Shown here one piece after another: positions 1-64,000 of a stretch of DNA of 64,000 nt; the first letter of the stretch is position 1; every line of letters begins with the position of its first letter. Source of the DNA: Acidimicrobiales bacterium (GTDB lineage: Bacteria; Actinomycetota; Acidimicrobiia; Acidimicrobiales; AC-14). The position numbers were made by a program, and so were the translations under genes. The notes beneath the pieces were generated by a model, which was not told where the DNA came from, did not search any database, and worked only from the letters and a program-made list of their open reading frames with translations. Where the stretch lies: assembly GCA_025463925.1 (NCBI GenBank), contig JAODBK010000038.1, positions 1 to 64,000 of the forward strand, in the 5' to 3' direction.

Positions 1-162
1 GGTCGCGACATCGGTGGCGCGGGCGCGGCCGATCCGCACCAGCGCGGCCAGCGCGGTGGCCCGTACGCGCGCCGAGTCGTCGGCGAGCGCCGAACGGGCG
101 GCCTCCTCGTCACCGGTGTGGCCGGCCACCGCCGCGGCCCGTCGACGGGCGGCCTCGTCCAT
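1..162 (-). CDS. HEAT-repeat protein, N-terminal part (cut by window edge)
   Basis: The minus strand reads open from an ATG at 162 to base 1, giving 54 residues that start MDEAARRRAAAVAG and continue through alternating Ala/Arg/Asp-rich helices such as SARVRATALAALVRIGR. That pattern is typical of a HEAT or PBS-lyase-like HEAT repeat, where paired helices form a scaffold for protein binding. A gggag stretch lies directly before the ATG, which is close for a ribosome-binding site, so the start is likely but not certain. The gene diverges from the sortase at 215. The partner and role cannot be judged from this fragment. Confidence 0.6.
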   Translation of the reverse strand, partial: MDEAARRRAAAVAGHTGDEEAARSALADDSARVRATALAALVRIGRARATDVAT

Positions 163-214
163 CTCCCGCGATCGTGGCAGGGAACGGCACCGCCCGAGTG
201 GAACCTGACGACTG

Positions 215-859
215 ATGCGTCGCGACACCCGACCGATGGCACTGACGATCGTCATCGTGGCGATGCTCCTCGCCAACGCCACGGTGTACGTGGCCCGGGC
301 GATGGCGCCGGCCGAGGCCCGGGCGGTCGACAGCCCGCTGCTCCGCCCGATGAGCGCGCCGGCCACGACCGCGCCGCCGACCACCGCCGCCGGCCTGGCT
401 CCGACCCGGAAGCTCGACCCGGTCCCGCCGCCGGTCAACGGGTACGCGGCCGAGAAGATCGTGCGGATCGGCACCATCGAGATCCCGAAGATCGGCCTGG
501 TCCACCCGATCTACGAGGGGATCACGCTGAACTCGATCGACCTCGGGCCCAGCCACTGGCCGGGCACCGCGTTCCCCGGTGAGGTCGGGAACGCGGTCTT
601 CGCCGGCCACCGGGTCACGCACACTCATCCGTTCCTGCGGATCAACGAACTGGTCCCGGGAGACGTCGTCATCTTCACCGTCGGCGGGTTGCGCTCCGTC
701 TACCGCATGACCGGCAGCCGGGTCGTGCGACCGAGCGAGACGTGGATCGCCAACCAGACGGCCACGCCGACGGCGACGTTGTTCGGCTGCCATCCGCCCC
801 ACTCGGCGACGTACCGGTACGTCGTGAGCTTGGCGCTCGAGTCCGTGCAGCCGGTCTGA
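215..859 (+). CDS. class E sortase
   Basis: Cysteine transpeptidase of the class E sortase type, 214 residues, which would anchor surface proteins to peptidoglycan precursors outside the membrane. An N-terminal membrane segment (about residues 8-30) is followed by a Pro/Thr-rich linker and the sortase barrel. Visible catalytic elements are the His in GHRVTHTHPF (H132) and the cysteine in TLFGCHPP (C192), followed by the strand containing YRYVV, where the catalytic Arg is expected. The ATG at 215 gives a normal membrane anchor. No sorting-signal substrate is recognised next to it. The gene is followed 3 bp later by the end of a convergent small membrane protein. Confidence 0.85.
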   Translation: MRRDTRPMALTIVIVAMLLANATVYVARAMAPAEARAVDSPLLRPMSAPATTAPPTTAAGLAPTRKLDPVPPPVNGYAAEKIVRIGTIEIPKIGLVHPIYEGITLNSIDLGPSHWPGTAFPGEVGNAVFAGHRVTHTHPFLRINELVPGDVVIFTVGGLRSVYRMTGSRVVRPSETWIANQTATPTATLFGCHPPHSATYRYVVSLALESVQPV

Positions 860-862
860 CGG

Positions 863-1138
863 TCAGCGGGCGGCGTGCCGCAGTGCCATGTCGGTGAGGA
901 AGGCGGCGGCACCGACGACCGCCGCGATGACGGCGCCGACGGTCGTGACCACCGCGGCCAGGCCGATCGCGCCCCGGAGCCGGGGCGCCGACCTCGTGGG
1001 CTCGCGGCGACTCCGGCGCGGCGCCGTGGCAGGCTGATCCTCCACCCGCCGGCCGGCGATCCGTTCGACATCGAGGGACCGCACGACACCGGCAATCGCA
1101 CCGGCCACGACCACGAGGCACACCACGAACGCGAACAT
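863..1138 (-). CDS. small two-helix membrane protein, unknown function
   Basis: This 91-residue protein starts MFAFVVCLVVVAGAIAGVV. One hydrophobic helix spans residues 2-20, a basic loop (RRSRREPTR) follows, and a second helix spans about residues 60-84. No family was recognised. The ATG at 1138-1136 overlaps the divergent ATG of the PDZ-Lon gene at 1137-1139: the four bases CATG serve as both start codons. A longer reading upstream would run antisense through the PDZ gene and looks like a shadow, so the short form was chosen. The gene is convergent with the sortase. Confidence 0.45.
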   Translation of the reverse strand: MFAFVVCLVVVAGAIAGVVRSLDVERIAGRRVEDQPATAPRRSRREPTRSAPRLRGAIGLAAVVTTVGAVIAAVVGAAAFLTDMALRHAAR

Positions 1139-2213
1139 GCCGCCCACGACTCTAGGCAGCGACCCACTCGGCTGGGCCCCGCCGCTGCCGCTGCCGCGAA
1201 AGCGGCGGCACCTGTGGCCAGTCGCGCTCGTCGTCCTCGCCGCGCTGGCGGTGGCGTCGGTGTTCGTCTCCTTGCCGTACGAGGTGGTCTCGCCGGGTGG
1301 TGCCAACGACCTCAGCGGGCTGGTTTCGATCAAGGGCACGTCCGAGTTCCGGGCAAAGGGCGCGGTGCTGTTCGTGACAGTGGGGGTGCGCGACAACGTG
1401 TCGCCGCTCCAGCTGCTGGCCGCGTGGGTCAGCCCCGACCGCGACTTCTACCGGTTGCCGAAGTCGTACAGCCACAAGCAGGAGCAGGTGATCAACACCA
1501 CACTGATGTCGGACTCGAAGCTACTGGCCGAGGGCGTCGCCATCAGTCGCGCCGGCCCGAATGCGCCCAAGGCGACCGGCGCCGAGGTGAGCGTCGTCGT
1601 GCCCGACCGACCGGCGGCCGCGTTCCTCAAGGTGCACGACGTGATCGTGGCGATCGACGGCAGGAAGGTCACCGCCACCGAATGCGCGGTCGGCGGGATC
1701 CGGGCCCACAAGCCCGGCGACAAGATCTCGGTCACCTTCATCCGCGACGGCAAGCAGCAGACCGCCGAGGCGACGCTGGCCGCCGGGCCGCAGAACACGC
1801 CGCTCCTCGGCGTGCAGCTCGAGACCAAGTTCGCCACCGGCTTCGCGGTCGACATCAACTCGGGCCTCGTCACCGGCCCGTCGGCCGGCCTCGCCTATGC
1901 CCTCGAGCTGCTCGACCTCATGACACCGGGCGAGCTGACGGGCGGCGCGCGCGTCGCCGCGACGGGGGAGCTGGACACCGACGGCAGCGGCAAGGTGCTG
2001 CCGATCGGCGGCGAGGCCGAGAAGGCGGCCACCGTCCGGAGCCAGCACGTGGCCATGTTCATCGTGCCGCGGGCCAACTACGCCAAGGCGAAGGCCCACG
2101 CCGGCAAGCTCCAGGTCGTCCCGGTGGACACCATCGACGACGCCCTTCGCGCGCTGGCGACGCTCCCGGGGAGCAACGCCGGGCAGTACCTGCAGGCGGC
2201 CTCGCCCTGCTGA
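1137..2213 (+). CDS. membrane-anchored PDZ and Lon-type (S16) protease
   Basis: A YlbL-like protein of 358 residues. A single N-terminal membrane helix (about 25-44) is followed by the motif SLPYEVVSPG, then a PDZ domain (about 140-215) and a Lon proteolytic domain (about 225-345). The Ser-Lys dyad is visible as S249 in GPSAGLAYAL and K296 in GGEAEKAATV. Family knowledge suggests ATP-independent cleavage at the outer face of the membrane, in quality control. It starts at the same CATG as the divergent gene on the other strand. The sensor kinase follows after 74 bp, so it may be the first gene of the signalling block. Substrates are unknown. Confidence 0.85.
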   Translation: MPPTTLGSDPLGWAPPLPLPRKRRHLWPVALVVLAALAVASVFVSLPYEVVSPGGANDLSGLVSIKGTSEFRAKGAVLFVTVGVRDNVSPLQLLAAWVSPDRDFYRLPKSYSHKQEQVINTTLMSDSKLLAEGVAISRAGPNAPKATGAEVSVVVPDRPAAAFLKVHDVIVAIDGRKVTATECAVGGIRAHKPGDKISVTFIRDGKQQTAEATLAAGPQNTPLLGVQLETKFATGFAVDINSGLVTGPSAGLAYALELLDLMTPGELTGGARVAATGELDTDGSGKVLPIGGEAEKAATVRSQHVAMFIVPRANYAKAKAHAGKLQVVPVDTIDDALRALATLPGSNAGQYLQAASPC

Positions 2214-2287
2214 GCGGCGGTACCATCACGAGGGCCGCGAGGCCGTCGATGATGCCCACCCGCCCTCCCTCTCTGGGTCGCTGAGCG

Positions 2288-4858
2288 ATGTCCAGCTCGG
2301 CCGCCCAGCTGCGTTTCGCCGTCGAGTTCGCGTCGTTCATCGTCGCGCTCGCCGGTGCCGGCGTCGTCGCGCTGCGACCCGAGCTGCTTGCCGTCCCGCG
2401 CCGCCTCCGCGGTGGGCCGGCCGCCGGGTTCCTCGCGCTGGCGGCCGCGGGCTTCCTGCACGGGTCACTGCTCGTGGGCCACGAACGGGAGGCCGGCGCG
2501 GTCATCGCGGTGCGGGTCGCGGGCATCGCCCTGCTCGCCGTCGCGCTGGCCGCGTGGCGGCCGAGTCCCGCCCGTTCCCGGCTGGTGTTGGCGCTCGTGC
2601 TGCTGGTGGCCGCCGAAGCGGTCGCCATCGCCTCGCCGAGCCACACCGCGGTGGCCGAGTGGCTCCGCGCCGGCGGGGCGATCGCGGTCGGGCTGCTGTT
2701 GCTCACCGCGGCGCGGCGGTCGATCACCGCACGGGTCGCGGTGAGCGCCGTCGGGTCGCTCCTGGTCGTCGTCACCGCAGTCTCGGTCGCGGGCTCCGTC
2801 GTCATCAGCCACAACGTCGAGCAGGAAGCGCTGCGGCGCGCCGACACCAGGGCCCGCGCCGAGGCGCAACAGGTCGACGTCACCGTTCGCAACGAGGCAC
2901 TGCGCGGCGCCCGCAACGCCGCGCTGGCGTTGACCGCGAGGCACGGCGCCCGGCTGGCCGCGTTGGCTGCGCAACCGGTGCACGACGAGGCCATCGACGC
3001 CGACCTCGAGAACCTGCGCCTGTCGTCGTTCGCGACCGGCCCGTTGGTGTACGTCACGCGCGGTGAAGTGCCGATCGGCGTGTCGAAGGGGATCGATGCC
3101 GCCAGCGCGCTGGCCCTGGCCGGGAGCAACGTCGTGCGCGACGTGATCGGCAACCGGCAGCAGGTCGGAAGCTCGGTCGAGGTCGTCGGAGGTCACGCCT
3201 ACGTCGTCGCCGTCAACGCCATCGAGGTGGCGACGCCCGACGACCCGAGCGACCTCGTCGGCGTCGTCGTCGCGACCGTGAGCCTCGACGACGGCTATCT
3301 CAGCCAGAAGCTGCTCAACGACGGCGGGCTGGGCCTCACCCTCGTCAGCGCCGACGCGCCGGTCGCGCGGGCCGGCACCGTCGACGTGCCGGCGGCGGCC
3401 GCGCTGCGCCTGGCCCGATCGGTGCTGGCCGGCAGCGGCGACGCGTCGGCGACCGCCGGCGGCACCTTCCTGGCGGCCCGCCCGATCGGCGCCATCAGCG
3501 GCGGTCGGCCGGTGCTCGCCATGGTTGCGGCCACGCCGACGTCGACGGTCGAAGCGACGCGGCGCAACCTCTTCCGCTCGCTCTTCCTCGTCGCGCTGGT
3601 GGCCGCGCTCGTCGGCTTGGCCTTCGCGCTGGCCGTCGGCGAGCGCATCGGCGCCGGCGTCGGCCGGTTGACGCGCGCCGCCGAAGGGATCCAGGGCGGC
3701 GACTTCGGCGTGCGGGCCGCGGTCCAGAGCGAGGACGAGGTCGGCGTGCTCGGCACCGCGTTCGACTCCATGGCCGGCTCGATCCAGTCGATGACCAGCG
3801 AGCTCCGTCACGCCGCCGAGGGCGAGGCCCGGCTCAGGAGCCGGCTCGAAGCGGTGCTGGCCGGCATGGGTGAGGCCGTCATCGCGGTCGACGCCGACGG
3901 CGTGGTGACGACGTTCAACCACGCCGCCGAGGAGCTGTTCGGGGTGCCGGCGGCGCAGGCCTTGGAGCACCCGGTGACCGATCTCGTCGGCGGCCCGGCG
4001 TCCTGGTCGCGCACCGAGATGCTCGGCCACGTCCCGGTCGCGGTGAGCTCGGGCCCGCTGACGGGCGTCGACGGCGACCAGGTCGGCTCGGTGTACGTGC
4101 TGCGCGACATGCGGCGCGAGCGCGAGGTCGAGCGCATGAAGACGGAGTTCCTCTCCAACATCAGCCACGAGCTGCGCACGCCGCTGACGCCGATCAAGGG
4201 CTACGCCGAGATGATGAAGGGCCGCGAGCTCCCGCGTGCCAAGTCGGTGGAGTTCCTCAGCGGCATCCTCGAGTCGGCCGAGCGCCTCGAGCGCGTCGTC
4301 GACCTGCTGGTGAGCTTCGCCGCGATCGAGGCCGGCCGCCTGACGTTGCGGACCGAGGCGCTCGACGTGCGCTCACTGTTCAGCGGCACCGCGGCGCGGT
4401 GGCAGGGCCGGCTCGACCCCGACCACCCGCTGCGGACTCGCGTCGCGCGCGGCGTCGGACCGGTGCTGGGCGACCGCCGCCTGCTCGAGCGGTCGATCGA
4501 CGAGTTGCTCGACAATGCGGTGAAGTACTCGCCTGATGGCGGCAAGGTCACGCTCACCGCGTCGGTGTCCGAGAACGGCCATGGCTCGTCGGTCGAGCTC
4601 TCGGTGAGCGACCAAGGCGTGGGCATCCCGCCCGACCGGATCGGCGAGCTCTTCACCGACTTCGCGCAGCTCGACGGATCGGCGACGCGTGAGTTCGGTG
4701 GCCTGGGCCTCGGGTTGACGTTCGTGCAGCGGATCGCGCGGGCCCATGACGGCCAGCTCGAGTGCGACTCGATCCCCGGCAAAGGATCGCGATTCTCAAT
4801 TGTCCTGCCCGTCATGCCGAAGAGGTCTGTGAAGAAGCGCGCGGAGAGGAAGCGGTGA
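2288..4858 (+). CDS. membrane sensor histidine kinase (HAMP, PAS, HisKA, HATPase_c)
   Basis: This 856-residue kinase has a bundle of hydrophobic helices in residues 1-190, an extracytoplasmic sensor region (about 190-420) and another membrane helix near 425-450. A HAMP segment (about 450-505) and a PAS-like segment (about 520-610) precede the kinase core. The phospho-acceptor is H627 in SNISHELRTPLTP. The ATP-binding boxes are IDELLDNAVKYSPDG (N), DQGVGIP (G1) and GGLGLGL (G2). Its stop overlaps the GTG of the FecR-domain lipoprotein, and a response regulator lies 1.2 kb downstream. The three are probably co-transcribed and form one signalling unit. The stimulus is unknown; the neighbours suggest an envelope signal. 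Confidence 0.88.
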   Translation: MSSSAAQLRFAVEFASFIVALAGAGVVALRPELLAVPRRLRGGPAAGFLALAAAGFLHGSLLVGHEREAGAVIAVRVAGIALLAVALAAWRPSPARSRLVLALVLLVAAEAVAIASPSHTAVAEWLRAGGAIAVGLLLLTAARRSITARVAVSAVGSLLVVVTAVSVAGSVVISHNVEQEALRRADTRARAEAQQVDVTVRNEALRGARNAALALTARHGARLAALAAQPVHDEAIDADLENLRLSSFATGPLVYVTRGEVPIGVSKGIDAASALALAGSNVVRDVIGNRQQVGSSVEVVGGHAYVVAVNAIEVATPDDPSDLVGVVVATVSLDDGYLSQKLLNDGGLGLTLVSADAPVARAGTVDVPAAAALRLARSVLAGSGDASATAGGTFLAARPIGAISGGRPVLAMVAATPTSTVEATRRNLFRSLFLVALVAALVGLAFALAVGERIGAGVGRLTRAAEGIQGGDFGVRAAVQSEDEVGVLGTAFDSMAGSIQSMTSELRHAAEGEARLRSRLEAVLAGMGEAVIAVDADGVVTTFNHAAEELFGVPAAQALEHPVTDLVGGPASWSRTEMLGHVPVAVSSGPLTGVDGDQVGSVYVLRDMRREREVERMKTEFLSNISHELRTPLTPIKGYAEMMKGRELPRAKSVEFLSGILESAERLERVVDLLVSFAAIEAGRLTLRTEALDVRSLFSGTAARWQGRLDPDHPLRTRVARGVGPVLGDRRLLERSIDELLDNAVKYSPDGGKVTLTASVSENGHGSSVELSVSDQGVGIPPDRIGELFTDFAQLDGSATREFGGLGLGLTFVQRIARAHDGQLECDSIPGKGSRFSIVLPVMPKRSVKKRAERKR

Positions 4859-6057
4859 AGACGCCACGAGCCCTTGTGGTGGCGGTGGTGGTCGCGACCG
4901 GGCTGGCCGGCGCCGGCTGTCGCGGCCACTCCGTCGCGCCTGGGGAGGCCCGGCTGGTGCCGTCCGGGCGGGTCGACGTCCAACGCACCGGGCATGCCTT
5001 CGCGCCGGTCAGTCACGCCACGACGCTGCACCGCGGCGACCAGGTGCGGGTCACCACCGGCTCGGCGCGCATGGAGCTGGCCGGTCGCCGGAGCATCGAG
5101 CTGCGCGACGGGTCGCAGGTCGCGCTCGGGGCGTCGCCCGAGCTCATCTCCGCCGACGCCCTCGTCACCGCGCTCGGCTCGCGTCTCACCGTCGTCGTCG
5201 GCGGCACCAATGTCGTGCTCACCGACGGCGCGGCCCGGCTGGCCAACCGGAATGGCGCGGTCGTCGTCGGCGTGTACCGCGGGTTGGTCGACGTCGACTC
5301 GGCGGGCCGGCGGCTCGACGGTGGCGTGCCGGCGCTGCGCCAGGTGACGATCGCCGCGCCCGGGCTGTTGCAGGACCGGCCGTCACCGCTCGACTACGAC
5401 GAGACCCACCCCGATCCGTGGGACCTCCGCTTCCTCAGCGATGCCATTTCGCTCGGCGCCGCGCTGTCGAGCCGCAGCCGCGCCGTGACCGCGTCGACGA
5501 CGCCGCGCGACGGCACGACGCCGGGCTTCTACCGCCAGCTCGTTCCGGATCTGGCGCGCCAGTCACTGCTCGACCAGAACATCGTCGATCAGCTGCGCGC
5601 CAACGGGCAGCGGCCGACCGGCGAGACGCTCGTCGGCCTGGCCATCACTGCCGCCGGGACGCGCGGGCAGTTCGTCGACCGCGTGCAGTCGGTGTTCGGC
5701 TTCCGCGACCAGGGCGCGCGATGGGGCCTCGTCGCGCTCGACCAGGGTGTCGACCGCGTCGGCGTGCTCGACGCCGTCGATCGGGCGCTCGGAACGCTCG
5801 CGCCGTCGTCGCTGATCGGGGTGGCGTCGGGCCGCGCCTCGGGCCCGTCGCCGACCACCGCGCCGACCGAGTCGCCGGGGCCCACCACGCCGGCGCCGCC
5901 GTCGACCCGTCCGTCGCCGCCCCCGACCTCGCCGCCAACCACCAAGCCGGTGATCCCACCGCCGCCGCCGACGGGCACGCCGGCCGACCCGGTGGCCAAG
6001 TCGCTGGTGGACACGATCAACGGGCTGCTCGGGCCGATCCTTCCCCCACGGCGGTAG
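4855..6057 (+). CDS. FecR-domain lipoprotein with Pro-rich tail
   Basis: A 400-residue secreted lipoprotein. The GTG at 4855 overlaps the kinase stop (GTGA) and gives a signal sequence ending in the lipobox GLAGAGC, so the mature protein would begin at Cys. Residues about 50-140 look like a FecR-type domain (HRGDQVRVTTGSARMEL, then RDGSQVALG). The middle part is helical and the C-terminus holds a Pro/Thr/Ser stretch (about 345-385) typical of a wall-spanning linker. The strict overlap with the kinase suggests it presents or tunes the signal read by the kinase sensor domain; that role is inferred. No catalytic motif was seen. Confidence 0.7.
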   Translation: MKTPRALVVAVVVATGLAGAGCRGHSVAPGEARLVPSGRVDVQRTGHAFAPVSHATTLHRGDQVRVTTGSARMELAGRRSIELRDGSQVALGASPELISADALVTALGSRLTVVVGGTNVVLTDGAARLANRNGAVVVGVYRGLVDVDSAGRRLDGGVPALRQVTIAAPGLLQDRPSPLDYDETHPDPWDLRFLSDAISLGAALSSRSRAVTASTTPRDGTTPGFYRQLVPDLARQSLLDQNIVDQLRANGQRPTGETLVGLAITAAGTRGQFVDRVQSVFGFRDQGARWGLVALDQGVDRVGVLDAVDRALGTLAPSSLIGVASGRASGPSPTTAPTESPGPTTPAPPSTRPSPPPTSPPTTKPVIPPPPPTGTPADPVAKSLVDTINGLLGPILPPRR

Positions 6058-6081
6058 GCGGGGCGGTAGCGTGGCCGGGCA

Positions 6082-6534
6082 ATGAGCACGGGTCGGGTGC
6101 TGGTCGTCGACGACGAGGACGACATCCGGGAGTTGTGCCGGGTGAACCTCGAGTTCGAGGGATACGAGGTGTTGGACGCCGCCGACGGCGAGGCAGCATT
6201 GCAGCTGGCCCGGCGGGAGCGCCCGGACATCATCTTCCTCGACCTCATGATGCCGAAGATGGACGGATGGGACGTCCTCCGCCATCTCAAGGAGGACGAC
6301 ACGACCGCCGACATCCCGGTGATCCTCCTGACCGCCAAGACCGGCGAGAACGAGCAGATGCGTGGCTGGTCGGAGGGCATCCTCGAGTACGTCTCGAAGC
6401 CGTTCAACCCGCTGTCGCTCGTCGAGTGGGCCAACCGCGCCATGCAGCCGCGGAACGCGGAGGACGAGGCCGAACGGCGCCGGCGGATCCTCGAACAACT
6501 CCGCCTCGTGCAGGAGTTGCGCCAAAACTCCTAG
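6082..6534 (+). CDS. single-domain response regulator (CheY-like)
   Basis: A receiver-only protein of 150 residues. It has the acidic pocket VVDDEDD (residues 8-14), phospho-acceptor D54 in IFLDLMMPKMDG, T84 in ILLTAK and K106 in YVSKPFNP, so the switch residues are complete. After the receiver there is only a basic helical tail (about 125-150) with no DNA-binding domain, so output must go through protein contact. It sits 24 bp after the FecR-domain lipoprotein and behind the kinase at 2288, its likely phosphodonor. The DivIVA-like gene follows after 22 bp and could be a functional partner. Confidence 0.87.
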   Translation: MSTGRVLVVDDEDDIRELCRVNLEFEGYEVLDAADGEAALQLARRERPDIIFLDLMMPKMDGWDVLRHLKEDDTTADIPVILLTAKTGENEQMRGWSEGILEYVSKPFNPLSLVEWANRAMQPRNAEDEAERRRRILEQLRLVQELRQNS

Positions 6535-6556
6535 CGAAGCTCGTAGGCTGACCGTC

Positions 6557-8686
6557 ATGGCTGATGGCCGAATCGTCATCACCAGCGAGCCGAGCCTGAG
6601 CCCTGGGGAAGTCGCGAGCCGCACGTTCGCGTCGTCGTTCCGCGGGTTCGACCAGGGCGAGGTTCGCCACTACCTCGAGCGGGTCGCCAACGAGCTGACC
6701 GCCGCGGTCGAGCGCGAGAAGGAGCTCAAGGCGCAGATGGACGCGCTGCGCCACAAGGCGGCGCACCCCGAGCTCGACGAGGAGGCGTTGACCAACGCGC
6801 TCGGCGAGGAGGCGGCGTCGATCCTGCGCTCGGCACGCGAGGCGGGGGCCGACATCCGGGCCAAGGCCGAGCAGTCGGTCGCCCGCCTCGTGCGCGAGGC
6901 CGAGGAGGACGCGGCCCGCATCCGCGGCGAGGCCGAGGGCGTGCTGGCCCGCCGGATCGAGGAGGCCGATGCCGCCGCGGCCCACATCCGGCAGTCGGCC
7001 GAGCACGACGCCCACGAGCTGCGGGCCCATGCCCATGCCGAGGCCGAGGCCGAGATCGAGGCGGCGCGCGCCCGCGGCAAGGAGATGGTGGTCGAGGCGC
7101 AGGCCGTCCGAGAGCGGGTGCTCACCGATCTCGCCCGCCGGCGCCGCATCGCGCACCTGCAGGTCGAGCAGCTGCGGGCCGGCCGGGAGCGCCTCCTCGA
7201 GGCGTACGGCGTCGTGCGCCGCACCCTCGACGAGGCCACCGACGAGCTCACCGTCGCCGAGGCCGAGGCCCGCATCGCCGCCGAGGCGGCGGCCCGGAAG
7301 GCGGCGGCCGAGGCCGAGGTGACCGCGGCCGACATCGACGCCGAGCTCGAGGCGGCGCGGGGGACCGACGGGCCCGTCATGGATCTCCCGGTCACGGGCA
7401 CGCCGCCGCAGGAGCCGCCGGCGGCCGAGGCGCCCGCAGTCGAAGCGTCCAAGGCCGAGGCACCCGAGGCCGCGCCCGCGGCTCCGGTGGACGAAACACC
7501 GTTGGACGAAACACCGGCGGCGGCCGAAGAGGCCGAGGTGGAGCTCCCGCGCGACGAGCGGCGGTCCTCGTCGCTCCGGATCCTGCGGCCCCGCCGCCAC
7601 GACAAGACCGCCGAGGCGCCGGCATCGGTCGTCGCCGTCGAGGGCTCGCGGGTCGACGAGGGCGTGCGGCTGCTGCGGCCGGCGCCGGAGGCTGAGGTCG
7701 AGGCTGAGGTGGAGGCTGATGTCGAGCCCGACGCCGTGGAGCCGGTGAACATTCCGATCGAGGCCGGGGCGGTGTCGGACCTGTTCGCCCGCATCAAGGC
7801 CGATCGGGCCGAGGCGGTGGCCAAGGCGCAGGAGGTGCTGGCCGACTCTCCGCCGCCATCGACGCCGGAGCCGCCGGCCCCGCCCGTCGAGCTGACCCCG
7901 GCGCCCGACCAACCGGCGGTCGCCGACTCGGAGCGCGGCGACTCCGAGCGTGACGACTCCGTGCACGACGACTCCGTGCCCGACGACGCGGTCGAGCCGC
8001 GGATCGCCGACGCCGACGAGTCGGCGCTCCAGCGGCGCGACGAGCACTTGGCGCCGCTCGAGTCGACGCTGACCCGCAAGCTCAAGCGGGTGTTGCAGGA
8101 CGAGCAGAACGAGGTGCTCGAGGGCTTGCGGACCGTGCGCGGCAAGCCGTCGGCGGACACCATCCTCCCGGCGGTCGCCGAGCACGCGGCGCGCTACGGG
8201 CAGGCGGTGGCGCCGAGCCTGGCCGACGCGCTCGGCGGCGGCTCGGGCCGCGCGGTCGTGACCGACGACGCCGATGTGATGGAGCTGTCCAACGACCTGG
8301 CGGCCGAGCTGGTGAGCGAGCTGCGGACGCGGCTCGAGTCGGCGTTGCACGACGTCGAGGGCGGCGGCGAGGACGGTGAGGGGCCACCGGAGGATGCCGA
8401 CGTCGTCGATCGAGTCGGTGCCGCGTACCGGCAGTGGAAGTCCCAACGGGTCGAGGCGGTCGCTCGGCACCACCTGGCGTGGGCGTGGTCCGCCGGTGCG
8501 TACCGCGCCCTGAACGACGGTGCCCCGACGCGATGGGTCGTCGACGACGAGGGTGGCCCGTGCCCCGACTGCGACGACAACGCGCTCGCCGGCGCCACGC
8601 CGCGGGGCGAGCGTTTCCCCACCGGGCAGTTGCACCCGCCGGCCCATCTGGGCTGCCGGTGCCTGCTCGTGCCGGCCGACCACTAG
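6557..8686 (+). CDS. DivIVA-like coiled-coil protein with phage MuF-like C-terminus
   Basis: A 709-residue protein. Residues about 15-60 carry a DivIVA-type N-terminus (SPGEVASRTF, then FRGFDQGEVRHYLERV), known in the family to bind membrane at curved sites. Residues about 65-270 are a long Ala/Glu/Arg coiled coil. An acidic, repeat-rich linker (about 290-500) includes EAEVEAEVEADVE and tandem ERGDSERDDS-like units. The last 100 residues are unusual: WVVDDEGGPCPDCDDN (C669, C672) then HPPAHLGCRC (H693, C700, C702), the pattern of the C-terminal tail of phage Mu F / SPP1 gp7 head-morphogenesis proteins. The ATG at 6557 was chosen because the family N-terminus starts there. A role in envelope or polar organisation is inferred. 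Confidence 0.7.
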   Translation: MADGRIVITSEPSLSPGEVASRTFASSFRGFDQGEVRHYLERVANELTAAVEREKELKAQMDALRHKAAHPELDEEALTNALGEEAASILRSAREAGADIRAKAEQSVARLVREAEEDAARIRGEAEGVLARRIEEADAAAAHIRQSAEHDAHELRAHAHAEAEAEIEAARARGKEMVVEAQAVRERVLTDLARRRRIAHLQVEQLRAGRERLLEAYGVVRRTLDEATDELTVAEAEARIAAEAAARKAAAEAEVTAADIDAELEAARGTDGPVMDLPVTGTPPQEPPAAEAPAVEASKAEAPEAAPAAPVDETPLDETPAAAEEAEVELPRDERRSSSLRILRPRRHDKTAEAPASVVAVEGSRVDEGVRLLRPAPEAEVEAEVEADVEPDAVEPVNIPIEAGAVSDLFARIKADRAEAVAKAQEVLADSPPPSTPEPPAPPVELTPAPDQPAVADSERGDSERDDSVHDDSVPDDAVEPRIADADESALQRRDEHLAPLESTLTRKLKRVLQDEQNEVLEGLRTVRGKPSADTILPAVAEHAARYGQAVAPSLADALGGGSGRAVVTDDADVMELSNDLAAELVSELRTRLESALHDVEGGGEDGEGPPEDADVVDRVGAAYRQWKSQRVEAVARHHLAWAWSAGAYRALNDGAPTRWVVDDEGGPCPDCDDNALAGATPRGERFPTGQLHPPAHLGCRCLLVPADH

Positions 8687-8696
8687 GGTTCGCCCC

Positions 8697-11663
8697 GTGC
8701 GCGTGCCGCCGACCGATCTGCCGCGGCGCCCCGCCCGTCGACGCGGCCGGGTCGGTCTCATCGTCATTGCCGCGGTCGTCTTCGTCCTGCTGATCTCGCT
8801 CCGCGGGATCGCCGGGTTCTGGACGGACTACCTGTGGTTCCGGGAGCTCAAGCAGACCGGCGTCTGGCGGGGCGTGCTCGGGACCAAGATCATGCTGGCG
8901 GTCGTCTTCAGCGTGGTGTTCTTCGCGCTGCTGTTCGTCGACCTGATCATCGCCGACCGCATCGCGCCGAAGTTCCGGCCGGCCGGGCCGGAGGAGGAGT
9001 TCGTCGAGCGGTACCGCGAGGTGGTCGGCCAGCGGGCCGGGCTCGTGCGGATCGTCGTCGCCCTCGTCCTCACCGTCATCGCCGGGCCGGCGGCGCAGGG
9101 GCAGTGGAACAACTGGCTGCTCTTCCGCAACGGCTCGAACGTGAAGTTCGGCACGACGGACCCGCTGTTCCACAAGGACGTCAGCTTCTACATGTTCAAG
9201 CTGCCGTTCTACAAGTTCCTCATCGACTGGGCATTCGCGACGTTGATCATCATCGTCGTGGTCACGCTGGTCGCGCACTACCTCAACGGGGGCATCCGGC
9301 TGCAGTCGCCGCTGCAACGGGTCACGCCGCAGGTGAAGGCCCACCTGTCGGTGCTGTTCGCGGTGCTGGCGTTGCTGAAGGCGGTGGGCTACTACCTGCA
9401 GCGGTACGAGCTGAACTTCTCGACGCGCGGCACCGTGCAGGGCGCCACCTACACCGATGTCAAGGCGCAGCTCCCCGCGCTCAAGTTGCTGATGGCGATC
9501 TCGCTGTTCGCCGCCATCCTGCTGATCGTCAACATCTCTCGACGCGGCTGGGTGCTGCCGGTGATCGCGGTCGGGCTGTGGGCCTTCCTCGCCGTCGCGG
9601 TCGGTGCTGCGTACCCGGCGTTCATCCAGAACGTCCGGGTCAAGCCGAACGAGGCCGACAAGGAGCGCACGTACATCGCCCGCAACATCAAGGCGACGCG
9701 CGCCGCGTTCAATCTCGACCCCGGCGGCGGCCCTACCAAGGCGATCGCGGTCAATGCGTTCGCCAACGACAACAAGTTGACCGCCCAGGCGCTGGCGGAC
9801 AACGCGCCGACGATCCGCAACGTCCGGCTCTGGGACAAGGCCAACCTGAAGACGTCGTACCAGCAGCTGCAGGGCTTCCGGTCGTACTACGAGTTCAACG
9901 ACGTCGACGTGGATCGGTACACCCTCGGCACGCCGGCGGACACGACCCAGGTCTGGTTGTCACTGCGCGAGTTGCTGCCGTCCGGCGTGCCCAACTCGTG
10001 GGTCAACCGTCACCTCGTCTTCACCCACGGGTACGGCGCGGTGATGTCGCCCGCCAACGCGGTCACTTCCGCGGGGAACCCCGACCTCGTCATCCACGAC
10101 CTCCCGCCGAAGTCCGAGCAGGGCGCGCCGACGATCGACCAGCAGGCGGCGGCGATCTACTACGGCGAGGGCCTGCCGGGCTTCTCGGTCGTGCACACCG
10201 ATCAGGCCGAGCTCGACTATCCGACGGGCACCAAGGACGTCACCACGACGTACCAGGGCAAGGGCGGCGTCAAGATGAGCTCGGTCCTGCGACGAGCGGC
10301 GTTCTTCCTCCGCTTCGGTGACTACAACTTGTTGGTGTCCGGCTCGATCAAGCCGTCGTCGAGGATCCTCTACATCCGCGACATCAAGGATCGGGTGCGC
10401 AAGCTGGCGCCGTTCCTCAAGTACGACGGCGACCCGTACCCGGTCGTGGTGGGCGGCCGGATCGAATGGATCCAGGACGCGTACACCACGAGCAACAAGT
10501 ACCCGTACTCGCAGTCGGCCGACGGCTCCCGGGCCCTCGGTGACCTCGCGTCGGGCGGCTTCAACTACATCCGCAACTCGGTGAAGATCGTCGTCGACGC
10601 GTACGACGGGACGATGAAGTTGTACGCGTGGGACACCAGCGACCCGATCCTGCGGGTGTACCAGAAGGCGTTCCCGAAGCTGTTCACCGACGCCAACGAG
10701 ATGCCGGCGGCGCTGCGTCAGCACCTGCGGTACCCCGAGGACCTCTTCAAGGTCCAGACCAACATGTACACCCGTTACCACATGACCGACCCGACGACGT
10801 TCTACAAGCAGTCGGACCTGTGGGACATCGCCCAGGACCCGGGTTCCGGCCAGGTGACGGCTACGCCGACGACCCTGCCGTCGGTGGCGGTGCCCGGGCA
10901 GGTGGCCGGTCCGAGCGACCGTTTGGATCCGTACTACCTGTTGATGCGACTGCCGAACGAGCAGCAGGAGAGCTTCCTCATCCTCCAGCCGTTCGTCCCG
11001 CACTCGGACAACAACAGCCGCAAGAACATGACGGCGTTCATGATCGCGAAGAGCGACCCGGGGGACTTCGGCCGGCTCGAGGCCTTCGTCATGCCCGAGG
11101 ACCAACAGGTCATCGGGCCCGCGCAGGTCGACGGCCTCATCAACCAGGACCCGAACTTCTCGCCGCAGATCAGCCTGCTCAACCAGTCGGGATCGAAGGT
11201 CATCCAGGGCAACCTCTTGGTGATCCCGGTCAACCAGTCGCTGCTCTACATCCGTCCGTACTTCGTCGAAGCGGCCAACACCCCGGTGCCGCAGCTGAAG
11301 AAGGTCGCGGTCGTCTACGCCGGCAAGGTGGCCGTCGCCAACACCCTCAAGGACGCGCTCAACAGCCTCTTCGGCGGGGGCGCTCAGACGCTGGAGCAGG
11401 CGCCCGGCAGCTCGACGCCCACCCCGCCGACGACGCCCGGTGGCACGATCAGCCCGCAGGTGAGCACGCTCCTCGACCAGGCGCTGCAGGAGTTCACGTT
11501 GGCCGACCAGGCGTTGAAGAGCGGTGACCTGGCGGGCTACCAGTCGCACACGAAGAAGGGCGAAGATCTCGTCCAGCAGGCGGCGAGCGCGTCGCAGTCG
11601 AGCACGACGTCAACGACCACGCCCTCGGCCACGACGACGACCGCGAAACCGACGTCCACCTAG
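8697..11663 (+). CDS. UPF0182 family large membrane protein
   Basis: Conserved actinobacterial membrane protein of 988 residues with no established function. The GTG at 8697 follows the preceding stop by 10 bp and gives the usual basic N-terminus. About seven membrane helices lie in residues 18-330, including stretches such as GLIVIAAVVFVLLISL and TLIIIVVVTLVAHYL. A large extracytoplasmic domain follows (about 340-930), with the family-typical PNEADKERTYIARNI and NNSRKNMTAFM segments. The C-terminus is a low-complexity Ser/Thr tail (last 25 residues). Length and order agree with the family. It is convergent with the small coiled-coil gene at 11686. Confidence 0.9.
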   Translation: MRVPPTDLPRRPARRRGRVGLIVIAAVVFVLLISLRGIAGFWTDYLWFRELKQTGVWRGVLGTKIMLAVVFSVVFFALLFVDLIIADRIAPKFRPAGPEEEFVERYREVVGQRAGLVRIVVALVLTVIAGPAAQGQWNNWLLFRNGSNVKFGTTDPLFHKDVSFYMFKLPFYKFLIDWAFATLIIIVVVTLVAHYLNGGIRLQSPLQRVTPQVKAHLSVLFAVLALLKAVGYYLQRYELNFSTRGTVQGATYTDVKAQLPALKLLMAISLFAAILLIVNISRRGWVLPVIAVGLWAFLAVAVGAAYPAFIQNVRVKPNEADKERTYIARNIKATRAAFNLDPGGGPTKAIAVNAFANDNKLTAQALADNAPTIRNVRLWDKANLKTSYQQLQGFRSYYEFNDVDVDRYTLGTPADTTQVWLSLRELLPSGVPNSWVNRHLVFTHGYGAVMSPANAVTSAGNPDLVIHDLPPKSEQGAPTIDQQAAAIYYGEGLPGFSVVHTDQAELDYPTGTKDVTTTYQGKGGVKMSSVLRRAAFFLRFGDYNLLVSGSIKPSSRILYIRDIKDRVRKLAPFLKYDGDPYPVVVGGRIEWIQDAYTTSNKYPYSQSADGSRALGDLASGGFNYIRNSVKIVVDAYDGTMKLYAWDTSDPILRVYQKAFPKLFTDANEMPAALRQHLRYPEDLFKVQTNMYTRYHMTDPTTFYKQSDLWDIAQDPGSGQVTATPTTLPSVAVPGQVAGPSDRLDPYYLLMRLPNEQQESFLILQPFVPHSDNNSRKNMTAFMIAKSDPGDFGRLEAFVMPEDQQVIGPAQVDGLINQDPNFSPQISLLNQSGSKVIQGNLLVIPVNQSLLYIRPYFVEAANTPVPQLKKVAVVYAGKVAVANTLKDALNSLFGGGAQTLEQAPGSSTPTPPTTPGGTISPQVSTLLDQALQEFTLADQALKSGDLAGYQSHTKKGEDLVQQAASASQSSTTSTTTPSATTTTAKPTST

Positions 11664-11685
11664 GTTGCTTCGCGCGCGCCCGCGT

Positions 11686-12132
11686 TTACGCGGTGGCGGC
11701 GCGTCCGACGTTGCCGACGTCGCCGAGGTTGCCGATGTTGCCGACGTCCGACGGCAGCGTGTCGATGCGGTCCGACAGGTCGACGATCGTCTCGGCCAGC
11801 GCGGCCAGTCGGCGCTCTCGGGCCGTCGGTGGCGGGTGGGCCTCGGCCATCCGCTTCTCCATCTCGGCCCGCAGCTCCACCGCCACCCGCACCAGCTCGG
11901 CGGCGACACGCGCCGAGTGCAACCGGACGTCCATCACGTCCTCGTGCGTCGGCAGACTGTCGGTGATGTCAACCTGGTCGTCGAGCCGGCGCTCCATCCG
12001 GTCGATACGGTCGTCCAGCCGCTGCGTCTGCACTGCGAGTGCGATGAGCGCCCGCTCCACCCGTGGCGCCGGCACGAGTGCGAGCGTGGTCGGGTTCGGG
12101 TCGGGGCGGCTCGACCGCCGTCGCCAGCGCAT
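11686..12132 (-). CDS. hypothetical coiled-coil protein
   Basis: A 148-residue protein with no recognised family. A basic N-terminus (MRWRRRSSRPD) is followed by long amphipathic helices with heptad spacing, e.g. QRLDDRIDRMERRLDDQV and ERRLAALAETIVDLSDRID, and a Gly/Asn/Val tail (GNIGNLGDVGNVG) that looks like a short 3-4 residue repeat. It has no membrane segment. The gene is convergent with UPF0182 (22 bp apart) and starts 61 bp before the divergent initiator tRNA gene. It is the last chromosomal gene before the island. Confidence 0.5.
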   Translation of the reverse strand: MRWRRRSSRPDPNPTTLALVPAPRVERALIALAVQTQRLDDRIDRMERRLDDQVDITDSLPTHEDVMDVRLHSARVAAELVRVAVELRAEMEKRMAEAHPPPTARERRLAALAETIVDLSDRIDTLPSDVGNIGNLGDVGNVGRAATA

Positions 12133-12193
12133 GCGCCGAGGCTAACGACCCCGGCCGGAGCGCCGGTGGACCGTGATAATCTCTCGCCCACGC

Positions 12194-12270
<77 letters not shown>

Positions 12271-12284
12271 TTTTGCGCAGGTCA

Positions 12285-12309
12285 GAGGCCCTCCCATCGG
12301 GAGGGCCTC
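12285..12309 (+). terminator. hairpin terminator after tRNA-Met
   Basis: A perfect 11-bp stem (12285-12295 with 12299-12309) and a 3-nt loop atc lie 14 nt after the tRNA. No T tract follows, but many high-GC actinobacterial terminators lack one. It lies inside the island side of the junction, so it may have been carried in with the element. Confidence 0.65.
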
Positions 12310-12315
12310 GCCGCG

Positions 12316-12337
12316 TTGTCAGCGATTTGTCAGCGGA
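12316..12337 (+). repeat. paired tgtcagcg motif, left island end
   Basis: Two copies of tgtcagcg (12317-12324 and 12328-12335) start 11 bp apart, just inside the left end. A matching pair (20119-20126 and 20131-20138, 12 bp apart) lies inside the right end, with ttgtcagcg and atttgtcagcg shared. They could be arm-type recombinase or excisionase sites, or the trace of a deleted integrase end. Function is inferred from position only. Confidence 0.4.
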
Positions 12338-12529
12338 GCGATGACAAGGCGCTAACAACCACGGCTCGAAGGACGGTCTTGCCGTCGGTCCGAGCAGGCG
12401 ATCGCCGGCTTCCGTGGCGACACCACCTTCGGCCTGCGGCCGTCCTTCGGGTTCGCAACCCGACGGTCACAACTGTCGGACCTTCGGTTCAGTTCGCGGT
12501 GCCAGGCAGGCTCGGGCGAAGGATCTCTG

Positions 12530-13690
12530 TCAGCCCGATCGTGTGATCGCAGCGATTCGTAGGACGGAGCAGCGGGCCTCTTCGAGCGGGATTCGTTCTT
12601 GCTCGATGCGAAGCGGCAGTCCGTCGTCTCCGGAACACGCCGCTGCATAGGCAACGCGCTCCTCGTTGTTGAGGGTCGGCAACGGCTTCGGTGTACGAAC
12701 CTTGATGGGCTGGCCGTCTTTGTCGATGTTGGTTCCCCAAGCGGCGTACGCGCGTCGTGTGTTGGGGTCCATCAGGATGCTGGCAGCGGGAATGCCGTCG
12801 CGTCGGTAGCCGTCGAGAATCTCGAAGCCTTCCGCGTCGATGTCGCCCCAGTAGACGACGAGCGGTGCGTCGACGATCCACCTGAACCTCGCGGCGGTGC
12901 TGCCGCCGAATCCGTCGCCCTCAACGATGATCGCTTGCGTCGTCGCGGGGAAGTTGATCGCGGTGTCCTTGTTCTCGGTGATGATCACGATGTCGGGCTC
13001 GTAGGCGACGGCGTTGGTGTCTCCCACGGTTGCCGAGTCAAAGCGCCGGCCCCCGGCTGCCAGGTGATCTGGGTCGAGGTAGGTGAAGTGGATGCGTGCC
13101 GGGTGCCGGGCGAGGAGCTCGAGCGATCGACCGATGAGCAGCTCGACGACGGGTCGTCCTGTGTTGAGCCACTTTGCATGGACGCCGGGTACGGGCACCT
13201 GGCGAGGTGTGAGGCCGGCGGCCCTGTTGGAGGTGAACCAGTCGGACACAGTCTGCAGAAGTACGAAGTCGACCTCGTGCCAGCTGTCGGTTAGCCGGAC
13301 GGCCTTCGGGACGTTCGGACAGCCCGGGTACCGGTTCGCGAGTGTCGCGCCCCGGGTCCGACCGCGTTGCAGGCGGTCGACCCACGGCTTTCCGCTCAGC
13401 CGAGCAGCAGTGTCGACGTCGGCGATCGTGACGTGTGTCGGAATCGGTTGGGTCGTTCCCTGCACTCTTCGGTTGCCGTCGGTCAGGGCGAGGTCGTTGG
13501 CACTGGCCCACTCACGGAGTGCTTGGATCCTCTCGCGCGTGGCGGGGAACTCGGCTGCCAGTTCGGCGGAGCTGTAGGAGCCGAGGGCGATCGTGTGCGG
13601 CCAGTTGCAACCGCTGCCGGTCGCGTCGAGGTGCCAGGTTCGTTGCAGTCGCGCGAGGACGACTCGGGAGATGTCAGCGGGGCTCTTCAC
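12530..13690 (-). CDS. jetD: Wadjet subunit JetD (Toprim nuclease)
   Basis: The nuclease subunit of Wadjet, 386 residues, matching DUF3322 (N-terminal) plus DUF2220 (C-terminal, Toprim fold). Established for the family: JetD cuts circular DNA after the JetABC condensin complex has extruded it. The Toprim metal residues are visible: E239 in IITENKDT and the DxD pair D283/D285 in WGDIDAEGFE. The GTG at 13690 overlaps the jetC stop (GTGA), which sets the start; the upstream 47 residues of the longer frame are antisense-like. It is last in the jetABCD order and 260 bp from the tRNA. All key residues look intact, so activity is expected. Confidence 0.9.
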   Translation of the reverse strand: MKSPADISRVVLARLQRTWHLDATGSGCNWPHTIALGSYSSAELAAEFPATRERIQALREWASANDLALTDGNRRVQGTTQPIPTHVTIADVDTAARLSGKPWVDRLQRGRTRGATLANRYPGCPNVPKAVRLTDSWHEVDFVLLQTVSDWFTSNRAAGLTPRQVPVPGVHAKWLNTGRPVVELLIGRSLELLARHPARIHFTYLDPDHLAAGGRRFDSATVGDTNAVAYEPDIVIITENKDTAINFPATTQAIIVEGDGFGGSTAARFRWIVDAPLVVYWGDIDAEGFEILDGYRRDGIPAASILMDPNTRRAYAAWGTNIDKDGQPIKVRTPKPLPTLNNEERVAYAAACSGDDGLPLRIEQERIPLEEARCSVLRIAAITRSG

Positions 13691-16600
13691 TTGGCGATGA
13701 GATCGTCGATGCGCGCGTGTCCCGTGAGCGGGTTCTTGGTGACCTGCAGCATCTGGGCGACATGTGGTTCGAGCGCTGTCACCTTGTCGAACGGTGCGGC
13801 GACGATGAGCTGGAACCCGAGACCGAGCCACGCCTTGACTCCGCGCCCCGCGAACTCCGAGTCGGCTTTCACGAAACCTTCGTCCAGTAGTACCGGTGCG
13901 AACGTCGGACGGTCGTTTGTTTCTTCGCCGAGTTGGAAGCGCAGTGCTGCGCCAATGATGAACGCGACGAGTTCTTGGGTTTCACCACCCGACTTGCCAC
14001 CCAAGGTCGAGTACTCAGCGCGAGCGGTGCCGTCGACCGTGACGACTTCTGCTGAGAGTTCGATGTGGCGTCGAACGTCGAGGTGATAGTCGCGGTCGCT
14101 CTTGTCCCCGCTGCCGCTGGCAGGCCGGATCAGATCGATGAAGGCTCGAAGCTCTTTGAACTTCTCGGTTGCCTGATCGATTGTGAGCTGGCCGGATGCT
14201 CCGGAGGACAATGTTTTGAGCGCCAGCCGGAACTTCACTTGCTTGTCGTGAGTGAGGCGGCGTAACTGAATACGAAGTCGGTCGCGATTCGCGCCGAATG
14301 GGAGGTCTGCGAGGATGGTGTTGACCGGAGCGAGCCGATCGGTGATGTCTTCGATGGCGGTGTCGAACGCGACGTGTAGCGGGAGCAGGTCCTCTCCGGT
14401 CCAGGCGGCGATCCTCCTTACCCATTCCTGAAGGCGTTCGTGTAGGCCTGTTGTGGTGATCTCGTCGAGGATCTTGCGGTAGTCGGGAGCGGATGCTGCG
14501 TCGGTGCCGAGGTTCGGGTCTGGCCAGCGCTGCTGGTAGTGCTCGAACATGCCGTGGAGCGTGGCGGCTACGCGATCGCTGTTGCGCGACGCGTCGGCCC
14601 GATCCTTGTCGAGAGCTTCGATGAGCCTCGCGAGACAGCCGGCAAACCACTCAGGCGTGTAGTCGTCCTCGCCGACGATCGCGTCGAAGCGATCCCGAAG
14701 CGTTGTCGCCTGGTCGTCGGCGACAGTCGCGCCGCGGGAGTCGAGTTCCTTGATCTCGTCCGTAAGGGCGCGGACGCGGTCTTCGAGGGCGCCGTGCAAC
14801 CGGTCAAGTCTCTTGACTTCGTCATCGGCGCGGACCCATTCAGCCGCTGCCTCCTCGCGTCTGGACTCGAGAGCGGCCTTCTGCGACTCGAGCACCCGGA
14901 GTACATCGCTCGCCGAAAGGATCGTTTGCTTGCGTTCCTCAAGGTCTTCGATCTGGGCGGCGATCGTCTTGTGATCGATGGATGCCCATCGCGCTGCCGC
15001 AACGACGTTGTGCGCCGCGAGAGAGTGGCGCAGGCGCCCTTCACGCTCGCCGATGTCGGCCAACTCGGTGTCGATGCGATTCAGTTGCTCGGCGATCCGG
15101 ACAAGGTCGGCCTCGATGGCTGCGAGCCTTGCCTTGCTATCGAACCCGATGATCGGGCGTTGGCTGCCTCCGTGCGCGCCGCGTCGGCCGTCGCGAGTTT
15201 GGCCGGACGTTGTCACCCGTCGTCCCGGGCCGTCCAAGGCGTCCGTGGTCGGTACACAGAGCGCGTCGGTGCCGGCGCTGGTCAGGCGGTCCTGCACCCA
15301 CGCAGTGAACAGCGAGTCCTTGTAGAGGAGCTTGCCGGACAGCATCGCCGGATCCATCTGCCTGTTCACGAAAGGGCGGAGTTCGACGCCCTCGAAGTTG
15401 ATCCGGGACTTCCACTGGAAGTGGTCGATGGCGCGAGACAGGCGACCGAGGTGATGCTGGTCGACGAGCATCACCTGCGCGACTGAACGGAATGTGAGCT
15501 CGGCGGCGGTGCGCCAGTCTGCGTGCTCGGGCCGGAGGTCGATGAGTTCCGCGACGAACGGCAGGTCTGAGAGCTGCAGACCAGCCGCCTGTGCGGCCTC
15601 GACGCGAGCGGCGTGCCAGTCCTGTGGAACCTGGCCTTCCCGTCCGCGGAGCGACTCGCGTTCGGTCCGTAGATCTCGAGCCTCCCGGCGGAGGGGAAAG
15701 GCCAGCTCTTCCTTTTCGGAACGCTCCTTGGTCAGAAGTCCAGCAGCCGAGCTGTAGCCGTCCGTCACGAACGAATCGGCGGCGGCCTTGGCTGCAGCGA
15801 ACTCTTCGCCAGAGGAGATGTGCAGGTTGAGCACGATCGTTCGGTCGTTGAACTCGCGCCGTGCCGCTTCGGTCTCGCTGAGCACATCGGCAAGATGTTC
15901 GAGCTGCGAGTCGATCGTCTTGAGTTCGCCGCCGCCGGCTTCGTCGATGGCTGCTTCAAGATCTCTCACTTGACGCTTGAGCTCGGCGTCACGGCCCTTC
16001 GCCCGTTCGAAGATCGACGCCTGACGTTCGTGTTCCTCACGGTTGGCGAGTAGAGCCTCGGTCGCCATCTGCGCCTCGCGAACGGCGACCCACCGTTTTG
16101 CCGGCGAGTCGGGTCGGTTCAGATGCAGCTCGTCGATCGCGTTGACCTTCTCGACCTGTGACTCGTAGTCCGCCCAGAGATCTGGGAGCGCCGCGAGGGC
16201 CTTCTGCTTTGCGGCTGCTGTCGCCATCTCTGCGTGCGCAGCTTCAAGGTGCGCGAAGTGGTTGATGGCACGGTCGGCGGCAGCGAAGGTCGCTGGCTCC
16301 TCCAAGACCAGTTCCTTGTAGAGGCGGTCGATGTTGGTGATGGGCGCGCCGGCTTGGATGCGAGCGAGGAGACGCAGCGCGCTCGCTCCGTCACCTCCAC
16401 TGCCGATGCCGAGCCGACGGGCGGTGGCGACGGCGAACGCGTCGTAGCTGTCGTGGACGTTGATCGTTGGGAACCTGGACCGAATTGCTCGCTTGTCGAA
16501 CCGGTCGACTGCCAGCGGCTCGAACTCCTTCAGGTCAACCCGCTCGACGGCAGTGCACAGCTTCTTGGTGACATCGCTGTCGCGGACGGCGGACCTCGCC

Positions 16601-17031
16601 GCGTGATACAGGCGAAGCGTGGTGAAGCGCTGACCGACTTCGTCGACGAACGTTGCGGCAATGGCACCCCAGGTCCACGAGCTTGAGCCGCGCAGGTTCC
16701 GCTCGCCCGCCTCGCCGTTCTCCCGGATGTCGTCGAGCTTTCCCCGGAGGTAGGTGAGGAGGCCGCGTTGTGTCACGCCTCGTGCCCGGCCTCGCCCAGC
16801 GTCGTTGGATGCACCGTTGAACGGAGTGTTCGAGTCCATCATCAGCGCCAGCCAGGCGTCGAGGATCGTCGACTTGCCGGTGCCGGAGGCTCCCGAGATC
16901 AGTGTCGACGTGGGCGAGAACTCGATGGACGTGAAGCCCTGGAAGCCGCCCCAGTTGACGAGCTGCATCGACTCGAGTCGCCACTGCGACGGTCCTTGCT
17001 CCGGGCGCAGCCGGATGTCCTGATCACTCAT
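13687..17031 (-). CDS. jetC: Wadjet subunit JetC (SMC-like ATPase)
   Basis: A 1114-residue SMC/MukB-like ATPase, the loop-extruding motor of the complex. The N-terminal ATPase half has Walker A GASGTGKST (K53). Two long coiled-coil arms (about 280-430 and 620-780) flank a hinge region. The C-terminal half has the signature-like LGGKSGGETQEL and Walker B APVLLDEGF (D1050, E1051). The ATG at 17031 is preceded by gtgag and overlaps the jetB stop by 8 nt; a GTG at 17040 is possible. It works with JetA (kleisin) and JetB (KITE) to recognise small circular plasmids and present them to JetD. All ATPase motifs are intact. Confidence 0.92.
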   Translation of the reverse strand: MSDQDIRLRPEQGPSQWRLESMQLVNWGGFQGFTSIEFSPTSTLISGASGTGKSTILDAWLALMMDSNTPFNGASNDAGRGRARGVTQRGLLTYLRGKLDDIRENGEAGERNLRGSSSWTWGAIAATFVDEVGQRFTTLRLYHAARSAVRDSDVTKKLCTAVERVDLKEFEPLAVDRFDKRAIRSRFPTINVHDSYDAFAVATARRLGIGSGGDGASALRLLARIQAGAPITNIDRLYKELVLEEPATFAAADRAINHFAHLEAAHAEMATAAAKQKALAALPDLWADYESQVEKVNAIDELHLNRPDSPAKRWVAVREAQMATEALLANREEHERQASIFERAKGRDAELKRQVRDLEAAIDEAGGGELKTIDSQLEHLADVLSETEAARREFNDRTIVLNLHISSGEEFAAAKAAADSFVTDGYSSAAGLLTKERSEKEELAFPLRREARDLRTERESLRGREGQVPQDWHAARVEAAQAAGLQLSDLPFVAELIDLRPEHADWRTAAELTFRSVAQVMLVDQHHLGRLSRAIDHFQWKSRINFEGVELRPFVNRQMDPAMLSGKLLYKDSLFTAWVQDRLTSAGTDALCVPTTDALDGPGRRVTTSGQTRDGRRGAHGGSQRPIIGFDSKARLAAIEADLVRIAEQLNRIDTELADIGEREGRLRHSLAAHNVVAAARWASIDHKTIAAQIEDLEERKQTILSASDVLRVLESQKAALESRREEAAAEWVRADDEVKRLDRLHGALEDRVRALTDEIKELDSRGATVADDQATTLRDRFDAIVGEDDYTPEWFAGCLARLIEALDKDRADASRNSDRVAATLHGMFEHYQQRWPDPNLGTDAASAPDYRKILDEITTTGLHERLQEWVRRIAAWTGEDLLPLHVAFDTAIEDITDRLAPVNTILADLPFGANRDRLRIQLRRLTHDKQVKFRLALKTLSSGASGQLTIDQATEKFKELRAFIDLIRPASGSGDKSDRDYHLDVRRHIELSAEVVTVDGTARAEYSTLGGKSGGETQELVAFIIGAALRFQLGEETNDRPTFAPVLLDEGFVKADSEFAGRGVKAWLGLGFQLIVAAPFDKVTALEPHVAQMLQVTKNPLTGHARIDDLIAK

Positions 17032-17728
17032 CGAGCTCACCGCCGCTCACATTCGAATCCTCGGCTTCTTCGTGCATTGGGGTCGGACCGGATTCAGCTC
17101 GCAACCAGTCGAGGAGTTCTTTCAGGCGGGGCAGTGGGAGCAATGAGTCGAGCACAGGCGACACCGTGAACCGGTCAGGTTCTGCAGTCAGATGGAGCAC
17201 TCCGGCCTTTCTGAGCGCGTCGACGGCGTTGTTGGCCCGCTTGGTCTCCGCGGCGATGTCAGTTGTGTCCGCAGGGCGGAACTCGGCGACTCGATCGACG
17301 AGCTCCTCGAGATCGACGAGAACCGGGTCGGTACCAGCAGCGCGCTCGCGCTGAAATCGCTCCCGCAGGTAGACGAGGAGGACCGTCTCCTCACGGCTGT
17401 ACGCGGTGTCGTGCAGCAACGTCGGGAACTTCTTTTGACTCTCGTCGGGAACCGCCTGGCGCTTGTACGCGACTTCCGCGTCGCGGTCGACGTGGAGCGT
17501 GAGGAACAAGTCGTTGAGCCGGGAGCGCAGCACCTCTTCGTTGCTGATCAGCACCTCCCAGAGATCGGGATGGGCGTCCTTGCTGAGGTAGCGCTCCTTC
17601 AAGATCCGAACGAGGCACCGGCGCTGGTCAAACGGAAGGCCGCCGGCGTCGCCGGAGAACAGCGCAACACTTGATGAGTCCCGCGGCACATCCCAGTCGT
17701 CGATTTCGGGGACGTCGGTGTCGGTCAC
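17024..17728 (-). CDS. jetB: Wadjet subunit JetB (DUF4194)
   Basis: A 234-residue KITE/MukE-like subunit of Wadjet. It has the DUF4194 pattern: an acidic N-terminus, then the helical winged-helix segment QRRCLVRILKERYLSKD, DLFLTLHVDRDAEVAYKRQ, and SREETVLLVYLRERFQRE. In the complex it bridges JetA and the JetC heads. The start at 17728 overlaps the jetA stop by 4 nt, and its end overlaps jetC, so the four genes are translationally coupled. Identification leans partly on the gene order, which is diagnostic. Confidence 0.88.
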   Translation of the reverse strand: MTDTDVPEIDDWDVPRDSSSVALFSGDAGGLPFDQRRCLVRILKERYLSKDAHPDLWEVLISNEEVLRSRLNDLFLTLHVDRDAEVAYKRQAVPDESQKKFPTLLHDTAYSREETVLLVYLRERFQRERAAGTDPVLVDLEELVDRVAEFRPADTTDIAAETKRANNAVDALRKAGVLHLTAEPDRFTVSPVLDSLLPLPRLKELLDWLRAESGPTPMHEEAEDSNVSGGELDE

Positions 17729-19212
17729 GTCAGTTCCAAGGCAGCGAGGAGGTCAACGTGTGCGTCGGTGATGGTCACTGCTGGGATGCGGAGGAGCCGT
17801 TCGGTGCCGTCCGAACGAACAGTGAGGACTGATTCCCGGTCCTCGGCTGCTTCCAGGGCTCCGATCTTCGATAACAGGTGCAGGACGCCGAGAACCTCAA
17901 CAGGCCGTCGCAAGTCATCTGGGAAGGCCGCGAATCTCGCACCTGCGGTATTGACGGAGGCGCCAGCGGTTGAAAGCTGCTCAGCGAGCCGAGCAAGCAG
18001 CGGTCCTCCCTGCCGCAAAATCTCCTCCAGCGTGAGCGCGACACCTGCGTCAGCGGCGGTCTCGTCGAGGCCTTCCGGCGCGACGTGGTCACCTGGGTCG
18101 TAAAACCGTTCACGGACGTGGGGAAGAGTGTCGACCGCCTCCGGCAACAGCCCGACGTCGGTTCGTGCTCGCGTCGAGGTGCGCCTGATCCACTCGGCGA
18201 GTACTCCGTTGAGTCTCGCGAGCGTGTCGGAGAGCTCACGCTCCTTGACGGCGTCGTGGTTGACGAGGTGATCTCGCAACGTCTTCGCGATGCGGCTTCG
18301 CTGGTCCAAGACGTCCTCGAGGCTTCGGCGGACCATCTTGACGGTTCCCCTGAATGCGCGGACCTCGTCGGCAGTGAGCGCTTCGGTGAAGGAATGGCTG
18401 GCGATGACGTCGAGATCGCGCTTCAGCTGGCTGAGCATCACCTCGTCCCGCAGCAGGCTGAAGGCTCCATCGAACGCCTTGCCCTCGGGTGTCGCGCGGA
18501 GATCGTCATGTCGCACCAGGTACTCGTCGATCACCAGGCCGAGCGGTCGCGTTTCGCTGCGGAATTCAGCGAGCAGGCTGTCGCGGTGCCCGCGGACCGC
18601 TTCCTCAACGCGCTTGAAGTCACTGGGCAGCTGTGAAATCAGGTCGACGAGGTTCGCGTAGCCCTCCATCATCCTGTCGAACGATGCGGGTTCCGGCTCG
18701 CCGCCTTCGAGAAGCCGGTCGCGCTCGGCTTCCAACTCGGCGATCTGTGTGTTGAGCCTCTCGACCCTGCCGTGCGCGTCTGGGGTCGCTTCGATCGCCT
18801 GGCGACGCACGACGTCGATGATCGCAGCGAGCCGCGACTCGGTGAGCAGCGGGCGGTCGCTGCTGAGGCTCTGCACGAGCTCCAGAGCTTCGAGGGCGTA
18901 GGACGTGAGCTCGTACACCTCGCCGGAGCCGTCATCGGCGTTGAGCCGGACGAGCCACTTGCTGGCCATCCAGCGCCGGCTGAGCTCGCGCCCCGTTCCT
19001 CCCGGCGTCTCTACTCCCACACCGCGCAGGATCGCCAGAATCTCATCGACGTCCGCGTGGAAGCGGTCGGTAGGGATGCTGCGGCGATCGCGGTCGAAGG
19101 CGAGCCTCAGCACACTCACCTGCACGGGCGCCCACTTGCCGTTAAGGAGCCGTAGCGTCGGGCGCGCGAACGCCTGCTCTACGAGTCGGAGCTCACCGAC
19201 CGCCTCGCTCAT
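17725..19212 (-). CDS. jetA: Wadjet subunit JetA (DUF3375, kleisin-like)
   Basis: A 495-residue MukF-like kleisin subunit and first gene of the operon. It opens with a winged-helix region (WAPVQVSVLRLAFDRDRRSIP; then DVDEILAIL and GRELSRRWMASKWLVRL), continues with a long helical/coiled-coil middle (about 135-330) and ends with the C-terminal winged helix near residues 400-495. It links the JetC dimer and binds JetB. The ATG at 19212 starts the MSEAVGELRLVEQAF N-terminus. The promoter should lie in the 252 bp to the divergent small gene at 19465; no clear -10/-35 pair or operator was recognised there. Confidence 0.9.
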   Translation of the reverse strand: MSEAVGELRLVEQAFARPTLRLLNGKWAPVQVSVLRLAFDRDRRSIPTDRFHADVDEILAILRGVGVETPGGTGRELSRRWMASKWLVRLNADDGSGEVYELTSYALEALELVQSLSSDRPLLTESRLAAIIDVVRRQAIEATPDAHGRVERLNTQIAELEAERDRLLEGGEPEPASFDRMMEGYANLVDLISQLPSDFKRVEEAVRGHRDSLLAEFRSETRPLGLVIDEYLVRHDDLRATPEGKAFDGAFSLLRDEVMLSQLKRDLDVIASHSFTEALTADEVRAFRGTVKMVRRSLEDVLDQRSRIAKTLRDHLVNHDAVKERELSDTLARLNGVLAEWIRRTSTRARTDVGLLPEAVDTLPHVRERFYDPGDHVAPEGLDETAADAGVALTLEEILRQGGPLLARLAEQLSTAGASVNTAGARFAAFPDDLRRPVEVLGVLHLLSKIGALEAAEDRESVLTVRSDGTERLLRIPAVTITDAHVDLLAALELT

Positions 19213-19464
19213 CGGGCCTTGTCTCCCAACTGCTGCGCCGCCGACCCTCTATCTGCAATGACCTCACACCGGCCCGGAATGGTCCCCGGTCGTCCTGCGA
19301 TGAGACGGCCCTCGATCCACCGAACCCTGTCACCAGACCTTACGCAGGGGGTGTGACACGAAGGGCGACGAGCCGAGGACGTGGCCCATGGCTTCGCCAG
19401 CCGTCCAGCGGCCTTGCTTTGACCTGATCGACAAGCGGCGCCGACCTGGCGAGACTCGGAGACG

Positions 19465-19845
19465 ATGGCCAAGCAGCGTCGGCTACGGGACGGCGGCGAA
19501 CTCGATGACGACGACATCGTGGTTGTGCGGGGTGGTGAGCTCGACGCCGACGAGCTCCGAGCTGACGCGCAGGACTACCAGGCGGTCTACAGCACCTACG
19601 GGCTGTCGGTCTTCGCGGCGCGAGATATCTCGGTCGACGAGCTGGCGCAGCTACCCCCGCTCGTCCGCTTCCAAGTGCTCACGCTCATGGAGGTCGGTGT
19701 GCTCCGCGCTGCTGGCTTCCGGCTTGACCCCACGGGCCGCAACCCGAGGCACTTCACGATCGGGTTCGACGACCTGGAGCAAGGCATCGCGGACCTCCGC
19801 TCCTGCGAGCACCAGCGCTGGGTCAACCCGTACTATGAGGACTGA
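19465..19845 (+). CDS. unknown small protein, first of a two-gene cassette
   Basis: A 126-residue soluble acidic protein, no family recognised. The N-terminus has an Asp run (GGELDDDDIVVVRGGELD) and a repeated GGELD, followed by a compact helical region (DISVDELAQLPPLVRFQVLTL) and a conserved-looking end with GFRLDPTGRNPRHFTIGFDD and HQRWVNPYY. A gag stretch precedes the ATG. It ends 5 bp before the next gene and the two are clearly co-transcribed, divergent from jetA, within the tRNA-bounded island. The arrangement is like a small accessory or toxin-antitoxin cassette, but nothing in the sequence proves a toxin. Confidence 0.55.
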   Translation: MAKQRRLRDGGELDDDDIVVVRGGELDADELRADAQDYQAVYSTYGLSVFAARDISVDELAQLPPLVRFQVLTLMEVGVLRAAGFRLDPTGRNPRHFTIGFDDLEQGIADLRSCEHQRWVNPYYED

Positions 19846-19850
19846 TCCAA

Positions 19851-20096
19851 ATGGATGACATCGACCTCAGAGCAGATCTGAACGCTCAAGACGACGACGG
19901 CAACGGCTGGTCGCTGCTGTCGAACGCTCGCGAGCCGAGCCGCGTTCGACGAGGGGCGATGCTCCTCGCAGGCAACCGCTACGCGCAGGCGGTCGTCCGA
20001 GTGCTCGCCGTCGACGATGACGGCCAGGTCCACTTCGCCGTCCTACCGGGATCGGTCGCGAAGAACCGGCACCTGCTCGACCGCACGGTCGCCTGA
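19851..20096 (+). CDS. unknown small protein, second of a two-gene cassette
   Basis: An 81-residue protein beginning MDDIDLRADLNAQDDDGNGW. A beta-rich middle contains GAMLLAGNRYAQAVVRVLAVDDDGQVHFAVL, which could form a small SH3-like barrel. It starts 5 bp after the preceding stop, so it belongs to the same transcript. It ends 173 bp before the duplicated tRNA end and is the last gene of the island. Function unknown; by context a helper of the first gene. Confidence 0.5.
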   Translation: MDDIDLRADLNAQDDDGNGWSLLSNAREPSRVRRGAMLLAGNRYAQAVVRVLAVDDDGQVHFAVLPGSVAKNRHLLDRTVA

Positions 20097-20117
20097 TCGC
20101 AGTCGGCTCCGACACGC

Positions 20118-20138
20118 TTGTCAGCGGATTTGTCAGCG
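20118..20138 (+). repeat. paired tgtcagcg motif, right island end
   Basis: Two tgtcagcg copies (20119-20126, 20131-20138) lie about 130 bp inside the duplicated tRNA end, in the same orientation as the pair at 12316-12337. The symmetric placement at both ends makes a role in recombination plausible. Confidence 0.4.
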
Positions 20139-20269
20139 CACCACCGATGTACCGGAAGCTCATTGACGCTCACGGCAGCACACGTCATGGTGAAGGAAGT
20201 ATCCGCTGACCTGGACCAACGCCCACGGCAGCAAACGAGCGCAGACGACATGCGCGCTGGGCCGCCAAT

Positions 20270-20314
20270 CTCATAACCCGAAGGTCGCGGGTTCAAATCC
20301 CGCCCCCTCCACCA
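20270..20314 (+). repeat. attR-like duplicate of tRNA-Met 3' end
   Basis: This copy of tRNA-Met bases 12226-12270 has one mismatch (T at 20308). It is not a tRNA gene: the upstream 32 bases have no D-arm or 5' acceptor strand. It marks the right end of the island. The open frame reading GRDLNPRPSGYE antisense to it is a known artefact of tRNA sequence. Confidence 0.85.
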
Positions 20315-20475
20315 ACGAAGATGGCTGGCCGAGCGACGCGTGGGCAGGGTCTCGCCCAGGCTCGACACTGGAGCCGTCGCGACGCGGCCGTCGCCGGCAT
20401 CGCCCTGTGGTCAGGCCATGTCATTGTCGCCGCACCACGGGGAGCGGTTGGCCGGTGAGATCGACGCGGTCGGTG

Positions 20476-21435
20476 TCACTCGTCGCTGTGGGAGTGCGCG
20501 AGGACCTCGCCGTTGCGGAACACGGATACGGGACCGTCTTCGCTGATTGCGATGATGGTGGCGAGGGGGTCATCGTGGCTGTAGCGCCGCGCGGAGGTGT
20601 GGCGAGTGCCTCCGATTGGTTCGACGATCTGTTCGGCGTGGTTGCTCGGCACAAGCCGTACGCCGAGTTGGCGCAGTATGCCTTCGGCGTCGAAGACGGC
20701 GGCGCCGTCGACTTGGGCGAGCGCGTGGCGCAGCGGCGCGAGATGGGTGGCGGTCGTGATCCGTAGTGGTGGCGGAGTCGGGAGCCGCTCCTCGACCGTG
20801 GGGCCGGGATCGTCGTGCGGTCGGTAGATGAGGAGCGCACCGATCCGCATTGATCCGAGATCGTGAATGGCGAACTCGAGCAGGTCCTCGATCACCGCCG
20901 CATCGCCGTGCGGGGCTGACATCGCGACGGCGTCGATCCAGGTGCGAGCCGGCGGCTCGTGGTGCCAGCTGAACCCGTCCCAGCGAAGGACGCCGAAGGG
21001 TCCGACGATCCGGACGGAGCCCGCGGGATGTCGCTGCACGATCGTGGCGTCGAGCACCGTGGCGAGCACCACGAGATCACGCTCCGACCCAGCGGGACGG
21101 TTGAAGACCATCCATTCGGTTGTGCCGTCAGTCCGGCGAAGCAGCCAGCTCGACAGTCCGTCGGCAAATCGTCGGGCATCGGGCAGGGGCTGCTGATCGG
21201 CGGGTCCGCGCAGGATGTCGAGCTGCGTGCCCCGCTCCCACGTTGCGGGATCCGAACGCGGCTCGAGGATCGTGCCGCTGCTCACCACCCGTCGCTCGTG
21301 AACATCTGGGCGGACAACGTGGTCGACCTCCTCCAGCAGGAGTGCCCGGAAGGCGTCGGTTCCGGCCACGACGAGCCCGCTCTCCTCCAGCTCCTCGGCC
21401 AGTCGTCGCTGCCGCGCCGCTCCGGAGTCAGACAT
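20476..21435 (-). CDS. diadenylate cyclase (DAC/DisA_N) domain protein with divergent RHR motif
   Basis: A 319-residue soluble protein. The N-terminal 220 residues are not recognised; the C-terminal part matches the DAC domain that makes cyclic di-AMP from two ATP. Visible motifs are D243-G244-A245 in QVDGAAVFDAEG and the second ATP motif GTRHTSARRYS, where the canonical RHR reads R278-H279-T280. IIAISEDGPVSVFRNG fits the family C-terminal strand pair. There is no membrane segment (unlike CdaA) and no DisA helix-hairpin-helix domain. The Arg to Thr change may weaken or alter activity. It is the first gene to the right of the island and faces the tRNA remnant, with 161 bp in which nothing was recognised. 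Confidence 0.7.
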   Translation of the reverse strand: MSDSGAARQRRLAEELEESGLVVAGTDAFRALLLEEVDHVVRPDVHERRVVSSGTILEPRSDPATWERGTQLDILRGPADQQPLPDARRFADGLSSWLLRRTDGTTEWMVFNRPAGSERDLVVLATVLDATIVQRHPAGSVRIVGPFGVLRWDGFSWHHEPPARTWIDAVAMSAPHGDAAVIEDLLEFAIHDLGSMRIGALLIYRPHDDPGPTVEERLPTPPPLRITTATHLAPLRHALAQVDGAAVFDAEGILRQLGVRLVPSNHAEQIVEPIGGTRHTSARRYSHDDPLATIIAISEDGPVSVFRNGEVLAHSHSDE

Positions 21436-21501
21436 TGAGCCGACGCTACCGCCGGTTCCGCGTCATGATCTCGGTCGACGCATGCTGACTGAGGAGTGCG
21501 G

Positions 21502-21900
21502 ATGGCTGGCCTCGCGATCATCACCGAAGCGTGCATCGACGTGAAGGATCGAGCTTGCGTCGATGTCTGCCCAGTCCAGTGCATCTACGAGTTCGACCCA
21601 GCCAAGAACCTGTTGTTCTCAGAGGCCGAGGCGGGCAGCGGCGTCATCGAGAACACTCACACGCCGAGCCCGGATGCGATCGCCGTGTTCGGCGACAGCA
21701 TCCTCTACGTCAACCTCGAGGAATGCACCTCCTGCACGGCCTGCTATCAACCGGACGTCTGTCCGGTGGGGGCCATCTACTCCGAGGACCACGTGCCCAA
21801 CGGGACCGCGACCAGCGCCAAGTACAACGCCGAGGACCAGAACAAGGGCCACGACCACACCTACTTCATCCAGCACAGCCGAGAGGTGTTCGCCGACTAG
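21502..21900 (+). CDS. fdxA: 7Fe ferredoxin (3Fe-4S/4Fe-4S)
   Basis: An FdxA-like electron carrier of 132 residues. The first cysteine set is CIDVKDRACVDVCPVQCIY and the second EECTSCTACYQPDVCPVGAIY, giving ligands for two clusters; the spacing fits a 3Fe-4S plus 4Fe-4S ferredoxin with an insert (about 35-65) between them. The ATG at 21502 has a gaggag ribosome-binding site; the GTG at 21496 overlaps that site and was rejected. A C-terminal extension with HDHTYFIQHSREVF is typical of longer actinobacterial forms. The redox partner is not in the neighbourhood. Confidence 0.87.
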   Translation: MAGLAIITEACIDVKDRACVDVCPVQCIYEFDPAKNLLFSEAEAGSGVIENTHTPSPDAIAVFGDSILYVNLEECTSCTACYQPDVCPVGAIYSEDHVPNGTATSAKYNAEDQNKGHDHTYFIQHSREVFAD

Positions 21901-21959
21901 GGGTGTGGCCCCGGCGCGGTGTGTGCGCGTCCGCCGAGCCGCGATGAACTGATGGTCCC

Positions 21960-22008
21960 TTGACTCTACAGACAGGTCTGTCTACTATCCGCCTAGCGAC
22001 CGGTCTGT
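21960..22008 (+). promoter_or_regulatory. promoter with two operator half-palindromes (TetR-type)
   Basis: A near-consensus promoter: ttgact at 21960-21965, a 17-bp spacer, tactat at 21983-21988. The spacer and -10 edge hold the palindrome agacag-gt-ctgtct (21970-21983), and gaccggtctgt (21998-22008, palindromic core gaccggtc) covers the expected transcription start. The same agaccggtct recurs before the TetR gene at 23621-23630. A repressor here would block RNA polymerase directly. Confidence 0.75.
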
Positions 22009-22022
22009 TCAAAGGAGTCAGC

Positions 22023-22772
22023 GTGACCTCAACTCAAGGACTCGACGGGGGCGAGCTGCAGGACCAGGCGGTTCTGGTGACCGGTGCGACGTCTGGCATC
22101 GGACGAGCCGTGGCCTTGCAGATGGCCCGTCAGGGGGCCGACGTGGTCGTGCATGGTCGCGATGTGGATCGTGGCGCGGCGACGGTCGACGCGATCAACG
22201 CGGTTGGCGGGCGCGCCCGGTTTGTTGCGGCTGATTTGGCTGATGCGGTCGAGCTGCAGCGGCTCGTCGACGACGTCGGCGGAGTCGATGTGCTGGTGAA
22301 CAACGCCGGCTTCTCGTGGTTCGGCCCCACCGCAGATCTCGACCTGGCCACCTTCGACGCACTGTTCGTCAGTGACGTTCGCGCCCCGTATTTTCTTGTC
22401 GCTGCGTTCGCGCCGAAGATGGCCGCGAACGGCCGGGGCAGCATCATCAGCATCGGCAGCATGGCTGGCCAGATCGGCCTTGCGGGCGCCGCCGCCTATG
22501 GGGCGACGAAGGCGGCGTTGTCGTCGATGACGCGGGCCTGGGCCGCGGAGTTCAGTCCGAGAGGTGTGCGGGTGAATGCTGTCGCGGCAGGCCCGGTCTC
22601 CACGCGACCCCAGGACCGTGAACGTTTCGACGCCCTCGGAGCCACGACGCTGTTGAACCGTGCTGCCGATCCTTCCGAGATCGCCGAGGCCGTCGGATTC
22701 CTTGCCTCGCCTCGGGCGAGCTACATCACCGGCGCGGTGATTCCTGTCGACGGTGGCCGCACCGCGATCTGA
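22023..22772 (+). CDS. short-chain dehydrogenase/reductase (SDR)
   Basis: NAD(P)-dependent classical SDR, about 249 residues. The cofactor motif TGATSGIG lies near the N-terminus; NNAG (residues about 90-93), the catalytic Ser in SIGSMAG and YGATK (Tyr and Lys) are all present, and the end shows the usual SYITGAVIPVDGG. The GTG at 22023 follows an aaaggag site and was preferred over the upstream ATG at 21960, which lies inside the promoter. It is the first gene of a plus-strand cluster (SDR, VOC protein, DUF427, TetR) controlled by the operators seen upstream. The substrate is unknown. Confidence 0.88.
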   Translation: MTSTQGLDGGELQDQAVLVTGATSGIGRAVALQMARQGADVVVHGRDVDRGAATVDAINAVGGRARFVAADLADAVELQRLVDDVGGVDVLVNNAGFSWFGPTADLDLATFDALFVSDVRAPYFLVAAFAPKMAANGRGSIISIGSMAGQIGLAGAAAYGATKAALSSMTRAWAAEFSPRGVRVNAVAAGPVSTRPQDRERFDALGATTLLNRAADPSEIAEAVGFLASPRASYITGAVIPVDGGRTAI

Positions 22773-22805
22773 GTGACGACCAACCCGTCCAAAGGAGCTG
22801 TCATC

Positions 22806-23162
22806 GTGAGCAACACGTTCTTCGGTGTCGCCGTCGACTGCGTCGACGCCGCCTCCCTCGCTCAGTTCTGGGCCGATGTGCTCGGCCGAGAGGTGGCCGA
22901 GCATCCAACCCGAGAGCACGCCGTCGTGCTCGTAGACGACGAAGGTGTGCACGGACCCCGCTTGGCGTTCCATCAGGTTCCCGAACCGAAGACGGTGAAG
23001 AACCGGCTCCACCTCGACCTCATCACCACCGAGTTCGAAACCGAGACCGAAAGACTGATCGGTCTGGGCGCCCGCAAGCTTCGCGACATCGAGCAGGGTG
23101 GAGCGCGCTGGACGACCTTGGCCGACATCGAAGGCAACGAGTTCGACCTCATCGCCGGCTGA
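22806..23162 (+). CDS. glyoxalase/bleomycin-resistance (VOC) family protein
   Basis: A 118-residue VOC-fold protein of the glyoxalase-like type. GVAVDCVDAASLAQFWADVLGRE is the typical opening of one beta-alpha-beta-beta-beta unit; NRLHLDL carries a metal-ligand-type His, and DIEGNEFDLIAG closes the fold with the usual Glu. An aaaggag site precedes the GTG at 22806. It lies 33 bp after the SDR and is probably co-transcribed, so it may act on the same compound. Binding versus catalysis cannot be told. Confidence 0.8.
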   Translation: MSNTFFGVAVDCVDAASLAQFWADVLGREVAEHPTREHAVVLVDDEGVHGPRLAFHQVPEPKTVKNRLHLDLITTEFETETERLIGLGARKLRDIEQGGARWTTLADIEGNEFDLIAG

Positions 23163-23206
23163 CACCGCGATCCGTCACGACACCAACACCACAGGAGTGC
23201 TGGACC

Positions 23207-23617
23207 ATGCAAACGCGAACGCCGAAGGTCCCGGGGCAGGATCACCCGATCACGATCGAACCGGCCAGCCAGCGCATCGTCGTGCATGTGGGCGACACGG
23301 TCGTCGCGGACACCACCGCGGCGCTGACCCTGCGCGAAGCGGGTTACCGGCCGGTGCACTACATCCCGATCAGCGACGTCGACCAGACGATGCTGCGATC
23401 CAGTCAGACGTCGACCTACTGCCCGTACAAGGGCGACGCCTCGTACTACAGCATCGCCGGACCAGACGGACTCATCGAGGACGCGATCTGGACCTACGAA
23501 CACCCCTACGCCGCCGTGGAAACGATCGCGGGCCACCTGGCCTTCTACGCAGATCGGGTCCAGATCACCGAAACCGGAGAAGGCCCAGACGCCGACCGAC
23601 AGACCGTACACTCATGA
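23207..23617 (+). CDS. DUF427 family protein
   Basis: A 136-residue protein matching DUF427, a small beta-rich fold of unknown function common in Actinomycetota. Conserved features seen are GYRPVHYIPISDVD, SSQTSTYCPYKGDASYY, IWTYEHPY and the closing GHLAFYADRV. An aggag site lies before the ATG at 23207. It sits between the VOC gene and the TetR gene and is likely read from the SDR promoter. The Cys-Pro-Tyr-Lys-Gly motif is the family signature; no reaction is established. Confidence 0.82.
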   Translation: MQTRTPKVPGQDHPITIEPASQRIVVHVGDTVVADTTAALTLREAGYRPVHYIPISDVDQTMLRSSQTSTYCPYKGDASYYSIAGPDGLIEDAIWTYEHPYAAVETIAGHLAFYADRVQITETGEGPDADRQTVHS

Positions 23618-23620
23618 GAT

Positions 23621-23630
23621 AGACCGGTCT
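23621..23630 (+). promoter_or_regulatory. operator before TetR gene
   Basis: The perfect palindrome agaccggtct, extended to gaccggtctgt, is shared with 21998-22008 in the SDR promoter. It lies 28 bp before the TetR start. The shared site indicates that one repressor controls both the SDR cluster and itself. Confidence 0.65.
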
Positions 23631-23657
23631 GTACAGCTCGGACACCGCGACGGTGAG

Positions 23658-24263
23658 ATGGCAACCAGAACACTTCGACCGAACCAGACGACGCGCCATG
23701 GAGCGGCCGACGGCCGCTCCGCCCGCGAACGCCTTCTCGCGTCAGCGACCGAGCTGTTCGACGCCCAAGGCGTCCAGACGGTCGGCATCGACCGCATCAT
23801 CGAACACGCGGGGGTCGCCAAGGCATCCCTCTACAACCTGTTCGGCAACAAGGAAGGCCTGGTGCGCGCCTACCTCGCCGCTCGCCACGACGGCACGACG
23901 GCACGGCTCATGGCGGCCATCGAGCGGCATCGCAGTCCCCGCAAGCGCCTCCTCGCCGTCTTCGAGGCACAAGGCGAACTGTTCCGTGCGCGTGACTTTC
24001 GAGGGTGTGCCTTCGTGGCCGCGACTGCGGAGGCCCCGCGCGGCGGCCTGATCGAGCGAGCCGCCGACGACTACCGAAGCCAGATCCGCGCATTGTTCAC
24101 CGAGCTCGCCGAACAGGCCGGAGCCTCCGACCCCCGAAAGTTGGCACGACAACTCCAGGTCATCTACGACGGCGCCGGCCTCGCCGCCCGCATGGACCGC
24201 GACCCATCGATCGCCACGACCGCGCGCGCCGCGGCGGAAACCCTCCTCGACGCGTCGCTCTGA
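23658..24263 (+). CDS. TetR family repressor
   Basis: A 201-residue TetR-type regulator. The N-terminal helix-turn-helix spans about residues 20-65 (RERLLASATELFDAQGVQ, then IDRIIEHAGVAKASLYNLFGNKEGL). The C-terminal ligand domain includes DFRGCAFVAATAEAP, with a cysteine often seen in regulators of electrophile or quinone response. The ATG at 23658 follows an operator palindrome also found in the promoter of the SDR cluster just upstream, so it most likely represses that cluster and itself. The inducer is unknown. Confidence 0.88.
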   Translation: MATRTLRPNQTTRHGAADGRSARERLLASATELFDAQGVQTVGIDRIIEHAGVAKASLYNLFGNKEGLVRAYLAARHDGTTARLMAAIERHRSPRKRLLAVFEAQGELFRARDFRGCAFVAATAEAPRGGLIERAADDYRSQIRALFTELAEQAGASDPRKLARQLQVIYDGAGLAARMDRDPSIATTARAAAETLLDASL

Positions 24264-24321
24264 CCTCAGAAACGGAACCTGCAATGGCGCGAGGTGCCGG
24301 CGAACATGGACGCGACCCATC

Positions 24322-24759
24322 ATGACGACGATCACCGACCTCGACGACTTCAAGGCGCTCGACCCGTTCTTTCGCATCATCGAGAAGGGCCTCGATGGCC
24401 TTGCCGATGGTGGCCACTTCTTCGACCTGCTGGCCGAAGAGGTCATCTTCGACTACATCATCACGGTCCCCGGCTACCCAAGGCGCGTCAAGAGCCGCAA
24501 GGCAGTCGCCGAGCTCTACCGGCCCTACGGAACGATGATCGTCCTCGACCGATGTCACGATCTCGCGGTCCATCACGACATCAAGACCGGCGTCGTCGTG
24601 CTCGAGTACGCCTCCGAAGGCCGAGTCGTTGCGACCGGGGCCCCGTACACCAACCGGTACATCTCGGTACTCACGATCACCGATCGCAAGGTCACTCACT
24701 GGCGCGACTACCTCGACCCCGTGGCGGTCTTCGACGCGCTCGGATGGCCGCCTCGTTGA
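24322..24759 (+). CDS. SnoaL/NTF2-like protein
   Basis: A 145-residue alpha-beta cone protein of the SnoaL type. It starts with helices (DDFKALDPFFRIIEKGLDGL), then ADGGHFFDLLAEEVIFDY, and ends with the sheet that includes YTNRYISVLTITDRKVTHWRDYLDP, a typical SnoaL C-terminus. Such folds act as isomerases, hydrolases or binding proteins on small hydrophobic compounds; here the type of ligand cannot be inferred. It lies 58 bp after the TetR gene and is convergent with the LLM oxidoreductase at 24779. Confidence 0.72.
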   Translation: MTTITDLDDFKALDPFFRIIEKGLDGLADGGHFFDLLAEEVIFDYIITVPGYPRRVKSRKAVAELYRPYGTMIVLDRCHDLAVHHDIKTGVVVLEYASEGRVVATGAPYTNRYISVLTITDRKVTHWRDYLDPVAVFDALGWPPR

Positions 24760-24778
24760 TCAGCGCTTTTCGGTGTCG

Positions 24779-25879
24779 CTACGAGACACGGGATTCGGCC
24801 TTGTTCGCAGCGGGCTGAACGGATGCAGTCGATTGAACCGACGGAGCATCGAGCAGCTCCCGGACCCGCGGAATCACCTCTCGCCCGTAGAGCTCGATCA
24901 TCGCCATCCGCTGTTCGTGGGGCACTCCTCCGGTGGCGTACGCGAGGTCGAATCGGCTGAGGCCGAGCAGCCGGATGTTGGCCGCGAGCTTGGTTGCGAC
25001 GGTCTCGGGTGATCCGACGTACTGCGATCCGTCGGCGATCTCCGCCTGGAACGTGTTCATTGTCGGCCGGGCCCAGCCGCGCTCGGCCGACGCGGCCTCG
25101 AGCGTCGCCTGCCAGTGCGGCCATTGAATGTTGACCGCTTCGTCGTCGGTCGTGGCCACGAACCCGGGGGAGTGCATGCCGACCGGGAGTGATGGGTGTC
25201 CGTATTCGTCGAGGGCGCGGTGGTAGAGCTCGACGTACGGGGCGAATCGGTTTGGGTGCCCGCCGATGATGGCCAGCATGAGTGGCAGGCCGAAGCGAGC
25301 GGCCCGGATCACCGACTGCGGGCTGCCGCCAACACCAACCCAGGTGGGGAGGTGCCCTGCGGGGAGCGGGGGATACACGTGTTGGTCGGTGAGCGGTGAC
25401 CGGGAGGTGCCGGACCAGGTCACGGGTTGGTCGCGGAGCAGGCGGATGAGCAGGTCGAGCTTCTCCTCGAACAGTGTCTCGTAGTCGGCGAGGTCGAACC
25501 CGAACAGCGGGAACGAGTCGGTCAACGAGCCGCGGCCGACGATGAGTTGTGCCCGTCCGTTCGACACCGCGTCGAGGGTCGCGAAGTCGGTGTAGACCCG
25601 CACCGGGTCCTGCGTGCTCAGCACGGTCACGGCCGTGCCGAGGCGGATGCGTTCGGTGCGGCTGGCGATGGCGGCCAACATCACGTGACCCGCGGAGTCC
25701 ATGAGGTCAGCCCGGTAATGCTCGCCGATGTTGAACGAGTCGATACCGACCGCATCGGCGAGGACGGCCTCCTCGATCGTGTTGCGGATGACGACGTCAC
25801 CGCTGAGCGGCTGCCCGGATTCGTCGACCGTCACGAAGACCGGCGTATCCAATCCGAACTCAATCGCATCGTTGGTCAT
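24779..25879 (-). CDS. LLM class flavin-dependent oxidoreductase
   Basis: A luciferase-like monooxygenase superfamily protein, 366 residues, TIM-barrel fold using FMN or F420. Recognisable parts are EFGLDTPVFV at the start, DSFNIGEHYRADLMDSAG, IRLGTAVTVLSTQDPVRVY, the flavin-binding RAQLIVGRGSLTDSFPLFG and LPTWVGVGGSPQSV. The last about 20 residues (after RELLDAPS) are low-complexity. The substrate is unknown. A hairpin upstream at 25900-25939 separates it from the YceI gene on the same strand, so it probably has its own promoter. Confidence 0.83.
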   Translation of the reverse strand: MTNDAIEFGLDTPVFVTVDESGQPLSGDVVIRNTIEEAVLADAVGIDSFNIGEHYRADLMDSAGHVMLAAIASRTERIRLGTAVTVLSTQDPVRVYTDFATLDAVSNGRAQLIVGRGSLTDSFPLFGFDLADYETLFEEKLDLLIRLLRDQPVTWSGTSRSPLTDQHVYPPLPAGHLPTWVGVGGSPQSVIRAARFGLPLMLAIIGGHPNRFAPYVELYHRALDEYGHPSLPVGMHSPGFVATTDDEAVNIQWPHWQATLEAASAERGWARPTMNTFQAEIADGSQYVGSPETVATKLAANIRLLGLSRFDLAYATGGVPHEQRMAMIELYGREVIPRVRELLDAPSVQSTASVQPAANKAESRVS

Positions 25880-25899
25880 CGCTCACTCCTCTCGACGCG

Positions 25900-25939
25900 A
25901 CGAAGGCCCCGCGGCGGGTGTGCATCACGGGGCCTTCGT
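25900..25939 (-). terminator. hairpin terminator downstream of YceI gene
   Basis: Arms 25900-25910 (acgaaggcccc) and 25929-25939 form a perfect 11-bp stem with an 18-nt loop. It lies 37 bp after the end of the YceI gene on the minus strand and before the LLM start. No T tract is present. Confidence 0.6.
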
Positions 25940-25976
25940 CTCGGGCGGTCCGCCTGGTGGGAAGCGGACTGCGCGA

Positions 25977-26540
25977 TCAGCTGGCGGGCTCGAGCAGCTG
26001 GAGGTCGAGCACGACCTTCACCACGTCGCCGAGCGCGACCGCGCTGACACCGGGCGGCATCGCGAGGTCGATGCCGAAGTCCTTGCGGCGGATCTCGGTC
26101 GTGGCCTCGAAGCCGGCGTGGCGGGGGCCGCCCGGGAAGTTCTCGATGCCGCCGAGCTCGACCGCGAGCACGACCGGTCGGGTGATGTCGCCGATCGTCA
26201 GCTCGCCGTCGACCTGGTACTCCGACCCGGCGCCCGCGATGCGCGTGGAGCGGAACACCATGCTCGGGCGCTGGGCGACGTCGATGATGTCGGGTGAGAG
26301 CACGTGGGCGTCGCGGTCGGCGTTGGCGGTGTCGATCGATGCCACGTCGACGGTGGCGGTGACGCTGGTGGTGTCGAGGGTCTCGCCGATGACGACGTCG
26401 GCGTCGAATCGGGTGAACCGGCCCCGCACCTTGGACACGCCGAGGTGGCGGATCGAGAAGCCGATCGAGGAGTGGTTGGTGTCGACCGCCCAGTGGCCGG
26501 GGGCCAGGGGCAGCGAGACGCTGGTGGGTGCGGTGGTCAT
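25977..26540 (-). CDS. YceI family lipocalin-like protein
   Basis: A 187-residue YceI-type beta barrel, known in the family to bind polyisoprenoid or other amphiphilic ligands. It shows HWAVDTNHSSIGFSIRHLGVSKVRGRF, then DADVVIGE, SIDTANADRDAHVLSPDI, the ELTIGDITRPV turn and RRKDFGIDL, all typical. There is no signal peptide, so it would act in the cytoplasm. It diverges from the XRE regulator at 26642; the 101-bp gap has cctgg/ccagg arms (26588-26592 and 26604-26608) that may be a regulator site. Confidence 0.87.
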   Translation of the reverse strand: MTTAPTSVSLPLAPGHWAVDTNHSSIGFSIRHLGVSKVRGRFTRFDADVVIGETLDTTSVTATVDVASIDTANADRDAHVLSPDIIDVAQRPSMVFRSTRIAGAGSEYQVDGELTIGDITRPVVLAVELGGIENFPGGPRHAGFEATTEIRRKDFGIDLAMPPGVSAVALGDVVKVVLDLQLLEPAS

Positions 26541-26641
26541 GTCGGCATCATCCGCTCAAGCCAACGCGCCGAGAAGGCCGGGCTGATCCTGGTACTGACA
26601 GGGCCAGGGTGATCCGTCGGTTCCTGGGGCATGCTGGGAGG

Positions 26642-27502
26642 GTGACAACGGTCGCCGAGTTCCTCCGTGCTCGGCGCGATCAGCTGCAGCCGGGCGACGT
26701 CGGCCTGCCCGACAGCGGCCGGCGGCGCACCCCGGGCCTGCGCCGCGAAGAGGTGGCCACCCTCGCCGGGGTCAGCATCGACTACCTGGTCCGGCTCGAG
26801 CAGGGCCGCGACACGAAGCCGTCGCCGAGCGTGATCGCCGCGCTGGCCGACGCCCTGCGCCTCGACGACGGCCAACGCCGCGAGCTGTACCTGTTGGCGA
26901 TGGTCAGCCAGACCGCCGAGCTGTGCCCGGCCGCCCGCCCCCTCGCCCGCGCCGTGGCGCCCACCGTGACCGCGCTCCTCACGGCCCTGGGCACCACGCC
27001 GGCGTTCGTCGCCGGGCCGGCCAACGACGTGCTCGCATGGAACGACGCCTGGGGTCGGCTCGTCCGCCCACTCGGAATGCTCGACGGCGCGCTCCCGAAC
27101 CTGGCCCGGCACGTGTTCCTGCACCCCGACGCGCGCACGGTGTACTCCGACTGGGTCGCCGCGGCCGACGACCAGGTCAGCCGCCTGCGCGCCGCCAGCG
27201 CGCGCTGGGGCGACGATCACGACTTCGCGGCGCTGATGGACGAGCTGCGCGCCTCGCCGGACTTCAACGAACGCTGGTCGGCCTTCGCGTCGACCGACAA
27301 GCGCCGCGGCATGACGCGCATCGTTCACCCCGACCTCGGCCAACTGCGCCTCGACTACGAGGTGCTCCTGCTCCCCGATGACATCGACGAGCAACGCCTC
27401 GTCACCTGGCTCCCCGCCGACGACGCCACCGCGAGCGCCCTTGCCGGCGCCGGTGACAACGCAGTTCCCTCGAGTCCCGCGCAGCTCCGCGTCATCGGCT
27501 GA
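26642..27502 (+). CDS. XRE helix-turn-helix regulator with MmyB-like ligand domain
   Basis: A 286-residue transcription factor. The N-terminal helix-turn-helix has the typical segment RRRTPGLRREEVATLAGVSIDYLVRLEQGRD (about residues 25-57). The C-terminal half is the MmyB-like PAS-type ligand domain (LAWNDAWGRLVRP, RHVFLHPDARTVYSDW, and the closing DYEVLLLPD). Family members often regulate a divergent oxidoreductase or stress gene; here the divergent gene is YceI. The GTG at 26642 gives the usual start VTTVAEFLRARR. The 211 bp after its stop hold no convincing gene. Confidence 0.88.
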   Translation: MTTVAEFLRARRDQLQPGDVGLPDSGRRRTPGLRREEVATLAGVSIDYLVRLEQGRDTKPSPSVIAALADALRLDDGQRRELYLLAMVSQTAELCPAARPLARAVAPTVTALLTALGTTPAFVAGPANDVLAWNDAWGRLVRPLGMLDGALPNLARHVFLHPDARTVYSDWVAAADDQVSRLRAASARWGDDHDFAALMDELRASPDFNERWSAFASTDKRRGMTRIVHPDLGQLRLDYEVLLLPDDIDEQRLVTWLPADDATASALAGAGDNAVPSSPAQLRVIG

Positions 27503-27713
27503 AGGAGCTCGACCGGATCGGTTGCGACGCGCATTTGCCGATCGAACAACGCGTCGTCGGGCGGCTTCGCGCCGAGCGCGTCTCGTTCTCGGTACGTCGT
27601 GGTGGGCGCGGCCCTCGAAGACACGAGCTTGTGGCCCTTGCGATCGACGAGTTCGAACCGGCCGTCTCGCAGATGCTCGATGCGCTCGTCCGGCGGCCCG
27701 GCGAGGGCGCTTG

Positions 27714-28103
27714 CTAGCGGGCTGCGGTTGCTTCGATCTCGACGAGCAGCTCGGGGAACGCGAGGCGATGCACGCCGATGAGGGTCATGGCCGGCAGATT
27801 GGGTGCGAGCGAACCGGCCAGGGAGCCGTACGCGGCGAGCAGCGCGTCGACGTCGGTGGTGTAGACGGTGAGCTTGACGATGTCGCTGATCGTCATGTCG
27901 CCGGCGGCGAGGACGGTTCCCAGGTTCGCGAACGCGGTCGTGAGCTGTTCAGCCATGTCGGTGGTCGTGGGCGGTGTGCCGTCGGGTCCGGTCGCGGTCT
28001 GGCCGGAGCAGAGCAGCGTTCGTTCGGCGCCGGAGAGCTCGACGGCTTGTGAGAACCCGAACGTCTTGGACCACTCCCACGGGTTCCTGTCGGTGCGCTG
28101 CAT
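27714..28103 (-). CDS. RidA family protein
   Basis: A 129-residue RidA/YjgF-type trimeric protein. Members deaminate reactive enamine/imine intermediates or act as related hydrolases. It shows FSQAVELSGAERTLLCSGQTATG, then TAFANLGTVLAAGDMTISDIVKLTVYTTD, and FPELLVEIEATA; the Arg that binds the carboxylate in true RidA is not clear in this copy (the end has ELLVEIEA), so it may be one of the other YjgF subgroups. It lies 27 bp downstream of the NTF2-like gene on the same strand and probably shares its transcript. Confidence 0.83.
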   Translation of the reverse strand: MQRTDRNPWEWSKTFGFSQAVELSGAERTLLCSGQTATGPDGTPPTTTDMAEQLTTAFANLGTVLAAGDMTISDIVKLTVYTTDVDALLAAYGSLAGSLAPNLPAMTLIGVHRLAFPELLVEIEATAAR

Positions 28104-28130
28104 GGCGTCGTCCTTCTTGTCGGTGAGGGC

Positions 28131-28538
28131 TCAGCTGAGCTGCTGTTGGATGGCGGCGACGTCGAGCCACACGTTCTCGCGACAGATCAGCGCGTCACGG
28201 AACTCGAAGACGTGCAGGATGCGAAACGTGATGCGCCGACCGTTGCCGGGCAGACCGAGGAAGGAGCCGGTGACGGTGCCGGTCATCTGTTGGTCGAGGA
28301 CCATGGCGTCGTCGCTGAAGAAGCGGTGCGCGGGTTGCTCGTCTTCGGTCCGGAAGTTCGCGGTGAGCTCTTCGTAGAAGCCGCGGGCCGCGCTCTTGCC
28401 GTGCAGGACGCCGGTCGGGAACCCGACCACATCGTGTTCGACGTCATCGGTGTAGACCGCGATCGCGCCCTCGGCGTCGCCCGCACCCTCCGCCTTCAGG
28501 TGTCGCTCGACGAGCGCCACCATCTCAGACTGCTCCAC
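28131..28538 (-). CDS. SnoaL/NTF2-like protein (ester cyclase-like)
   Basis: A 135-residue alpha-beta cone protein. Typical elements are LVERHLKAEGAGDAEGAIAVYTDDVEHDVV, FYEELTANF, MTGTVTGSFLGLPGNGRRI and VFEFRDALICRENVWLD, as in polyketide-cyclase-like SnoaL proteins. The GTG at 28538 has an aggag site 8 nt upstream and was preferred; longer readings run through the divergent promoter. It pairs with the RidA gene downstream and diverges from a TetR regulator across 92 bp that contain a 16-bp near-palindrome (28597-28612). Confidence 0.72.
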   Translation of the reverse strand: MEQSEMVALVERHLKAEGAGDAEGAIAVYTDDVEHDVVGFPTGVLHGKSAARGFYEELTANFRTEDEQPAHRFFSDDAMVLDQQMTGTVTGSFLGLPGNGRRITFRILHVFEFRDALICRENVWLDVAAIQQQLS

Positions 28539-28596
28539 TTGGTCGTCTCCTCGGCGCGGCATTCTCGACGCGCATCGTTGGATGTTGCTATTATTA

Positions 28597-28612
28597 TGAG
28601 ATAGCTCTCTCA
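28597..28612. promoter_or_regulatory. operator palindrome between NTF2-like and TetR genes
   Basis: The 16-bp sequence tgagatagctctctca pairs in 7 of 8 positions with its reverse complement. It is preceded by the AT-rich run ctattattatga, a local exception in this GC-rich DNA that can serve as -10. It is placed 18 bp before the TetR start, so autoregulation and control of the divergent genes are likely. Confidence 0.55.
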
Positions 28613-28630
28613 CGTCAAGAGAAGTCTTCC

Positions 28631-29260
28631 ATGGAAGCGATGACGGCCGGCCGCGCCAACCAGAAGGCGCGCACCCGCCAAGCACTCCTCGCCGCCACCG
28701 TCGAGCTGATCCGCGAAGGCAACGCCCCGTCGATTCCCGACGCGGCCGAGCGCGCCCTCATGTCCCCGGCGACCGCGTACCGCTACTTCTCCAGCGCCCA
28801 CGCCTTGTGGGAGGAAGCCTCGCTGGAGATGGTGGAGAACTGGGACACCGACCCGATCGATCAAGTCGGCGACGATCCCCGCGCCCGTCTCCAGGCAGTC
28901 GTGCAGAGCGTCGGCTGGCACATGCTCGACGACGAGCTGCCCTACCGGAATTTGGCACGCGCCAGCCTCGAGCGTTGGTACGAGCAGGCCGCCGCAGCTG
29001 ACGACGAACGCATGCCGGTCCGCCAAGGCCGGCGGATGGTCTACAATGCCAAGGTTGTCGAGCCGCTCCGTGGACACCTACCCGACGCGGTCGTCCTCGA
29101 GCTGCTCAACGCGCTCGCCCTCGTGTGGGGAACCGAAGCCGTGCTCGTCCTCCGCGACGTATGCCGGCTCGACACCGAAGACGCGAAGGACACCATGCTC
29201 CACGCGGCGCGCTGGATGCTCGACGGCTTCCTCGCCGAGCACCCGCCACGCAAACGATGA
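28631..29260 (+). CDS. TetR family regulator
   Basis: A 209-residue regulator. The N-terminal helix-turn-helix (RQALLAATVELIREG, then IPDAAERALMSPATAYRYFSSAHALW, residues about 14-60) has the TetR layout. The C-terminal domain ends with LLNALALVWGTEAVLVLRDV and DAKDTMLHAARWMLDGFL. The first ATG is 28631; a second at 28640 would remove three residues. By position it regulates the divergent NTF2-like and RidA genes through the palindrome in between. The ligand is unknown. Confidence 0.85.
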   Translation: MEAMTAGRANQKARTRQALLAATVELIREGNAPSIPDAAERALMSPATAYRYFSSAHALWEEASLEMVENWDTDPIDQVGDDPRARLQAVVQSVGWHMLDDELPYRNLARASLERWYEQAAAADDERMPVRQGRRMVYNAKVVEPLRGHLPDAVVLELLNALALVWGTEAVLVLRDVCRLDTEDAKDTMLHAARWMLDGFLAEHPPRKR

Positions 29261-29317
29261 CGCGCCCGCGGCCCCTTCCGCGGTTCGTTCGGTCATGGGA
29301 CGCGCGACCCTGTTCGG

Positions 29318-29680
29318 ATGCTGGTGATCGACGCCGCCAACGTGATCGGGTCTCGCCCAACCGGCTGGTGGCGCGATCGGCCAGGCGCGGCACGAGGCTT
29401 CACGCAACGAGTGCGGGCGACGGTGACCGCCGGACGGCTGGGCCCACCCGTGACCATCGTGCTCGAGGGCCGAGCCCGGGCCGGAGCCGATGAGGCGGAC
29501 GTGGACGGCGTGGCGGTTGTGCATGCGCCCGGCGAGGGCGACGACACGATTGCCGCCATCGCCCAGGCCCATCGTGACGTGGTCGTGGTCACGGCCGACC
29601 GTGAACTGGCCGACCGGGTCCGAGCCGCCGAAGCGGAGGTCGTCGGGCCGAGCTGGCTGCTGGACCAGCTCGTGGACTGA
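29318..29680 (+). CDS. NYN/PIN-like domain protein (YacP-type)
   Basis: A 120-residue protein with a PIN-like nuclease fold. It shows MLVIDAANVIGSRPTGWW (first acidic residue D5), PVTIVLEGRA, the acidic patch HAPGEGDDTIAAI, and VVVVTADRELADRVRAAEAEVVGPSWLLDQL, which carries the last acidic cluster. Members are thought to cut or bind RNA; activity here is not proved. It stands alone, 57 bp after the TetR gene. Confidence 0.78.
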   Translation: MLVIDAANVIGSRPTGWWRDRPGAARGFTQRVRATVTAGRLGPPVTIVLEGRARAGADEADVDGVAVVHAPGEGDDTIAAIAQAHRDVVVVTADRELADRVRAAEAEVVGPSWLLDQLVD

Positions 29681-29760
29681 ACCGGCAGGCGGAGGCGGCA
29701 GCCGTGGGATGAGGACGGTCCGGCACTCGGCGATCGGGAACCCCTGCCGACTGCCGACTG

Positions 29761-30027
29761 CTATCTGCCGGTGCGCTCGCGGTGCGTACATCCCGGCCAG
29801 CAGCAGGGCCGACGCTGGCCTTCGTCCAGTTCCTCCTGGGTCCGGCGAATGCGGCGTTCTCGGGTCGTCTCCTGCTTGGCATCCTCGACCCAGCAGATGA
29901 ACTCGTTGCGGGCCAGAGGCGTGATGTCCTTCCAGGCATCGAGCGCCGTCGGCTTGGCGATCAGCGCCTTGCGCAGGTCTGCGGGAAGTTCGTGCACCAC
30001 CCCACCGGGCACTCGCGAGCTGCTCAC
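29761..30027 (-). CDS. YdeI/OmpD-associated family protein, short
   Basis: An 88-residue protein matching the C-terminal part of the YdeI/OmdA family: VVHELPADLRKALIAKPTALDAWKDITPLARNEFICWV, then EDAKQETTRERRIRRTQEELDEGQRRPCCWPGC. The conserved helix pair (ADLRKAL... and TPLARNEFI...) and the R-x-R-R-I tail are all present; stand-alone versions of this domain are common. The Cys-rich end (CCWPGCTHRE) may bind metal. Function is not established. Confidence 0.7.
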   Translation of the reverse strand: MSSSRVPGGVVHELPADLRKALIAKPTALDAWKDITPLARNEFICWVEDAKQETTRERRIRRTQEELDEGQRRPCCWPGCTHRERTGR

Positions 30028-30046
30028 AAACCCACGGTAGTAAAGC

Positions 30047-30190
30047 GTGGACGCGATCGACGACGCGGCCGCGTCGTTCTACCGGCACCACGGGTTCGAG
30101 CCGATACCGACGCACGAGCATCGGCTGGTGCCTCAGGGCGGACGAACGTGGCCGCGGGAGCCCTTGTACCGACGGCTCTGTCGGCGGTAG
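30047..30190 (+). pseudogene. remnant of a GNAT acetyltransferase (C-terminal end)
   Basis: This 47-codon frame reads VDAIDDAAASFYRHHGFEPI and then PTHEHRLVP. That is the last beta-alpha-beta of GNAT acetyltransferases of the tRNA-acetylating toxin type (motif FY..HGF.p.p...RLv). The acetyl-CoA-binding and N-terminal parts are missing: the DNA before it belongs to the divergent YdeI gene. It is too short to be active and is read as a decayed gene. An AbiEi-like fragment follows, so this spot seems to collect toxin-antitoxin debris. Confidence 0.55.
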
Positions 30191-30324
30191 ACAGGCTTCA
30201 CGGCGGCAAATCCAGAGTTGTCTCTGTCGGGCAACTCCGGCCCCCGCCACCAACTATCGAAGCATGCGCTTCCAAGGGCCTCCCTCGTCGGGAGACCCTT
30301 CCCGTTCCAAGACGAGGAGGCGAC

Positions 30325-30654
30325 ATGCCCGACCAGTTCGATGATGATCTCTTCATTGATGCCAACGGCTGCCTGACCGAACGGCTCGCGCTCGGCGGCG
30401 GAGAGGTGATCGTCCACTACGACGACATCCCGGAGACCGACATCACGACCGTCGACGGCATCCGCTGCACGACTGCGCTGCGGACGGTGATTGACATCGC
30501 GCCGGACGTGGAGCCGGACCACCTGGAGCGGATCGTGCAGGACTGCCTCGATCGCCGACTGTTCACGGTGGAAGAAGCGTGGGTGAGGCTCGGCGAGTCC
30601 GACATGCTGGCAAGGCCGGGCGCCGAGCTCCTCAAACGGGTCCTGCGTCGCTGA
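30325..30654 (+). CDS. truncated AbiEi-like / DUF559-neighbour domain protein
   Basis: A 109-residue protein with a strong gaggagg site before the ATG. The second half, ITTVDGIRCTTALRTVIDIA... and ...IVQDCLDRRLFTVEEAWVRL, is the pattern found between the N-terminal winged helix of AbiEi-type antitoxins and a C-terminal DUF559 nuclease-like domain in actinobacterial proteins. Here both outer parts are missing: the N-terminus is only about 30 acidic residues and the protein ends at RPGAELLKRVLRR. It may still be expressed, but it looks like a shortened member. No partner toxin is next to it apart from the GNAT remnant upstream. Confidence 0.5.
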   Translation: MPDQFDDDLFIDANGCLTERLALGGGEVIVHYDDIPETDITTVDGIRCTTALRTVIDIAPDVEPDHLERIVQDCLDRRLFTVEEAWVRLGESDMLARPGAELLKRVLRR

Positions 30655-30702
30655 CGTGAGCGCGCCCGCAGCTCTTCGGGCTCGAGGGGAGCGGCCCCGC
30701 CT

Positions 30703-30753
30703 CCTCGGACGTTGAGGCCCAGCGCCTCGGACGTTGAGGCCCAGCGCCTCGGG
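30703..30753 (+). repeat. 22-bp tandem repeat, 2.3 copies
   Basis: The unit cctcggacgttgaggcccag (+cg) occurs at 30703-30724 and 30725-30746 without change, followed by a partial cctcggg. It is non-coding, in the 149 bp before the esterase, where no clear promoter was found. Confidence 0.8.
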
Positions 30754-30803
30754 CGGCAGGGGGCGGGCCAGGCGGCGAAGGATCCCCGTCGAGCGCCATC
30801 GAA

Positions 30804-32222
30804 TTGGAACAGGTGCGATTTCGCCGGGGGGCGCGGATCGGAGCGGTCGTGGTGGCGCTCGCGGCGATCCTCGCGCCGCGCAGCTCGGCGAACATGGTCG
30901 CGGCACCGACGTTCAGCGACGCCGCTGGCATCCACGTCGAGTCGGTCACCCGGCTCAGCGCACGCCAATACAACGTCACGGTCTTGTCACGGGCCCTCGG
31001 CCGGCCCGTCGATGTCCGCATCCTCGTCCCGGCTGACTATGACCGGCAGCCCACCCGGCTTCCGGTGCTCTATCTCTTCCATGGAACGAGCGGGCGAGCT
31101 TCGGATTGGGTCCATTCGGGAGACGCTGAGCGGGCCACCGACGGTCTGCCCTTGATCGTCGTGATGCCGGACGCCGGGTTCAACGGCAACGGCGGAGGCT
31201 GGTTCACCAACTGGGTGAACACGACGACCGTGCTCGGAGCATCGCAGTGGGAGACCTTCCACGTCGGTCAGCTGATCCCGTGGGTCGACGCGAACTTGCG
31301 GACGATCGGTACGCGCGAAGGCCGAGGCATCGCCGGACTGTCGCAAGGCGGATTTGGTTCGACGACGTACGCCGCCCGTCACCCAGACCTGTTCGTCTCG
31401 GCCGCGTCCTTCTCGGGCGCTCCGGACGTCGACTACAACCCGATCGTGGCCGCGGGCGCGACTGCAGTCATCGAGGCGACGGCAGTCGGGCTCGACGGGG
31501 TCGCACCCGGCGCCATGTTCGGATCGCGCGCCACCAACGAGATCAACTGGCAGGGCCACGACCCGGCCACGTTGGTGACCAACCTGCGTGCGGTCGACCT
31601 GTGGCTGTTCACCGCGACCGGTGCGCCGGGCCCATACGACCCAGTCGCGCCGAACCCGGGTGCAGCTGGCATCGAGTCGCTCACGCACGGGTCGACGATC
31701 AGCTTCGTGCAGCGGGCACAACAGCTCGGCGTGCCGGTGCACCTCCACGACTACACCTATGGCACCCACACGTGGCCGTACTGGGCACGCGACCTGCGCG
31801 AGTACCTCGGCCCGCTGATGAACACCTTCGCCCACCCACCGGCACCGCCAGTGGCGGTGTCGTACCAATCGATCGACGAGAGCTGGTCGCACTGGGGCTG
31901 GTCGGTGGCCATCCGGCGATCCGCAGTGCAGCAGTTCAGCCAGCTCAGCGCGGCGCGCCGCGACGGCTTCACGATCAGCGGCACCGGCACCGCCTCAGTG
32001 ACCACGCCTGCGTTCTACCCGCCGGGCTCCGTCTCGAGCGTGACGATCGCCAACACCTTGGGCCGCAACGTCACGATCGCGGTCGCAGACGCGACGGGAC
32101 GACTGCACCTGACGGTGCCGCTCGGTCTCGACCTGCCCGCGGTGGGGAGCGTGGCGGTGATGGGCATCCCGAGCGCTCCGGCGACGGGCGCGGGCACGAC
32201 GGTGCGCATCGCGCCCGCCTGA
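30804..32222 (+). CDS. secreted esterase, antigen 85/esterase D-like
   Basis: A 472-residue alpha/beta hydrolase with an N-terminal export signal (residues about 8-30: GARIGAVVVALAAILAPRSSA). The oxyanion region is LPVLYLFHGTSG, the nucleophile elbow GIAGLSQGGFGS (Ser), and the C-terminal His HDYTYGTHTWPYW. After the hydrolase (to about residue 330) a beta-rich C-terminal region of about 140 residues follows (GTGTASVTTPAFYPPGSV, NTLGRNVTIAVADATG). The family includes mycolyltransferases and S-formylglutathione hydrolases; export suggests an envelope or extracellular substrate. The start is uncertain: TTG at 30804 (used) or GTG at 30813. It is convergent with the LLM gene. Confidence 0.8.
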   Translation: MEQVRFRRGARIGAVVVALAAILAPRSSANMVAAPTFSDAAGIHVESVTRLSARQYNVTVLSRALGRPVDVRILVPADYDRQPTRLPVLYLFHGTSGRASDWVHSGDAERATDGLPLIVVMPDAGFNGNGGGWFTNWVNTTTVLGASQWETFHVGQLIPWVDANLRTIGTREGRGIAGLSQGGFGSTTYAARHPDLFVSAASFSGAPDVDYNPIVAAGATAVIEATAVGLDGVAPGAMFGSRATNEINWQGHDPATLVTNLRAVDLWLFTATGAPGPYDPVAPNPGAAGIESLTHGSTISFVQRAQQLGVPVHLHDYTYGTHTWPYWARDLREYLGPLMNTFAHPPAPPVAVSYQSIDESWSHWGWSVAIRRSAVQQFSQLSAARRDGFTISGTGTASVTTPAFYPPGSVSSVTIANTLGRNVTIAVADATGRLHLTVPLGLDLPAVGSVAVMGIPSAPATGAGTTVRIAPA

Positions 32223-32235
32223 GCCGGTTTCGACT

Positions 32236-33201
32236 TCAGCCGGCGCGGAGGGCGGGCAGCAGTTCGGTTGCCGCCCAGCTGATGAACTGCTCTTGCGTCT
32301 CACCGCCGACTTGCACCAAGGCGATGTGGGTGAAGCCGGCCTTCTCGAACTCGCGTATGCCGGTGACGTGTCGTTGGACATCGGGCCCGCACGGCATCTG
32401 TCTCGACACGTCTTCCTCGCGCACGGTCTTGGACGCGGCGTCGAACGACGCCGGGACCGGAAGCTCCGCGTTGACTCGCCAGTTGCCCGTGAACCAGCGG
32501 AACTGATCCATGGCCCGCTTCAGCGCGATGTCGTGGTCGACGTCGTACGACAACGCGATCTGACCGATGCGCGGCTTCCCGCCACCGCCGGCGTCGTCGA
32601 ACATCTGCCCGAGCTCGGATCGGGGCTCGACGGCGATCATGACGTCGGCGTGCCGTCCCGCGAGGCGACAGCTTGCCGGCCCCGACACCGCGATGCCGAT
32701 CGGCGGAAGGGTGTCGGGCAGATCCCAGATCTTCGCCGCCTCGATGTCGAAATGCTTGCCGCGATAGGTCACGCTCCCGCCGCTCCACAAGGCTCGGATG
32801 ATCTCCACCGCCTCCTCGAGCATCTCGTGGCGCACGCCGGCGATCGGCCAATGCCCACCGACGATGTGCTCGTTCAGATTCTCGCCCGCGCCCAGTCCGA
32901 GGGTGAAACGACCGTCGGACAACAGCTGCATCGTCGCCGCCTTCTGCGCGACGACCGCCGGGTGATACCGGCGGATCGGACAGGTCACGTACGTCATCAA
33001 CGGAATGCGGTCGGTCGCCTGAGCGGCCGCGCCGAGCACGCTCCACGCGTACGGCGAGTGGCCTTGCGAATCGAGCCACGGGAAGTAGTGGTCGCTGATG
33101 ACCGCGAAGTCGAACCCGGCCTGCTCGGCGAGCGCGACATCGCGCACCAACTGCTTCGGGCCTGCCTGCTCGCACATCATCGTGTACCCGATCAGCGTCA
33201 T
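32236..33201 (-). CDS. F420-dependent LLM oxidoreductase
   Basis: A 321-residue luciferase-like TIM-barrel protein of the F420-dependent, glucose-6-phosphate-dehydrogenase-related type. Seen are EQAGFDFAVISDHYFPWLDSQG, MTYVTCPIRRYHPAVVAQKAAT, FTLGLGAGENLNEHIVG and VEIIRALWSGGSVTYRGKHF, all typical. The ATG at 33201 has an aggagg site and overlaps the upstream gene stop (ATGA), which fixes the start. It forms a two-gene unit with the beta-hydroxyacid dehydrogenase, which suggests both act on one oxidised substrate. The hydride acceptor is by family F420; none of its biosynthetic genes are in this window. Confidence 0.85.
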   Translation of the reverse strand: MTLIGYTMMCEQAGPKQLVRDVALAEQAGFDFAVISDHYFPWLDSQGHSPYAWSVLGAAAQATDRIPLMTYVTCPIRRYHPAVVAQKAATMQLLSDGRFTLGLGAGENLNEHIVGGHWPIAGVRHEMLEEAVEIIRALWSGGSVTYRGKHFDIEAAKIWDLPDTLPPIGIAVSGPASCRLAGRHADVMIAVEPRSELGQMFDDAGGGGKPRIGQIALSYDVDHDIALKRAMDQFRWFTGNWRVNAELPVPASFDAASKTVREEDVSRQMPCGPDVQRHVTGIREFEKAGFTHIALVQVGGETQEQFISWAATELLPALRAG

Positions 33202-34085
33202 GGTGTTCCTCCTTGCGCCTCGAGGGCGCGCGTCACGACGGTGAGGTCCTGGTCGCCGAGCCCCTGATCGACGACCCGTTGCCATTCCTCAGCGAGGCAG
33301 CCGAGCGCCGCGAAACGGTCGCCGTCCGCCGCCTCGAGCGCGAGGCGAACGTCCTTGAGCGCGAGCGACAACGCGAACTGGGCCGAGAAGTCGCCCTTCA
33401 GGATGCGTTGGAGCTTGGCTCCCTGCCAGGCGGACACGAGCGGGCCACCCCCCAGCGCGTCGACCACCGTCGCAGTGTCCAGGCCGAGCCGGCGAGCGAG
33501 GGCCACCGACGCGGCAACCGCCTCGGATGCGAACGCGAGCCACGTGTTGTTCACGATCTTGAGTCGGGTACCAGTCCCCACCGGTCCAACCCAGATCGTG
33601 CGCTGGCCGAGCGCGTCGAAGAGGGGCGTCACGAGCGGGCGGGCCTCGTCGGGCCCCGACGCGAAGATCGTCAACTGGCCGTGCTCCGCCGGGTCCTTGC
33701 TGCCTGACACCGGCGCGTCGAGGAGCGTGATGTCAGGCCGCTCCTTCTCCACGAGAGCCACCACGCGCTCGATCCCGCGCACGCCGATCGTGCTCATCTG
33801 CGCCCAGATCGCGCCCGGAGCCAGCGCCCCGAGCATGCCCTCGTCGCGCGCGATCGAAAGGACGGCATCGGTGTCCGTGACCATGGTGACGACGATCGCG
33901 GCTCGCTGCGCCGCGTCGGCGGCTGACTGGGCGACTTCCGCGCCGAGCTGGGCCAGGTCCCGGGTCGCCTCGGGCGTGCGGTTCCAGACGATCGTCGGGA
34001 TGCCGGCGCGCAATGCGCTGGCCGCCATTCCGTGGCCCATCGCTCCGATGCCCATCACCGCCACCGGGCCCTGGGGTCGTGCCAT
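33198..34085 (-). CDS. NAD(P)-dependent beta-hydroxyacid dehydrogenase (3-HIBADH family)
   Basis: A 295-residue dehydrogenase. The Rossmann motif VAVMGIGAMGHGMA is at the start; the substrate motif LLDAPVSGSKDPAEHGQL and the catalytic-lysine helix GTRLKIVNNTWLAFASEA are present. Family reactions include oxidation of 3-hydroxyisobutyrate or reduction of glyoxylate/succinic semialdehyde; the exact one cannot be told. The ATG at 34085 follows aaggag. Its stop overlaps the LLM start by 4 nt, indicating coupling. It diverges in function but not direction from the ECF sigma gene 56 bp upstream. Confidence 0.87.
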   Translation of the reverse strand: MARPQGPVAVMGIGAMGHGMAASALRAGIPTIVWNRTPEATRDLAQLGAEVAQSAADAAQRAAIVVTMVTDTDAVLSIARDEGMLGALAPGAIWAQMSTIGVRGIERVVALVEKERPDITLLDAPVSGSKDPAEHGQLTIFASGPDEARPLVTPLFDALGQRTIWVGPVGTGTRLKIVNNTWLAFASEAVAASVALARRLGLDTATVVDALGGGPLVSAWQGAKLQRILKGDFSAQFALSLALKDVRLALEAADGDRFAALGCLAEEWQRVVDQGLGDQDLTVVTRALEAQGGTP

Positions 34086-34141
34086 TGGTCTCCTTCCTCC
34101 GCAGTCGCCGCCGATGCCGAAGCCATACCCGAATGTGTTGG

Positions 34142-35305
34142 TCACAGCTCGGCGAGTCGCCGCTCGAACAAGCGCCGCTCGGCGTCGTCGTGGACGAGCG
34201 CCAGCGCGCGGCGGTACGCGTCGCGAGCTTCTTCGGTGCGACCGAGGCGGTGCAGCAGCTCGCCCCGCGTCGTGTGCAGGTAGCGGTAGTCCTCGATGGC
34301 GAGCTGGTCGACGATGCGCAGGCCGGCCTCGGCACCGTCGGCTTCCGCGACCGCGACGGCACGGTTCAGCTCGACGACCGGCGAGTCGGTGAGGCGGGCC
34401 AGCTCGCCGTAGAGCGCGGCGATCTGCCGCGAGTCGCGGGGCTCGTCGGCGTGCAGGGACGCGATGGCCGCTTGCACGACGTAGGCCCCGCGCCCGCCCA
34501 AGGCGAGCGCCCGTTCGAGCATCGCCCGGCCGCGAGCGATCTGCTCGGTGTCCCAGAGCGAGCGATCCTGGTCGGCGAGCAACACCAGCTCGCCGTCCCG
34601 GAGGCGCGCCGCGCGCCGGGAGTCGTGCACCAGCATCATCGCCAGCAGCCCGTGCGCCTCGGGCTGGTCGGGCATCAACGTGACGAGCGCGTGCCCAAGC
34701 CACAACGCCTCCGCGGCCAGATCACCGCGGCCGTGATAGCCCTCGTTGAAGATGAGGTAGACGACGGCCAGGACCGCGTCGAGCCGATCGGGCAAGAGGT
34801 GGGCGGGCGGCACTCGGAACGGGATGCCGGCGGCCTTGATCTTGCGCTTGGCCCGGACGAGCCGCTGCGCCATCGTCGCCTCGGGTACGAGGAAGGCGCG
34901 GGCGATCTCGTCGGTGGTGAGGCCGCCGAGGGTTCGCAAGGTGAGGGCGACCTGCGCCTCGATGGCGAGCGCCGGATGGCAACAGGTGAAGACGAGCTCG
35001 AGCCGCTCGTCCGGAAACGTCGTCGGGTTCATCGTGCCCTCCGCGGCCTGCACCTGGGCCATCGCCGTCTTTGCGACACGCGTCTGATCCCGCCGAGCGC
35101 GGTCGATCGCGCGATTGCGGGCCGTCGTGATGAGCCAGGCGCGCGGGTTGGCCGGGTACCCGTCGCGCGGCCATCGTTCGGCGGCGATGGCGAACGCTTC
35201 CTGAGCGGCTTCCTCGGCGAGGTCGAAGTCGCCGAGGAAGCCGATCAGCGCGGCCAGCACGCGCCCCCACTCGTCGCGGAAGGTCTGCTCGAGCGTTGCT
35301 ACCAC
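34142..35305 (-). CDS. ECF42-type sigma factor with C-terminal TPR-like domain
   Basis: A 387-residue extracytoplasmic-function sigma factor. Sigma region 2 ([47 protein letters not shown]) is followed by region 4 ([38 protein letters not shown]) and a long helical C-terminus (residues about 190-387, [40 protein letters not shown]) as in group ECF42. The GTG at 35305 overlaps the stop of the YCII/DGPF gene, which fixes the start. Known for the group: there is no anti-sigma factor; the C-terminal domain itself controls activity, and the YCII partner is the usual target. No separate regulator is needed in the neighbourhood, in line with this. Confidence 0.9.
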
Positions 35306-35658
35306 TCCATGATCGGCCGCACTTCGATCGCGCCGCCGAGGCGGGCTGCCGGGATGCCGGCGGCGAGCTCGATCGCGGCGTCGAGGTCGTCGGCCTCGTA
35401 GACCAGATAACCGTTGAGCGCTTCCTTGGTGTCGACGAACGGGCCGTCGGTCGTGATCGTCTTGCCGCCCTCCACTCGCACCGTGGTCGCGGTCTCGGGC
35501 GGCTGCAGGCCGTGGCCCGGCGTGACGCCCGGCGTCTCGTTGATCGCCTGGTACGCGGCGTACACCGCCTGCTGTTCGTCCGGCGAGAGCGTGGCCCACG
35601 CCTCGGGGTCGAGCGGTGTGGGTGTGGTGCCCTGATGGATCATCAGCATGTACTTCAT
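35299..35658 (-). CDS. YCII/DGPF-domain protein (ECF42 partner)
   Basis: A 119-residue YCII-like protein: [10 protein letters not shown] at the start, then [40 protein letters not shown], which contains the name-giving D-G-P-F, and EVRPIMEW at the end. The family is small, dimeric and of unknown activity, but is strictly linked to ECF42 sigma factors. A gaggaagcg site precedes the ATG. The next gene overlaps it by 7 nt, forming a two-gene operon. The 135 bp upstream should hold the ECF promoter; no certain motif was identified. Confidence 0.9.
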
Positions 35659-35793
35659 CGCTTCCTCCTCTTGGGTGGTCGCCCATGAGACGAACGGGAA
35701 GCTCGCGAATCGACAGCCTGGAGCGACAACGACGCCGCCACCCTAAGACGTCGAGCGTGCTCGAAGGCCGAGGTCGGTGGCGCGGATCGATGG

Positions 35794-36339
35794 TCAGACG
35801 TCGCGACCGGTGAACGCGACCAGCCGAACGAGCGCGGACGCACCGGCCGGAGCCTCGACGGGAGCGGCGAAGGTGTCACCGTCGCGCATGCCATCCGAGA
35901 TCGCCTGACGGGTGAAGGCGTCGACTTCGGCCACGACTCCGGCGGGCGGCTCGTACGACTGGCCGGTGGCGGTGGCGATGTCCCAGCCGTGCACGAGGCC
36001 GTCCATGGCGACGAAGCGGGCGAAGCTCTCGCCGGGGACGTCGCCGAACGGCGCCGCGATGGTCCGGTCGAGGGCGCCCGGCGACCGCACCGCCGCCCGG
36101 AGCTCGGCCATGGCGGCCGGGAACGCGGCGACGGGGTCGGTTGCCGCGCCGGCCGGTGCCGGCGACTCGCCCCGGAAGGCGGCGGCGAACATCGTCGCTC
36201 CGCCGATCATGTGCTCGAGGACGTTGCGGACCGTGAAGTTGGCGCACGGCGTGGGTGCGTCGAGCTGCGCGTCGTCGAGCGGCGCGACCAGCTCGTTCAG
36301 CAGCGGCAGGATCTCGTCGAGTTGGTTGCGGGGGTCCAT
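35794..36339 (-). CDS. DinB-like TIGR03086 metal-binding protein
   Basis: A 181-residue four-helix DinB/maleylpyruvate-isomerase-like protein. [19 protein letters not shown] and [19 protein letters not shown] carry the conserved His residues of the metal site, and the end [20 protein letters not shown] matches the family. The ATG at 36339 has a cgaggag site 7 nt upstream and starts with the usual MDPRN. The frame stays open upstream to 36462 or 36480 (MAKHGTEPTWDEVSRLIQHG...), so an N-terminally extended form is possible. The role is unknown; related enzymes use mycothiol as cofactor. Confidence 0.8.
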
Positions 36340-36639
36340 CAAGGCTCCTCGGGTCGGTGATGCGAGTCGGTGCGATGCCAGTTCGGCGGCTTCTCGGTCT
36401 CGGCCGTGCTGGATGAGCCGGCTGACCTCATCCCACGTCGGCTCGGTGCCGTGCTTCGCCATGTCGTGATCTTCAGCCATGGGACGGCCGATCGCATCGG
36501 TCGCGTGCACCAAACCGGCGCGACGGGGGATGGGGCGTTTGACCCACGCGCTCGCGACGCGGTTGGTGCGACCGCCCGATGCCGCCGACCCGGCCGTTCC
36601 GGGACGATGGCCGCGGACCGTCAATCGAAAGGATCACCA
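36340..36639. other. 300-bp divergent intergenic region
   Basis: This region between the DinB-like gene (minus) and the cupin gene (plus) contains in-frame coding-like sequence upstream of the DinB start (to 36480, WDEVSRLIQHGRDREAAELA). That could be a N-terminal extension or a fused remnant. The rest has no recognised gene, and no operator was seen. Confidence 0.4.
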
Positions 36640-37011
36640 ATGCGCTCACCCCTCGGCGACATGCCCATCGAGATGCAGGTCGACGGCATCGAGACCCGGG
36701 CCTCGGAGTGTGACGGCGTGCTGGCGCGCCACATCCGGCTGCCGGCCGGCGTCGACTTCACGCCGCTGTTCAAGGGGCTGCCCGACGATCTCTGCCAATG
36801 CCCGCACTGGGGCTACGTGGTGGCCGGCTCGATCCGGTTGCGCTACGCCGACGGCACCGAGGAGCTGAACTCGGCCGGTGACGTCTACTACTGGCCGGGC
36901 GGTCACACCGGTTGGACCGATGACGGCGTGACATTCCTGGAGTTCAGCCCGACCGCGGAAATCCAGCCGGTGCTCGAGCACCTCGCGGGCCAGATGGCGT
37001 CGGGCGGGTGA
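36640..37011 (+). CDS. small cupin-domain protein
   Basis: A 123-residue single cupin. DFTPLFKGLPDDLCQCPHWGYVVAGSIRLRYADG is the first cupin half (the His in CPHWGYVVAG fits the first metal motif), and SAGDVYYWPGGHTGW the second (H in PGGHTGW). A gaaagga site precedes the ATG at 36640. The final segment EFSPTAEIQPVLEHLAGQM is helical. It may bind a small ligand or metal. The LuxR regulator begins 26 bp further on the same strand; co-transcription is likely. Confidence 0.72.
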   Translation: MRSPLGDMPIEMQVDGIETRASECDGVLARHIRLPAGVDFTPLFKGLPDDLCQCPHWGYVVAGSIRLRYADGTEELNSAGDVYYWPGGHTGWTDDGVTFLEFSPTAEIQPVLEHLAGQMASGG

Positions 37012-37036
37012 GCGAAGCCCGCTGATCGGTGCGAAC

Positions 37037-38680
37037 GTGTCCGACGTGGATCAGTGGGTCGAGGCGCGAGCGGCGCGAGCGCGGCAGGACTGGCGGGCGT
37101 GCTTCGACGCGGTCGTGGACACCCCTGCGCCGAGCGCCGATCCCGCGGTCGAGGCCGAACGACTGGAGCTGCTCGCCGACGCCGCGTGGTGGCTGGGCCG
37201 GCTCGACGACTGCGTCGACGCGCGCGAGCGGGCCTACCTCCTCTACGACGAACTGCGCGACGACCGGCGCGCTGGACAGTGCGCGGTGTGGCTGTACGAG
37301 CATCACTGCTTCCGCGCCAACCCGTCGATCGCCGGCGGCTGGCTGCGCCGGGCCCGGCGGGCGCTCGCCGGCGACGAGGACTGCGCCGAGTTCGGCGCGC
37401 TCTTGTTGCGCGAGGCCGAGGTGGCGCACGGCAACGGCGACTTGAGCATCGCGGCTGATCTGGCCGAGGAGGGCGCGGCACTGGGCCGCCGCCTGCGGAG
37501 CGCGGACCTCGAAGCCGAGGCGCTCCAGACGCTCGGTCGGGTGCGGATCGACCAGTGCCGGCCCGCCGACGGACTGGCGCTGCTCGACGAGGCGATGCTG
37601 TTCGTCCTCGACGGTCGCCTCTCGCCCTACTCGACCGGCAAGGTGTACTGCAGCCTCATCAGCGCGTGTGAGCAGGTGAGCGACCACCGCCGCGCTGCCG
37701 AGTGGACGGCCGCGACCGCTCGGTGGGCCGAACGCCACCCGTTCGCCGTCTTCCCCGGCCTGTGCCGCGTCCATCACGCCACCGCACTGCAGTGGCGCGG
37801 GCGCTGGGCCGAAGCCGAAGTGGAGGCGACTCGCGCGTGCGAGGAGCTGTCCGGCATCAACCTCCCGAACGCGGCCGCGGCATGGGCCGAGATCGGTGAC
37901 ATCCGGCGGCGCATGGGCGACCTCGACGCAGCCGCGGCCGCGTTCGTCAAGGCCGACCGGCTCTGCGCGCAGCCCAGGGCTGGTCTCGCGCTGCTCCGCC
38001 TCGCGCAGGGGAGCGTCGACGTCGCCACCTCGATCATCAACGACACGCTCGAAGGCGCCGGTTGGAACCGGCTCGCCCGCGCCAAGGTGCTGCCGGCGCG
38101 CGCCCAGATCGCCATCGCCGCCGGGGCCCTCGACGCCGCGTCCGCCGCGGTCGACGAGCTCGAGACGATCGCCGGCGACTTCGCCAGCGACGGCTTGCAG
38201 GCCGCGGCCACCTCGGCGCGGGGTCGGCTGCAGCTCGCGCAAGGTGATCCCGCGGCGTGCGCAACGCTCCGCAACGCTGTCACCCGCTGGACGGACCTCG
38301 GCGTCCCCTACGAGATCGCGACCGCGCGCACACTGCTCGGGCAGGCGTGCCGTCTCGATGGCGACGCCGCCGGCGCGGCCGCCGCCTTCGAAGCGGCGCG
38401 CCAGCTCTTCGACAGCCTCGGCGTGCGCCTCGACGCTCGGGATTCGCAGCCGGTCGCCGGGCCGCCGGCGCTCCCCGCCGGGCTCACCGCACGCGAGGCG
38501 GAGGTGCTCCGGCTGGTCGCCGCCGGGCGCACCAACAAGGAGGTGGCGATCGTGCTCTTCCTCAGCGACAAGACGATCGCCCGGCACCTGTCGAACATCT
38601 TCACCAAGGCCGGCGTCTCCACGAGAGCCGCGGCGACCGCCTTCGCCTTCGAGCACGACATGATCCCCCGCCGGCCCTGA
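37037..38680 (+). CDS. LuxR family regulator with TPR-like sensor part
   Basis: A 547-residue transcription factor. The first about 460 residues are TPR-like helical repeats (ADPAVEAERLELLADAAWWLGRLDDCVDARERAY; ALLDEAML; AGAAAAFEAARQLFDSLG). The C-terminal helix-turn-helix (about 483-543: LTAREAEVLRLVAAGRTNKEVAIVLFLSDKTIARHLSNI) is a classical GerE/LuxR domain. No P-loop is visible, so it is not a MalT-type ATPase; it looks like the short class that retains only the TPR and DNA-binding parts. The GTG at 37037 was chosen. Target genes are unknown; the upstream cupin gene is the nearest candidate. Confidence 0.8.
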   Translation: MSDVDQWVEARAARARQDWRACFDAVVDTPAPSADPAVEAERLELLADAAWWLGRLDDCVDARERAYLLYDELRDDRRAGQCAVWLYEHHCFRANPSIAGGWLRRARRALAGDEDCAEFGALLLREAEVAHGNGDLSIAADLAEEGAALGRRLRSADLEAEALQTLGRVRIDQCRPADGLALLDEAMLFVLDGRLSPYSTGKVYCSLISACEQVSDHRRAAEWTAATARWAERHPFAVFPGLCRVHHATALQWRGRWAEAEVEATRACEELSGINLPNAAAAWAEIGDIRRRMGDLDAAAAAFVKADRLCAQPRAGLALLRLAQGSVDVATSIINDTLEGAGWNRLARAKVLPARAQIAIAAGALDAASAAVDELETIAGDFASDGLQAAATSARGRLQLAQGDPAACATLRNAVTRWTDLGVPYEIATARTLLGQACRLDGDAAGAAAAFEAARQLFDSLGVRLDARDSQPVAGPPALPAGLTAREAEVLRLVAAGRTNKEVAIVLFLSDKTIARHLSNIFTKAGVSTRAAATAFAFEHDMIPRRP

Positions 38681-38713
38681 CGGGCCGGGGTCGGCACCCG
38701 CGCCGAGCGGGGG

Positions 38714-39148
38714 TCAGGAGCAGCCGGGGCAGACCCCGATCAGGTCGAGTTGGTGGGACGCGACCTGGAAGTCGGACTTGGTGGCGACGCGGCGCAGCGC
38801 CTTCTCCAAGCTGTCCTCGAGGGCGGCCGGGAGGGTGAAGTCCTCGACGCTCCCGCAGGTCGAGCAGATGCGGTGATGGTGATGGTGCTCGGTCAGGGCC
38901 TGCGCCAGCTCGAAGCGGGCGAAGCCGTCGTTGGTGACGATGCGGTGCACGACCCCGGCGGCTTCCAGGATGGCGAGGTTGCGGTAGGCGGAGCTCTGCG
39001 CGAGCTGGCGGTGCCGGTGGAGGAGTTGCGGAAGGCTCAGTGGCCCGCCGGCGCGGTCGAGCGCCTCGACGATCGTTCGCCGGTTGCGGGTGTATCGCTG
39101 GCCGTCGGCCCGGAGGCGGGTCTCGGCGAGTGCGTGAATGTCGACCAC
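38714..39148 (-). CDS. zur: Fur family metal regulator, probably Zur
   Basis: A 144-residue Fur-type repressor. The winged helix occupies residues 1-80 (RYTRNRRTIVEALDRAGGPLSLPQLLHR, SSAYRNLAILEAAGVVHRI). A His-rich hinge EHHHHHRICSTCG follows, and two CxxC pairs (C95/C98 and C140/C143) would hold the structural zinc. It diverges from a znuA-znuC-znuB importer, so zinc sensing (Zur) is more likely than iron; a manganese or other role cannot be excluded. The start is GTG at 39148. The DNA between it and znuA has a perfect 9-bp inverted repeat likely to be its operator. Confidence 0.82.
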   Translation of the reverse strand: MVDIHALAETRLRADGQRYTRNRRTIVEALDRAGGPLSLPQLLHRHRQLAQSSAYRNLAILEAAGVVHRIVTNDGFARFELAQALTEHHHHHRICSTCGSVEDFTLPAALEDSLEKALRRVATKSDFQVASHQLDLIGVCPGCS

Positions 39149-39183
39149 CGCTTCAGACTACCGACCCGGCAGGTCTGGCTCCC

Positions 39184-39213
39184 GTTCTCATTTCCTAGAC
39201 TTGTAATGAGAAC
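39184..39213. promoter_or_regulatory. Zur-type operator between zur and znuA
   Basis: The arms gttctcatt (39184-39192) and aatgagaac (39205-39213) are perfect reverse complements, 12 bp apart. The right arm also starts a second imperfect palindrome, aatgaga...tctcgtt (39205-39223). The AT-rich context and location, 31 bp before znuA and 36 bp before zur, fit autoregulation and zinc repression. The consensus of this organism's Zur is not known. Confidence 0.7.
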
Positions 39214-39244
39214 TACTCTCGTTTAGGTTGCGAGGGTGTCCCGA

Positions 39245-40162
39245 ATGCGAATCCGCAGCCGTCTGCTCTGCGGCGCCCTGGTCCTGGTTGCGGCCGTGCT
39301 GCCGGCGTGCGGCACCGGCTCGTCCTCGACCAGCTCGCCGAGCGGCAAGCTCGCGGTGGTCGCGGCCGAGGACTTCTGGGGCAGCATCGCCCGCCAGCTC
39401 GGAGGGGATCGGGTGACGGTGACCAGTCTCGTCGCCAACCCCGACACCGATCCGCACGACTACGAGCCGACCCCCGGCGACGGGCGCGCCCTCGCGGCGG
39501 CGCGGTACGTCATCACCAACGGCATCGGCTACGACCCGTGGACCGACAAGGCGCTGAACGCCAACCCGGTCGCGGGGCGCACGGTGTTGAAGGTCGGCGA
39601 CCTCGTCGGGCTGAAGGCCGGCGACAATCCGCACCGCTGGTATTCGCCGGGCGACGTCGAGCACGTCATCACGCGGATCACCGCCGACTACCAGAAGCTG
39701 AAGCCGGCCGACGCGGCCTACTTCACCCAGCAGCACGACGCCTTCGAGACCATTGCTCTGGCGCAGTACAAGGCGACCATTGCCGACATCAAGGCGAAGT
39801 ACGCCGGCGTCCCCGTCGGGGCATCGGAGAGCATCTTCGCGCCCATGGCCGACGCGTTGGGCCTGCGGCTCGTGACACCGGCGTCGTTCCTGACCGCGAT
39901 CAGCGAAGGGACGGACCCCACCGCCGCCGACAAGTCGATCGTCGACCGGCAGGTCGCGTCCAAGACCATCAAGGTGTTCGTGTTCAACAGCCAGAACTCG
40001 ACGCCCGACGTCCAACGCCTGGTCGACGCCGCCAGGGCCAACGCAGTGCCGGTCTCCACCGTGACCGAGACGCTCTCGCCGGTGGGCGCCACGTTCCAGG
40101 CCTGGCAGACCAGGCAGCTCGAGGCCCTCGAGGCCGCGCTGGCCGCGGCGCCCCGACCGTGA
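39245..40162 (+). CDS. znuA: metal ABC transporter substrate-binding lipoprotein (ZnuA-like)
   Basis: A 305-residue cluster A-I substrate-binding protein anchored by a lipobox (VLPACGTG, Cys after about 21 residues). Metal ligands DPHDYEPT (His) and DNPHRWYSPGD (His) are clear. At the third site the usual His is replaced: GASESIFAPMADALGLRLVTP, a form found in actinobacterial members where Glu/Ser take that place; the fourth ligand lies near NSQNSTPD. Zinc is inferred from the Zur context; manganese is possible. There is no His-rich loop. The ATG at 39245 with gaggg upstream was preferred over the GTG at 39236. The stop overlaps znuC (GTGA). Confidence 0.85.
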   Translation: MRIRSRLLCGALVLVAAVLPACGTGSSSTSSPSGKLAVVAAEDFWGSIARQLGGDRVTVTSLVANPDTDPHDYEPTPGDGRALAAARYVITNGIGYDPWTDKALNANPVAGRTVLKVGDLVGLKAGDNPHRWYSPGDVEHVITRITADYQKLKPADAAYFTQQHDAFETIALAQYKATIADIKAKYAGVPVGASESIFAPMADALGLRLVTPASFLTAISEGTDPTAADKSIVDRQVASKTIKVFVFNSQNSTPDVQRLVDAARANAVPVSTVTETLSPVGATFQAWQTRQLEALEAALAAAPRP

Positions 40163-41034
40163 GCGCCACCGTGACCGACTCCACCGACATCGGGCACGAG
40201 GTCGTCGACCCCGACCGCGTTGCGATCCGGCTGACCGGCGCGTCGGTGAGCCTCGGCGGGCGCACGATCTGGAGCGCGGTCGACGTCGCCGTCGACCACG
40301 GGGAGTTCGTCGCCGTCCTCGGTCCGAACGGGGTCGGCAAGTCGACGTTGATCAAGGTGCTCTTGGGCTTGCTGCCGCTCGCCGCCGGCACCGCCGAGGT
40401 CCTCGGGGACTCACCCGGCGGCGCCCGTCGCCAGATCGGGTACCTCCCGCAACGCCGGAGCTTCGACCGGTCGCTGCGCGTGCGGGGAATCGACGTGGTC
40501 CGCCTCGGCCTCGACGGCGACCGCTGGGGCATCCCCTTGCCGGGGCGCAGGAGCGGGCGCGGTCGGGCCGCGACCGCGCGGGTCGACGAGGTCATCGATC
40601 TCGTCGAGGCGACCGGCTACGCCGGCCGGCCCATCGGACAGCTGTCCGGCGGCGAGCAGCAACGCCTGCTGATCGCCCAGGCGCTGGCCCGACGCCCGCG
40701 GATGCTGCTGCTCGACGAGCCGCTCGACAGCCTGGATCTGCCCAACCAGGCGGCGGTCGCGGCCCTGATCGCCCGCATCTGCCGTGACGAGGGCGTGACG
40801 GTGCTGCTCGTCGCCCACGACGTCAACCCCATTCTCGGGTACCTCGACCGGGTCATCTATCTCGGCCGGGGCGGCGCTGCGATCGGCACGCCGGGCGACG
40901 TCATCACGAGCGAGACGCTCAGCCGCTTGTACGACACGCCGATCGAAGTCCTGGCCACGTCCGACGGGCGCTTGGTCGTGGTGGGGCAGCCGGAGGCGCC
41001 GGCCCACCACACCGACCGGCACGCGCATTCGTGA
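40159..41034 (+). CDS. znuC: metal ABC transporter ATP-binding protein (ZnuC-like)
   Basis: A 291-residue ABC ATPase. Walker A GPNGVGKST, Q-loop region IGYLPQRRSF, signature QLSGGEQQRLLIAQAL, Walker B RMLLLDEPLDSLD and the switch His in LLVAHDVNP are all intact. The N-terminus has about 20 extra residues before the ABC fold (TDSTDIGHEVVDPD). The GTG at 40159 overlaps the znuA stop, and the end overlaps the first permease (4 nt). A His-rich tail (PAHHTDRHAHS) may bind metal. It energises uptake together with ZnuA and the two permeases. Confidence 0.92.
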   Translation: MSATVTDSTDIGHEVVDPDRVAIRLTGASVSLGGRTIWSAVDVAVDHGEFVAVLGPNGVGKSTLIKVLLGLLPLAAGTAEVLGDSPGGARRQIGYLPQRRSFDRSLRVRGIDVVRLGLDGDRWGIPLPGRRSGRGRAATARVDEVIDLVEATGYAGRPIGQLSGGEQQRLLIAQALARRPRMLLLDEPLDSLDLPNQAAVAALIARICRDEGVTVLLVAHDVNPILGYLDRVIYLGRGGAAIGTPGDVITSETLSRLYDTPIEVLATSDGRLVVVGQPEAPAHHTDRHAHS

Positions 41035-41933
41035 TCCGGCTCGTGCTGGCCGCCGACCCTCGGTTCACGTGGGACCTCGTGCGCGACCTGCGCCAGCTGT
41101 TCGAGTTCCCGTTCATGGTCAACGCCTTCCGCGCCGGGACGATCGTCGCGGTCGTCGCGGGCTGTGTCGGGTGGTTCATGGTGTTGCGGCGCCAGACCTT
41201 CGCCGGTCACACCCTCGCCGTCGTCGGCTTCCCCGGCGCCGCCGGCGCGGTGCTGATCGGCGTGAGCGCGCAAGCCGGGTTCTTCGCGTTCTGCATCGCC
41301 GCCGCGTTGGTGATCGCGGCATTGCCGCAGTCGGGCCAGCGGAGCTTCAGTGAGGAGTCCGCCGTCATCGGCACCGTGCAGTCGTTCGGGTTGGCCTGTG
41401 GCTTCCTGTTCGTGTCGCTCTACCGGGGCAACCTCAACGGCATCAACGCGCTGTTGTTCGGGAGCTTCGTGGGCATCACGTCGGCGCAGGTCGCGGTCCT
41501 GGCCGCGCTCGGCGCCGTCGCGATCTCGTTGCTGGCGGTGATGGCCCGCCCCCTCCTGTTCGCGTCGATCGATCCCGATGTCGCCGCGGCACGCGGTGTT
41601 CCGGTTCGGGTGCTGGCGGCGGGTTTCCTGGTGCTGCTCGGCGCGGCTGCCGCCGCGACCAGCCAGATCACGGGTTCGCTCCTGGTGTTCGCGCTGCTGG
41701 TGCTGCCGGCCGCCACCGCGCAACGCATCACGGACCGACCGGGGCTCGGCGTCGCGCTGTCGGTCGGGATCGCGCTGGCGGTGACCTGGGCCGGCCTGGC
41801 GTTCGCGTACTACTCGACCTACCCGATCGGCTTCTACGTCACGACCATCGCCTTCGGCCTGTATCTGGCGACCAACCTCGGTGCCGTCGCCCGATGGGCC
41901 GGTTGGCGCCCTCGCCGGTTGGCTCCGTCATGA
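41031..41933 (+). CDS. znuB: metal ABC transporter permease 1 (ZnuB-like)
   Basis: A 300-residue integral membrane protein of the ABC-3 family. About 7-8 membrane helices are seen between residues 30 and 280 (AGTIVAVVAGCVGWFMVL, VLAALGAVAISLLAVMA, LLVFALLVLPAATAQRI). PEVDVAAARGV-like coupling segment: IDPDVAAARGVPVRVL. The GTG at 41031 overlaps the znuC stop. It is one of two adjacent permeases, which probably form a heterodimeric channel. The second overlaps it by 4 nt. Confidence 0.9.
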   Translation: MIRLVLAADPRFTWDLVRDLRQLFEFPFMVNAFRAGTIVAVVAGCVGWFMVLRRQTFAGHTLAVVGFPGAAGAVLIGVSAQAGFFAFCIAAALVIAALPQSGQRSFSEESAVIGTVQSFGLACGFLFVSLYRGNLNGINALLFGSFVGITSAQVAVLAALGAVAISLLAVMARPLLFASIDPDVAAARGVPVRVLAAGFLVLLGAAAAATSQITGSLLVFALLVLPAATAQRITDRPGLGVALSVGIALAVTWAGLAFAYYSTYPIGFYVTTIAFGLYLATNLGAVARWAGWRPRRLAPS

Positions 41934-42829
41934 CGGCCGCCGTCCTCGCCGTCGCCAACCCGATCTCAGGTCTGCAGCACATGGTCGGGCACGCGTTCAT
42001 TCGCCACGGCCTGATCGCCGGGACTGCCATCGCGGCGACCGCGGGAGTCATCGGGTACTTCCTCGTGCTTCGGAGCCAGGTCTTCACCGCAGATGCCCTC
42101 AGCCATGTCGCGTTCACCGGCGGTCTCGTCGCGTTGACGATCGGGCTCGACGCGCGCGCCGGGCTGTTCGTGGCCACCATCGGCGTCGCCCTGCTGCTCG
42201 GAACCATCGGTCCCCGCGGCCGGGCCGACGACGTCACGATCGGCAGCACGTTCGCGTGGATCCTCGGCGTCGGCGTCCTGGCGCTGTCGATCTTCACCAC
42301 TGGCCACAGCACCGGCCACGGAACGGCCGGCGTCAACATCCTGTTCGGGTCCATCTACGGGCTCGATGCGAGTGCCACCCGCGCCGCCGCGCTGGTCGCC
42401 GCCGCGGTGCTCGCGCTCGCACTGCTGATCAGTCGGCCGCTCCTGTTCGCCAGCCTGGACGAAGCGGTGGCCGCAGCGCGCGGGGTGCCGGTGCGCATCC
42501 TCGGGTTCGTGTTCCTCACGCTGGTGGGGGCGACTGCCGCCGAGGCGACGCAGGCCGTCGGCGCGCTGCTCATCCTCGGGCTGCTCGCCGGCCCGGCGGG
42601 CATCGCGATGCGCGTGACGTCCCGGCCCCATCGGGCCATGGCACTCTCGACCGCCATCGCGGTGGGCGCGGTGTGGGGCGGCCTGGGCCTCAGCTACGCC
42701 GCCCCCAAGCTGCCGCCGAGCTTCTCGATCCTCACCCTCATCACGATCGCGTACCTCGGCACGGTGGGGGTCGGCGCGTCGATCCGGCGAGGGCAACGAC
42801 TCGGCGCCGCGGTGGATCCACGGCCCTGA
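41930..42829 (+). CDS. metal ABC transporter permease 2 (ZnuB-like)
   Basis: A 299-residue ABC-3 permease. It shows HAFIRHGLIAGTAIAATAGVIGYFLVLRSQVF, DALSHVAFTGGLVALTIGL, the coupling segment LDEAVAAARGVPVRIL and LLILGLLAGPAGIAMRV. The ATG at 41930 overlaps the first permease stop (ATGA); an upstream ATG at 41894 in frame is less likely. The two permeases share about the same layout and came from a duplication. Last gene of the zinc operon; it ends 6 bp from the end of the convergent repeat protein. Confidence 0.9.
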   Translation: MTAAVLAVANPISGLQHMVGHAFIRHGLIAGTAIAATAGVIGYFLVLRSQVFTADALSHVAFTGGLVALTIGLDARAGLFVATIGVALLLGTIGPRGRADDVTIGSTFAWILGVGVLALSIFTTGHSTGHGTAGVNILFGSIYGLDASATRAAALVAAAVLALALLISRPLLFASLDEAVAAARGVPVRILGFVFLTLVGATAAEATQAVGALLILGLLAGPAGIAMRVTSRPHRAMALSTAIAVGAVWGGLGLSYAAPKLPPSFSILTLITIAYLGTVGVGASIRRGQRLGAAVDPRP

Positions 42830-42835
42830 ATCGAC

Positions 42836-44851
42836 TCAGGCCAACGGGTGACGGCCGCCGTAGGCGTCGAGGATGACGCCGGTGGGCGCGCCACCGGCCG
42901 GCGCGGGCGCCAGGGCGATGGCCGTGGCGACGTCCCATCCGGGCCAGGTCGCCGACGGCGCCGCCGGCGGCGCGGCGCCGAACGGGCGGACCGAGCCGTC
43001 GGCGGCGAGCACGTAGCCGGACGCGCCGTCGGCGAGCAGGACGAGGCGGCGCGCCGCGTCCTGGCCAGGAGTGCCCGCCGGGGGTGACACCGACGGCGCG
43101 CCGCCGAACGCGTGGACGCCGCCCCACCCGTCGAGCACGTAACCCGAGGTGCCGTCGGCGCGCAGCACGATGTCGCGCCCGATGTCGAAGCCCGGCCAGT
43201 ACGGGTTGTCGCGGATGCCGGGCGCGCCGCCGAAGGGGTGCAGGCCGCCCCACCCGTCGAGCACCCAGCCCGATGTGCCGTCGGGCCGGAGGGCGATCGC
43301 ACGCGCGATGTCGAACCCGTTGAAGTACGCCGAGCCGGTGACGCCGGGCGCGCCGCCGATGGCGTGGATGCCGCCGTACCCGTCGAGCACGTAACCCGAG
43401 GCGCCGTCGGCGCGCAGCACGATGTCGCGCCCGATGTCGAAGCCGGGCCACGACGGCACACCGCTCAACGCCGGCGTGCCACCGAACGGGTGCACCCCGC
43501 CCCAACCGTCGAGCGAGTAGCCGGAGGTGCCGTCGCGAAGCGCGATGGCGCGATGCCGAGCGCTCGAGCCGAAGTGGTGGACCTCGCCGTCGACGTCGGC
43601 CACCCAACCCGACGTGCCGTCGGGCGCCAGCGCCAGGTCCACCGCGGTGCCGAACAGCGCCGGCATCGACCCGATGGGGGCGGCCGCGCCGAAGGCGTGC
43701 ACGCTGCCGTTGGACTCGAGGACGTAGCCGGACGAGCCGTCGAACCCGAGCACGAAGGCGCGGGCGGTGTCCTGACCGGCGGCGTAGGCCGGGTCGGCGA
43801 CGTTCGGCGCGCCGCCGAACGGGTGGATGCCGCCCCACCCGTCGAGCACGTACCCGGAGGCGCCCTCCGGCAGGAGCGCGAGGTCGCGGGCGATGTCGAA
43901 GCCGGGGAAGTACGCGCTCGCCGCGACCCTCGGCGCGCCGCCGAACGGGTGGATGCCGCCCCACCCGTCGAGCACGTACCCCGACGCGCCGTCGGGCCGC
44001 AACGCGCAGGCGCGCGCGATGTCGAAGTTCGGGAAGTAGTCGGCGGCCGGCGCGGGTGGCGCGCCGCCGAACGGGTGGATGCCGCCCCACCCGTCGAGCA
44101 CGTACCCCGAGGCCCGGTCGGCGCGCAGCACCGCGGCGCGGGCGATGTCGAAACCCGGCCACGGACCGGTGTCGGGTCCGACCGGCGCGCCGTTGAACGG
44201 CGTCAGGTCACCGCGCCCGCCGAGCAGCCAGCCCGACACGCCGCCGGCCCGCAGCACGACGGCCTTCGTCGCGGGCGCCGGCGGGCAGGGCGCGGTGTGG
44301 TTGGCGGTGGCATTGTCCGAGAGCGACGTCGTCCCGCACGCCGGATCGAGCAGGTATGGCGGTGTGCACGTGACGACGCGACAGGCGATGCGACCGGTGC
44401 ACGCCACCTCCTGATGGCACTGGCCGTACCGGAAGCGGATGCAGCCGGCCTGGCGGTGACCGCAGTCGCCGGCGGCGCAGCCGCACTGGAGACCGTCGCC
44501 GGTCGGGCCGCAGATCCCGTTGCAGTCGATGAAGTAGCGGGAGCCCTGGCAGAAGATCGAGCCGTCGGCCTTCCACCATCCGCCCGGGATGGTGCCGGGC
44601 GGGCAGCTGTTGCGCCCGCCGTTCACCACGCAGCAGAACTCGGTGTAGCCGTCGCAGCACGCCGTCCCGCACCCGCATCGGCCGTCGCCGCAGCGGCAGA
44701 CTCGGGCGTACGCGGTGCCGGGGCGCAGGATGAAGTCGGCCGGGGCCACCGTGAGGGCCGAACCGGCCATCGCGGTTCGCACGAGGAAGCTGCGACGCGA
44801 CGTCCGCCGCTCCAACAGGGCGGACGTCCGCTCGACCAGCCAGCGGCTCAC
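42836..44851 (-). CDS. Tat-exported protein: methylamine-dehydrogenase-L-like domain plus 12 repeats
   Basis: A 671-residue exported protein. The twin-arginine signal is RRSFLVRTAMAGSALTVAPA (residues about 18-37). Residues about 48-165 are very Cys-rich (CRCGDGRCGCGTACCDGY, then NSCPPGTIPGGWW and DCNGICG) and resemble the light chain of methylamine dehydrogenase, which carries the tryptophan tryptophylquinone cofactor. The remainder contains 12 imperfect repeats of about 40 residues with core SGYVLDGWGGIHPFGGAP and FDIAR, likely a beta-propeller or solenoid; the DNA shows the same repetition. The GTG at 44851 has a ggagg site. No heavy-chain or cofactor-maturation gene is next to it, so enzyme activity is doubtful. 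Confidence 0.75.
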   Translation of the reverse strand: MSRWLVERTSALLERRTSRRSFLVRTAMAGSALTVAPADFILRPGTAYARVCRCGDGRCGCGTACCDGYTEFCCVVNGGRNSCPPGTIPGGWWKADGSIFCQGSRYFIDCNGICGPTGDGLQCGCAAGDCGHRQAGCIRFRYGQCHQEVACTGRIACRVVTCTPPYLLDPACGTTSLSDNATANHTAPCPPAPATKAVVLRAGGVSGWLLGGRGDLTPFNGAPVGPDTGPWPGFDIARAAVLRADRASGYVLDGWGGIHPFGGAPPAPAADYFPNFDIARACALRPDGASGYVLDGWGGIHPFGGAPRVAASAYFPGFDIARDLALLPEGASGYVLDGWGGIHPFGGAPNVADPAYAAGQDTARAFVLGFDGSSGYVLESNGSVHAFGAAAPIGSMPALFGTAVDLALAPDGTSGWVADVDGEVHHFGSSARHRAIALRDGTSGYSLDGWGGVHPFGGTPALSGVPSWPGFDIGRDIVLRADGASGYVLDGYGGIHAIGGAPGVTGSAYFNGFDIARAIALRPDGTSGWVLDGWGGLHPFGGAPGIRDNPYWPGFDIGRDIVLRADGTSGYVLDGWGGVHAFGGAPSVSPPAGTPGQDAARRLVLLADGASGYVLAADGSVRPFGAAPPAAPSATWPGWDVATAIALAPAPAGGAPTGVILDAYGGRHPLA

Positions 44852-44975
44852 GTCTCGACGACCTCCGCGGGTGTGGACAGGACCGGCGTGGGCCGGAACT
44901 CTAGCCAGCAGCCGGAGCGCCAACGCACACCGTCACGAGGACCGGCGTCGAGGGCGGCGGAGTACAGTCGCTCGG

Positions 44976-46361
44976 ATGGCTCGCCCGCAACGGGAGACCG
45001 CGCGACAGGCATGGCAACACCTGCGGAACGCGCTGGACTCAGGCTCTCGATCCCGCGCCGACGATGGGTCGGATGCCGACCGCTTGCGGCTCGAAGCGGG
45101 CCTCGCGCTGCTCCTCCGTCGCTTGGACCAGTCGGCCGTCGATGACGTCGACCTGAGCAGACTCGTCTCGTCGCATCTCCAGGATCAGGAGTTCGACGCG
45201 ACCGTCGCATGGCTCCCACCGTCCGTCATCGAGGCGGAGACGGACATGGGGCACATGTTGCTGCCCGGCCAGGATCGGTTCATCACCCCGTCGCTCGTCG
45301 CCAAGGGCACGTGGGAACCGCCGGAGAGCGCGTTCATCGATGCCACCGTCCACCGCGGGATGACCGCGGTCGACATCGGGGCGCACGTCGGGTACCACGC
45401 GCTCCGACTCGCACGCGCCGTCGGCAGCAGTGGCCGGGTCATCGCGTTCGAGCCGTCGCCGCAGAACTACGCCCTCTTGTGCGCCAACATCGAGCGCAAC
45501 CGCCTCACCAACGTGCTGCCGCTGCACGCGGCCGCCGGTCGGGCTTCCGGCCCGGTCGAGTTGACGCTGTCCGCCGACAACACCGGCGGCAACCGCGCCT
45601 ACCGGCTCGACTACGTGGAGCCGAACCTCCGCGTCACCGGTGTCGCGGTCGACGACATCCTGCCGGAGCGCGCGCTGGTCGACTTCGTGAAGGTCGACAT
45701 CGAGGGCATGGACCACGTGGCGATCGAGGGGATGGCCAAGACCATCCTCCGGCATCCGCCCATCGTGCTGGCCGAGTTCAACCCGCAGACGATCTCGCAA
45801 CTCGGCGACGAGCCGGAGAAGGTGCTGGAGATGTACCGGGAGTTCGGCTACGACCTCGTCGTGCTCGGCGCCTTCGACTCCGCGGCGCAGGAGCCCGCGG
45901 TCATCGTCGAGCGGGCCCGCAGCCTGCCGCACGGCTATGTCACCCTCGTGCTCAAGCCGCGCCGGGTGGCCGCCGATGTCGAGACGCCGGCCGCCAAGTC
46001 GGTGACGCGTTGCTACGTCGAGCTCCTCGGGCGGGCGCCGGCGGCGTCGGAGCTCCGCGCCCAGTGCGAGGCGCTCGACGGGCGATCGACCGTCACCGAC
46101 GTGGCTCGCCAGCTCATCCGCTCGAACGAATACCGTGACAAGGCCCTCAGCTCGGTGCCGGCGGATCCGCAGGCGACCGACGAGGAGTACATCGGCCGGG
46201 CATACGCGGCGCTGCTCGGCCGGCCACCGGACCCAGGTGGGCGGGAGAACTTCCTGACGTTCTTGCGCGAGGGCAATCCCCGCGGGGACCTCCTCAAGAT
46301 CATGGTCGCGTCGGAGGAACACATCTCGCGTGCGATCTCGGCGGCGACCGACGGTCGGTAA
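44976..46361 (+). CDS. FkbM family methyltransferase with C-terminal DUF4214
   Basis: A 461-residue protein. After about 110 residues without a recognised domain comes an FkbM-type SAM methyltransferase (about 115-320): TAVDIGAHVGYHALRLA (motif I), GRVIAFEPSPQNYALL, VDFVKVDIEGMDHVAIEG, and VLAEFNP. The C-terminal part (about 335-455) has two DUF4214-like units (VTRCYVELLGRAPAASEL and YIGRAYAALLGRPPDPGGRENFL), usually found in surface or glycan proteins. It is divergent from the repeat protein, and the 124 bp between them hold no clear motif. A glycan or surface substrate is inferred from DUF4214 and the neighbours. Confidence 0.8.
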   Translation: MARPQRETARQAWQHLRNALDSGSRSRADDGSDADRLRLEAGLALLLRRLDQSAVDDVDLSRLVSSHLQDQEFDATVAWLPPSVIEAETDMGHMLLPGQDRFITPSLVAKGTWEPPESAFIDATVHRGMTAVDIGAHVGYHALRLARAVGSSGRVIAFEPSPQNYALLCANIERNRLTNVLPLHAAAGRASGPVELTLSADNTGGNRAYRLDYVEPNLRVTGVAVDDILPERALVDFVKVDIEGMDHVAIEGMAKTILRHPPIVLAEFNPQTISQLGDEPEKVLEMYREFGYDLVVLGAFDSAAQEPAVIVERARSLPHGYVTLVLKPRRVAADVETPAAKSVTRCYVELLGRAPAASELRAQCEALDGRSTVTDVARQLIRSNEYRDKALSSVPADPQATDEEYIGRAYAALLGRPPDPGGRENFLTFLREGNPRGDLLKIMVASEEHISRAISAATDGR

Positions 46362-46396
46362 GGCAGCTCGGTAACGCAGCTCGGTAACGCAGCTCG
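46358..46396 (+). repeat. 13-bp tandem repeat, 3 copies
   Basis: The unit gtaacgcagctcg occurs at 46371-46383 and 46384-46396. A variant copy with one change (gtaaggcagctcg) at 46358-46370 contains the stop codon of the FkbM gene. It fills the short gap to the convergent gene. Confidence 0.85.
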
Positions 46397-46419
46397 GCCG
46401 TCAACCGCCCACGCCGCCG

Positions 46420-48117
46420 TCAGCAGGTCGATTCCGGCAGGCCCGTCACGTCGACGAGGAACGATGACCCGACGCGCGTGACGGCACCCGGTGGCAGGGC
46501 GGCGACGCGCGCTTCGGCCTCGGCGGTGTCGAACTGCTTGGCGAGATCGACGACGCCGGTGTGCAGCACGAGCCATCGCAGCCCGATGCGACGGGCTTCG
46601 GCGATGGCGCACTGATCTGGGAACCGGTTGAGCAGGTTCATGCTCTCCAGGTAGCCGGGCGCGACGAAGCCCGAGTAGCCGTTGAAGCGGGGGTGCCAGT
46701 CGACGGTCGCATACACCTCGCGCGGCGCCTCGGTGTACGCCCAGACGATCCCGTCGGCGTACGGCGCGATCGGAAGCTCGGCGACCGCGCCCGCCGGCCG
46801 CCGAGCCAGCGCCCGATACACCGCGAGCGTCGACTGGCTGGTGTCGAGGTGCTGCCACCGTACCGGCATCGCCAGCTCGGCCAGCAGCAGCGCGATCGCG
46901 GCCCACGTGAGCGGTCGCCAATGGTCCGGCAAGCGCGCCGCGATCGTCGCCAGGCCGGTGGCGGCGAGGACGGCGATCGCGAGGAGGGTGACCATCGCGA
47001 AGCGGGTCGCGACCCGAAGGCCCGAGAAGCCCGGGACGTCGTTGTGCAGCAACCGGTACGGGCTGAGGGGCCCGAGCACCCCGGGCCCGGCGGCGGTCAG
47101 CAGGCACACCGCGCCGGCGGCGACGAGGAGGAACAGCTCGTGTTGCTGGCGGCGCTTCGGTCGATGGCGGGTCGCGGCCAATGCGACGAGACCGATGCCG
47201 GCCAAGGCGAGCGTCGTGACACCGGGAAACGCTTCGTGCTCGGCGCCGTGGTGCCGGACCGCCGGGACCTGCAGCGCGTTCAGCGGACCGGAGCGGTTGC
47301 GGGTCGGCGTCAGCAGGTCGGGCCAGCGGAACGACGCGAACGGTTGCACCGGCCGGCGGAACATGGGGTCGCTCTGGAGATGGGCGTACGGGCGGGTCGC
47401 CGGGACGACGATGGCTGCCGACACGACGGCGGCGAGGGCGAGCGCCTTCCATACCGGCGCGCCGATGCGGCCGCGCCGGCTGACGACGTGGACGCCGACC
47501 ACCGTCGCCGCGGCGACGGCCCACGCGGCCGCGATCGAGGCCGTCGTCAACGCCATCGCGCCATGCAGGATCGCGAGGAGCAGGCCGTCGATCCACCGGC
47601 CGCGATCGAGCAGGCGGAACAGGAGCAGGAAGCCGAGCGGCACGTACGCGAGGGCCTGCATCTGGATGTGACCCCATTGCGCGAGGCCGAAGTCGGAGAG
47701 CCCGAAGGCGAGGGCGGCCAGCGTGGCCGCGTCAGTGCGTCCGGTCAGCCGCTTGGCGACGGCGTAGGTCGCGCCGAGGTTGGCGATGACCAGCGCGAGG
47801 ACCAGCACGCCGGTCGACGCCGTCCAGCTGCCGATCACCCAGTGCACGGCGCCCCACACCGGCGCGAGCGGCAGGACGGGGTCGGAGTAGGCGAGGGTGT
47901 TGTGGTGCGGCCAGTAGATGGGCGCGTCGAACAGGTGTCGCGGCCGGGTGAGGGTGTGTGAGACCCATGCCAAGGTGAAGGTCACGAACGAGCTGTCGGC
48001 GGTGTCCTTCGGGAGCTTGGTCAGCATCGACCACGGCCGGTAGACGTAGGCCACGACCGTGGCGAACAGCAGCGCGATGCGCACGCGCTTCCATGCCGCG
48101 ACGAGGCTCAGGCGCAC
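46420..48117 (-). CDS. polytopic membrane protein, GT-C glycosyltransferase-like
   Basis: A 565-residue protein with about 10-11 membrane helices in residues 12-430 and a soluble C-terminal domain of about 130 residues. The first loop (residues about 35-75: LPKDTADSSFVTFTLAWVSHTL, FDAPIYWPHHNTLAYSDPVLPLAP) is the acidic/aromatic external loop found in GT-C-type transferases and their relatives; the DxD-like motif is not strict (LPKDTADS). The C-terminal part has VAELPIAPYADGIVWAYTEAP, as in related actinobacterial membrane proteins. The donor would be a lipid-linked sugar if the assignment is right. It is convergent with the FkbM gene. The specific role is unknown. Confidence 0.6.
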   Translation of the reverse strand: MRLSLVAAWKRVRIALLFATVVAYVYRPWSMLTKLPKDTADSSFVTFTLAWVSHTLTRPRHLFDAPIYWPHHNTLAYSDPVLPLAPVWGAVHWVIGSWTASTGVLVLALVIANLGATYAVAKRLTGRTDAATLAALAFGLSDFGLAQWGHIQMQALAYVPLGFLLLFRLLDRGRWIDGLLLAILHGAMALTTASIAAAWAVAAATVVGVHVVSRRGRIGAPVWKALALAAVVSAAIVVPATRPYAHLQSDPMFRRPVQPFASFRWPDLLTPTRNRSGPLNALQVPAVRHHGAEHEAFPGVTTLALAGIGLVALAATRHRPKRRQQHELFLLVAAGAVCLLTAAGPGVLGPLSPYRLLHNDVPGFSGLRVATRFAMVTLLAIAVLAATGLATIAARLPDHWRPLTWAAIALLLAELAMPVRWQHLDTSQSTLAVYRALARRPAGAVAELPIAPYADGIVWAYTEAPREVYATVDWHPRFNGYSGFVAPGYLESMNLLNRFPDQCAIAEARRIGLRWLVLHTGVVDLAKQFDTAEAEARVAALPPGAVTRVGSSFLVDVTGLPESTC

Positions 48118-48184
48118 GGGCGGTGACTCTAGGTTGGTGATCGCGCGCCATCGCGGCCCGTGGACCGAGATGGCGAGGGAGCCG

Positions 48185-50569
48185 CTAGTACCCGGCTTGG
48201 AACTCGACCAGGTCGTTCAGCGCGCCGGGTCCACCCAGCACCGTCGCGCCCCGCGGTTGCAGCCGGTTGACCTGGCCGCGGACCGCGAACGGGACGATCG
48301 TGCCCGGCACCAGCAACAGCGGGCTCGCCGAACGTCCGGCCAGCACACCGCCGGCGAGGGCATCGGGGAAGTTGAGGCCGGTGGCCACGAACGCCGACGG
48401 CGCGTTCGGGAACGCGTCGGCGGCGACCGCGGTCGCGGTCTGGTAGCGGTCCGGCCCCGACACCCGTCGGACGTTGCCCGGCGGCGTCGTCGTCAACGCG
48501 AGTTGGGCCATGACCGCATCGGAAACGGCGCTGGCCCCGCCGAGCACGACGATCGACTGCGGATGCAGTCGCGCCAGCTCGGCCTGGACCGCCGTGGGAA
48601 TGGTGTCGCCGGGGACCAGCAGCATCGGCCCGCCCTTGGCGGCTGCCGCGGCACCGCCCGAGAGCGCGTCCGGGAAGGCGGCGCCGGTCGCGACGTACGC
48701 GACTGGGACGCCGATGCCGAATGCCGCCGCTGAGACGGCAGCCGCGGTCTCGTACCGCGAGGCACCTGCCAGACGCGTCACCGTGCCGCTCGTGTAGCCC
48801 TTCAAGGCGTTCAGCTGGGCCGCGGAGACCGCGCCCTCACCGCCGAGCACGACGATGCGTCCGGGCTTGATCCGCTGCAGCTCCGCCGCGGTCGGGCCCG
48901 GGATGCCGCCGCCGTCGACGAGCAGCACCGGCCCGGCGCCCTTGGCCGCGGCCGGCGCGCCGGCCAGCGCGTCGGCGAAGCCGAGCCCGGTCGCGATGTA
49001 CGCCACGGGCACGCCGGGGCCGTACGTGGCTTGGGAGATCGCGGCCGCGGTGCCGAAGCGGTCGGCGCCGGCGAGCCGGGTGACGTTGCGCGCCTTCGGC
49101 ACCGAACCGAGGAAGCCGACGCCGGTGCGGCGGCTGTCGTGCTTGAACGTCGGCCACGCCGAGAGGCCGGGCGCCTGGCCCGGGATGGACCAGATCCAGA
49201 CGTTGCCCTGGTTGGCGATGGTGCCGTTCTCGAACAGCGCGGTCTGCACGATCCACGCCGAGCCGCCGACGTTGGCGATGGTCGGGGCCGAGCTCAAGGG
49301 TTCGGTGCCGGACTTGGTCACGAGCTCGGCCGCGGGCCCGCCACCGGAGCCGTTCCAGACGCGGACCCATTGCTCGCCACCGGCGACGACCTGCTGATGG
49401 CCGTTGCCGAGCACGTCGGCGATGCTCACCGATCCGTGCAACGCCACCGGGCACGCGCTGCGGTTGCTCGCCGCGCACTGCGGCCAGCCCGGCAGCATCT
49501 GCCCGGTCGCCGAAATGGCGTAGATGCGGCCGTCGTCGGCCATCACCGCGACGTCTTGGATCCCGTCGTCGTTGAGGTCGCCGATCGCGGGGGTGGCCAT
49601 CACGCGGCCGCCCACGCCCACCGGCCAGCCCGGCAGGGTGTTGCCGGACGAGTCCCACGCGTAGACCGCGGAGCCCGCCGGGGCGGCGAAGTTCAGGCCG
49701 GTGCCGCTCACGACCTCGAGCCGACCGTCGTTGAACAGGTCGGCGACCACGGGGGTCGACCAGACGGTCTGTCCCGGAACCCATTGCGGCCAGCCGGGCT
49801 TGACGGCGCCGTTGTGGTCGAAGACCCAGACGTATCCGCCGTGGTTCTGGTAAGGCACGCCGTTGAAGCACGGCTGGCCCTCGGCGCCGTCGCAGTCGCC
49901 GCCGATGACGACCTCGGGGTACCCGTCATGATCGAGGTCGACGACCGTCGGCGACGACCAGATGGTGTCCTTGAGCCACGTCGGCCAGCCGGCCACCAGC
50001 GTGCCGTCCAAGTGCCAGGCGTAGAGGTACGTGTCGAAGCTGCCGGCGATGATCTCGGGCCGGCCGTCGCGGTCCAGGTCGGCGATTGCGGCCGACCCGA
50101 AGATGCCGTGCCGGTGGAAGAACCCGACGTCGCGCTGGTGGAAGAAGACCTGCCCCGAACCGGTCAGGCCGATGACGTCGCCGTTGGTGTTGGTGACGAC
50201 GATGTCGAGGATGCCGTCGCCGGTGAGGTCGGCCAGCACCGGCGACCCCTCGATGGCGCCGGGGCCGGTGTTGAAGTTGAGGAACTGCTGGCCGTTGCTG
50301 TGCCAGCCCCGCAGGACCCCGTCGACGAAGCCGGCGATGATGTCGGGCTGGCCGTCGCCGGTGACGTCACCGACCGCGGCAGCGCTGAACGAGTCGTGCG
50401 TGAGGGTGCGGTCGTACCCTTGGCCGACCGCGAAGTTGCCGGTCGACAGCATCGTCGTCGACGTGAACGGCCCGGCCACCCCGGCCGCCGTCACCGGGGT
50501 CACCGGGACCAATGTCAGTGCTGCCGTGGTGACCGCGCCGGCCACCGCCGCGAAGATGCGCATGGGCAT
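48185..50569 (-). CDS. secreted FG-GAP/VCBS repeat protein with three CWB2 cell-wall-binding repeats
   Basis: A 794-residue surface protein. The signal peptide spans residues 3-30 (IFAAVAGAVTTAALTLVPV). Residues about 60-460 form a beta propeller of FG-GAP-type repeats with calcium-like loops (VGDVTGDGQPDIIAG, ADLTGDGILDIVV, ADLDRDGRPEIIAG, VDLDHDGYPEVVIG, GDLNDDGIQDVAV). Residues about 490-794 are three CWB2 repeats (RLAGADRFGTAAAIS, RLAGASRYETAAAVS, RVSGPDRYQTATAVA) which hold proteins non-covalently to the wall. The double ATG at 50569 and 50563 sets the start; the longer open frame upstream is antisense to the thioesterase. Ligand or adhesion role unknown. Confidence 0.87.
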   Translation of the reverse strand: MPMRIFAAVAGAVTTAALTLVPVTPVTAAGVAGPFTSTTMLSTGNFAVGQGYDRTLTHDSFSAAAVGDVTGDGQPDIIAGFVDGVLRGWHSNGQQFLNFNTGPGAIEGSPVLADLTGDGILDIVVTNTNGDVIGLTGSGQVFFHQRDVGFFHRHGIFGSAAIADLDRDGRPEIIAGSFDTYLYAWHLDGTLVAGWPTWLKDTIWSSPTVVDLDHDGYPEVVIGGDCDGAEGQPCFNGVPYQNHGGYVWVFDHNGAVKPGWPQWVPGQTVWSTPVVADLFNDGRLEVVSGTGLNFAAPAGSAVYAWDSSGNTLPGWPVGVGGRVMATPAIGDLNDDGIQDVAVMADDGRIYAISATGQMLPGWPQCAASNRSACPVALHGSVSIADVLGNGHQQVVAGGEQWVRVWNGSGGGPAAELVTKSGTEPLSSAPTIANVGGSAWIVQTALFENGTIANQGNVWIWSIPGQAPGLSAWPTFKHDSRRTGVGFLGSVPKARNVTRLAGADRFGTAAAISQATYGPGVPVAYIATGLGFADALAGAPAAAKGAGPVLLVDGGGIPGPTAAELQRIKPGRIVVLGGEGAVSAAQLNALKGYTSGTVTRLAGASRYETAAAVSAAAFGIGVPVAYVATGAAFPDALSGGAAAAAKGGPMLLVPGDTIPTAVQAELARLHPQSIVVLGGASAVSDAVMAQLALTTTPPGNVRRVSGPDRYQTATAVAADAFPNAPSAFVATGLNFPDALAGGVLAGRSASPLLLVPGTIVPFAVRGQVNRLQPRGATVLGGPGALNDLVEFQAGY

Positions 50570-50707
50570 GAAATCGGCATTCCGGCACCCCGACTCAAGC
50601 AATCCCGGTCGACTTTCGACATTTGCCGCGCTGCCGGTGCCCAGCCGGCCCGTTCGGGCCATTCCCGACGTAGTTCGTCCTATGACGCAACCCACTAGGC
50701 TCCGTAC

Positions 50708-51508
50708 ATGCCTCGGTTCGCAGACGTCTCGGCACTCACGGTGACCGGCCCGGGTCGTTTCGACGGTGAGGTGGATCCGGAATGGACCATCGGGGGCAAG
50801 CCGAACGGCGGCTACCTCCTTGCCATGTTGGGGCGGGCGGCGGCGTCGACCAGCCAGCACGAGCACGTCATCGCCGCCAGCGCCCACTTCCTGCACTCGC
50901 CCGCACCCGGACCGGTGGCCATCGCCGCGGAGCTGCTCCGCGCCGGACGCTCCGCCAGCCAGCTGCGGGTCCAGATGCGACAGGACGACCAGGCGTGCGT
51001 CGAGGCCCTCGTCACGACCAGCGTGCTGGACAGGGCGACGAGCGCGTACTGGGACGGCGGGCTGCCGGCGGTGAGCGACGTCGCCTACGAGGACGGCGTC
51101 CCCTTGGTGCCACATGCGCCGAATGGCATGCGGGTCGCGATCATGGAGCAGATCGAGATCCGCTTCGAGCCCGACTCCAGCGGCTTCACGACTGGTCGGC
51201 CGCGGGGCCGAGGCGAGCTGCGCGGGTGGCTCTCGCTGCCCGGCGCCGAGCCGTTCGACCCCGTCTCACTGCTCTTCGCGGTCGACGCCTTCCCGCCGGC
51301 CACGTTCGACCTGGAGTTCGCCGGCTGGGTTCCGACGCTGGAGCTGACGGCCTACGTCAGGGCACTGCCGGCGCCCGGTCCCGTGCGGGTGCTGCAGCGG
51401 GCACAGCTCATCGACGCGCAACGCGTCGACGAGTCGTGCTTCGTATGGGATCGGACGGGCCGATTGGTCGCCCACGGCACGCAGCTCGCCGGGATCCGAC
51501 TCGGCTGA
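50708..51508 (+). CDS. acyl-CoA thioesterase-like (TesB type) hotdog protein
   Basis: A 266-residue double-hotdog protein. WTIGGKPNGGYLLAMLGRAAA is the typical start of the first hotdog (G-G-Y-L-L), with ASAHFLHSPAPGPVAIAAEL as its sheet; the second half includes RGWLSLPGAEPFDPVSLLFAVDAFPPATFD and ends with FVWDRTGRLVAHGTQLAGIR. Family members hydrolyse acyl-CoA thioesters, with a substrate not predictable here. It is divergent from the surface protein (138 bp gap) and convergent with the HxlR regulator. Confidence 0.85.
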   Translation: MPRFADVSALTVTGPGRFDGEVDPEWTIGGKPNGGYLLAMLGRAAASTSQHEHVIAASAHFLHSPAPGPVAIAAELLRAGRSASQLRVQMRQDDQACVEALVTTSVLDRATSAYWDGGLPAVSDVAYEDGVPLVPHAPNGMRVAIMEQIEIRFEPDSSGFTTGRPRGRGELRGWLSLPGAEPFDPVSLLFAVDAFPPATFDLEFAGWVPTLELTAYVRALPAPGPVRVLQRAQLIDAQRVDESCFVWDRTGRLVAHGTQLAGIRLG

Positions 51509-51551
51509 GCGACGACGTCGGCGCGATCGCGCCGGGCGCCGGCATGTCCGG

Positions 51552-52043
51552 TCAACTCTTCCCGTGTGCGAGGCGGGTGCGATCGAAGTCGTCGTCCGAC
51601 GCGGCCGGCCCGGGCAGCGCGCTGACGGCGCGGGCATCGAGCGGCTCACCGCAGTGCGAGCACACGGGCAGCACCTTCACGACGCGCCCGCACGCGGTGT
51701 GGCGGATCTTCAGGGGCGGGCCGCCGGGCGCGGCCCATCGGTCGCCCCACTGCCGCATGGCCGTCACCACGTGCCAGAGGTCGCGGCCCTTGTCGGTGAG
51801 CCGGTATTCCGAGCGGGGCGGACGGTCCTGGTAGGGCACTCGCGTGAGGACCTCGTTGTCGACGAGATGATTCAGCCGCTGGTTGAGGGTGTTGCGCGAG
51901 ATCCCGAGGCGGGCCTGGAAGTCGTCGAAGCGGGTCACGCCCAGGAAGGCGTCCCGAACGATGAGGAGGCTCCACCATTCGCCGACCGCCTCGAGGCACT
52001 GGGCCACCGAGCAGTTCACGTCCTCGAAGCTGGTCCTCCGCAT
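51552..52043 (-). CDS. HxlR family transcriptional regulator
   Basis: A 163-residue winged-helix regulator of the MarR/HxlR type. MRRTSFEDVNCSVAQCLEAVGEWWSLLIVRDAFLG (with the conserved cysteine C11) is the diagnostic start, then FDDFQARLGISRNTLNQRLNHLVDNEVL and YRLTDKGRDLWHVV. The C-terminal extension holds CSHCG, with an earlier Cys in HTACG, likely a small zinc site. Redox or aldehyde sensing through the N-terminal Cys is known for some members. The ATG at 52043 was preferred over the GTG at 52049. A 10-bp inverted repeat 17 bp upstream is its likely operator. Confidence 0.88.
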   Translation of the reverse strand: MRRTSFEDVNCSVAQCLEAVGEWWSLLIVRDAFLGVTRFDDFQARLGISRNTLNQRLNHLVDNEVLTRVPYQDRPPRSEYRLTDKGRDLWHVVTAMRQWGDRWAAPGGPPLKIRHTACGRVVKVLPVCSHCGEPLDARAVSALPGPAASDDDFDRTRLAHGKS

Positions 52044-52059
52044 GACCACAGCCTAGAGG

Positions 52060-52083
52060 GTTGCGTGAGAGAACTCACTCAAC
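52060..52083. promoter_or_regulatory. operator palindrome before HxlR gene
   Basis: The arms gttgcgtgag (52060-52069) and ctcactcaac (52074-52083) pair in 9 of 10 positions with a 4-bp spacer. It lies between the HxlR start (52043) and the end of the LigD-Pol gene (52090), and so most likely mediates autoregulation. Confidence 0.65.
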
Positions 52084-52089
52084 CAGTCG

Positions 52090-53115
52090 TCAGTCCTTGG
52101 GCTTCTTCGCGCGAGACGGCGCGACCCGCGGCGGCTCGTTGGGCTGCTTCGGGTAGACGGGCGGCCACGGCGCGTCCATCAACCCGGCGGCCATGTCGCG
52201 CTCGTGCAACGCGAGCAGCGGATCGAGGGACTGCGGTCGCGCGTACATCCCGGCCCAGGGGTCGCCCTGGGACGCGACCCGTTCGGTGACGACGGGGATG
52301 GTGAAGCGGTCGGGGTGGAAGTCGTCGTCGAGCTCGTCCCAGTCGAACGGGGTCGACACCTGCGCGCCCGGTCGGGCCCGGACGCACCACGCGCCGAACA
52401 CCGTCTTGTGCGGTGCGTTCTGGTTGAAGTCGATGAACACCCGTTGACCGCGCTCCTCCTTCCACCACGCCGCGGTGACCAGATCGGGCCGTCGGCGTTC
52501 GAGCTCGCGGGCGAGCGCCACTGCCGCCGACCGGACGCCGTAGCTGTCCCAGCGCGGTTCGAGCCGCAGGTAGATGTGGATGCCGCGATTGCCGGTGGTC
52601 TTCGGCCACCCCGTCAGGCCGAGCTCCGCCAGCGTCTCGCGGACGACGTGCGCGGCCTCGCGCACCATCGGGAACGTGACACCGGGCGTCGGATCGAGGT
52701 CGATCCGCAGCTCGTCGGCGTGCTCGGGATCGTCCGCCCGGTTGGGCCACACGTGGAACCCGAGGCACGCCTTGTTCACCGCCCACGCCACGTGGGCCAG
52801 ATCGGCGGCGACGAGCGCGTCCGACGTGGTGCCGTTCGGCGTGCTCACGACGGTGGTCTCGAGCCACGGCGTCGACCCTCGCTCGACGCGCTTCTGGAAG
52901 AAGGAGTTGCCCTCGGCGCCTTCCGGGAAGCGCTGCAGCAGCACCGGGCGGCCGCCCATGGCTGCCATGAGCGGGTCACGCACCGCTCGGTAGAACTCGA
53001 TCAGGTCGAGCTTGGTCTCGCCCCGCTCCGAGAAGAACACCTTGCCCGGGTTCGAGATGACGACCTCGCGGCCGTCGAGCGGGAGCGTGATCTCGTCCTC
53101 ACCGGTCCTGGCCAC
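52090..53115 (-). CDS. LigD-type polymerase/primase domain protein (stand-alone)
   Basis: A 341-residue archaeo-eukaryotic-primase-like polymerase as found in LigD of bacterial end joining. Signatures are VVISNPGKVFFSE, RPVLLQRFPEGAEGNSFFQKR, ACLGFHVWPNRADDPEHADELRIDLDPTPG (with the metal-binding D-x-D at RIDLDPTPG), TTGNRGIHIYLRL and the KTVFGAWCVRARPGAQVSTPFDWDEL end. There is no ligase or phosphoesterase domain, and the C-terminal about 25 residues are Lys/Pro rich. The GTG at 53115 was chosen; the longer frame is read antisense to the GAF-ANTAR gene leader. An ATP-dependent ligase lies 5 kb away but no Ku gene is in the window, so end joining is only a possibility. Confidence 0.87.
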   Translation of the reverse strand: MARTGEDEITLPLDGREVVISNPGKVFFSERGETKLDLIEFYRAVRDPLMAAMGGRPVLLQRFPEGAEGNSFFQKRVERGSTPWLETTVVSTPNGTTSDALVAADLAHVAWAVNKACLGFHVWPNRADDPEHADELRIDLDPTPGVTFPMVREAAHVVRETLAELGLTGWPKTTGNRGIHIYLRLEPRWDSYGVRSAAVALARELERRRPDLVTAAWWKEERGQRVFIDFNQNAPHKTVFGAWCVRARPGAQVSTPFDWDELDDDFHPDRFTIPVVTERVASQGDPWAGMYARPQSLDPLLALHERDMAAGLMDAPWPPVYPKQPNEPPRVAPSRAKKPKD

Positions 53116-53273
53116 GAGCCGAGGGTAACGACTCGGCTGGGAACCGCGAGCCTCGGGTGTACGGTGGACCACACAGGACGAGAGCCCGGGACCCCGGCAG
53201 CGCGTCAATCGGCAGCGCGTGACGCCAGGAGCGTGGTATGGCACCCGTTCGACTTCGTCGGGGACCGTGACGC

Positions 53274-53993
53274 ATGGCCGGCGAACGTCGTCGTCGGGTC
53301 CTCGCCCGGCTGGCGCGGGGCGTCGACCCGGAGCCGAAGCGACTCTGCCAGGTGTGCGCCGAGGTCACCGGCATGAGCGGCGCCGGGATCATGCTGATGT
53401 CGGGGGACTCGCCCGAGGGCTCGATCTGCACGACCAACGACGTCAGCGCGCTGATCGAGGAGCTGCAGTACGAGTTGGGCGAAGGGCCGTGTGTCGACGC
53501 CTACCGCCAGGACCGGCCGGTGCTCGAGCCCGATCTCGCCCGACCGCGGACGCCGCGTTGGATCGCGTTCACCGGGCCGGCGGTCGACGCGGGTGTGCGC
53601 GCGGTGTTCGGCTTCCCGCTCCAGGTCGGCGCGGTCCGCCTCGGGGCGCTGAACCTGTACCGCGACCAACCGGGGCCACTGACCGATGACCAGCACGCCG
53701 ACGCACTCGTCGTGGCCGACGTCGCGGCTCAGGCAGTCCTGGTCCTTCAGGCCAATGCGCCGCCGGGGATGCTCGCCGCCGAGCTGGCGGAGGGTGGCAA
53801 CTTCCAGTACGTGGTGCACCAGGCGGCCGGCATGGTGGCCGCGCAGCTCGACGTCGGCGTCGGGCAGGCGCTCGTCCGGCTGCGGGCCCATGCGTTCGGG
53901 AACGAACTGACGCTCGCCGAGGTGGCGGTGGACGTGGTGATGAGAAGGCTGCGGTTCGGCGACCGCAGCGACGAGAAGGACCCCTTGCCATGA
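53274..53993 (+). CDS. GAF-ANTAR regulator 1
   Basis: A 239-residue protein. The GAF domain (about 20-160) holds RLCQVCAEVTGMSGAGIMLMSGDSPEGSI, the conserved LGEGPCVDAYRQDRPVLEPDL and FGFPLQVGAVRLGALNLYRDQPGPL. The C-terminal ANTAR domain (about 175-225: QYVVHQAAGMVAAQLDVGVGQALVRLRAHAF) binds paired RNA hairpins to stop termination. The first residues before the GAF are basic. It is immediately followed, after 9 nt, by a second GAF-ANTAR gene, making a duplicated pair. The ligand and target RNAs are not known. Confidence 0.85.
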   Translation: MAGERRRRVLARLARGVDPEPKRLCQVCAEVTGMSGAGIMLMSGDSPEGSICTTNDVSALIEELQYELGEGPCVDAYRQDRPVLEPDLARPRTPRWIAFTGPAVDAGVRAVFGFPLQVGAVRLGALNLYRDQPGPLTDDQHADALVVADVAAQAVLVLQANAPPGMLAAELAEGGNFQYVVHQAAGMVAAQLDVGVGQALVRLRAHAFGNELTLAEVAVDVVMRRLRFGDRSDEKDPLP

Positions 53994-54002
53994 GGTCGTA
54001 AA

Positions 54003-54752
54003 ATGGCGTCGATGGCTAGAGAGGCGCTGTTCGCAAGGACGCTCGTGGAGCTGGCTGACACGCTCGTGGCGGATTTCGACGTGGTGGAGCTGCTGACCCT
54101 GCTCACGGACCGCTGCGTCGACGTGCTCGACGTCGGAGCCGCCGGGCTGATGCTGGTCGCACCGGAAGGCGACCTGCGGGTGATGGCATCCTCCAGCGAC
54201 GCCATGCGTGTGCTGGAGCTGTACGAGCTGCAGGCCCAGGAAGGCCCGTGCCTCGACTGCTACCGCACGGGCGTGCCGGTGGTGAACCAGAACCTGGCCG
54301 ACGTCAACGGTCGCTGGCCGCGGTTCGCGCCGGAAGCGCTCGCCGCCGGGTTCTCGTCGGTGCACGCGCTGCCCATGCGGCTGCGCGGCACCATCATCGG
54401 CGCGCTCAACCTGTTCAACGTCGAGCCGGGTGTGATGCGGCCAGCCGACATCGACGCCGCCCAGGCGCTCGCCGACGTCGCCACCATCGCCGTCCTCCAG
54501 CACCGCGCCGCGCTCGAGGCGCAGGTCCTCAACGAGCAGCTGCACCATGCCCTCAACAGCCGCATCGTGATCGAGCAGGCCAAGGGAATGGTTGCCGAGC
54601 GAGAGGGCCTCGACATGGAGCAGGCCTTCGCGGCGTTGCGCGGTCACGCCCGCAACCACAACCTGCGCCTGGCCGACGTCGCGCGCGACATCATCAGCGG
54701 CGCGCTGCCGTCGTCGTCGCTCGACCGCAACCTCGGCACCCGGCGTTCCTGA
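54003..54752 (+). CDS. GAF-ANTAR regulator 2
   Basis: A 249-residue paralogue of the preceding gene. The GAF domain has LTDRCVDVLDVGAAGLMLVAPEGDLRVMA, QEGPCLDCYRTGVPVVNQNLADVN and SVHALPMRLRGTIIGALNLFN. ANTAR domain: LHHALNSRIVIEQAKGMVAEREGLDMEQAFAALRGHARNHNLRLADVARDI, with the classic A-K-G-M motif (absent in copy 1, which has A-A-G-M). The ATG is 54003 or 54012. A long hairpin terminator follows at 54762-54814, so the two genes probably form one operon. Confidence 0.88.
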   Translation: MASMAREALFARTLVELADTLVADFDVVELLTLLTDRCVDVLDVGAAGLMLVAPEGDLRVMASSSDAMRVLELYELQAQEGPCLDCYRTGVPVVNQNLADVNGRWPRFAPEALAAGFSSVHALPMRLRGTIIGALNLFNVEPGVMRPADIDAAQALADVATIAVLQHRAALEAQVLNEQLHHALNSRIVIEQAKGMVAEREGLDMEQAFAALRGHARNHNLRLADVARDIISGALPSSSLDRNLGTRRS

Positions 54753-54761
54753 CCCGCCCCT

Positions 54762-54814
54762 GGCTTCTCCCTCCCGCCGAGCGCGGTTCTCGCGCTCGCG
54801 GGGAGGCAGAAGCC
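54762..54814 (+). terminator. bipartite hairpin terminator after GAF-ANTAR pair
   Basis: Outer arms ggcttct (54762-54768) and agaagcc (54808-54814) enclose an inner stem (54778-54785 with 54791-54798, 8 bp) extended by a second 5-bp step (54771-54775 with 54801-54805). The apical loop is 5 nt. No T tract follows. Confidence 0.75.
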
Positions 54815-54839
54815 GGTCGGTCGTTCTAACGTCCGCCGG

Positions 54840-56207
54840 ATGACGGCCGCGATCCGGGACGCGCCAGTGCGACGGATCGTGGCCCTCGTGCTCTTGGGCT
54901 TCGTGCTGGTGAACGGCGGCTACGACCTCGGTCGGGCGGCGTTCGGCCCGAAACGCGGGGAGGACTTCGCGGCGTACTACATCGTCGGACGTGACATCCG
55001 ATCGGGGTACGCCCACGACATCTACGACCCAGTCGACACCGTCGACCGCCGGGCCCGGGCCTACGGCGTACGCGGGATCGCGGTGCCCGAAGGCGGCCAG
55101 GCGGAGGCGGGCGTGGCGCCGACCGTGAAGCGCGACAAGGTGCAGCTGTACGTCTACCCGCCGCCGTCGGCGCTGGTGTTCGTGCCGATCTCGTTCCTGC
55201 CGTACCGCGTCGCGGTTCCCGTCTTCTTCCTGCTGAGCCTGCTCGCCGAGGTCGCGGCGATCTGGTTGTTCTTCGCCGACCACCCGCGCGTCAGCCGTCG
55301 CACGGCGACGATCATCGGCATCGGCGCGATGGTGGTGTTCTTCCCGTCGACGTACGGCCTCTACATGGGCCAGATCAACCCGCTCGTGTTCCTCACGTGC
55401 ATCGCGGGTTTGTGGGCGATGCGGCGGGACCGACCGGTGCTCGCCGGCGCGCTGGTCGCGATCGCCACCGCGGCCAAGCTCTACCCCGGCATCCTGCTGG
55501 TGCTGTTCCTCGTGCGGCGGCAGTTCCGCGCGCTCGCGGCCGCGATCGCGACCGGCGCCGCGCTGTTCCTCGTCTCGTTGCCGGTCGTGGGCTGGAACGT
55601 CTGGCACACCTATCTCACCAAGGTCGTCCCGGAGCACAACAAGGTGAACGTGTGGGTCCGCAACCAGAGCATCAGCGGCTTCCTCGGCCGGCTCCTGATC
55701 AAGAATCCCTACGTCAAGTCGCTCGGCGACCATCCGTCGGCGGCCCACGCGCTCGGCACCGCCCTCGGCCTGGCGGTCCTCCTCGTCGTCGTGGTGTTCG
55801 TCGTGCGGGGGCGCGGTCCTCGGCTGGACACGAACCTGGAGTGGGCCACCTTCCTCGCCACCGCGGTGCTCATCCTCTCGACGTCATGGGAGCACTACGC
55901 GATCTTCCTCCTGCCGGCGTTCTTCGTGGTCGGCGAGCACGTGGCGGCGCGCGTTCGGGACGGGACGCGCCACGTCGAGGTGATCGCGTTCCTCGCCGCG
56001 GTCGCGTTCTCGGTGTGGGCCTTCGTGCTGAAGACAGGGGCCGAGTACCTTGCCCTGCCGAAGTCGCTCGTCGCCAACCCGATCTACTCGGTGAAGTTCT
56101 TCGCGACGGTGCTGCTCGTCGGCTGCTGCCTGGCGGTGCTGCGCAGCCAGGCCGAACCTCACCACGGTGTCAAGGCGACGGCGGTGCCGCCGAGGAACGC
56201 GGCCTGA
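54840..56207 (+). CDS. GT87/DUF2029-type membrane glycosyltransferase
   Basis: A 455-residue polytopic membrane protein. About 10 helices are seen from residue 10. The first loop RGEDFAAYYIVGRDIRSGYAHDIYDP fits the GT87 family (DUF2029), which transfers mannose or arabinose from polyprenyl-phosphate in mycolic-acid actinobacteria; the acidic motif here is EDFAAYY. YPPPSALVFVPISFLPY, then YMGQINPLVFLTCIAGLW and ATAAKLYPGILLVLFLVRRQ are typical loops. Its end overlaps the convergent amidohydrolase by 49 nt. The acceptor is not predictable. Confidence 0.8.
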   Translation: MTAAIRDAPVRRIVALVLLGFVLVNGGYDLGRAAFGPKRGEDFAAYYIVGRDIRSGYAHDIYDPVDTVDRRARAYGVRGIAVPEGGQAEAGVAPTVKRDKVQLYVYPPPSALVFVPISFLPYRVAVPVFFLLSLLAEVAAIWLFFADHPRVSRRTATIIGIGAMVVFFPSTYGLYMGQINPLVFLTCIAGLWAMRRDRPVLAGALVAIATAAKLYPGILLVLFLVRRQFRALAAAIATGAALFLVSLPVVGWNVWHTYLTKVVPEHNKVNVWVRNQSISGFLGRLLIKNPYVKSLGDHPSAAHALGTALGLAVLLVVVVFVVRGRGPRLDTNLEWATFLATAVLILSTSWEHYAIFLLPAFFVVGEHVAARVRDGTRHVEVIAFLAAVAFSVWAFVLKTGAEYLALPKSLVANPIYSVKFFATVLLVGCCLAVLRSQAEPHHGVKATAVPPRNAA

Positions 56208-56974
56208 TCCGCCGCCGGCAGGCCGGCGCACGCCCGTCGCCCCAGGTCGACCAGCCCGGCGTACGGGCGGTCGTGGGTCTGGGGGAAGTCCGAGCCCCAC
56301 ATCAGCCGCCCGGCGCCGAACACCGACGCCAGTCGCTCGACGAACGCCGCCGGCTCGTCGAGCGTCTCGAGGATGTGGCTCGACACCTTCAGATGCAGGT
56401 TGGCGTGGTCGGCGAGCGCGAACAGCGGCTCGGCGGCCCGGAACCCCGGCGGGCCACTCAGGTCGGGGAACCCGCAATGGTCGAGGGCGACCGGCATCTC
56501 GGGGAATCGCTCGAGGGCGCGTGCGAGCGACGGGAGCTGTGGCGCCAGCAGCGTGGCCACGACGAGCAGGCCCAGATCGGCCGCGGCGCGCCAGATCACC
56601 GCGGCATCGGGCGCGCCGATCCAGTCATCGCCGAGCGCGAAGAGCCGCACGCCGCTGGCGCCGCGTTCGGTGGCCAAGCTGCGCAACGTCGCCGCCGCCG
56701 GCTCGGGGTCGCCGGCCACGTCGACGATGACGACGGACTTGAACCGGCGGGGATCGGTGGCGGCGGCGTCGAGGACGTAGTCGTTGTCGAAGCCGTACGC
56801 GCCCATCGCCTGCACGAGGACGGCGCGGTCCACGCCGGCGCCGTCCATCAGCGTCGAGAAGCGTTCGACGTCGACCGGTGTCTCGCGGAACCAGTTGGTG
56901 CCGACGCCCGGCGGGTTGAGCGGGTAACGGGCCTCGTCGCCGACCACGTGGACGTGGGTGTCCACGACCGTCAT
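56159..56974 (-). CDS. amidohydrolase family protein (COG3618-like)
   Basis: A 271-residue TIM-barrel metal hydrolase. It starts VVDTHVHVVGDEARYPLNPP (the HxH motif as THVHV), then GVDRAVLVQAMGAYGFDNDYVLDAA, PVALDHCGFPDLSGPPGF, LKVSSHI and MWGSDFPQTHDRPYAG with the conserved Asp. Related enzymes hydrolyse lactones or decarboxylate 2-pyrones. The ATG at 56974 was used; a GTG at 56980 overlaps the stop of the upstream dehydrogenase (TAGTG) and is an alternative. The two genes are adjacent on one strand and may form a short pathway. Confidence 0.83.
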   Translation of the reverse strand: MTVVDTHVHVVGDEARYPLNPPGVGTNWFRETPVDVERFSTLMDGAGVDRAVLVQAMGAYGFDNDYVLDAAATDPRRFKSVVIVDVAGDPEPAAATLRSLATERGASGVRLFALGDDWIGAPDAAVIWRAAADLGLLVVATLLAPQLPSLARALERFPEMPVALDHCGFPDLSGPPGFRAAEPLFALADHANLHLKVSSHILETLDEPAAFVERLASVFGAGRLMWGSDFPQTHDRPYAGLVDLGRRACAGLPAADQAAFLGGTAVALTPW

Positions 56975-56979
56975 CGCCA

Positions 56980-58017
56980 CTAGTAGCCGGCGGTGAGGTC
57001 GACGACGTTGCGCATCGGCTCACCGCGCACGAACCGGCCGAGGTTGTCCTCGAACAACGCGAACAGCCGCTCGAGATAGCGCTCCGGTGATGCTGCCGAA
57101 TGCGGCGAGAGGAAGATGTTGGGCGCGTCCCACAGCGGGCTGCCGGCCGGCAGCGGCTCCTGCTTGGTGACGTCGATGATGGCGGCTCCGAGCTGGCCCG
57201 ACTCGAGCGCGTCGACCAACGCGGCCTCGTCGACCAGCGCACCGCGCGCCACGTTGCAGAAGGTCGCGCCCGGCTTCATCGCCGCGAAGGTCTCGCGGTC
57301 GAACAGATCGCGGGTCTCGTCGGTGGACGGCGCGCTGAGCACCACGGCATCGCTCCGGGCCAGCACCACGTGAAGCCGTTCGGTGCCGAACACCTCGTCG
57401 GCCGCCGGCGAGGGCGTGCCGGCGTTGCGCCGGACCGCCAGCACCCGCATGCCGAGCGCTCTGGCCCGCACGCCGACCGCCTCGCCGATGGCGCCCAGCC
57501 CGACGAGCCCGATCGTGCAGGCGTCGAGCTCTCGGCCGTAGGTGGCCGACCACTCGTGCCGCCGTTGCTGGTCGTCCAGCTCGCCGAATCGCTTCCACAC
57601 GCCGAGGATGCGGCCGATCACGAACTCGGCGATCGGCACCGCGGCGACGCCGGCGGCGTTCGTCAGCACGATCGACTCACCGGCCAGCGCGGTGCGGAGA
57701 TGATCGACGCCGGCACCGATCGCCTGCACCCACCGCAGGTTCGGCGCGATCTTCCGCACGTCGACGGGCAGGTCGAGCGTCATGACGGCCTCCGCGGTCG
57801 CGAACGCGTCGCGCTGCTCGGGCGTGAGCTCCGGCGCCGGGTTGGCGGCGAGGGCAGCCGCGTCCCCCGTGCCGCGCGCGGTACGACGGCCATGGTCTTC
57901 GACGTACGCGCAGGCCATCACGTCGACATCCGCGCTGACGGCGCGCAGACGGTCGAGCAGCGCACCGGCCGGCTGCGGCGGGTACGCCACGACGACGTGC
58001 ATGTTCAGACGGCCCAT
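56980..58017 (-). CDS. D-2-hydroxyacid dehydrogenase
   Basis: A 345-residue NAD-dependent dehydrogenase. Substrate-domain WVQAIGAGVDHLRTAL (WVQ-x-x-GAG) is followed by the cofactor motif GLVGLGAIGEAVGVRARALGM, the catalytic Arg in FCNVARGALVDEAAL, a Glu in IDVTKQEPLPAGSPLWDAPN (the usual DVFEQEP reads DVTKQEP, with the Glu kept), and the catalytic His in FLSPHSAASPERYLERL. It reduces 2-oxoacids or oxidises 2-hydroxyacids. The ATG at 58002 (MHVVVAY) is an alternative start. It overlaps the next gene's possible GTG start by 1 base. Confidence 0.88.
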   Translation of the reverse strand: MGRLNMHVVVAYPPQPAGALLDRLRAVSADVDVMACAYVEDHGRRTARGTGDAAALAANPAPELTPEQRDAFATAEAVMTLDLPVDVRKIAPNLRWVQAIGAGVDHLRTALAGESIVLTNAAGVAAVPIAEFVIGRILGVWKRFGELDDQQRRHEWSATYGRELDACTIGLVGLGAIGEAVGVRARALGMRVLAVRRNAGTPSPAADEVFGTERLHVVLARSDAVVLSAPSTDETRDLFDRETFAAMKPGATFCNVARGALVDEAALVDALESGQLGAAIIDVTKQEPLPAGSPLWDAPNIFLSPHSAASPERYLERLFALFEDNLGRFVRGEPMRNVVDLTAGY

Positions 58018-58093
58018 GTCGCGCCACCGGTGTCGTGCCTCGGCATCTTCGGAGCGAGACTACGCGGTCCCCAGCCGTCTACCGTCGCTCGGC

Positions 58094-59518
58094 ATGTTGT
58101 TTGCCGATCTCGTCGCCACGTCGGCCGCGGTCACGTCGACATCGGCCCGGTCGGCCAAGGTGGCCGCGCTGGCCGACCTCCTCGGTCGCTGCCTGCCCGA
58201 CGAGGTCGCGATCGCGGTCCCCGTCCTCACCGGCGCGCCCCGCCAGGGCAAGATCGGCGTGGGCTGGCGCACCGCGTTCGCGGTCGAGATCGAGCCGGCG
58301 ACGGCACCGACGCTGACGGTGCACGACGTCGACGACGCCCTCGACGCGCTGGCCGAGACGAGCGGCACCGGATCGGCGGCCACGCGGGCGCAGTTGCTCG
58401 CCGGCCTGTTCTCGCGAGCGACCGCGGACGAGGGCGAGTTCCTCCGCCGCTTGCTGGTGGGTGAGCTGCGCCAGGGCGCGCTCGCCGGGGTGATGACCGA
58501 AGCCGTCGCTCGGGCCGCCGGCATCCCCGTCGCGTCGGTGCGCCGGGCCGCCATGTTCGCGGGTGACCTCTCGACGGCCGCGGTCGTCGCGCTCACCGGA
58601 GGCGCCGCCGGACTGGACGAGCTCGTGCTCCGGCCGTTGCATCCGGTGCTGCCGATGCTGGCCGCGTCCAGCCCCACCGTCGCCGACGCCGTCGCGCGGT
58701 TCGACCGCTCCTCGGTGGAGTGGAAGCTCGACGGCATCCGCGTGCAGGCCCATCGGGCCGGCGACGACGTCCGCCTGTTCACCCGCAACCTCAACGACGT
58801 CACCGACCAGTTGCCCGCCGCCGCGGCCCTCGTGCGCTCGCTCCCGGCCGACTCGTTCGTCCTCGACGGCGAGGCGGTGGGCGGGGATCTCCGGTTCTTC
58901 GACTGCCTGCACGTCGACGGCGCCCACCTCGTCGACCACCCGCTGGTCGATCGACTCGCCGCCCTCGAGCTGGTCGCCGGCCCCTGGCGGGTTCCTGGCA
59001 TCGTGACCGCCGACGCCGTGGAAGCCGAGCGCTTCCTGCACGAGGCGATCGCCGCCGGGCACGAAGGAGTGATGGTGAAGGACGCGGCGTCTCCCTACGA
59101 GGCCGGTCGCCGGGGCGCGTCCTGGCGCAAGGTGAAGCCGGTGCGCACGCTCGACCTGGTGGTGCTCGCGGTCGAATGGGGCAGCGGTCGCCGTCGCGGA
59201 TGGCTGTCGAACATCCACCTCGGTGCCCGGGCGCCCGACGGGTCCTTCCTCATGGTGGGCAAGACGTTCAAGGGCATGACCGACGAGATGCTCCGGTGGC
59301 AGACCGAGACGTTCCAGGCATTGCAGACCTCGGCGGACGGTCAGGTCGTGCACCTGCGGCCCGAGATCGTCGTCGAGATCGCGCTCGACGGTGTGCACGA
59401 GTCGGACCGCTACCCGGGCGGCGTCGGCCTCCGCTTCGCGCGGGTGAAGCGCTACCGGCCCGACAAGCGCGCCGCCGAGGCCGACACCATCGAGTCGATC
59501 CGGGCGATGCTGGTTTGA
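58094..59518 (+). CDS. ATP-dependent DNA ligase (LigB/LigC-like)
   Basis: A 474-residue ligase. The N-terminal DNA-binding domain (residues 1-180: RSAKVAALADLLGRC, LLVGELRQGALAGVMTEAVARAAG) is followed by the nucleotidyltransferase domain with the adenylated Lys in EWKLDGIRVQAHR (motif I), then FVLDGEAVGG (motif III), GHEGVMVKDAASPYEAGRRGASWRKVKP (motifs IV-V) and the OB-fold end (VHLRPEIVVEIALDGVHES, RFARVKRYRPDKRAAEADT). It closes nicks with ATP as cofactor. It could serve repair; the LigD-type polymerase 5 kb away could be a partner. The ATG at 58094 was chosen because the N-domain starts there. Confidence 0.92.
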   Translation: MLFADLVATSAAVTSTSARSAKVAALADLLGRCLPDEVAIAVPVLTGAPRQGKIGVGWRTAFAVEIEPATAPTLTVHDVDDALDALAETSGTGSAATRAQLLAGLFSRATADEGEFLRRLLVGELRQGALAGVMTEAVARAAGIPVASVRRAAMFAGDLSTAAVVALTGGAAGLDELVLRPLHPVLPMLAASSPTVADAVARFDRSSVEWKLDGIRVQAHRAGDDVRLFTRNLNDVTDQLPAAAALVRSLPADSFVLDGEAVGGDLRFFDCLHVDGAHLVDHPLVDRLAALELVAGPWRVPGIVTADAVEAERFLHEAIAAGHEGVMVKDAASPYEAGRRGASWRKVKPVRTLDLVVLAVEWGSGRRRGWLSNIHLGARAPDGSFLMVGKTFKGMTDEMLRWQTETFQALQTSADGQVVHLRPEIVVEIALDGVHESDRYPGGVGLRFARVKRYRPDKRAAEADTIESIRAMLV

Positions 59519-59532
59519 GGCATGGTTGACGG

Positions 59533-59919
59533 ATGGTCCGACTCGTCGCGATCGGCGTGGGCGTCATCCTCCTGTCGTGGACCGTGCTCGTCCTGCTGGC
59601 CCGCCGGCTGCCGCCGGGAGCCGCCAAGGACCTGGTGACCATCCTGCCGGCGTGCGTGACGACTGCTCGTGCGTTGCGGCGTGATCCGCGCGTGCCGCGC
59701 CGAGCCAAGGTCGCGGTGGGCATCGCGGCCGTCTGGGTGGTGTCGCCGATCGACCTGATCCCGGAGTTCCTGCCGGTGATCGGCCCGCTCGACGACGTCG
59801 TGGTGGTCGCGCTGGCATTGCGCTACGCCGCCCGGCAGGTGCCGCGGGATGTGCTGTTCGAGGCGTGGCCCGCCGAACCGCGGCTGCTCGAGCGGCTCTT
59901 GCCGGAACGCCCCGCCTGA
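59533..59919 (+). CDS. DUF1232 (YkvA-like) membrane protein
   Basis: A 128-residue protein with an N-terminal membrane helix (residues 3-24) and a DUF1232 domain (about 45-100): RDPRVPRRAKVAVGIAAVWVVSPIDLIPEFLPVIGPLDDVVVVALALRYA. The motif SPIDLIPEFLPVIGPLDD is the family signature, usually seen in small membrane proteins of unknown function. It lies 14 bp after the ligase and is likely co-transcribed. Convergent with the UGSC-partner gene (3 bp apart). Confidence 0.85.
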   Translation: MVRLVAIGVGVILLSWTVLVLLARRLPPGAAKDLVTILPACVTTARALRRDPRVPRRAKVAVGIAAVWVVSPIDLIPEFLPVIGPLDDVVVVALALRYAARQVPRDVLFEAWPAEPRLLERLLPERPA

Positions 59920-59922
59920 CCG

Positions 59923-60948
59923 TCAGCGGGCGACGGCGACGCTCTGGATCGCGCTCTCTCCCCAACTCGGCAGCGCGACCGCGTGCAAGCTGCCGCGGCC
60001 GCCGCAGACGACGGTGACGAACTGCTCGGGCCGGGCGCACAGATGGACCCGCCCGCGGTCGTCGACCCGGCCCTGACGCTCGAGGATCTCGCGGTTGCCC
60101 TGCGGCCACAGCTCGATCGGCTGCCACGCGGTGCCGAGCAGGAACGACCGGAGGTCGTCGACGTCGGGGAACGCCACGCCGAACCGCTGCGCCCACACGG
60201 GGTTGATCGCCAAAACGACCTCGCCGGTGTCGGCGGTCGGCGTCAGGAACTTGTTGCCGAGCGGGAACGCCATGCTCTTGGCGACCAGCTCGAGGAGCTC
60301 GCGCGCGTCGTCGACGTGGATGTCGGCCATGGCGTGCGTTCCCTTGCCGCCGTGCACGGTGACGACCTCGTCGTCGGTGGCGAAGCCGCGCTGCACCGCG
60401 AGCGACGGCCACGGCGACTCCTCCTCCCATTCCGCGAAGCAGAGCCCGCCGGCGCGCGCCGGTTGGCCGAAGACGCTCTTCGACGTCTCCCCGACCCGCT
60501 GGCCGCCGACGTTGCGGAGCGCCAGCGCCACCGCTCGCCCGATCGTCATCGACCCGCGACCCCCGCCACCACCCATGCAGCCGTGGCTGCAGTCGATCCC
60601 GAGGCGGTGGCGCGACGGCCCGTTGACGATGATCATCGGGAACACGCTCGACGTCGTGGCCGCCAGCGCCGAGAGGTTGAACTCCGGCATCGTGATGGCT
60701 TCCAGCGCCGCGATCACGAGCGGGAACGCGTCGGGCTCGACGCCGGCCATGGCGGCGTTGACCGCCGCCTTCTCGACCGTTGCGTTGCCCATGCGGGGCG
60801 GCAAGATGCAGATGAGGTCGTCGGGCGCGTACGGCGTGGCCGCCACCAGCGCCCGCACCGCGTCCTCGGTCGGCGGCAACACCGGCAAGCCGTCGCCCCA
60901 GCCCTCCTCGAGCGACCGCGCGTAGAGCGCGCCGGCGTCGTCCGGCAC
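59923..60948 (-). CDS. large partner protein of the UGSC family selenoprotein
   Basis: A 341-residue soluble protein. I recognise the family by pattern only: ALYARSLEEGWGDGLPVLPPTEDAVRAL, then LPPRMGNATVEKAAVNAAMAGVEPDAFPLVIAALEA, FPMIIVNGPSRHRLGIDCSHGCMG, the Gly run GGGGGRGSMTIGRAVALALRNVGG and CFAEWEEESPWPSL. Members occur next to, or fused with, the small UGSC protein, as here. No catalytic function is established. Two Cys (IDCSHGCMG) could take part in redox chemistry with the selenocysteine. The GTG at 60948 lies 25 nt after the UGSC stop. A TTG at 61026 with a strong aggagg upstream would overlap the UGSC gene by 53 nt and is an alternative. Confidence 0.7.
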   Translation of the reverse strand: MPDDAGALYARSLEEGWGDGLPVLPPTEDAVRALVAATPYAPDDLICILPPRMGNATVEKAAVNAAMAGVEPDAFPLVIAALEAITMPEFNLSALAATTSSVFPMIIVNGPSRHRLGIDCSHGCMGGGGGRGSMTIGRAVALALRNVGGQRVGETSKSVFGQPARAGGLCFAEWEEESPWPSLAVQRGFATDDEVVTVHGGKGTHAMADIHVDDARELLELVAKSMAFPLGNKFLTPTADTGEVVLAINPVWAQRFGVAFPDVDDLRSFLLGTAWQPIELWPQGNREILERQGRVDDRGRVHLCARPEQFVTVVCGGRGSLHAVALPSWGESAIQSVAVAR

Positions 60949-60973
60949 GTCGAGCCGCGCGCTCAGCAGCGCG

Positions 60974-61516
60974 TCAGTGCTTGGCGCCGAGGAGCTGAAC
61001 GAGTTGCGGGTACGCGCGCTCAGCAATGCCCCTCACCTCCTCGTCGGGCCGGCCCTCGAGCGGGAAGGGGAGGACGAGGGTGCGCAGGGCGCTGTGCTTG
61101 CGCAGCCGGGCCAGCTCCGATGCGATGCGGGTGAACTCGGAGGTCACGACGAGCACGACCGGCTTGGCCAGGTCCTCCACCACCACGGCGTCGTGGACAC
61201 TCCACGACGTGCACGAGCCTCAATTGCCGAGGCCGACGACCGCGCAGTCGACGAGGCGGGCCCACTCGTCGAGATCGGCGCGCGTCTGCTCCCCGGCGTC
61301 GCCGACCCGCTCCCCGGTCCAATGGACCTGCGGGATCGCGCCGTCCGCGGCGAGCAGGCGTTGCCACTCCTCGACCACGGCAATGTAGGAGCGCCAGGCG
61401 TGGTCGAGGCGCAGCCCGACGACGACGCCGGTGAGCGGTCCGCCGACGTCGAAGGTCGGCGCGACCTCGTCGTCGTCGAACGTCACCCGCGGGTCGAGGA
61501 TCTGCACCACCGTCAC
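60974..61516 (-). CDS. UGSC family selenoprotein (in-frame TGA)
   Basis: A 180-residue protein if TGA at 61222-61220 is read as selenocysteine (Sec99). The part before the TGA (TVVQILDPRVTF ... DEWARLVDCAVVGLGN) and after it (GSCTSWSVHDAVVVEDLAKP, VVLVVTSEFTRIASELAR, LVLPFPLEGRPDEEVRGIAERAYP) is in the same frame, both sides coding, and joins at the motif U-G-S-C-T that gives this family its name. After the TGA come 10 nt, then a perfect 9-bp stem with loop GUG (61189-61209), the position expected for a bacterial SECIS. The thiol-selenol pair Sec99/Cys102 suggests a redox role, unproven. GTG at 61516 or ATG at 61534 are possible starts. Selenocysteine genes (selA, selB, selC, selD) must lie elsewhere. 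Confidence 0.82.
61189..61209 (-). promoter_or_regulatory. SECIS-like hairpin downstream of TGA
   Basis: On the mRNA sense (minus strand) cgtcgtgga pairs fully with tccacgacg around the loop gtg. The stem begins 10 nt after the TGA, close to the 11 nt in E. coli fdhF. The GU in the loop is a known SelB contact. The hairpin is within the coding sequence, as in other bacterial selenoproteins. Confidence 0.75.
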
Positions 61517-61520
61517 GGTA

Positions 61521-62657
61521 CTGTCCCGGCCCATCGGTGCTCTCGACGGCCTCCGCGTGCTCGACCTCGCCAACCTCGCCTCGGCGCCGCAGGTGCCGGC
61601 GATCCTCGGCGACTTCGGCGCCGACGTGGTGAAGGTCGAGCCTCCTGGCGGCGACCCGCTGCGGGGCATGGGCCAGCAACGCGACGGGCAGTCTCTGGTG
61701 TTCGCCTTCGTGAACCGCAACAAACGCGGCATCACGCTCGATCTCGCCACTGACGATGGACAGGACGAGTTCCGCCGGCTCGTAGCGGTGGCCGACGTCG
61801 TCGTCGAGAACGCGCCGGCGCGGGTGCAGCGCGCCTGGCGCTGCACCTGGGACGACCTGCACCCGCTCAACCCCGGCTTGATCCTCGCGAGCGTGAGCTG
61901 TTACGGGCAGGACGGGCCGTACGCCGACCGGCCGGGTGCCGGCACGCTGGCCGAGGCGTTCGCCGGACTCACCCACATGACGGGCGACGCCGACGGCCCG
62001 CCGATGCTGCCTTCGGTCCCGCTCGGCGACCTGCTCACCGGCACGGTGGGCGCTCTCGGGGTGCTGGCCGCGCTGCACCATCGGCACCGCACCGGTGAAG
62101 GTCAGCACGTCGACGTCAGCATGTACGAGCCCGTGCTGCAGTTGCTCGGCGTCACGATCGCGTCGTGGCATCCGGGTGACCCGCCGCCCCACCGCCATGG
62201 CTCGCGCGTCCCGGGCGGCGTGCCCCGCAACGTCTACCGCACCGGCGACGGGCAGTGGATCGTCGTCTCGGGTACCACCGACGCGCAGGTCGGGCGCCTG
62301 CTCGGGATCCTCGGCCTCGACACCGACGACGGTCGCGCGAGGTTCGGCGCCTCGCCGGCCCGCCTCCGGGTGGCCGACGAGCTGGACTCGCTCGTCGCCC
62401 GGTGGATCGCCGACCGCGACCGCGACGACGTGTTGGCCACGTTGCTCGACGCGCGCATCCCGGCGGCGCCGGTGCACGACCTGGCCGCGCTCCTCGGCGA
62501 TCCGCAGGTGCAGGCCCGCGGCGACGTCGTCACCGTCGACGGCGTGCCGATGGTCGCGCCCGCGCCGCGCCTGGGCCGCACGCCCGGTGCCATCACGTCG
62601 TCGGGCCCAGGCCTCGGCGCCCACAACGACGAGGTCCGCCGGGACTGGCTCACCTGA
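61521..62657 (+). CDS. class III CoA-transferase (CaiB/BaiF family)
   Basis: A CoA-transferase of about 378 residues. It has LDGLRVLDLANLASAPQVPAILGDFGADVVKVEPPGGDPLRGMGQQ, the conserved start with the ADV-K-V-E motif, then LVFAFVNRNKRGITLDLAT and the catalytic Asp region LTHMTGDADGPPMLPSVPLGDLLTG (the usual G-D-x-x-G-P appears as TGDADGPP). End VDGVPMVAPAPRLGRTPGAITSSGPGLGAHNDEV is typical. The start is not settled: the first in-frame ATG (61431) would overlap the divergent selenoprotein by 86 nt, so the CTG at 61521 or GTG at 61557 are more likely. It may activate the substrate of the selenoprotein or LLM neighbour as CoA ester; this is inference from position. Confidence 0.8.
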   Translation: MSRPIGALDGLRVLDLANLASAPQVPAILGDFGADVVKVEPPGGDPLRGMGQQRDGQSLVFAFVNRNKRGITLDLATDDGQDEFRRLVAVADVVVENAPARVQRAWRCTWDDLHPLNPGLILASVSCYGQDGPYADRPGAGTLAEAFAGLTHMTGDADGPPMLPSVPLGDLLTGTVGALGVLAALHHRHRTGEGQHVDVSMYEPVLQLLGVTIASWHPGDPPPHRHGSRVPGGVPRNVYRTGDGQWIVVSGTTDAQVGRLLGILGLDTDDGRARFGASPARLRVADELDSLVARWIADRDRDDVLATLLDARIPAAPVHDLAALLGDPQVQARGDVVTVDGVPMVAPAPRLGRTPGAITSSGPGLGAHNDEVRRDWLT

Positions 62658-63603
62658 GCCGGGACACTCGTTCGCGCAGGCCCGGCAGCACGTCGCGTCC
62701 AAGCGCGGCGATCTGGTCGCGCGCCGCCGACGGCGAGATCCCCGGCACGTGGACGCGGAGGTTCAGCGCGTCGGTGCCGGTGCCGGCCAGCGCGTCGGCC
62801 AAGCCGTCGACGATCGCGCCCGGGTCGTCGGCGCCGACGAGCTGGTCGCCTTCCCAGTGCGCCTGGGCCGACACCGACGAGTAGCTGCGGTACACGTCGA
62901 TCTGCTGGTCGACGAGGTCGCGCCGCGGTGAGCCGAGCCACACCCGGCGGATCAACACCGCGGGCCGCGTCCCACCGGCGGCGCGGTACGCGTCGACCAG
63001 CGACCGCACGCGATCGGCCCCGGACAGCGAGTCGAACACGAGCCCGACGTCGTTCGCCGCCGCCCGCCGCACCGCGGTGAACCCCATCGCCGCGCTCAAC
63101 ACCGGCACCGGGTGTTCGATGCAGCGCGCGATGGCGCGATCGCCGGCGATCAGGCCGCCGTCACGTCCGCCGAGCATCGCGGCCACGGTCTCGAGTGCGG
63201 CCGCGAACCGCGCCGTCGATCCCGCCATCGACACGCCCATCGCGTCGAAGTCGTCCTTCCGGGCGCCGGCCGCGACCCCGAGACCGACGCGACCGGGGAA
63301 GCGGGCCGCGAGCCATGCGATCTCCTCGGCGACCATCGCCGGCGGCCGCACCGTGAGCAGCAGGGGGCACGGCGCGGCCCAGCCGGCCGCCATCGACTCG
63401 AGCATCCAGCCCGCGGCCTGCACCGGGTTGGGCAGGTAGCCGGCGAAGCCGCCGTGGTGCTCGGCGGTCATCACGCCGTCGAACCCGTGCTCGGCCGCGA
63501 GCCTGGCCTGGTCGCAGAGCTCGCCGGCGATCTCGGCCGCCGGCAGGTCGTTGTGGGGGTAGATGCGCAGCGACACCGACCCCGGTGCGAACGGCGCGCT
63601 CAT
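62650..63603 (-). CDS. LLM class flavin-dependent oxidoreductase
   Basis: A 317-residue luciferase-like TIM-barrel protein. It shows DQARLAAEHGFDGVMTAEHHGGFAGYLPNP, LLLTVRPPAMVAEEIAWLAARFPGRVGLGVAAGARKDDFDAMG (flavin loop) and PVPVLSAAMGFTAVRRAAANDVGLVFDSLSG. Cofactor FMN or F420 cannot be decided. Its end overlaps the convergent CoA-transferase by 8 nt. Divergent from the cupin gene at 63630, with only 26 bp between. Substrate unknown; a link with the CoA-transferase and selenoprotein is plausible by position. Confidence 0.8.
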   Translation of the reverse strand: MSAPFAPGSVSLRIYPHNDLPAAEIAGELCDQARLAAEHGFDGVMTAEHHGGFAGYLPNPVQAAGWMLESMAAGWAAPCPLLLTVRPPAMVAEEIAWLAARFPGRVGLGVAAGARKDDFDAMGVSMAGSTARFAAALETVAAMLGGRDGGLIAGDRAIARCIEHPVPVLSAAMGFTAVRRAAANDVGLVFDSLSGADRVRSLVDAYRAAGGTRPAVLIRRVWLGSPRRDLVDQQIDVYRSYSSVSAQAHWEGDQLVGADDPGAIVDGLADALAGTGTDALNLRVHVPGISPSAARDQIAALGRDVLPGLRERVSRLR

Positions 63604-63629
63604 CGGTCGCGGAGGGTACCGTCCGCGCC

Positions 63630-64000
63630 ATGACCGACGTGCCGATGAACCCGAGGATCCCGGGGAAGGAGCCGGTGTTCCGGCACCTCGACGACCCGGA
63701 TGTGCCGTGGCAGCAGGTGCGCCACCAACGAAACGCCGACGGGTCGGAGTCGTCGGTGTGGGAGAAGTGGTTGGCGTTCTCGGCCGACCCCCAGTACCTG
63801 TCCGTGTACGCGAAGTACGACCCCGGGATGATCGTGCGCAAGCACGGCCACTACAGCCCGCACGTCGTCTTCGTCATCGACGGTTCGATCTGGTGCGGCG
63901 ACCGCTTGTGCACCGTCGGCACGCACATCGAGTTGCCGTTCGGCGCGTCCTTCGGCCCGTTCCGCGCCGGCGCCGACGGCGCCACCCTCTTCGAGGTGAT
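63630..64000 (+). CDS. cupin-domain protein, C-terminus cut by window edge
   Basis: The frame is open from the ATG at 63630 to the window end (about 123 residues). The protein starts MTDVPMNPRIPGKEPVFRHL. A cupin follows: LSVYAKYDPGMIVRKHGHYSPHVVFVIDGSIWCGD has the HxH metal motif (HGHYSPH), then CTVGTHIELPFGASFGPFRAG as the second cupin strand. It probably binds a metal ion; ChrR-like or dioxygenase-type functions are possible. The frame is complete and intact so far, with the C-terminus unseen. Confidence 0.75.
   Translation, partial: MTDVPMNPRIPGKEPVFRHLDDPDVPWQQVRHQRNADGSESSVWEKWLAFSADPQYLSVYAKYDPGMIVRKHGHYSPHVVFVIDGSIWCGDRLCTVGTHIELPFGASFGPFRAGADGATLFEV

Follow-up and report, generated by a model that had tools for sequence, protein, structure and literature searches.

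An in-frame TGA interrupts a UGSC-family gene

The window analyzed here, a 64,000-nucleotide stretch of DNA from an Acidimicrobiales bacterium, carries on its minus strand a gene of the UGSC family with a single internal TGA and, immediately downstream, a second gene that we refer to as the partner (Table 1). The UGSC frame remains coding past the TGA, and translation across it reads ...VDCAVVGLGN-U-GSCTSWSVHDAVVVEDLAKP..., the TGA being codon 99 and the cysteine of the motif residue 102 when counted from the GTG start; an in-frame ATG at 61534 could serve as the start equally well. The original prediction, made from the letters of the window, had described a frame that is coding on both sides of this TGA, followed 10 nt later by a perfect 9-bp stem with a GUG loop, and both were found again exactly where it had placed them. 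It had also anticipated that gene calling would give a shortened 5′ fragment or just the tail of 70 residues; ordinary ORF listing yields an upstream fragment ending with the TGA (61870-61220) and the tail (61186-60974). A divergent CoA-transferase III gene lies on the plus strand (61431-62657), its 5′ end meeting or overlapping that of the UGSC gene.

Table 1. Features of the UGSC locus, in window coordinates.
Feature	Position	Strand	Remarks
UGSC-family selenoprotein gene	60974..61516	-	180 aa with Sec99 from GTG 61516; matches PF24696
In-frame TGA, read as Sec99	61220..61222	-	TGA or Cys at the aligned column in homologues
Bacterial SECIS hairpin in the mRNA	61189..61209	-	9 bp, loop GUG; conserved core of 8 bp (61208-61190)
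Cys102 codon, putative resolving cysteine of the UxxC motif	61211..61213	-	Conservation in 62 homologues
Partner gene	59923..60948	-	About 341 aa from GTG 60948; 25 nt past the UGSC stop; co-located with UGSC genes

When U and C were treated as equivalent, the product of 180 aa matched the Pfam UGSC family (PF24696) at 101.2 bits against a cut-off of 25, with 171 of 172 positions covered, and it bears the [U/C]-G-S-C motif of that family as U99-G-S-C102, in agreement with the family proposed at the outset. Its score against the NCBIfam equivalog NF041046 (UGSC_fam) was 75.2 bits, under the curated cut-off of 125; the product is thus homologous but outside the bounds of the equivalog, and we assign it to the Pfam family only. 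Identity to 61 homologues ranged from 18 to 49%, and conservation of Cys102 was at least 90% in the set of 62. An ocean metagenome study describes a UGSC-containing protein and reports an Unknown_1 domain fused to UGSC (PMC2398784). The gene has in common with the family (PF24696, NF041046) the U-G-S-C motif, a full-length domain match and a clear preponderance of Sec over Cys. It differs in falling into a divergent subgroup under the NCBIfam cut-off (75 vs. 125 bits), and in being presented here together with an adjoining partner gene. Judged by its sequence, the gene adds a new, divergent member to a known selenoprotein family. Since it scores under the NCBIfam cut-off, standard annotation pipelines would probably overlook it.

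The TGA column is conserved as TGA or Cys in homologues

We compared the Sec99 column in two samples. The first consisted of 44 loci from the same order, picked from UGSC matches with every listed Cys locus included; the codon is TGA in 38 of these and TGC or TGT in 6. The second comprised 80 named genome loci found via the partner gene. Among the 76 UGSC genes at these loci, 69 have TGA and 7 a Cys codon (TGC/TGT), and the taxa represented are Acidimicrobiia, Chloroflexi, Proteobacteria, Myxococcales, Rokubacteria, Poribacteria and others. The homologue alignment called for by the original prediction therefore gives TGA or, in a minority, Cys at this column, with proteins that extend beyond it rather than stopping there. 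Among cultivable carriers, Blastococcus endophyticus (L113) has the Cys form and Vineibacter terrae (L142) the Sec form. The closest homologue found, L071, is 68% identical upstream of the TGA and 60% identical downstream, dN being lower than dS in both parts; selection for the protein continues past the TGA.

These data bear directly on the possibility that the TGA is a true stop, the product of a nonsense mutation or a sequencing error, and that the 3′ remainder is an ORF of its own or one in decay. TGA does act as a normal stop in this genome. However, all four UGSC paralogues of the genome have TGA at this codon, nearly all homologues across several phyla have TGA at this position and the others Cys, and dN stays below dS both upstream and downstream of it. 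We will see below that the TGA is also followed by a covarying hairpin and that the genome encodes a full Sec pathway. A true stop is, accordingly, very improbable in our view.

The genome encodes a complete selenocysteine pathway

The source genome (4.08 Mb in 119 contigs, 96.7% complete) contains a tRNA-Sec that scored 68 bits against a cut-off of 47 and has the anticodon tca (UCA) according to ARAGORN. It also contains selD (321 bits) and, above its cut-off, selB, directly adjacent to the 3′ half of selA, a gene that is split by a contig break and whose other half lies at the end of a second contig. With these two pieces at contig ends, the pathway (selA, selB, selC and selD) is complete, and the four genes that had been proposed as the first thing to look for, selC and selB among them, are all present. 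The genome has four UGSC loci, each with exactly one in-frame TGA, always in the same column.

The association also holds across 148 genomes of the same order, among which UGSC occurs in 68 and tRNA-Sec in 87: a tRNA-Sec was found in 62 of the 68 UGSC genomes vs. 25 of the 80 genomes without UGSC (Fisher's test, P = 2e-14). Among the six UGSC genomes without a detected tRNA-Sec, one (G053) has Cys copies only and three are assemblies that are at most 84% complete. No tRNA-Sec was detected in G047 and G119 either, both estimated at 95-96% complete and possessing UGSC genes with an in-frame TGA.

An in-frame TGA in a conserved gene would also be expected under an altered code in which TGA stands for Trp or Cys genome-wide. 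However, neighbouring ORFs use TGA as their stop and translate normally with table 11, the TGA column alternates with Cys and not with Trp, the tRNA-Sec with its UCA anticodon is present, and a hairpin of the kind described below follows only this TGA in the window (E < 0.05). We give a genome-wide change of code practically no credence.

A covarying hairpin follows the UGA

The hairpin, CGUCGUGGA-GUG-UCCACGACG in the mRNA, has 9 bp and starts 10 nt past the UGA. The published model of bacterial SECIS elements (bSECIS) has a loop of 3-9 nt with a G in the first two positions, a stem of 4-16 bp, a UGA-to-loop distance of 16-37 nt and a minimum free energy of -7.5 kcal/mol or lower (PMC13188914). 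The hairpin lies within all of these bounds, with a GUG loop that has its G first, 9 bp, 19 nt and -14.6 kcal/mol. This stability is not unusual in GC-rich DNA, the z score against dinucleotide shuffles of a 58-nt stretch being -0.29, and on this ground we rejected thermodynamic stability as proof of a SECIS element; 1.7% of synonymous recodings fold equally well. The stability being unremarkable, it is covariation that carries the argument.

With positions numbered from the U of the UGA, bases 15-22 pair with bases 26-33 to form the conserved stem, which encloses a loop containing GU. In 95 distinct Sec genes, 87% of cells are paired, vs. 16-47% when the register is slid, and changes are seen on both sides in seven of the eight pairs. 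The covariation score of these genes was 0.272 vs. 0.117 for shuffled data, and none of 500 shuffles reached the score of the genes. Two further tests are independent of the protein sequence. Position 27, the synonymous third base of a Val codon, tracks position 21 in 48 of 48 genes (TGG-GTC, TGC-GTG), and positions 18 and 30, both synonymous, covary such that A always occurs with T (Fisher's test, P = 1e-6, where P values at the synonymous hairpin sites take no account of kinship among the sequences). The Ser codon in the loop is AGT in 70 of 74 cases.

The Cys homologues mostly do not have the hairpin: the median energy is -12.2 kcal/mol in Sec genes vs. -4.3 kcal/mol in 13 Cys genes (P = 9e-7). 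The hairpin of one homologue of the same family (L069) was poor in the fixed window used for folding. At E < 0.05, a covariance model of the hairpin had a single match in the window, at the TGA studied here (1.2e-15), and its matches in the whole genome were the four UGSC genes only. An Rfam search produced chance matches only.

The bSECIS of E. coli fdhF likewise forms a hairpin directly past the UGA and has G23-U24 in its apical loop, at the same place as here, as we checked on its sequence. The fdhF stem carries a bulged U, whereas the stem described here is uninterrupted, and its loop has 3 nt. The SECIS-like hairpin first noticed in the letters of the window is thus one that both follows the published rules and covaries in homologues. 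Together with the Sec pathway genes and the TGA/Cys column, it upholds the reading of the TGA as Sec. These comparisons show the UGA of the first gene to be one that would be decoded as Sec via SelB and the bSECIS hairpin directly downstream.

The hairpin also appears to shape the protein at UGSC codons 103-109. Residue 105 is Trp or Cys in Sec genes, and Tyr or Ala in several Cys homologues of the order.

UGSC genes are accompanied by a partner gene

For 119 out of 120 UGSC genes, a relative of the partner gene was located no more than 1.5 kb away on the same strand, upstream in some cases and downstream in others; the lone UGSC gene without a partner ends at a contig edge. It should be noted that the named loci were found via the partner and are therefore biased for this count, but the adjacency is also seen in 43 of the 44 loci that were chosen by UGSC alone. 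Among the 148 genomes of the order, 66 of the 68 with UGSC carry the partner, as does 1 of the 80 others. These counts show UGSC and the downstream gene to be, as far as gene order can tell, a two-gene unit in which the partner, from an unnamed family, is obligate. Taking the selenoprotein reading and the two-gene unit jointly, our confidence is high.

Although about 45% of the genomes sampled from the order contain the partner family (about 340 aa; loci L026-L033 and L063-L182), no Pfam or NCBIfam model exists for it. Sequence and profile searches with the partner found no Pfam, NCBIfam or PDB relative. Its structure was predicted with a pLDDT of 92, and a fold search with this model gave no convincing match. 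The best hits, class I fumarate hydratase (Foldseek E-value 1.9e-4, TM 0.24) and chorismate mutase (Z 5.7), were rejected as too weak. No other family recurs among the neighbours of UGSC genes except TctC solute receptors (5 of 38 neighbours). With no conservation beyond the partner, the gene neighbourhood offers no clue to the substrate.

UGSC resembles the Sec domain of GrdB and PrdB

The predicted structure of UGSC (pLDDT 94) is five-stranded, alternating and Rossmann-like, and Sec is located where strand 3 ends (E32-37, H, E61-66, H, E91-97, Sec, H, E120-125, H, E145-149, H). In a fold search, it matched numerous Rossmann- or flavodoxin-like folds equally well. GrdB, protein B of glycine/sarcosine/betaine reductase, and PrdB, of D-proline reductase, were absent from the fold-search lists for the UGSC and partner models, and PDB sequence searches with the two profiles gave nothing meaningful.

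The literature calls the family thioredoxin (Trx)-like (PMC2398784; PMC13188914). The predicted model does not have the Trx topology around UxxC, showing instead beta-alpha alternation with Sec after the third strand, and so lends the Trx-like label no support. The gene might nevertheless encode a selenoprotein that is a general thiol oxidoreductase of thioredoxin-like fold, acting in peroxide, disulfide or metal redox reactions, as the literature lists UGSC. Such an enzyme would account for the UxxC motif, but it is hard to reconcile with a confident model of alternating parallel strands and helices, not in Trx order, or with structural matches that are Rossmann- or flavodoxin-like. The sequence profiles point to GrdB/PrdB instead, and an obligate partner of 340 aa suits a multi-subunit enzyme. 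We consider a general thiol oxidoreductase unlikely.

The kinship with GrdB/PrdB emerged from profile-profile comparison (hhalign), for which the GrdB/PrdB proteins were extended past their own Sec codon. The UGSC profile matched theirs with a probability of 94% and an E-value of 9.5e-8 (for a single target, as in all hhalign comparisons here), with Sec aligned on Sec, vs. at most 0.5% for reversed, unrelated and column-shuffled control profiles. A GrdB-only profile gave 42% and a PrdB-only profile 82%. The GrdB model TIGR01917 was matched by 19 of 62 UGSC proteins (best E-value 2.1e-6), the matches covering the Sec-bearing C-terminal part of GrdB (model positions 327-406, for example). The scores stay below the family cut-off, with UGSC proteins reaching at most about 26 bits vs. 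602. A search of the genome with PF07355 had no match. The comparisons strongly indicate that UGSC is a stand-alone version of the GrdB/PrdB Sec domain, Rossmann-like and with Sec ending the third strand.

In GrdB/GrdF/GrdH (PF07355, TIGR01917) and PrdB, Sec occupies the same place in a related domain, and UGSC and GrdB/PrdB have in common U-x-x-C/G-T..., followed by E-x-x-GIPT. UGSC, by contrast, consists of one domain of about 175 aa and has no counterpart of the GrdB N-terminal domain. As far as searched, the partner shows no kinship with the known Grd/Prd subunits, and the carriers of UGSC are not confined to amino-acid-fermenting anaerobes but include Acidimicrobiia, Chloroflexi and Proteobacteria.

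Among GrdB-/PrdB-like proteins from other genomes of the phylum (L184-L202), all those whose frame was followed past the stop have an in-frame TGA exactly at the end of PF07355. With the TGA at the model end, PF07355 and many database entries appear to be truncated at the Sec codon.

A possible Sec-dependent reductive lyase

In GrdB/PrdB, the substrate-binding Sec subunit releases an amine (PMC13188914). By analogy, the two-gene operon would encode a Sec-dependent enzyme in which Sec99, as a selenolate, attacks a substrate held jointly with the partner subunit, at an electrophilic carbon or a leaving group. We infer that Sec99 and Cys102 form a redox pair. Cys102 would resolve the product as a Sec-S bridge, to be reduced by a cellular thiol system, and overall the substrate would be cleaved reductively, as in GrdB/PrdB, but with none of the accessory subunits known for those enzymes. 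In GrdB/PrdB, Sec attacks an amino acid bound to a pyruvoyl-type subunit (GrdE, PrdA). The partner has no solved relative, and we regard this specific GrdB-like chemistry as plausible at slightly under even odds.

Our best guess is that UGSC and its partner may constitute a two-subunit Sec-dependent reductive lyase. More broadly, and again tentatively, at a little short of an even chance, they could represent an undescribed class of such lyases, with a catalytic subunit derived from GrdB/PrdB and a new substrate-binding subunit. This class would be found in many Acidimicrobiia, Chloroflexi and Proteobacteria, often as several paralogues with different substrates.

The earlier reading of this locus included neither the obligate partner gene nor the kinship with GrdB/PrdB, and these two elements seem, compared with the published work considered here, to be what is new. 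In ocean and lake bacteria, UGSC proteins rank with the most common selenoproteins. Annotation is likely to break up or omit UGSC genes that score under the curated cut-off, such that their number is underestimated. The partner and the kinship with GrdB/PrdB provide a first concrete, testable guess at what UGSC proteins may do.
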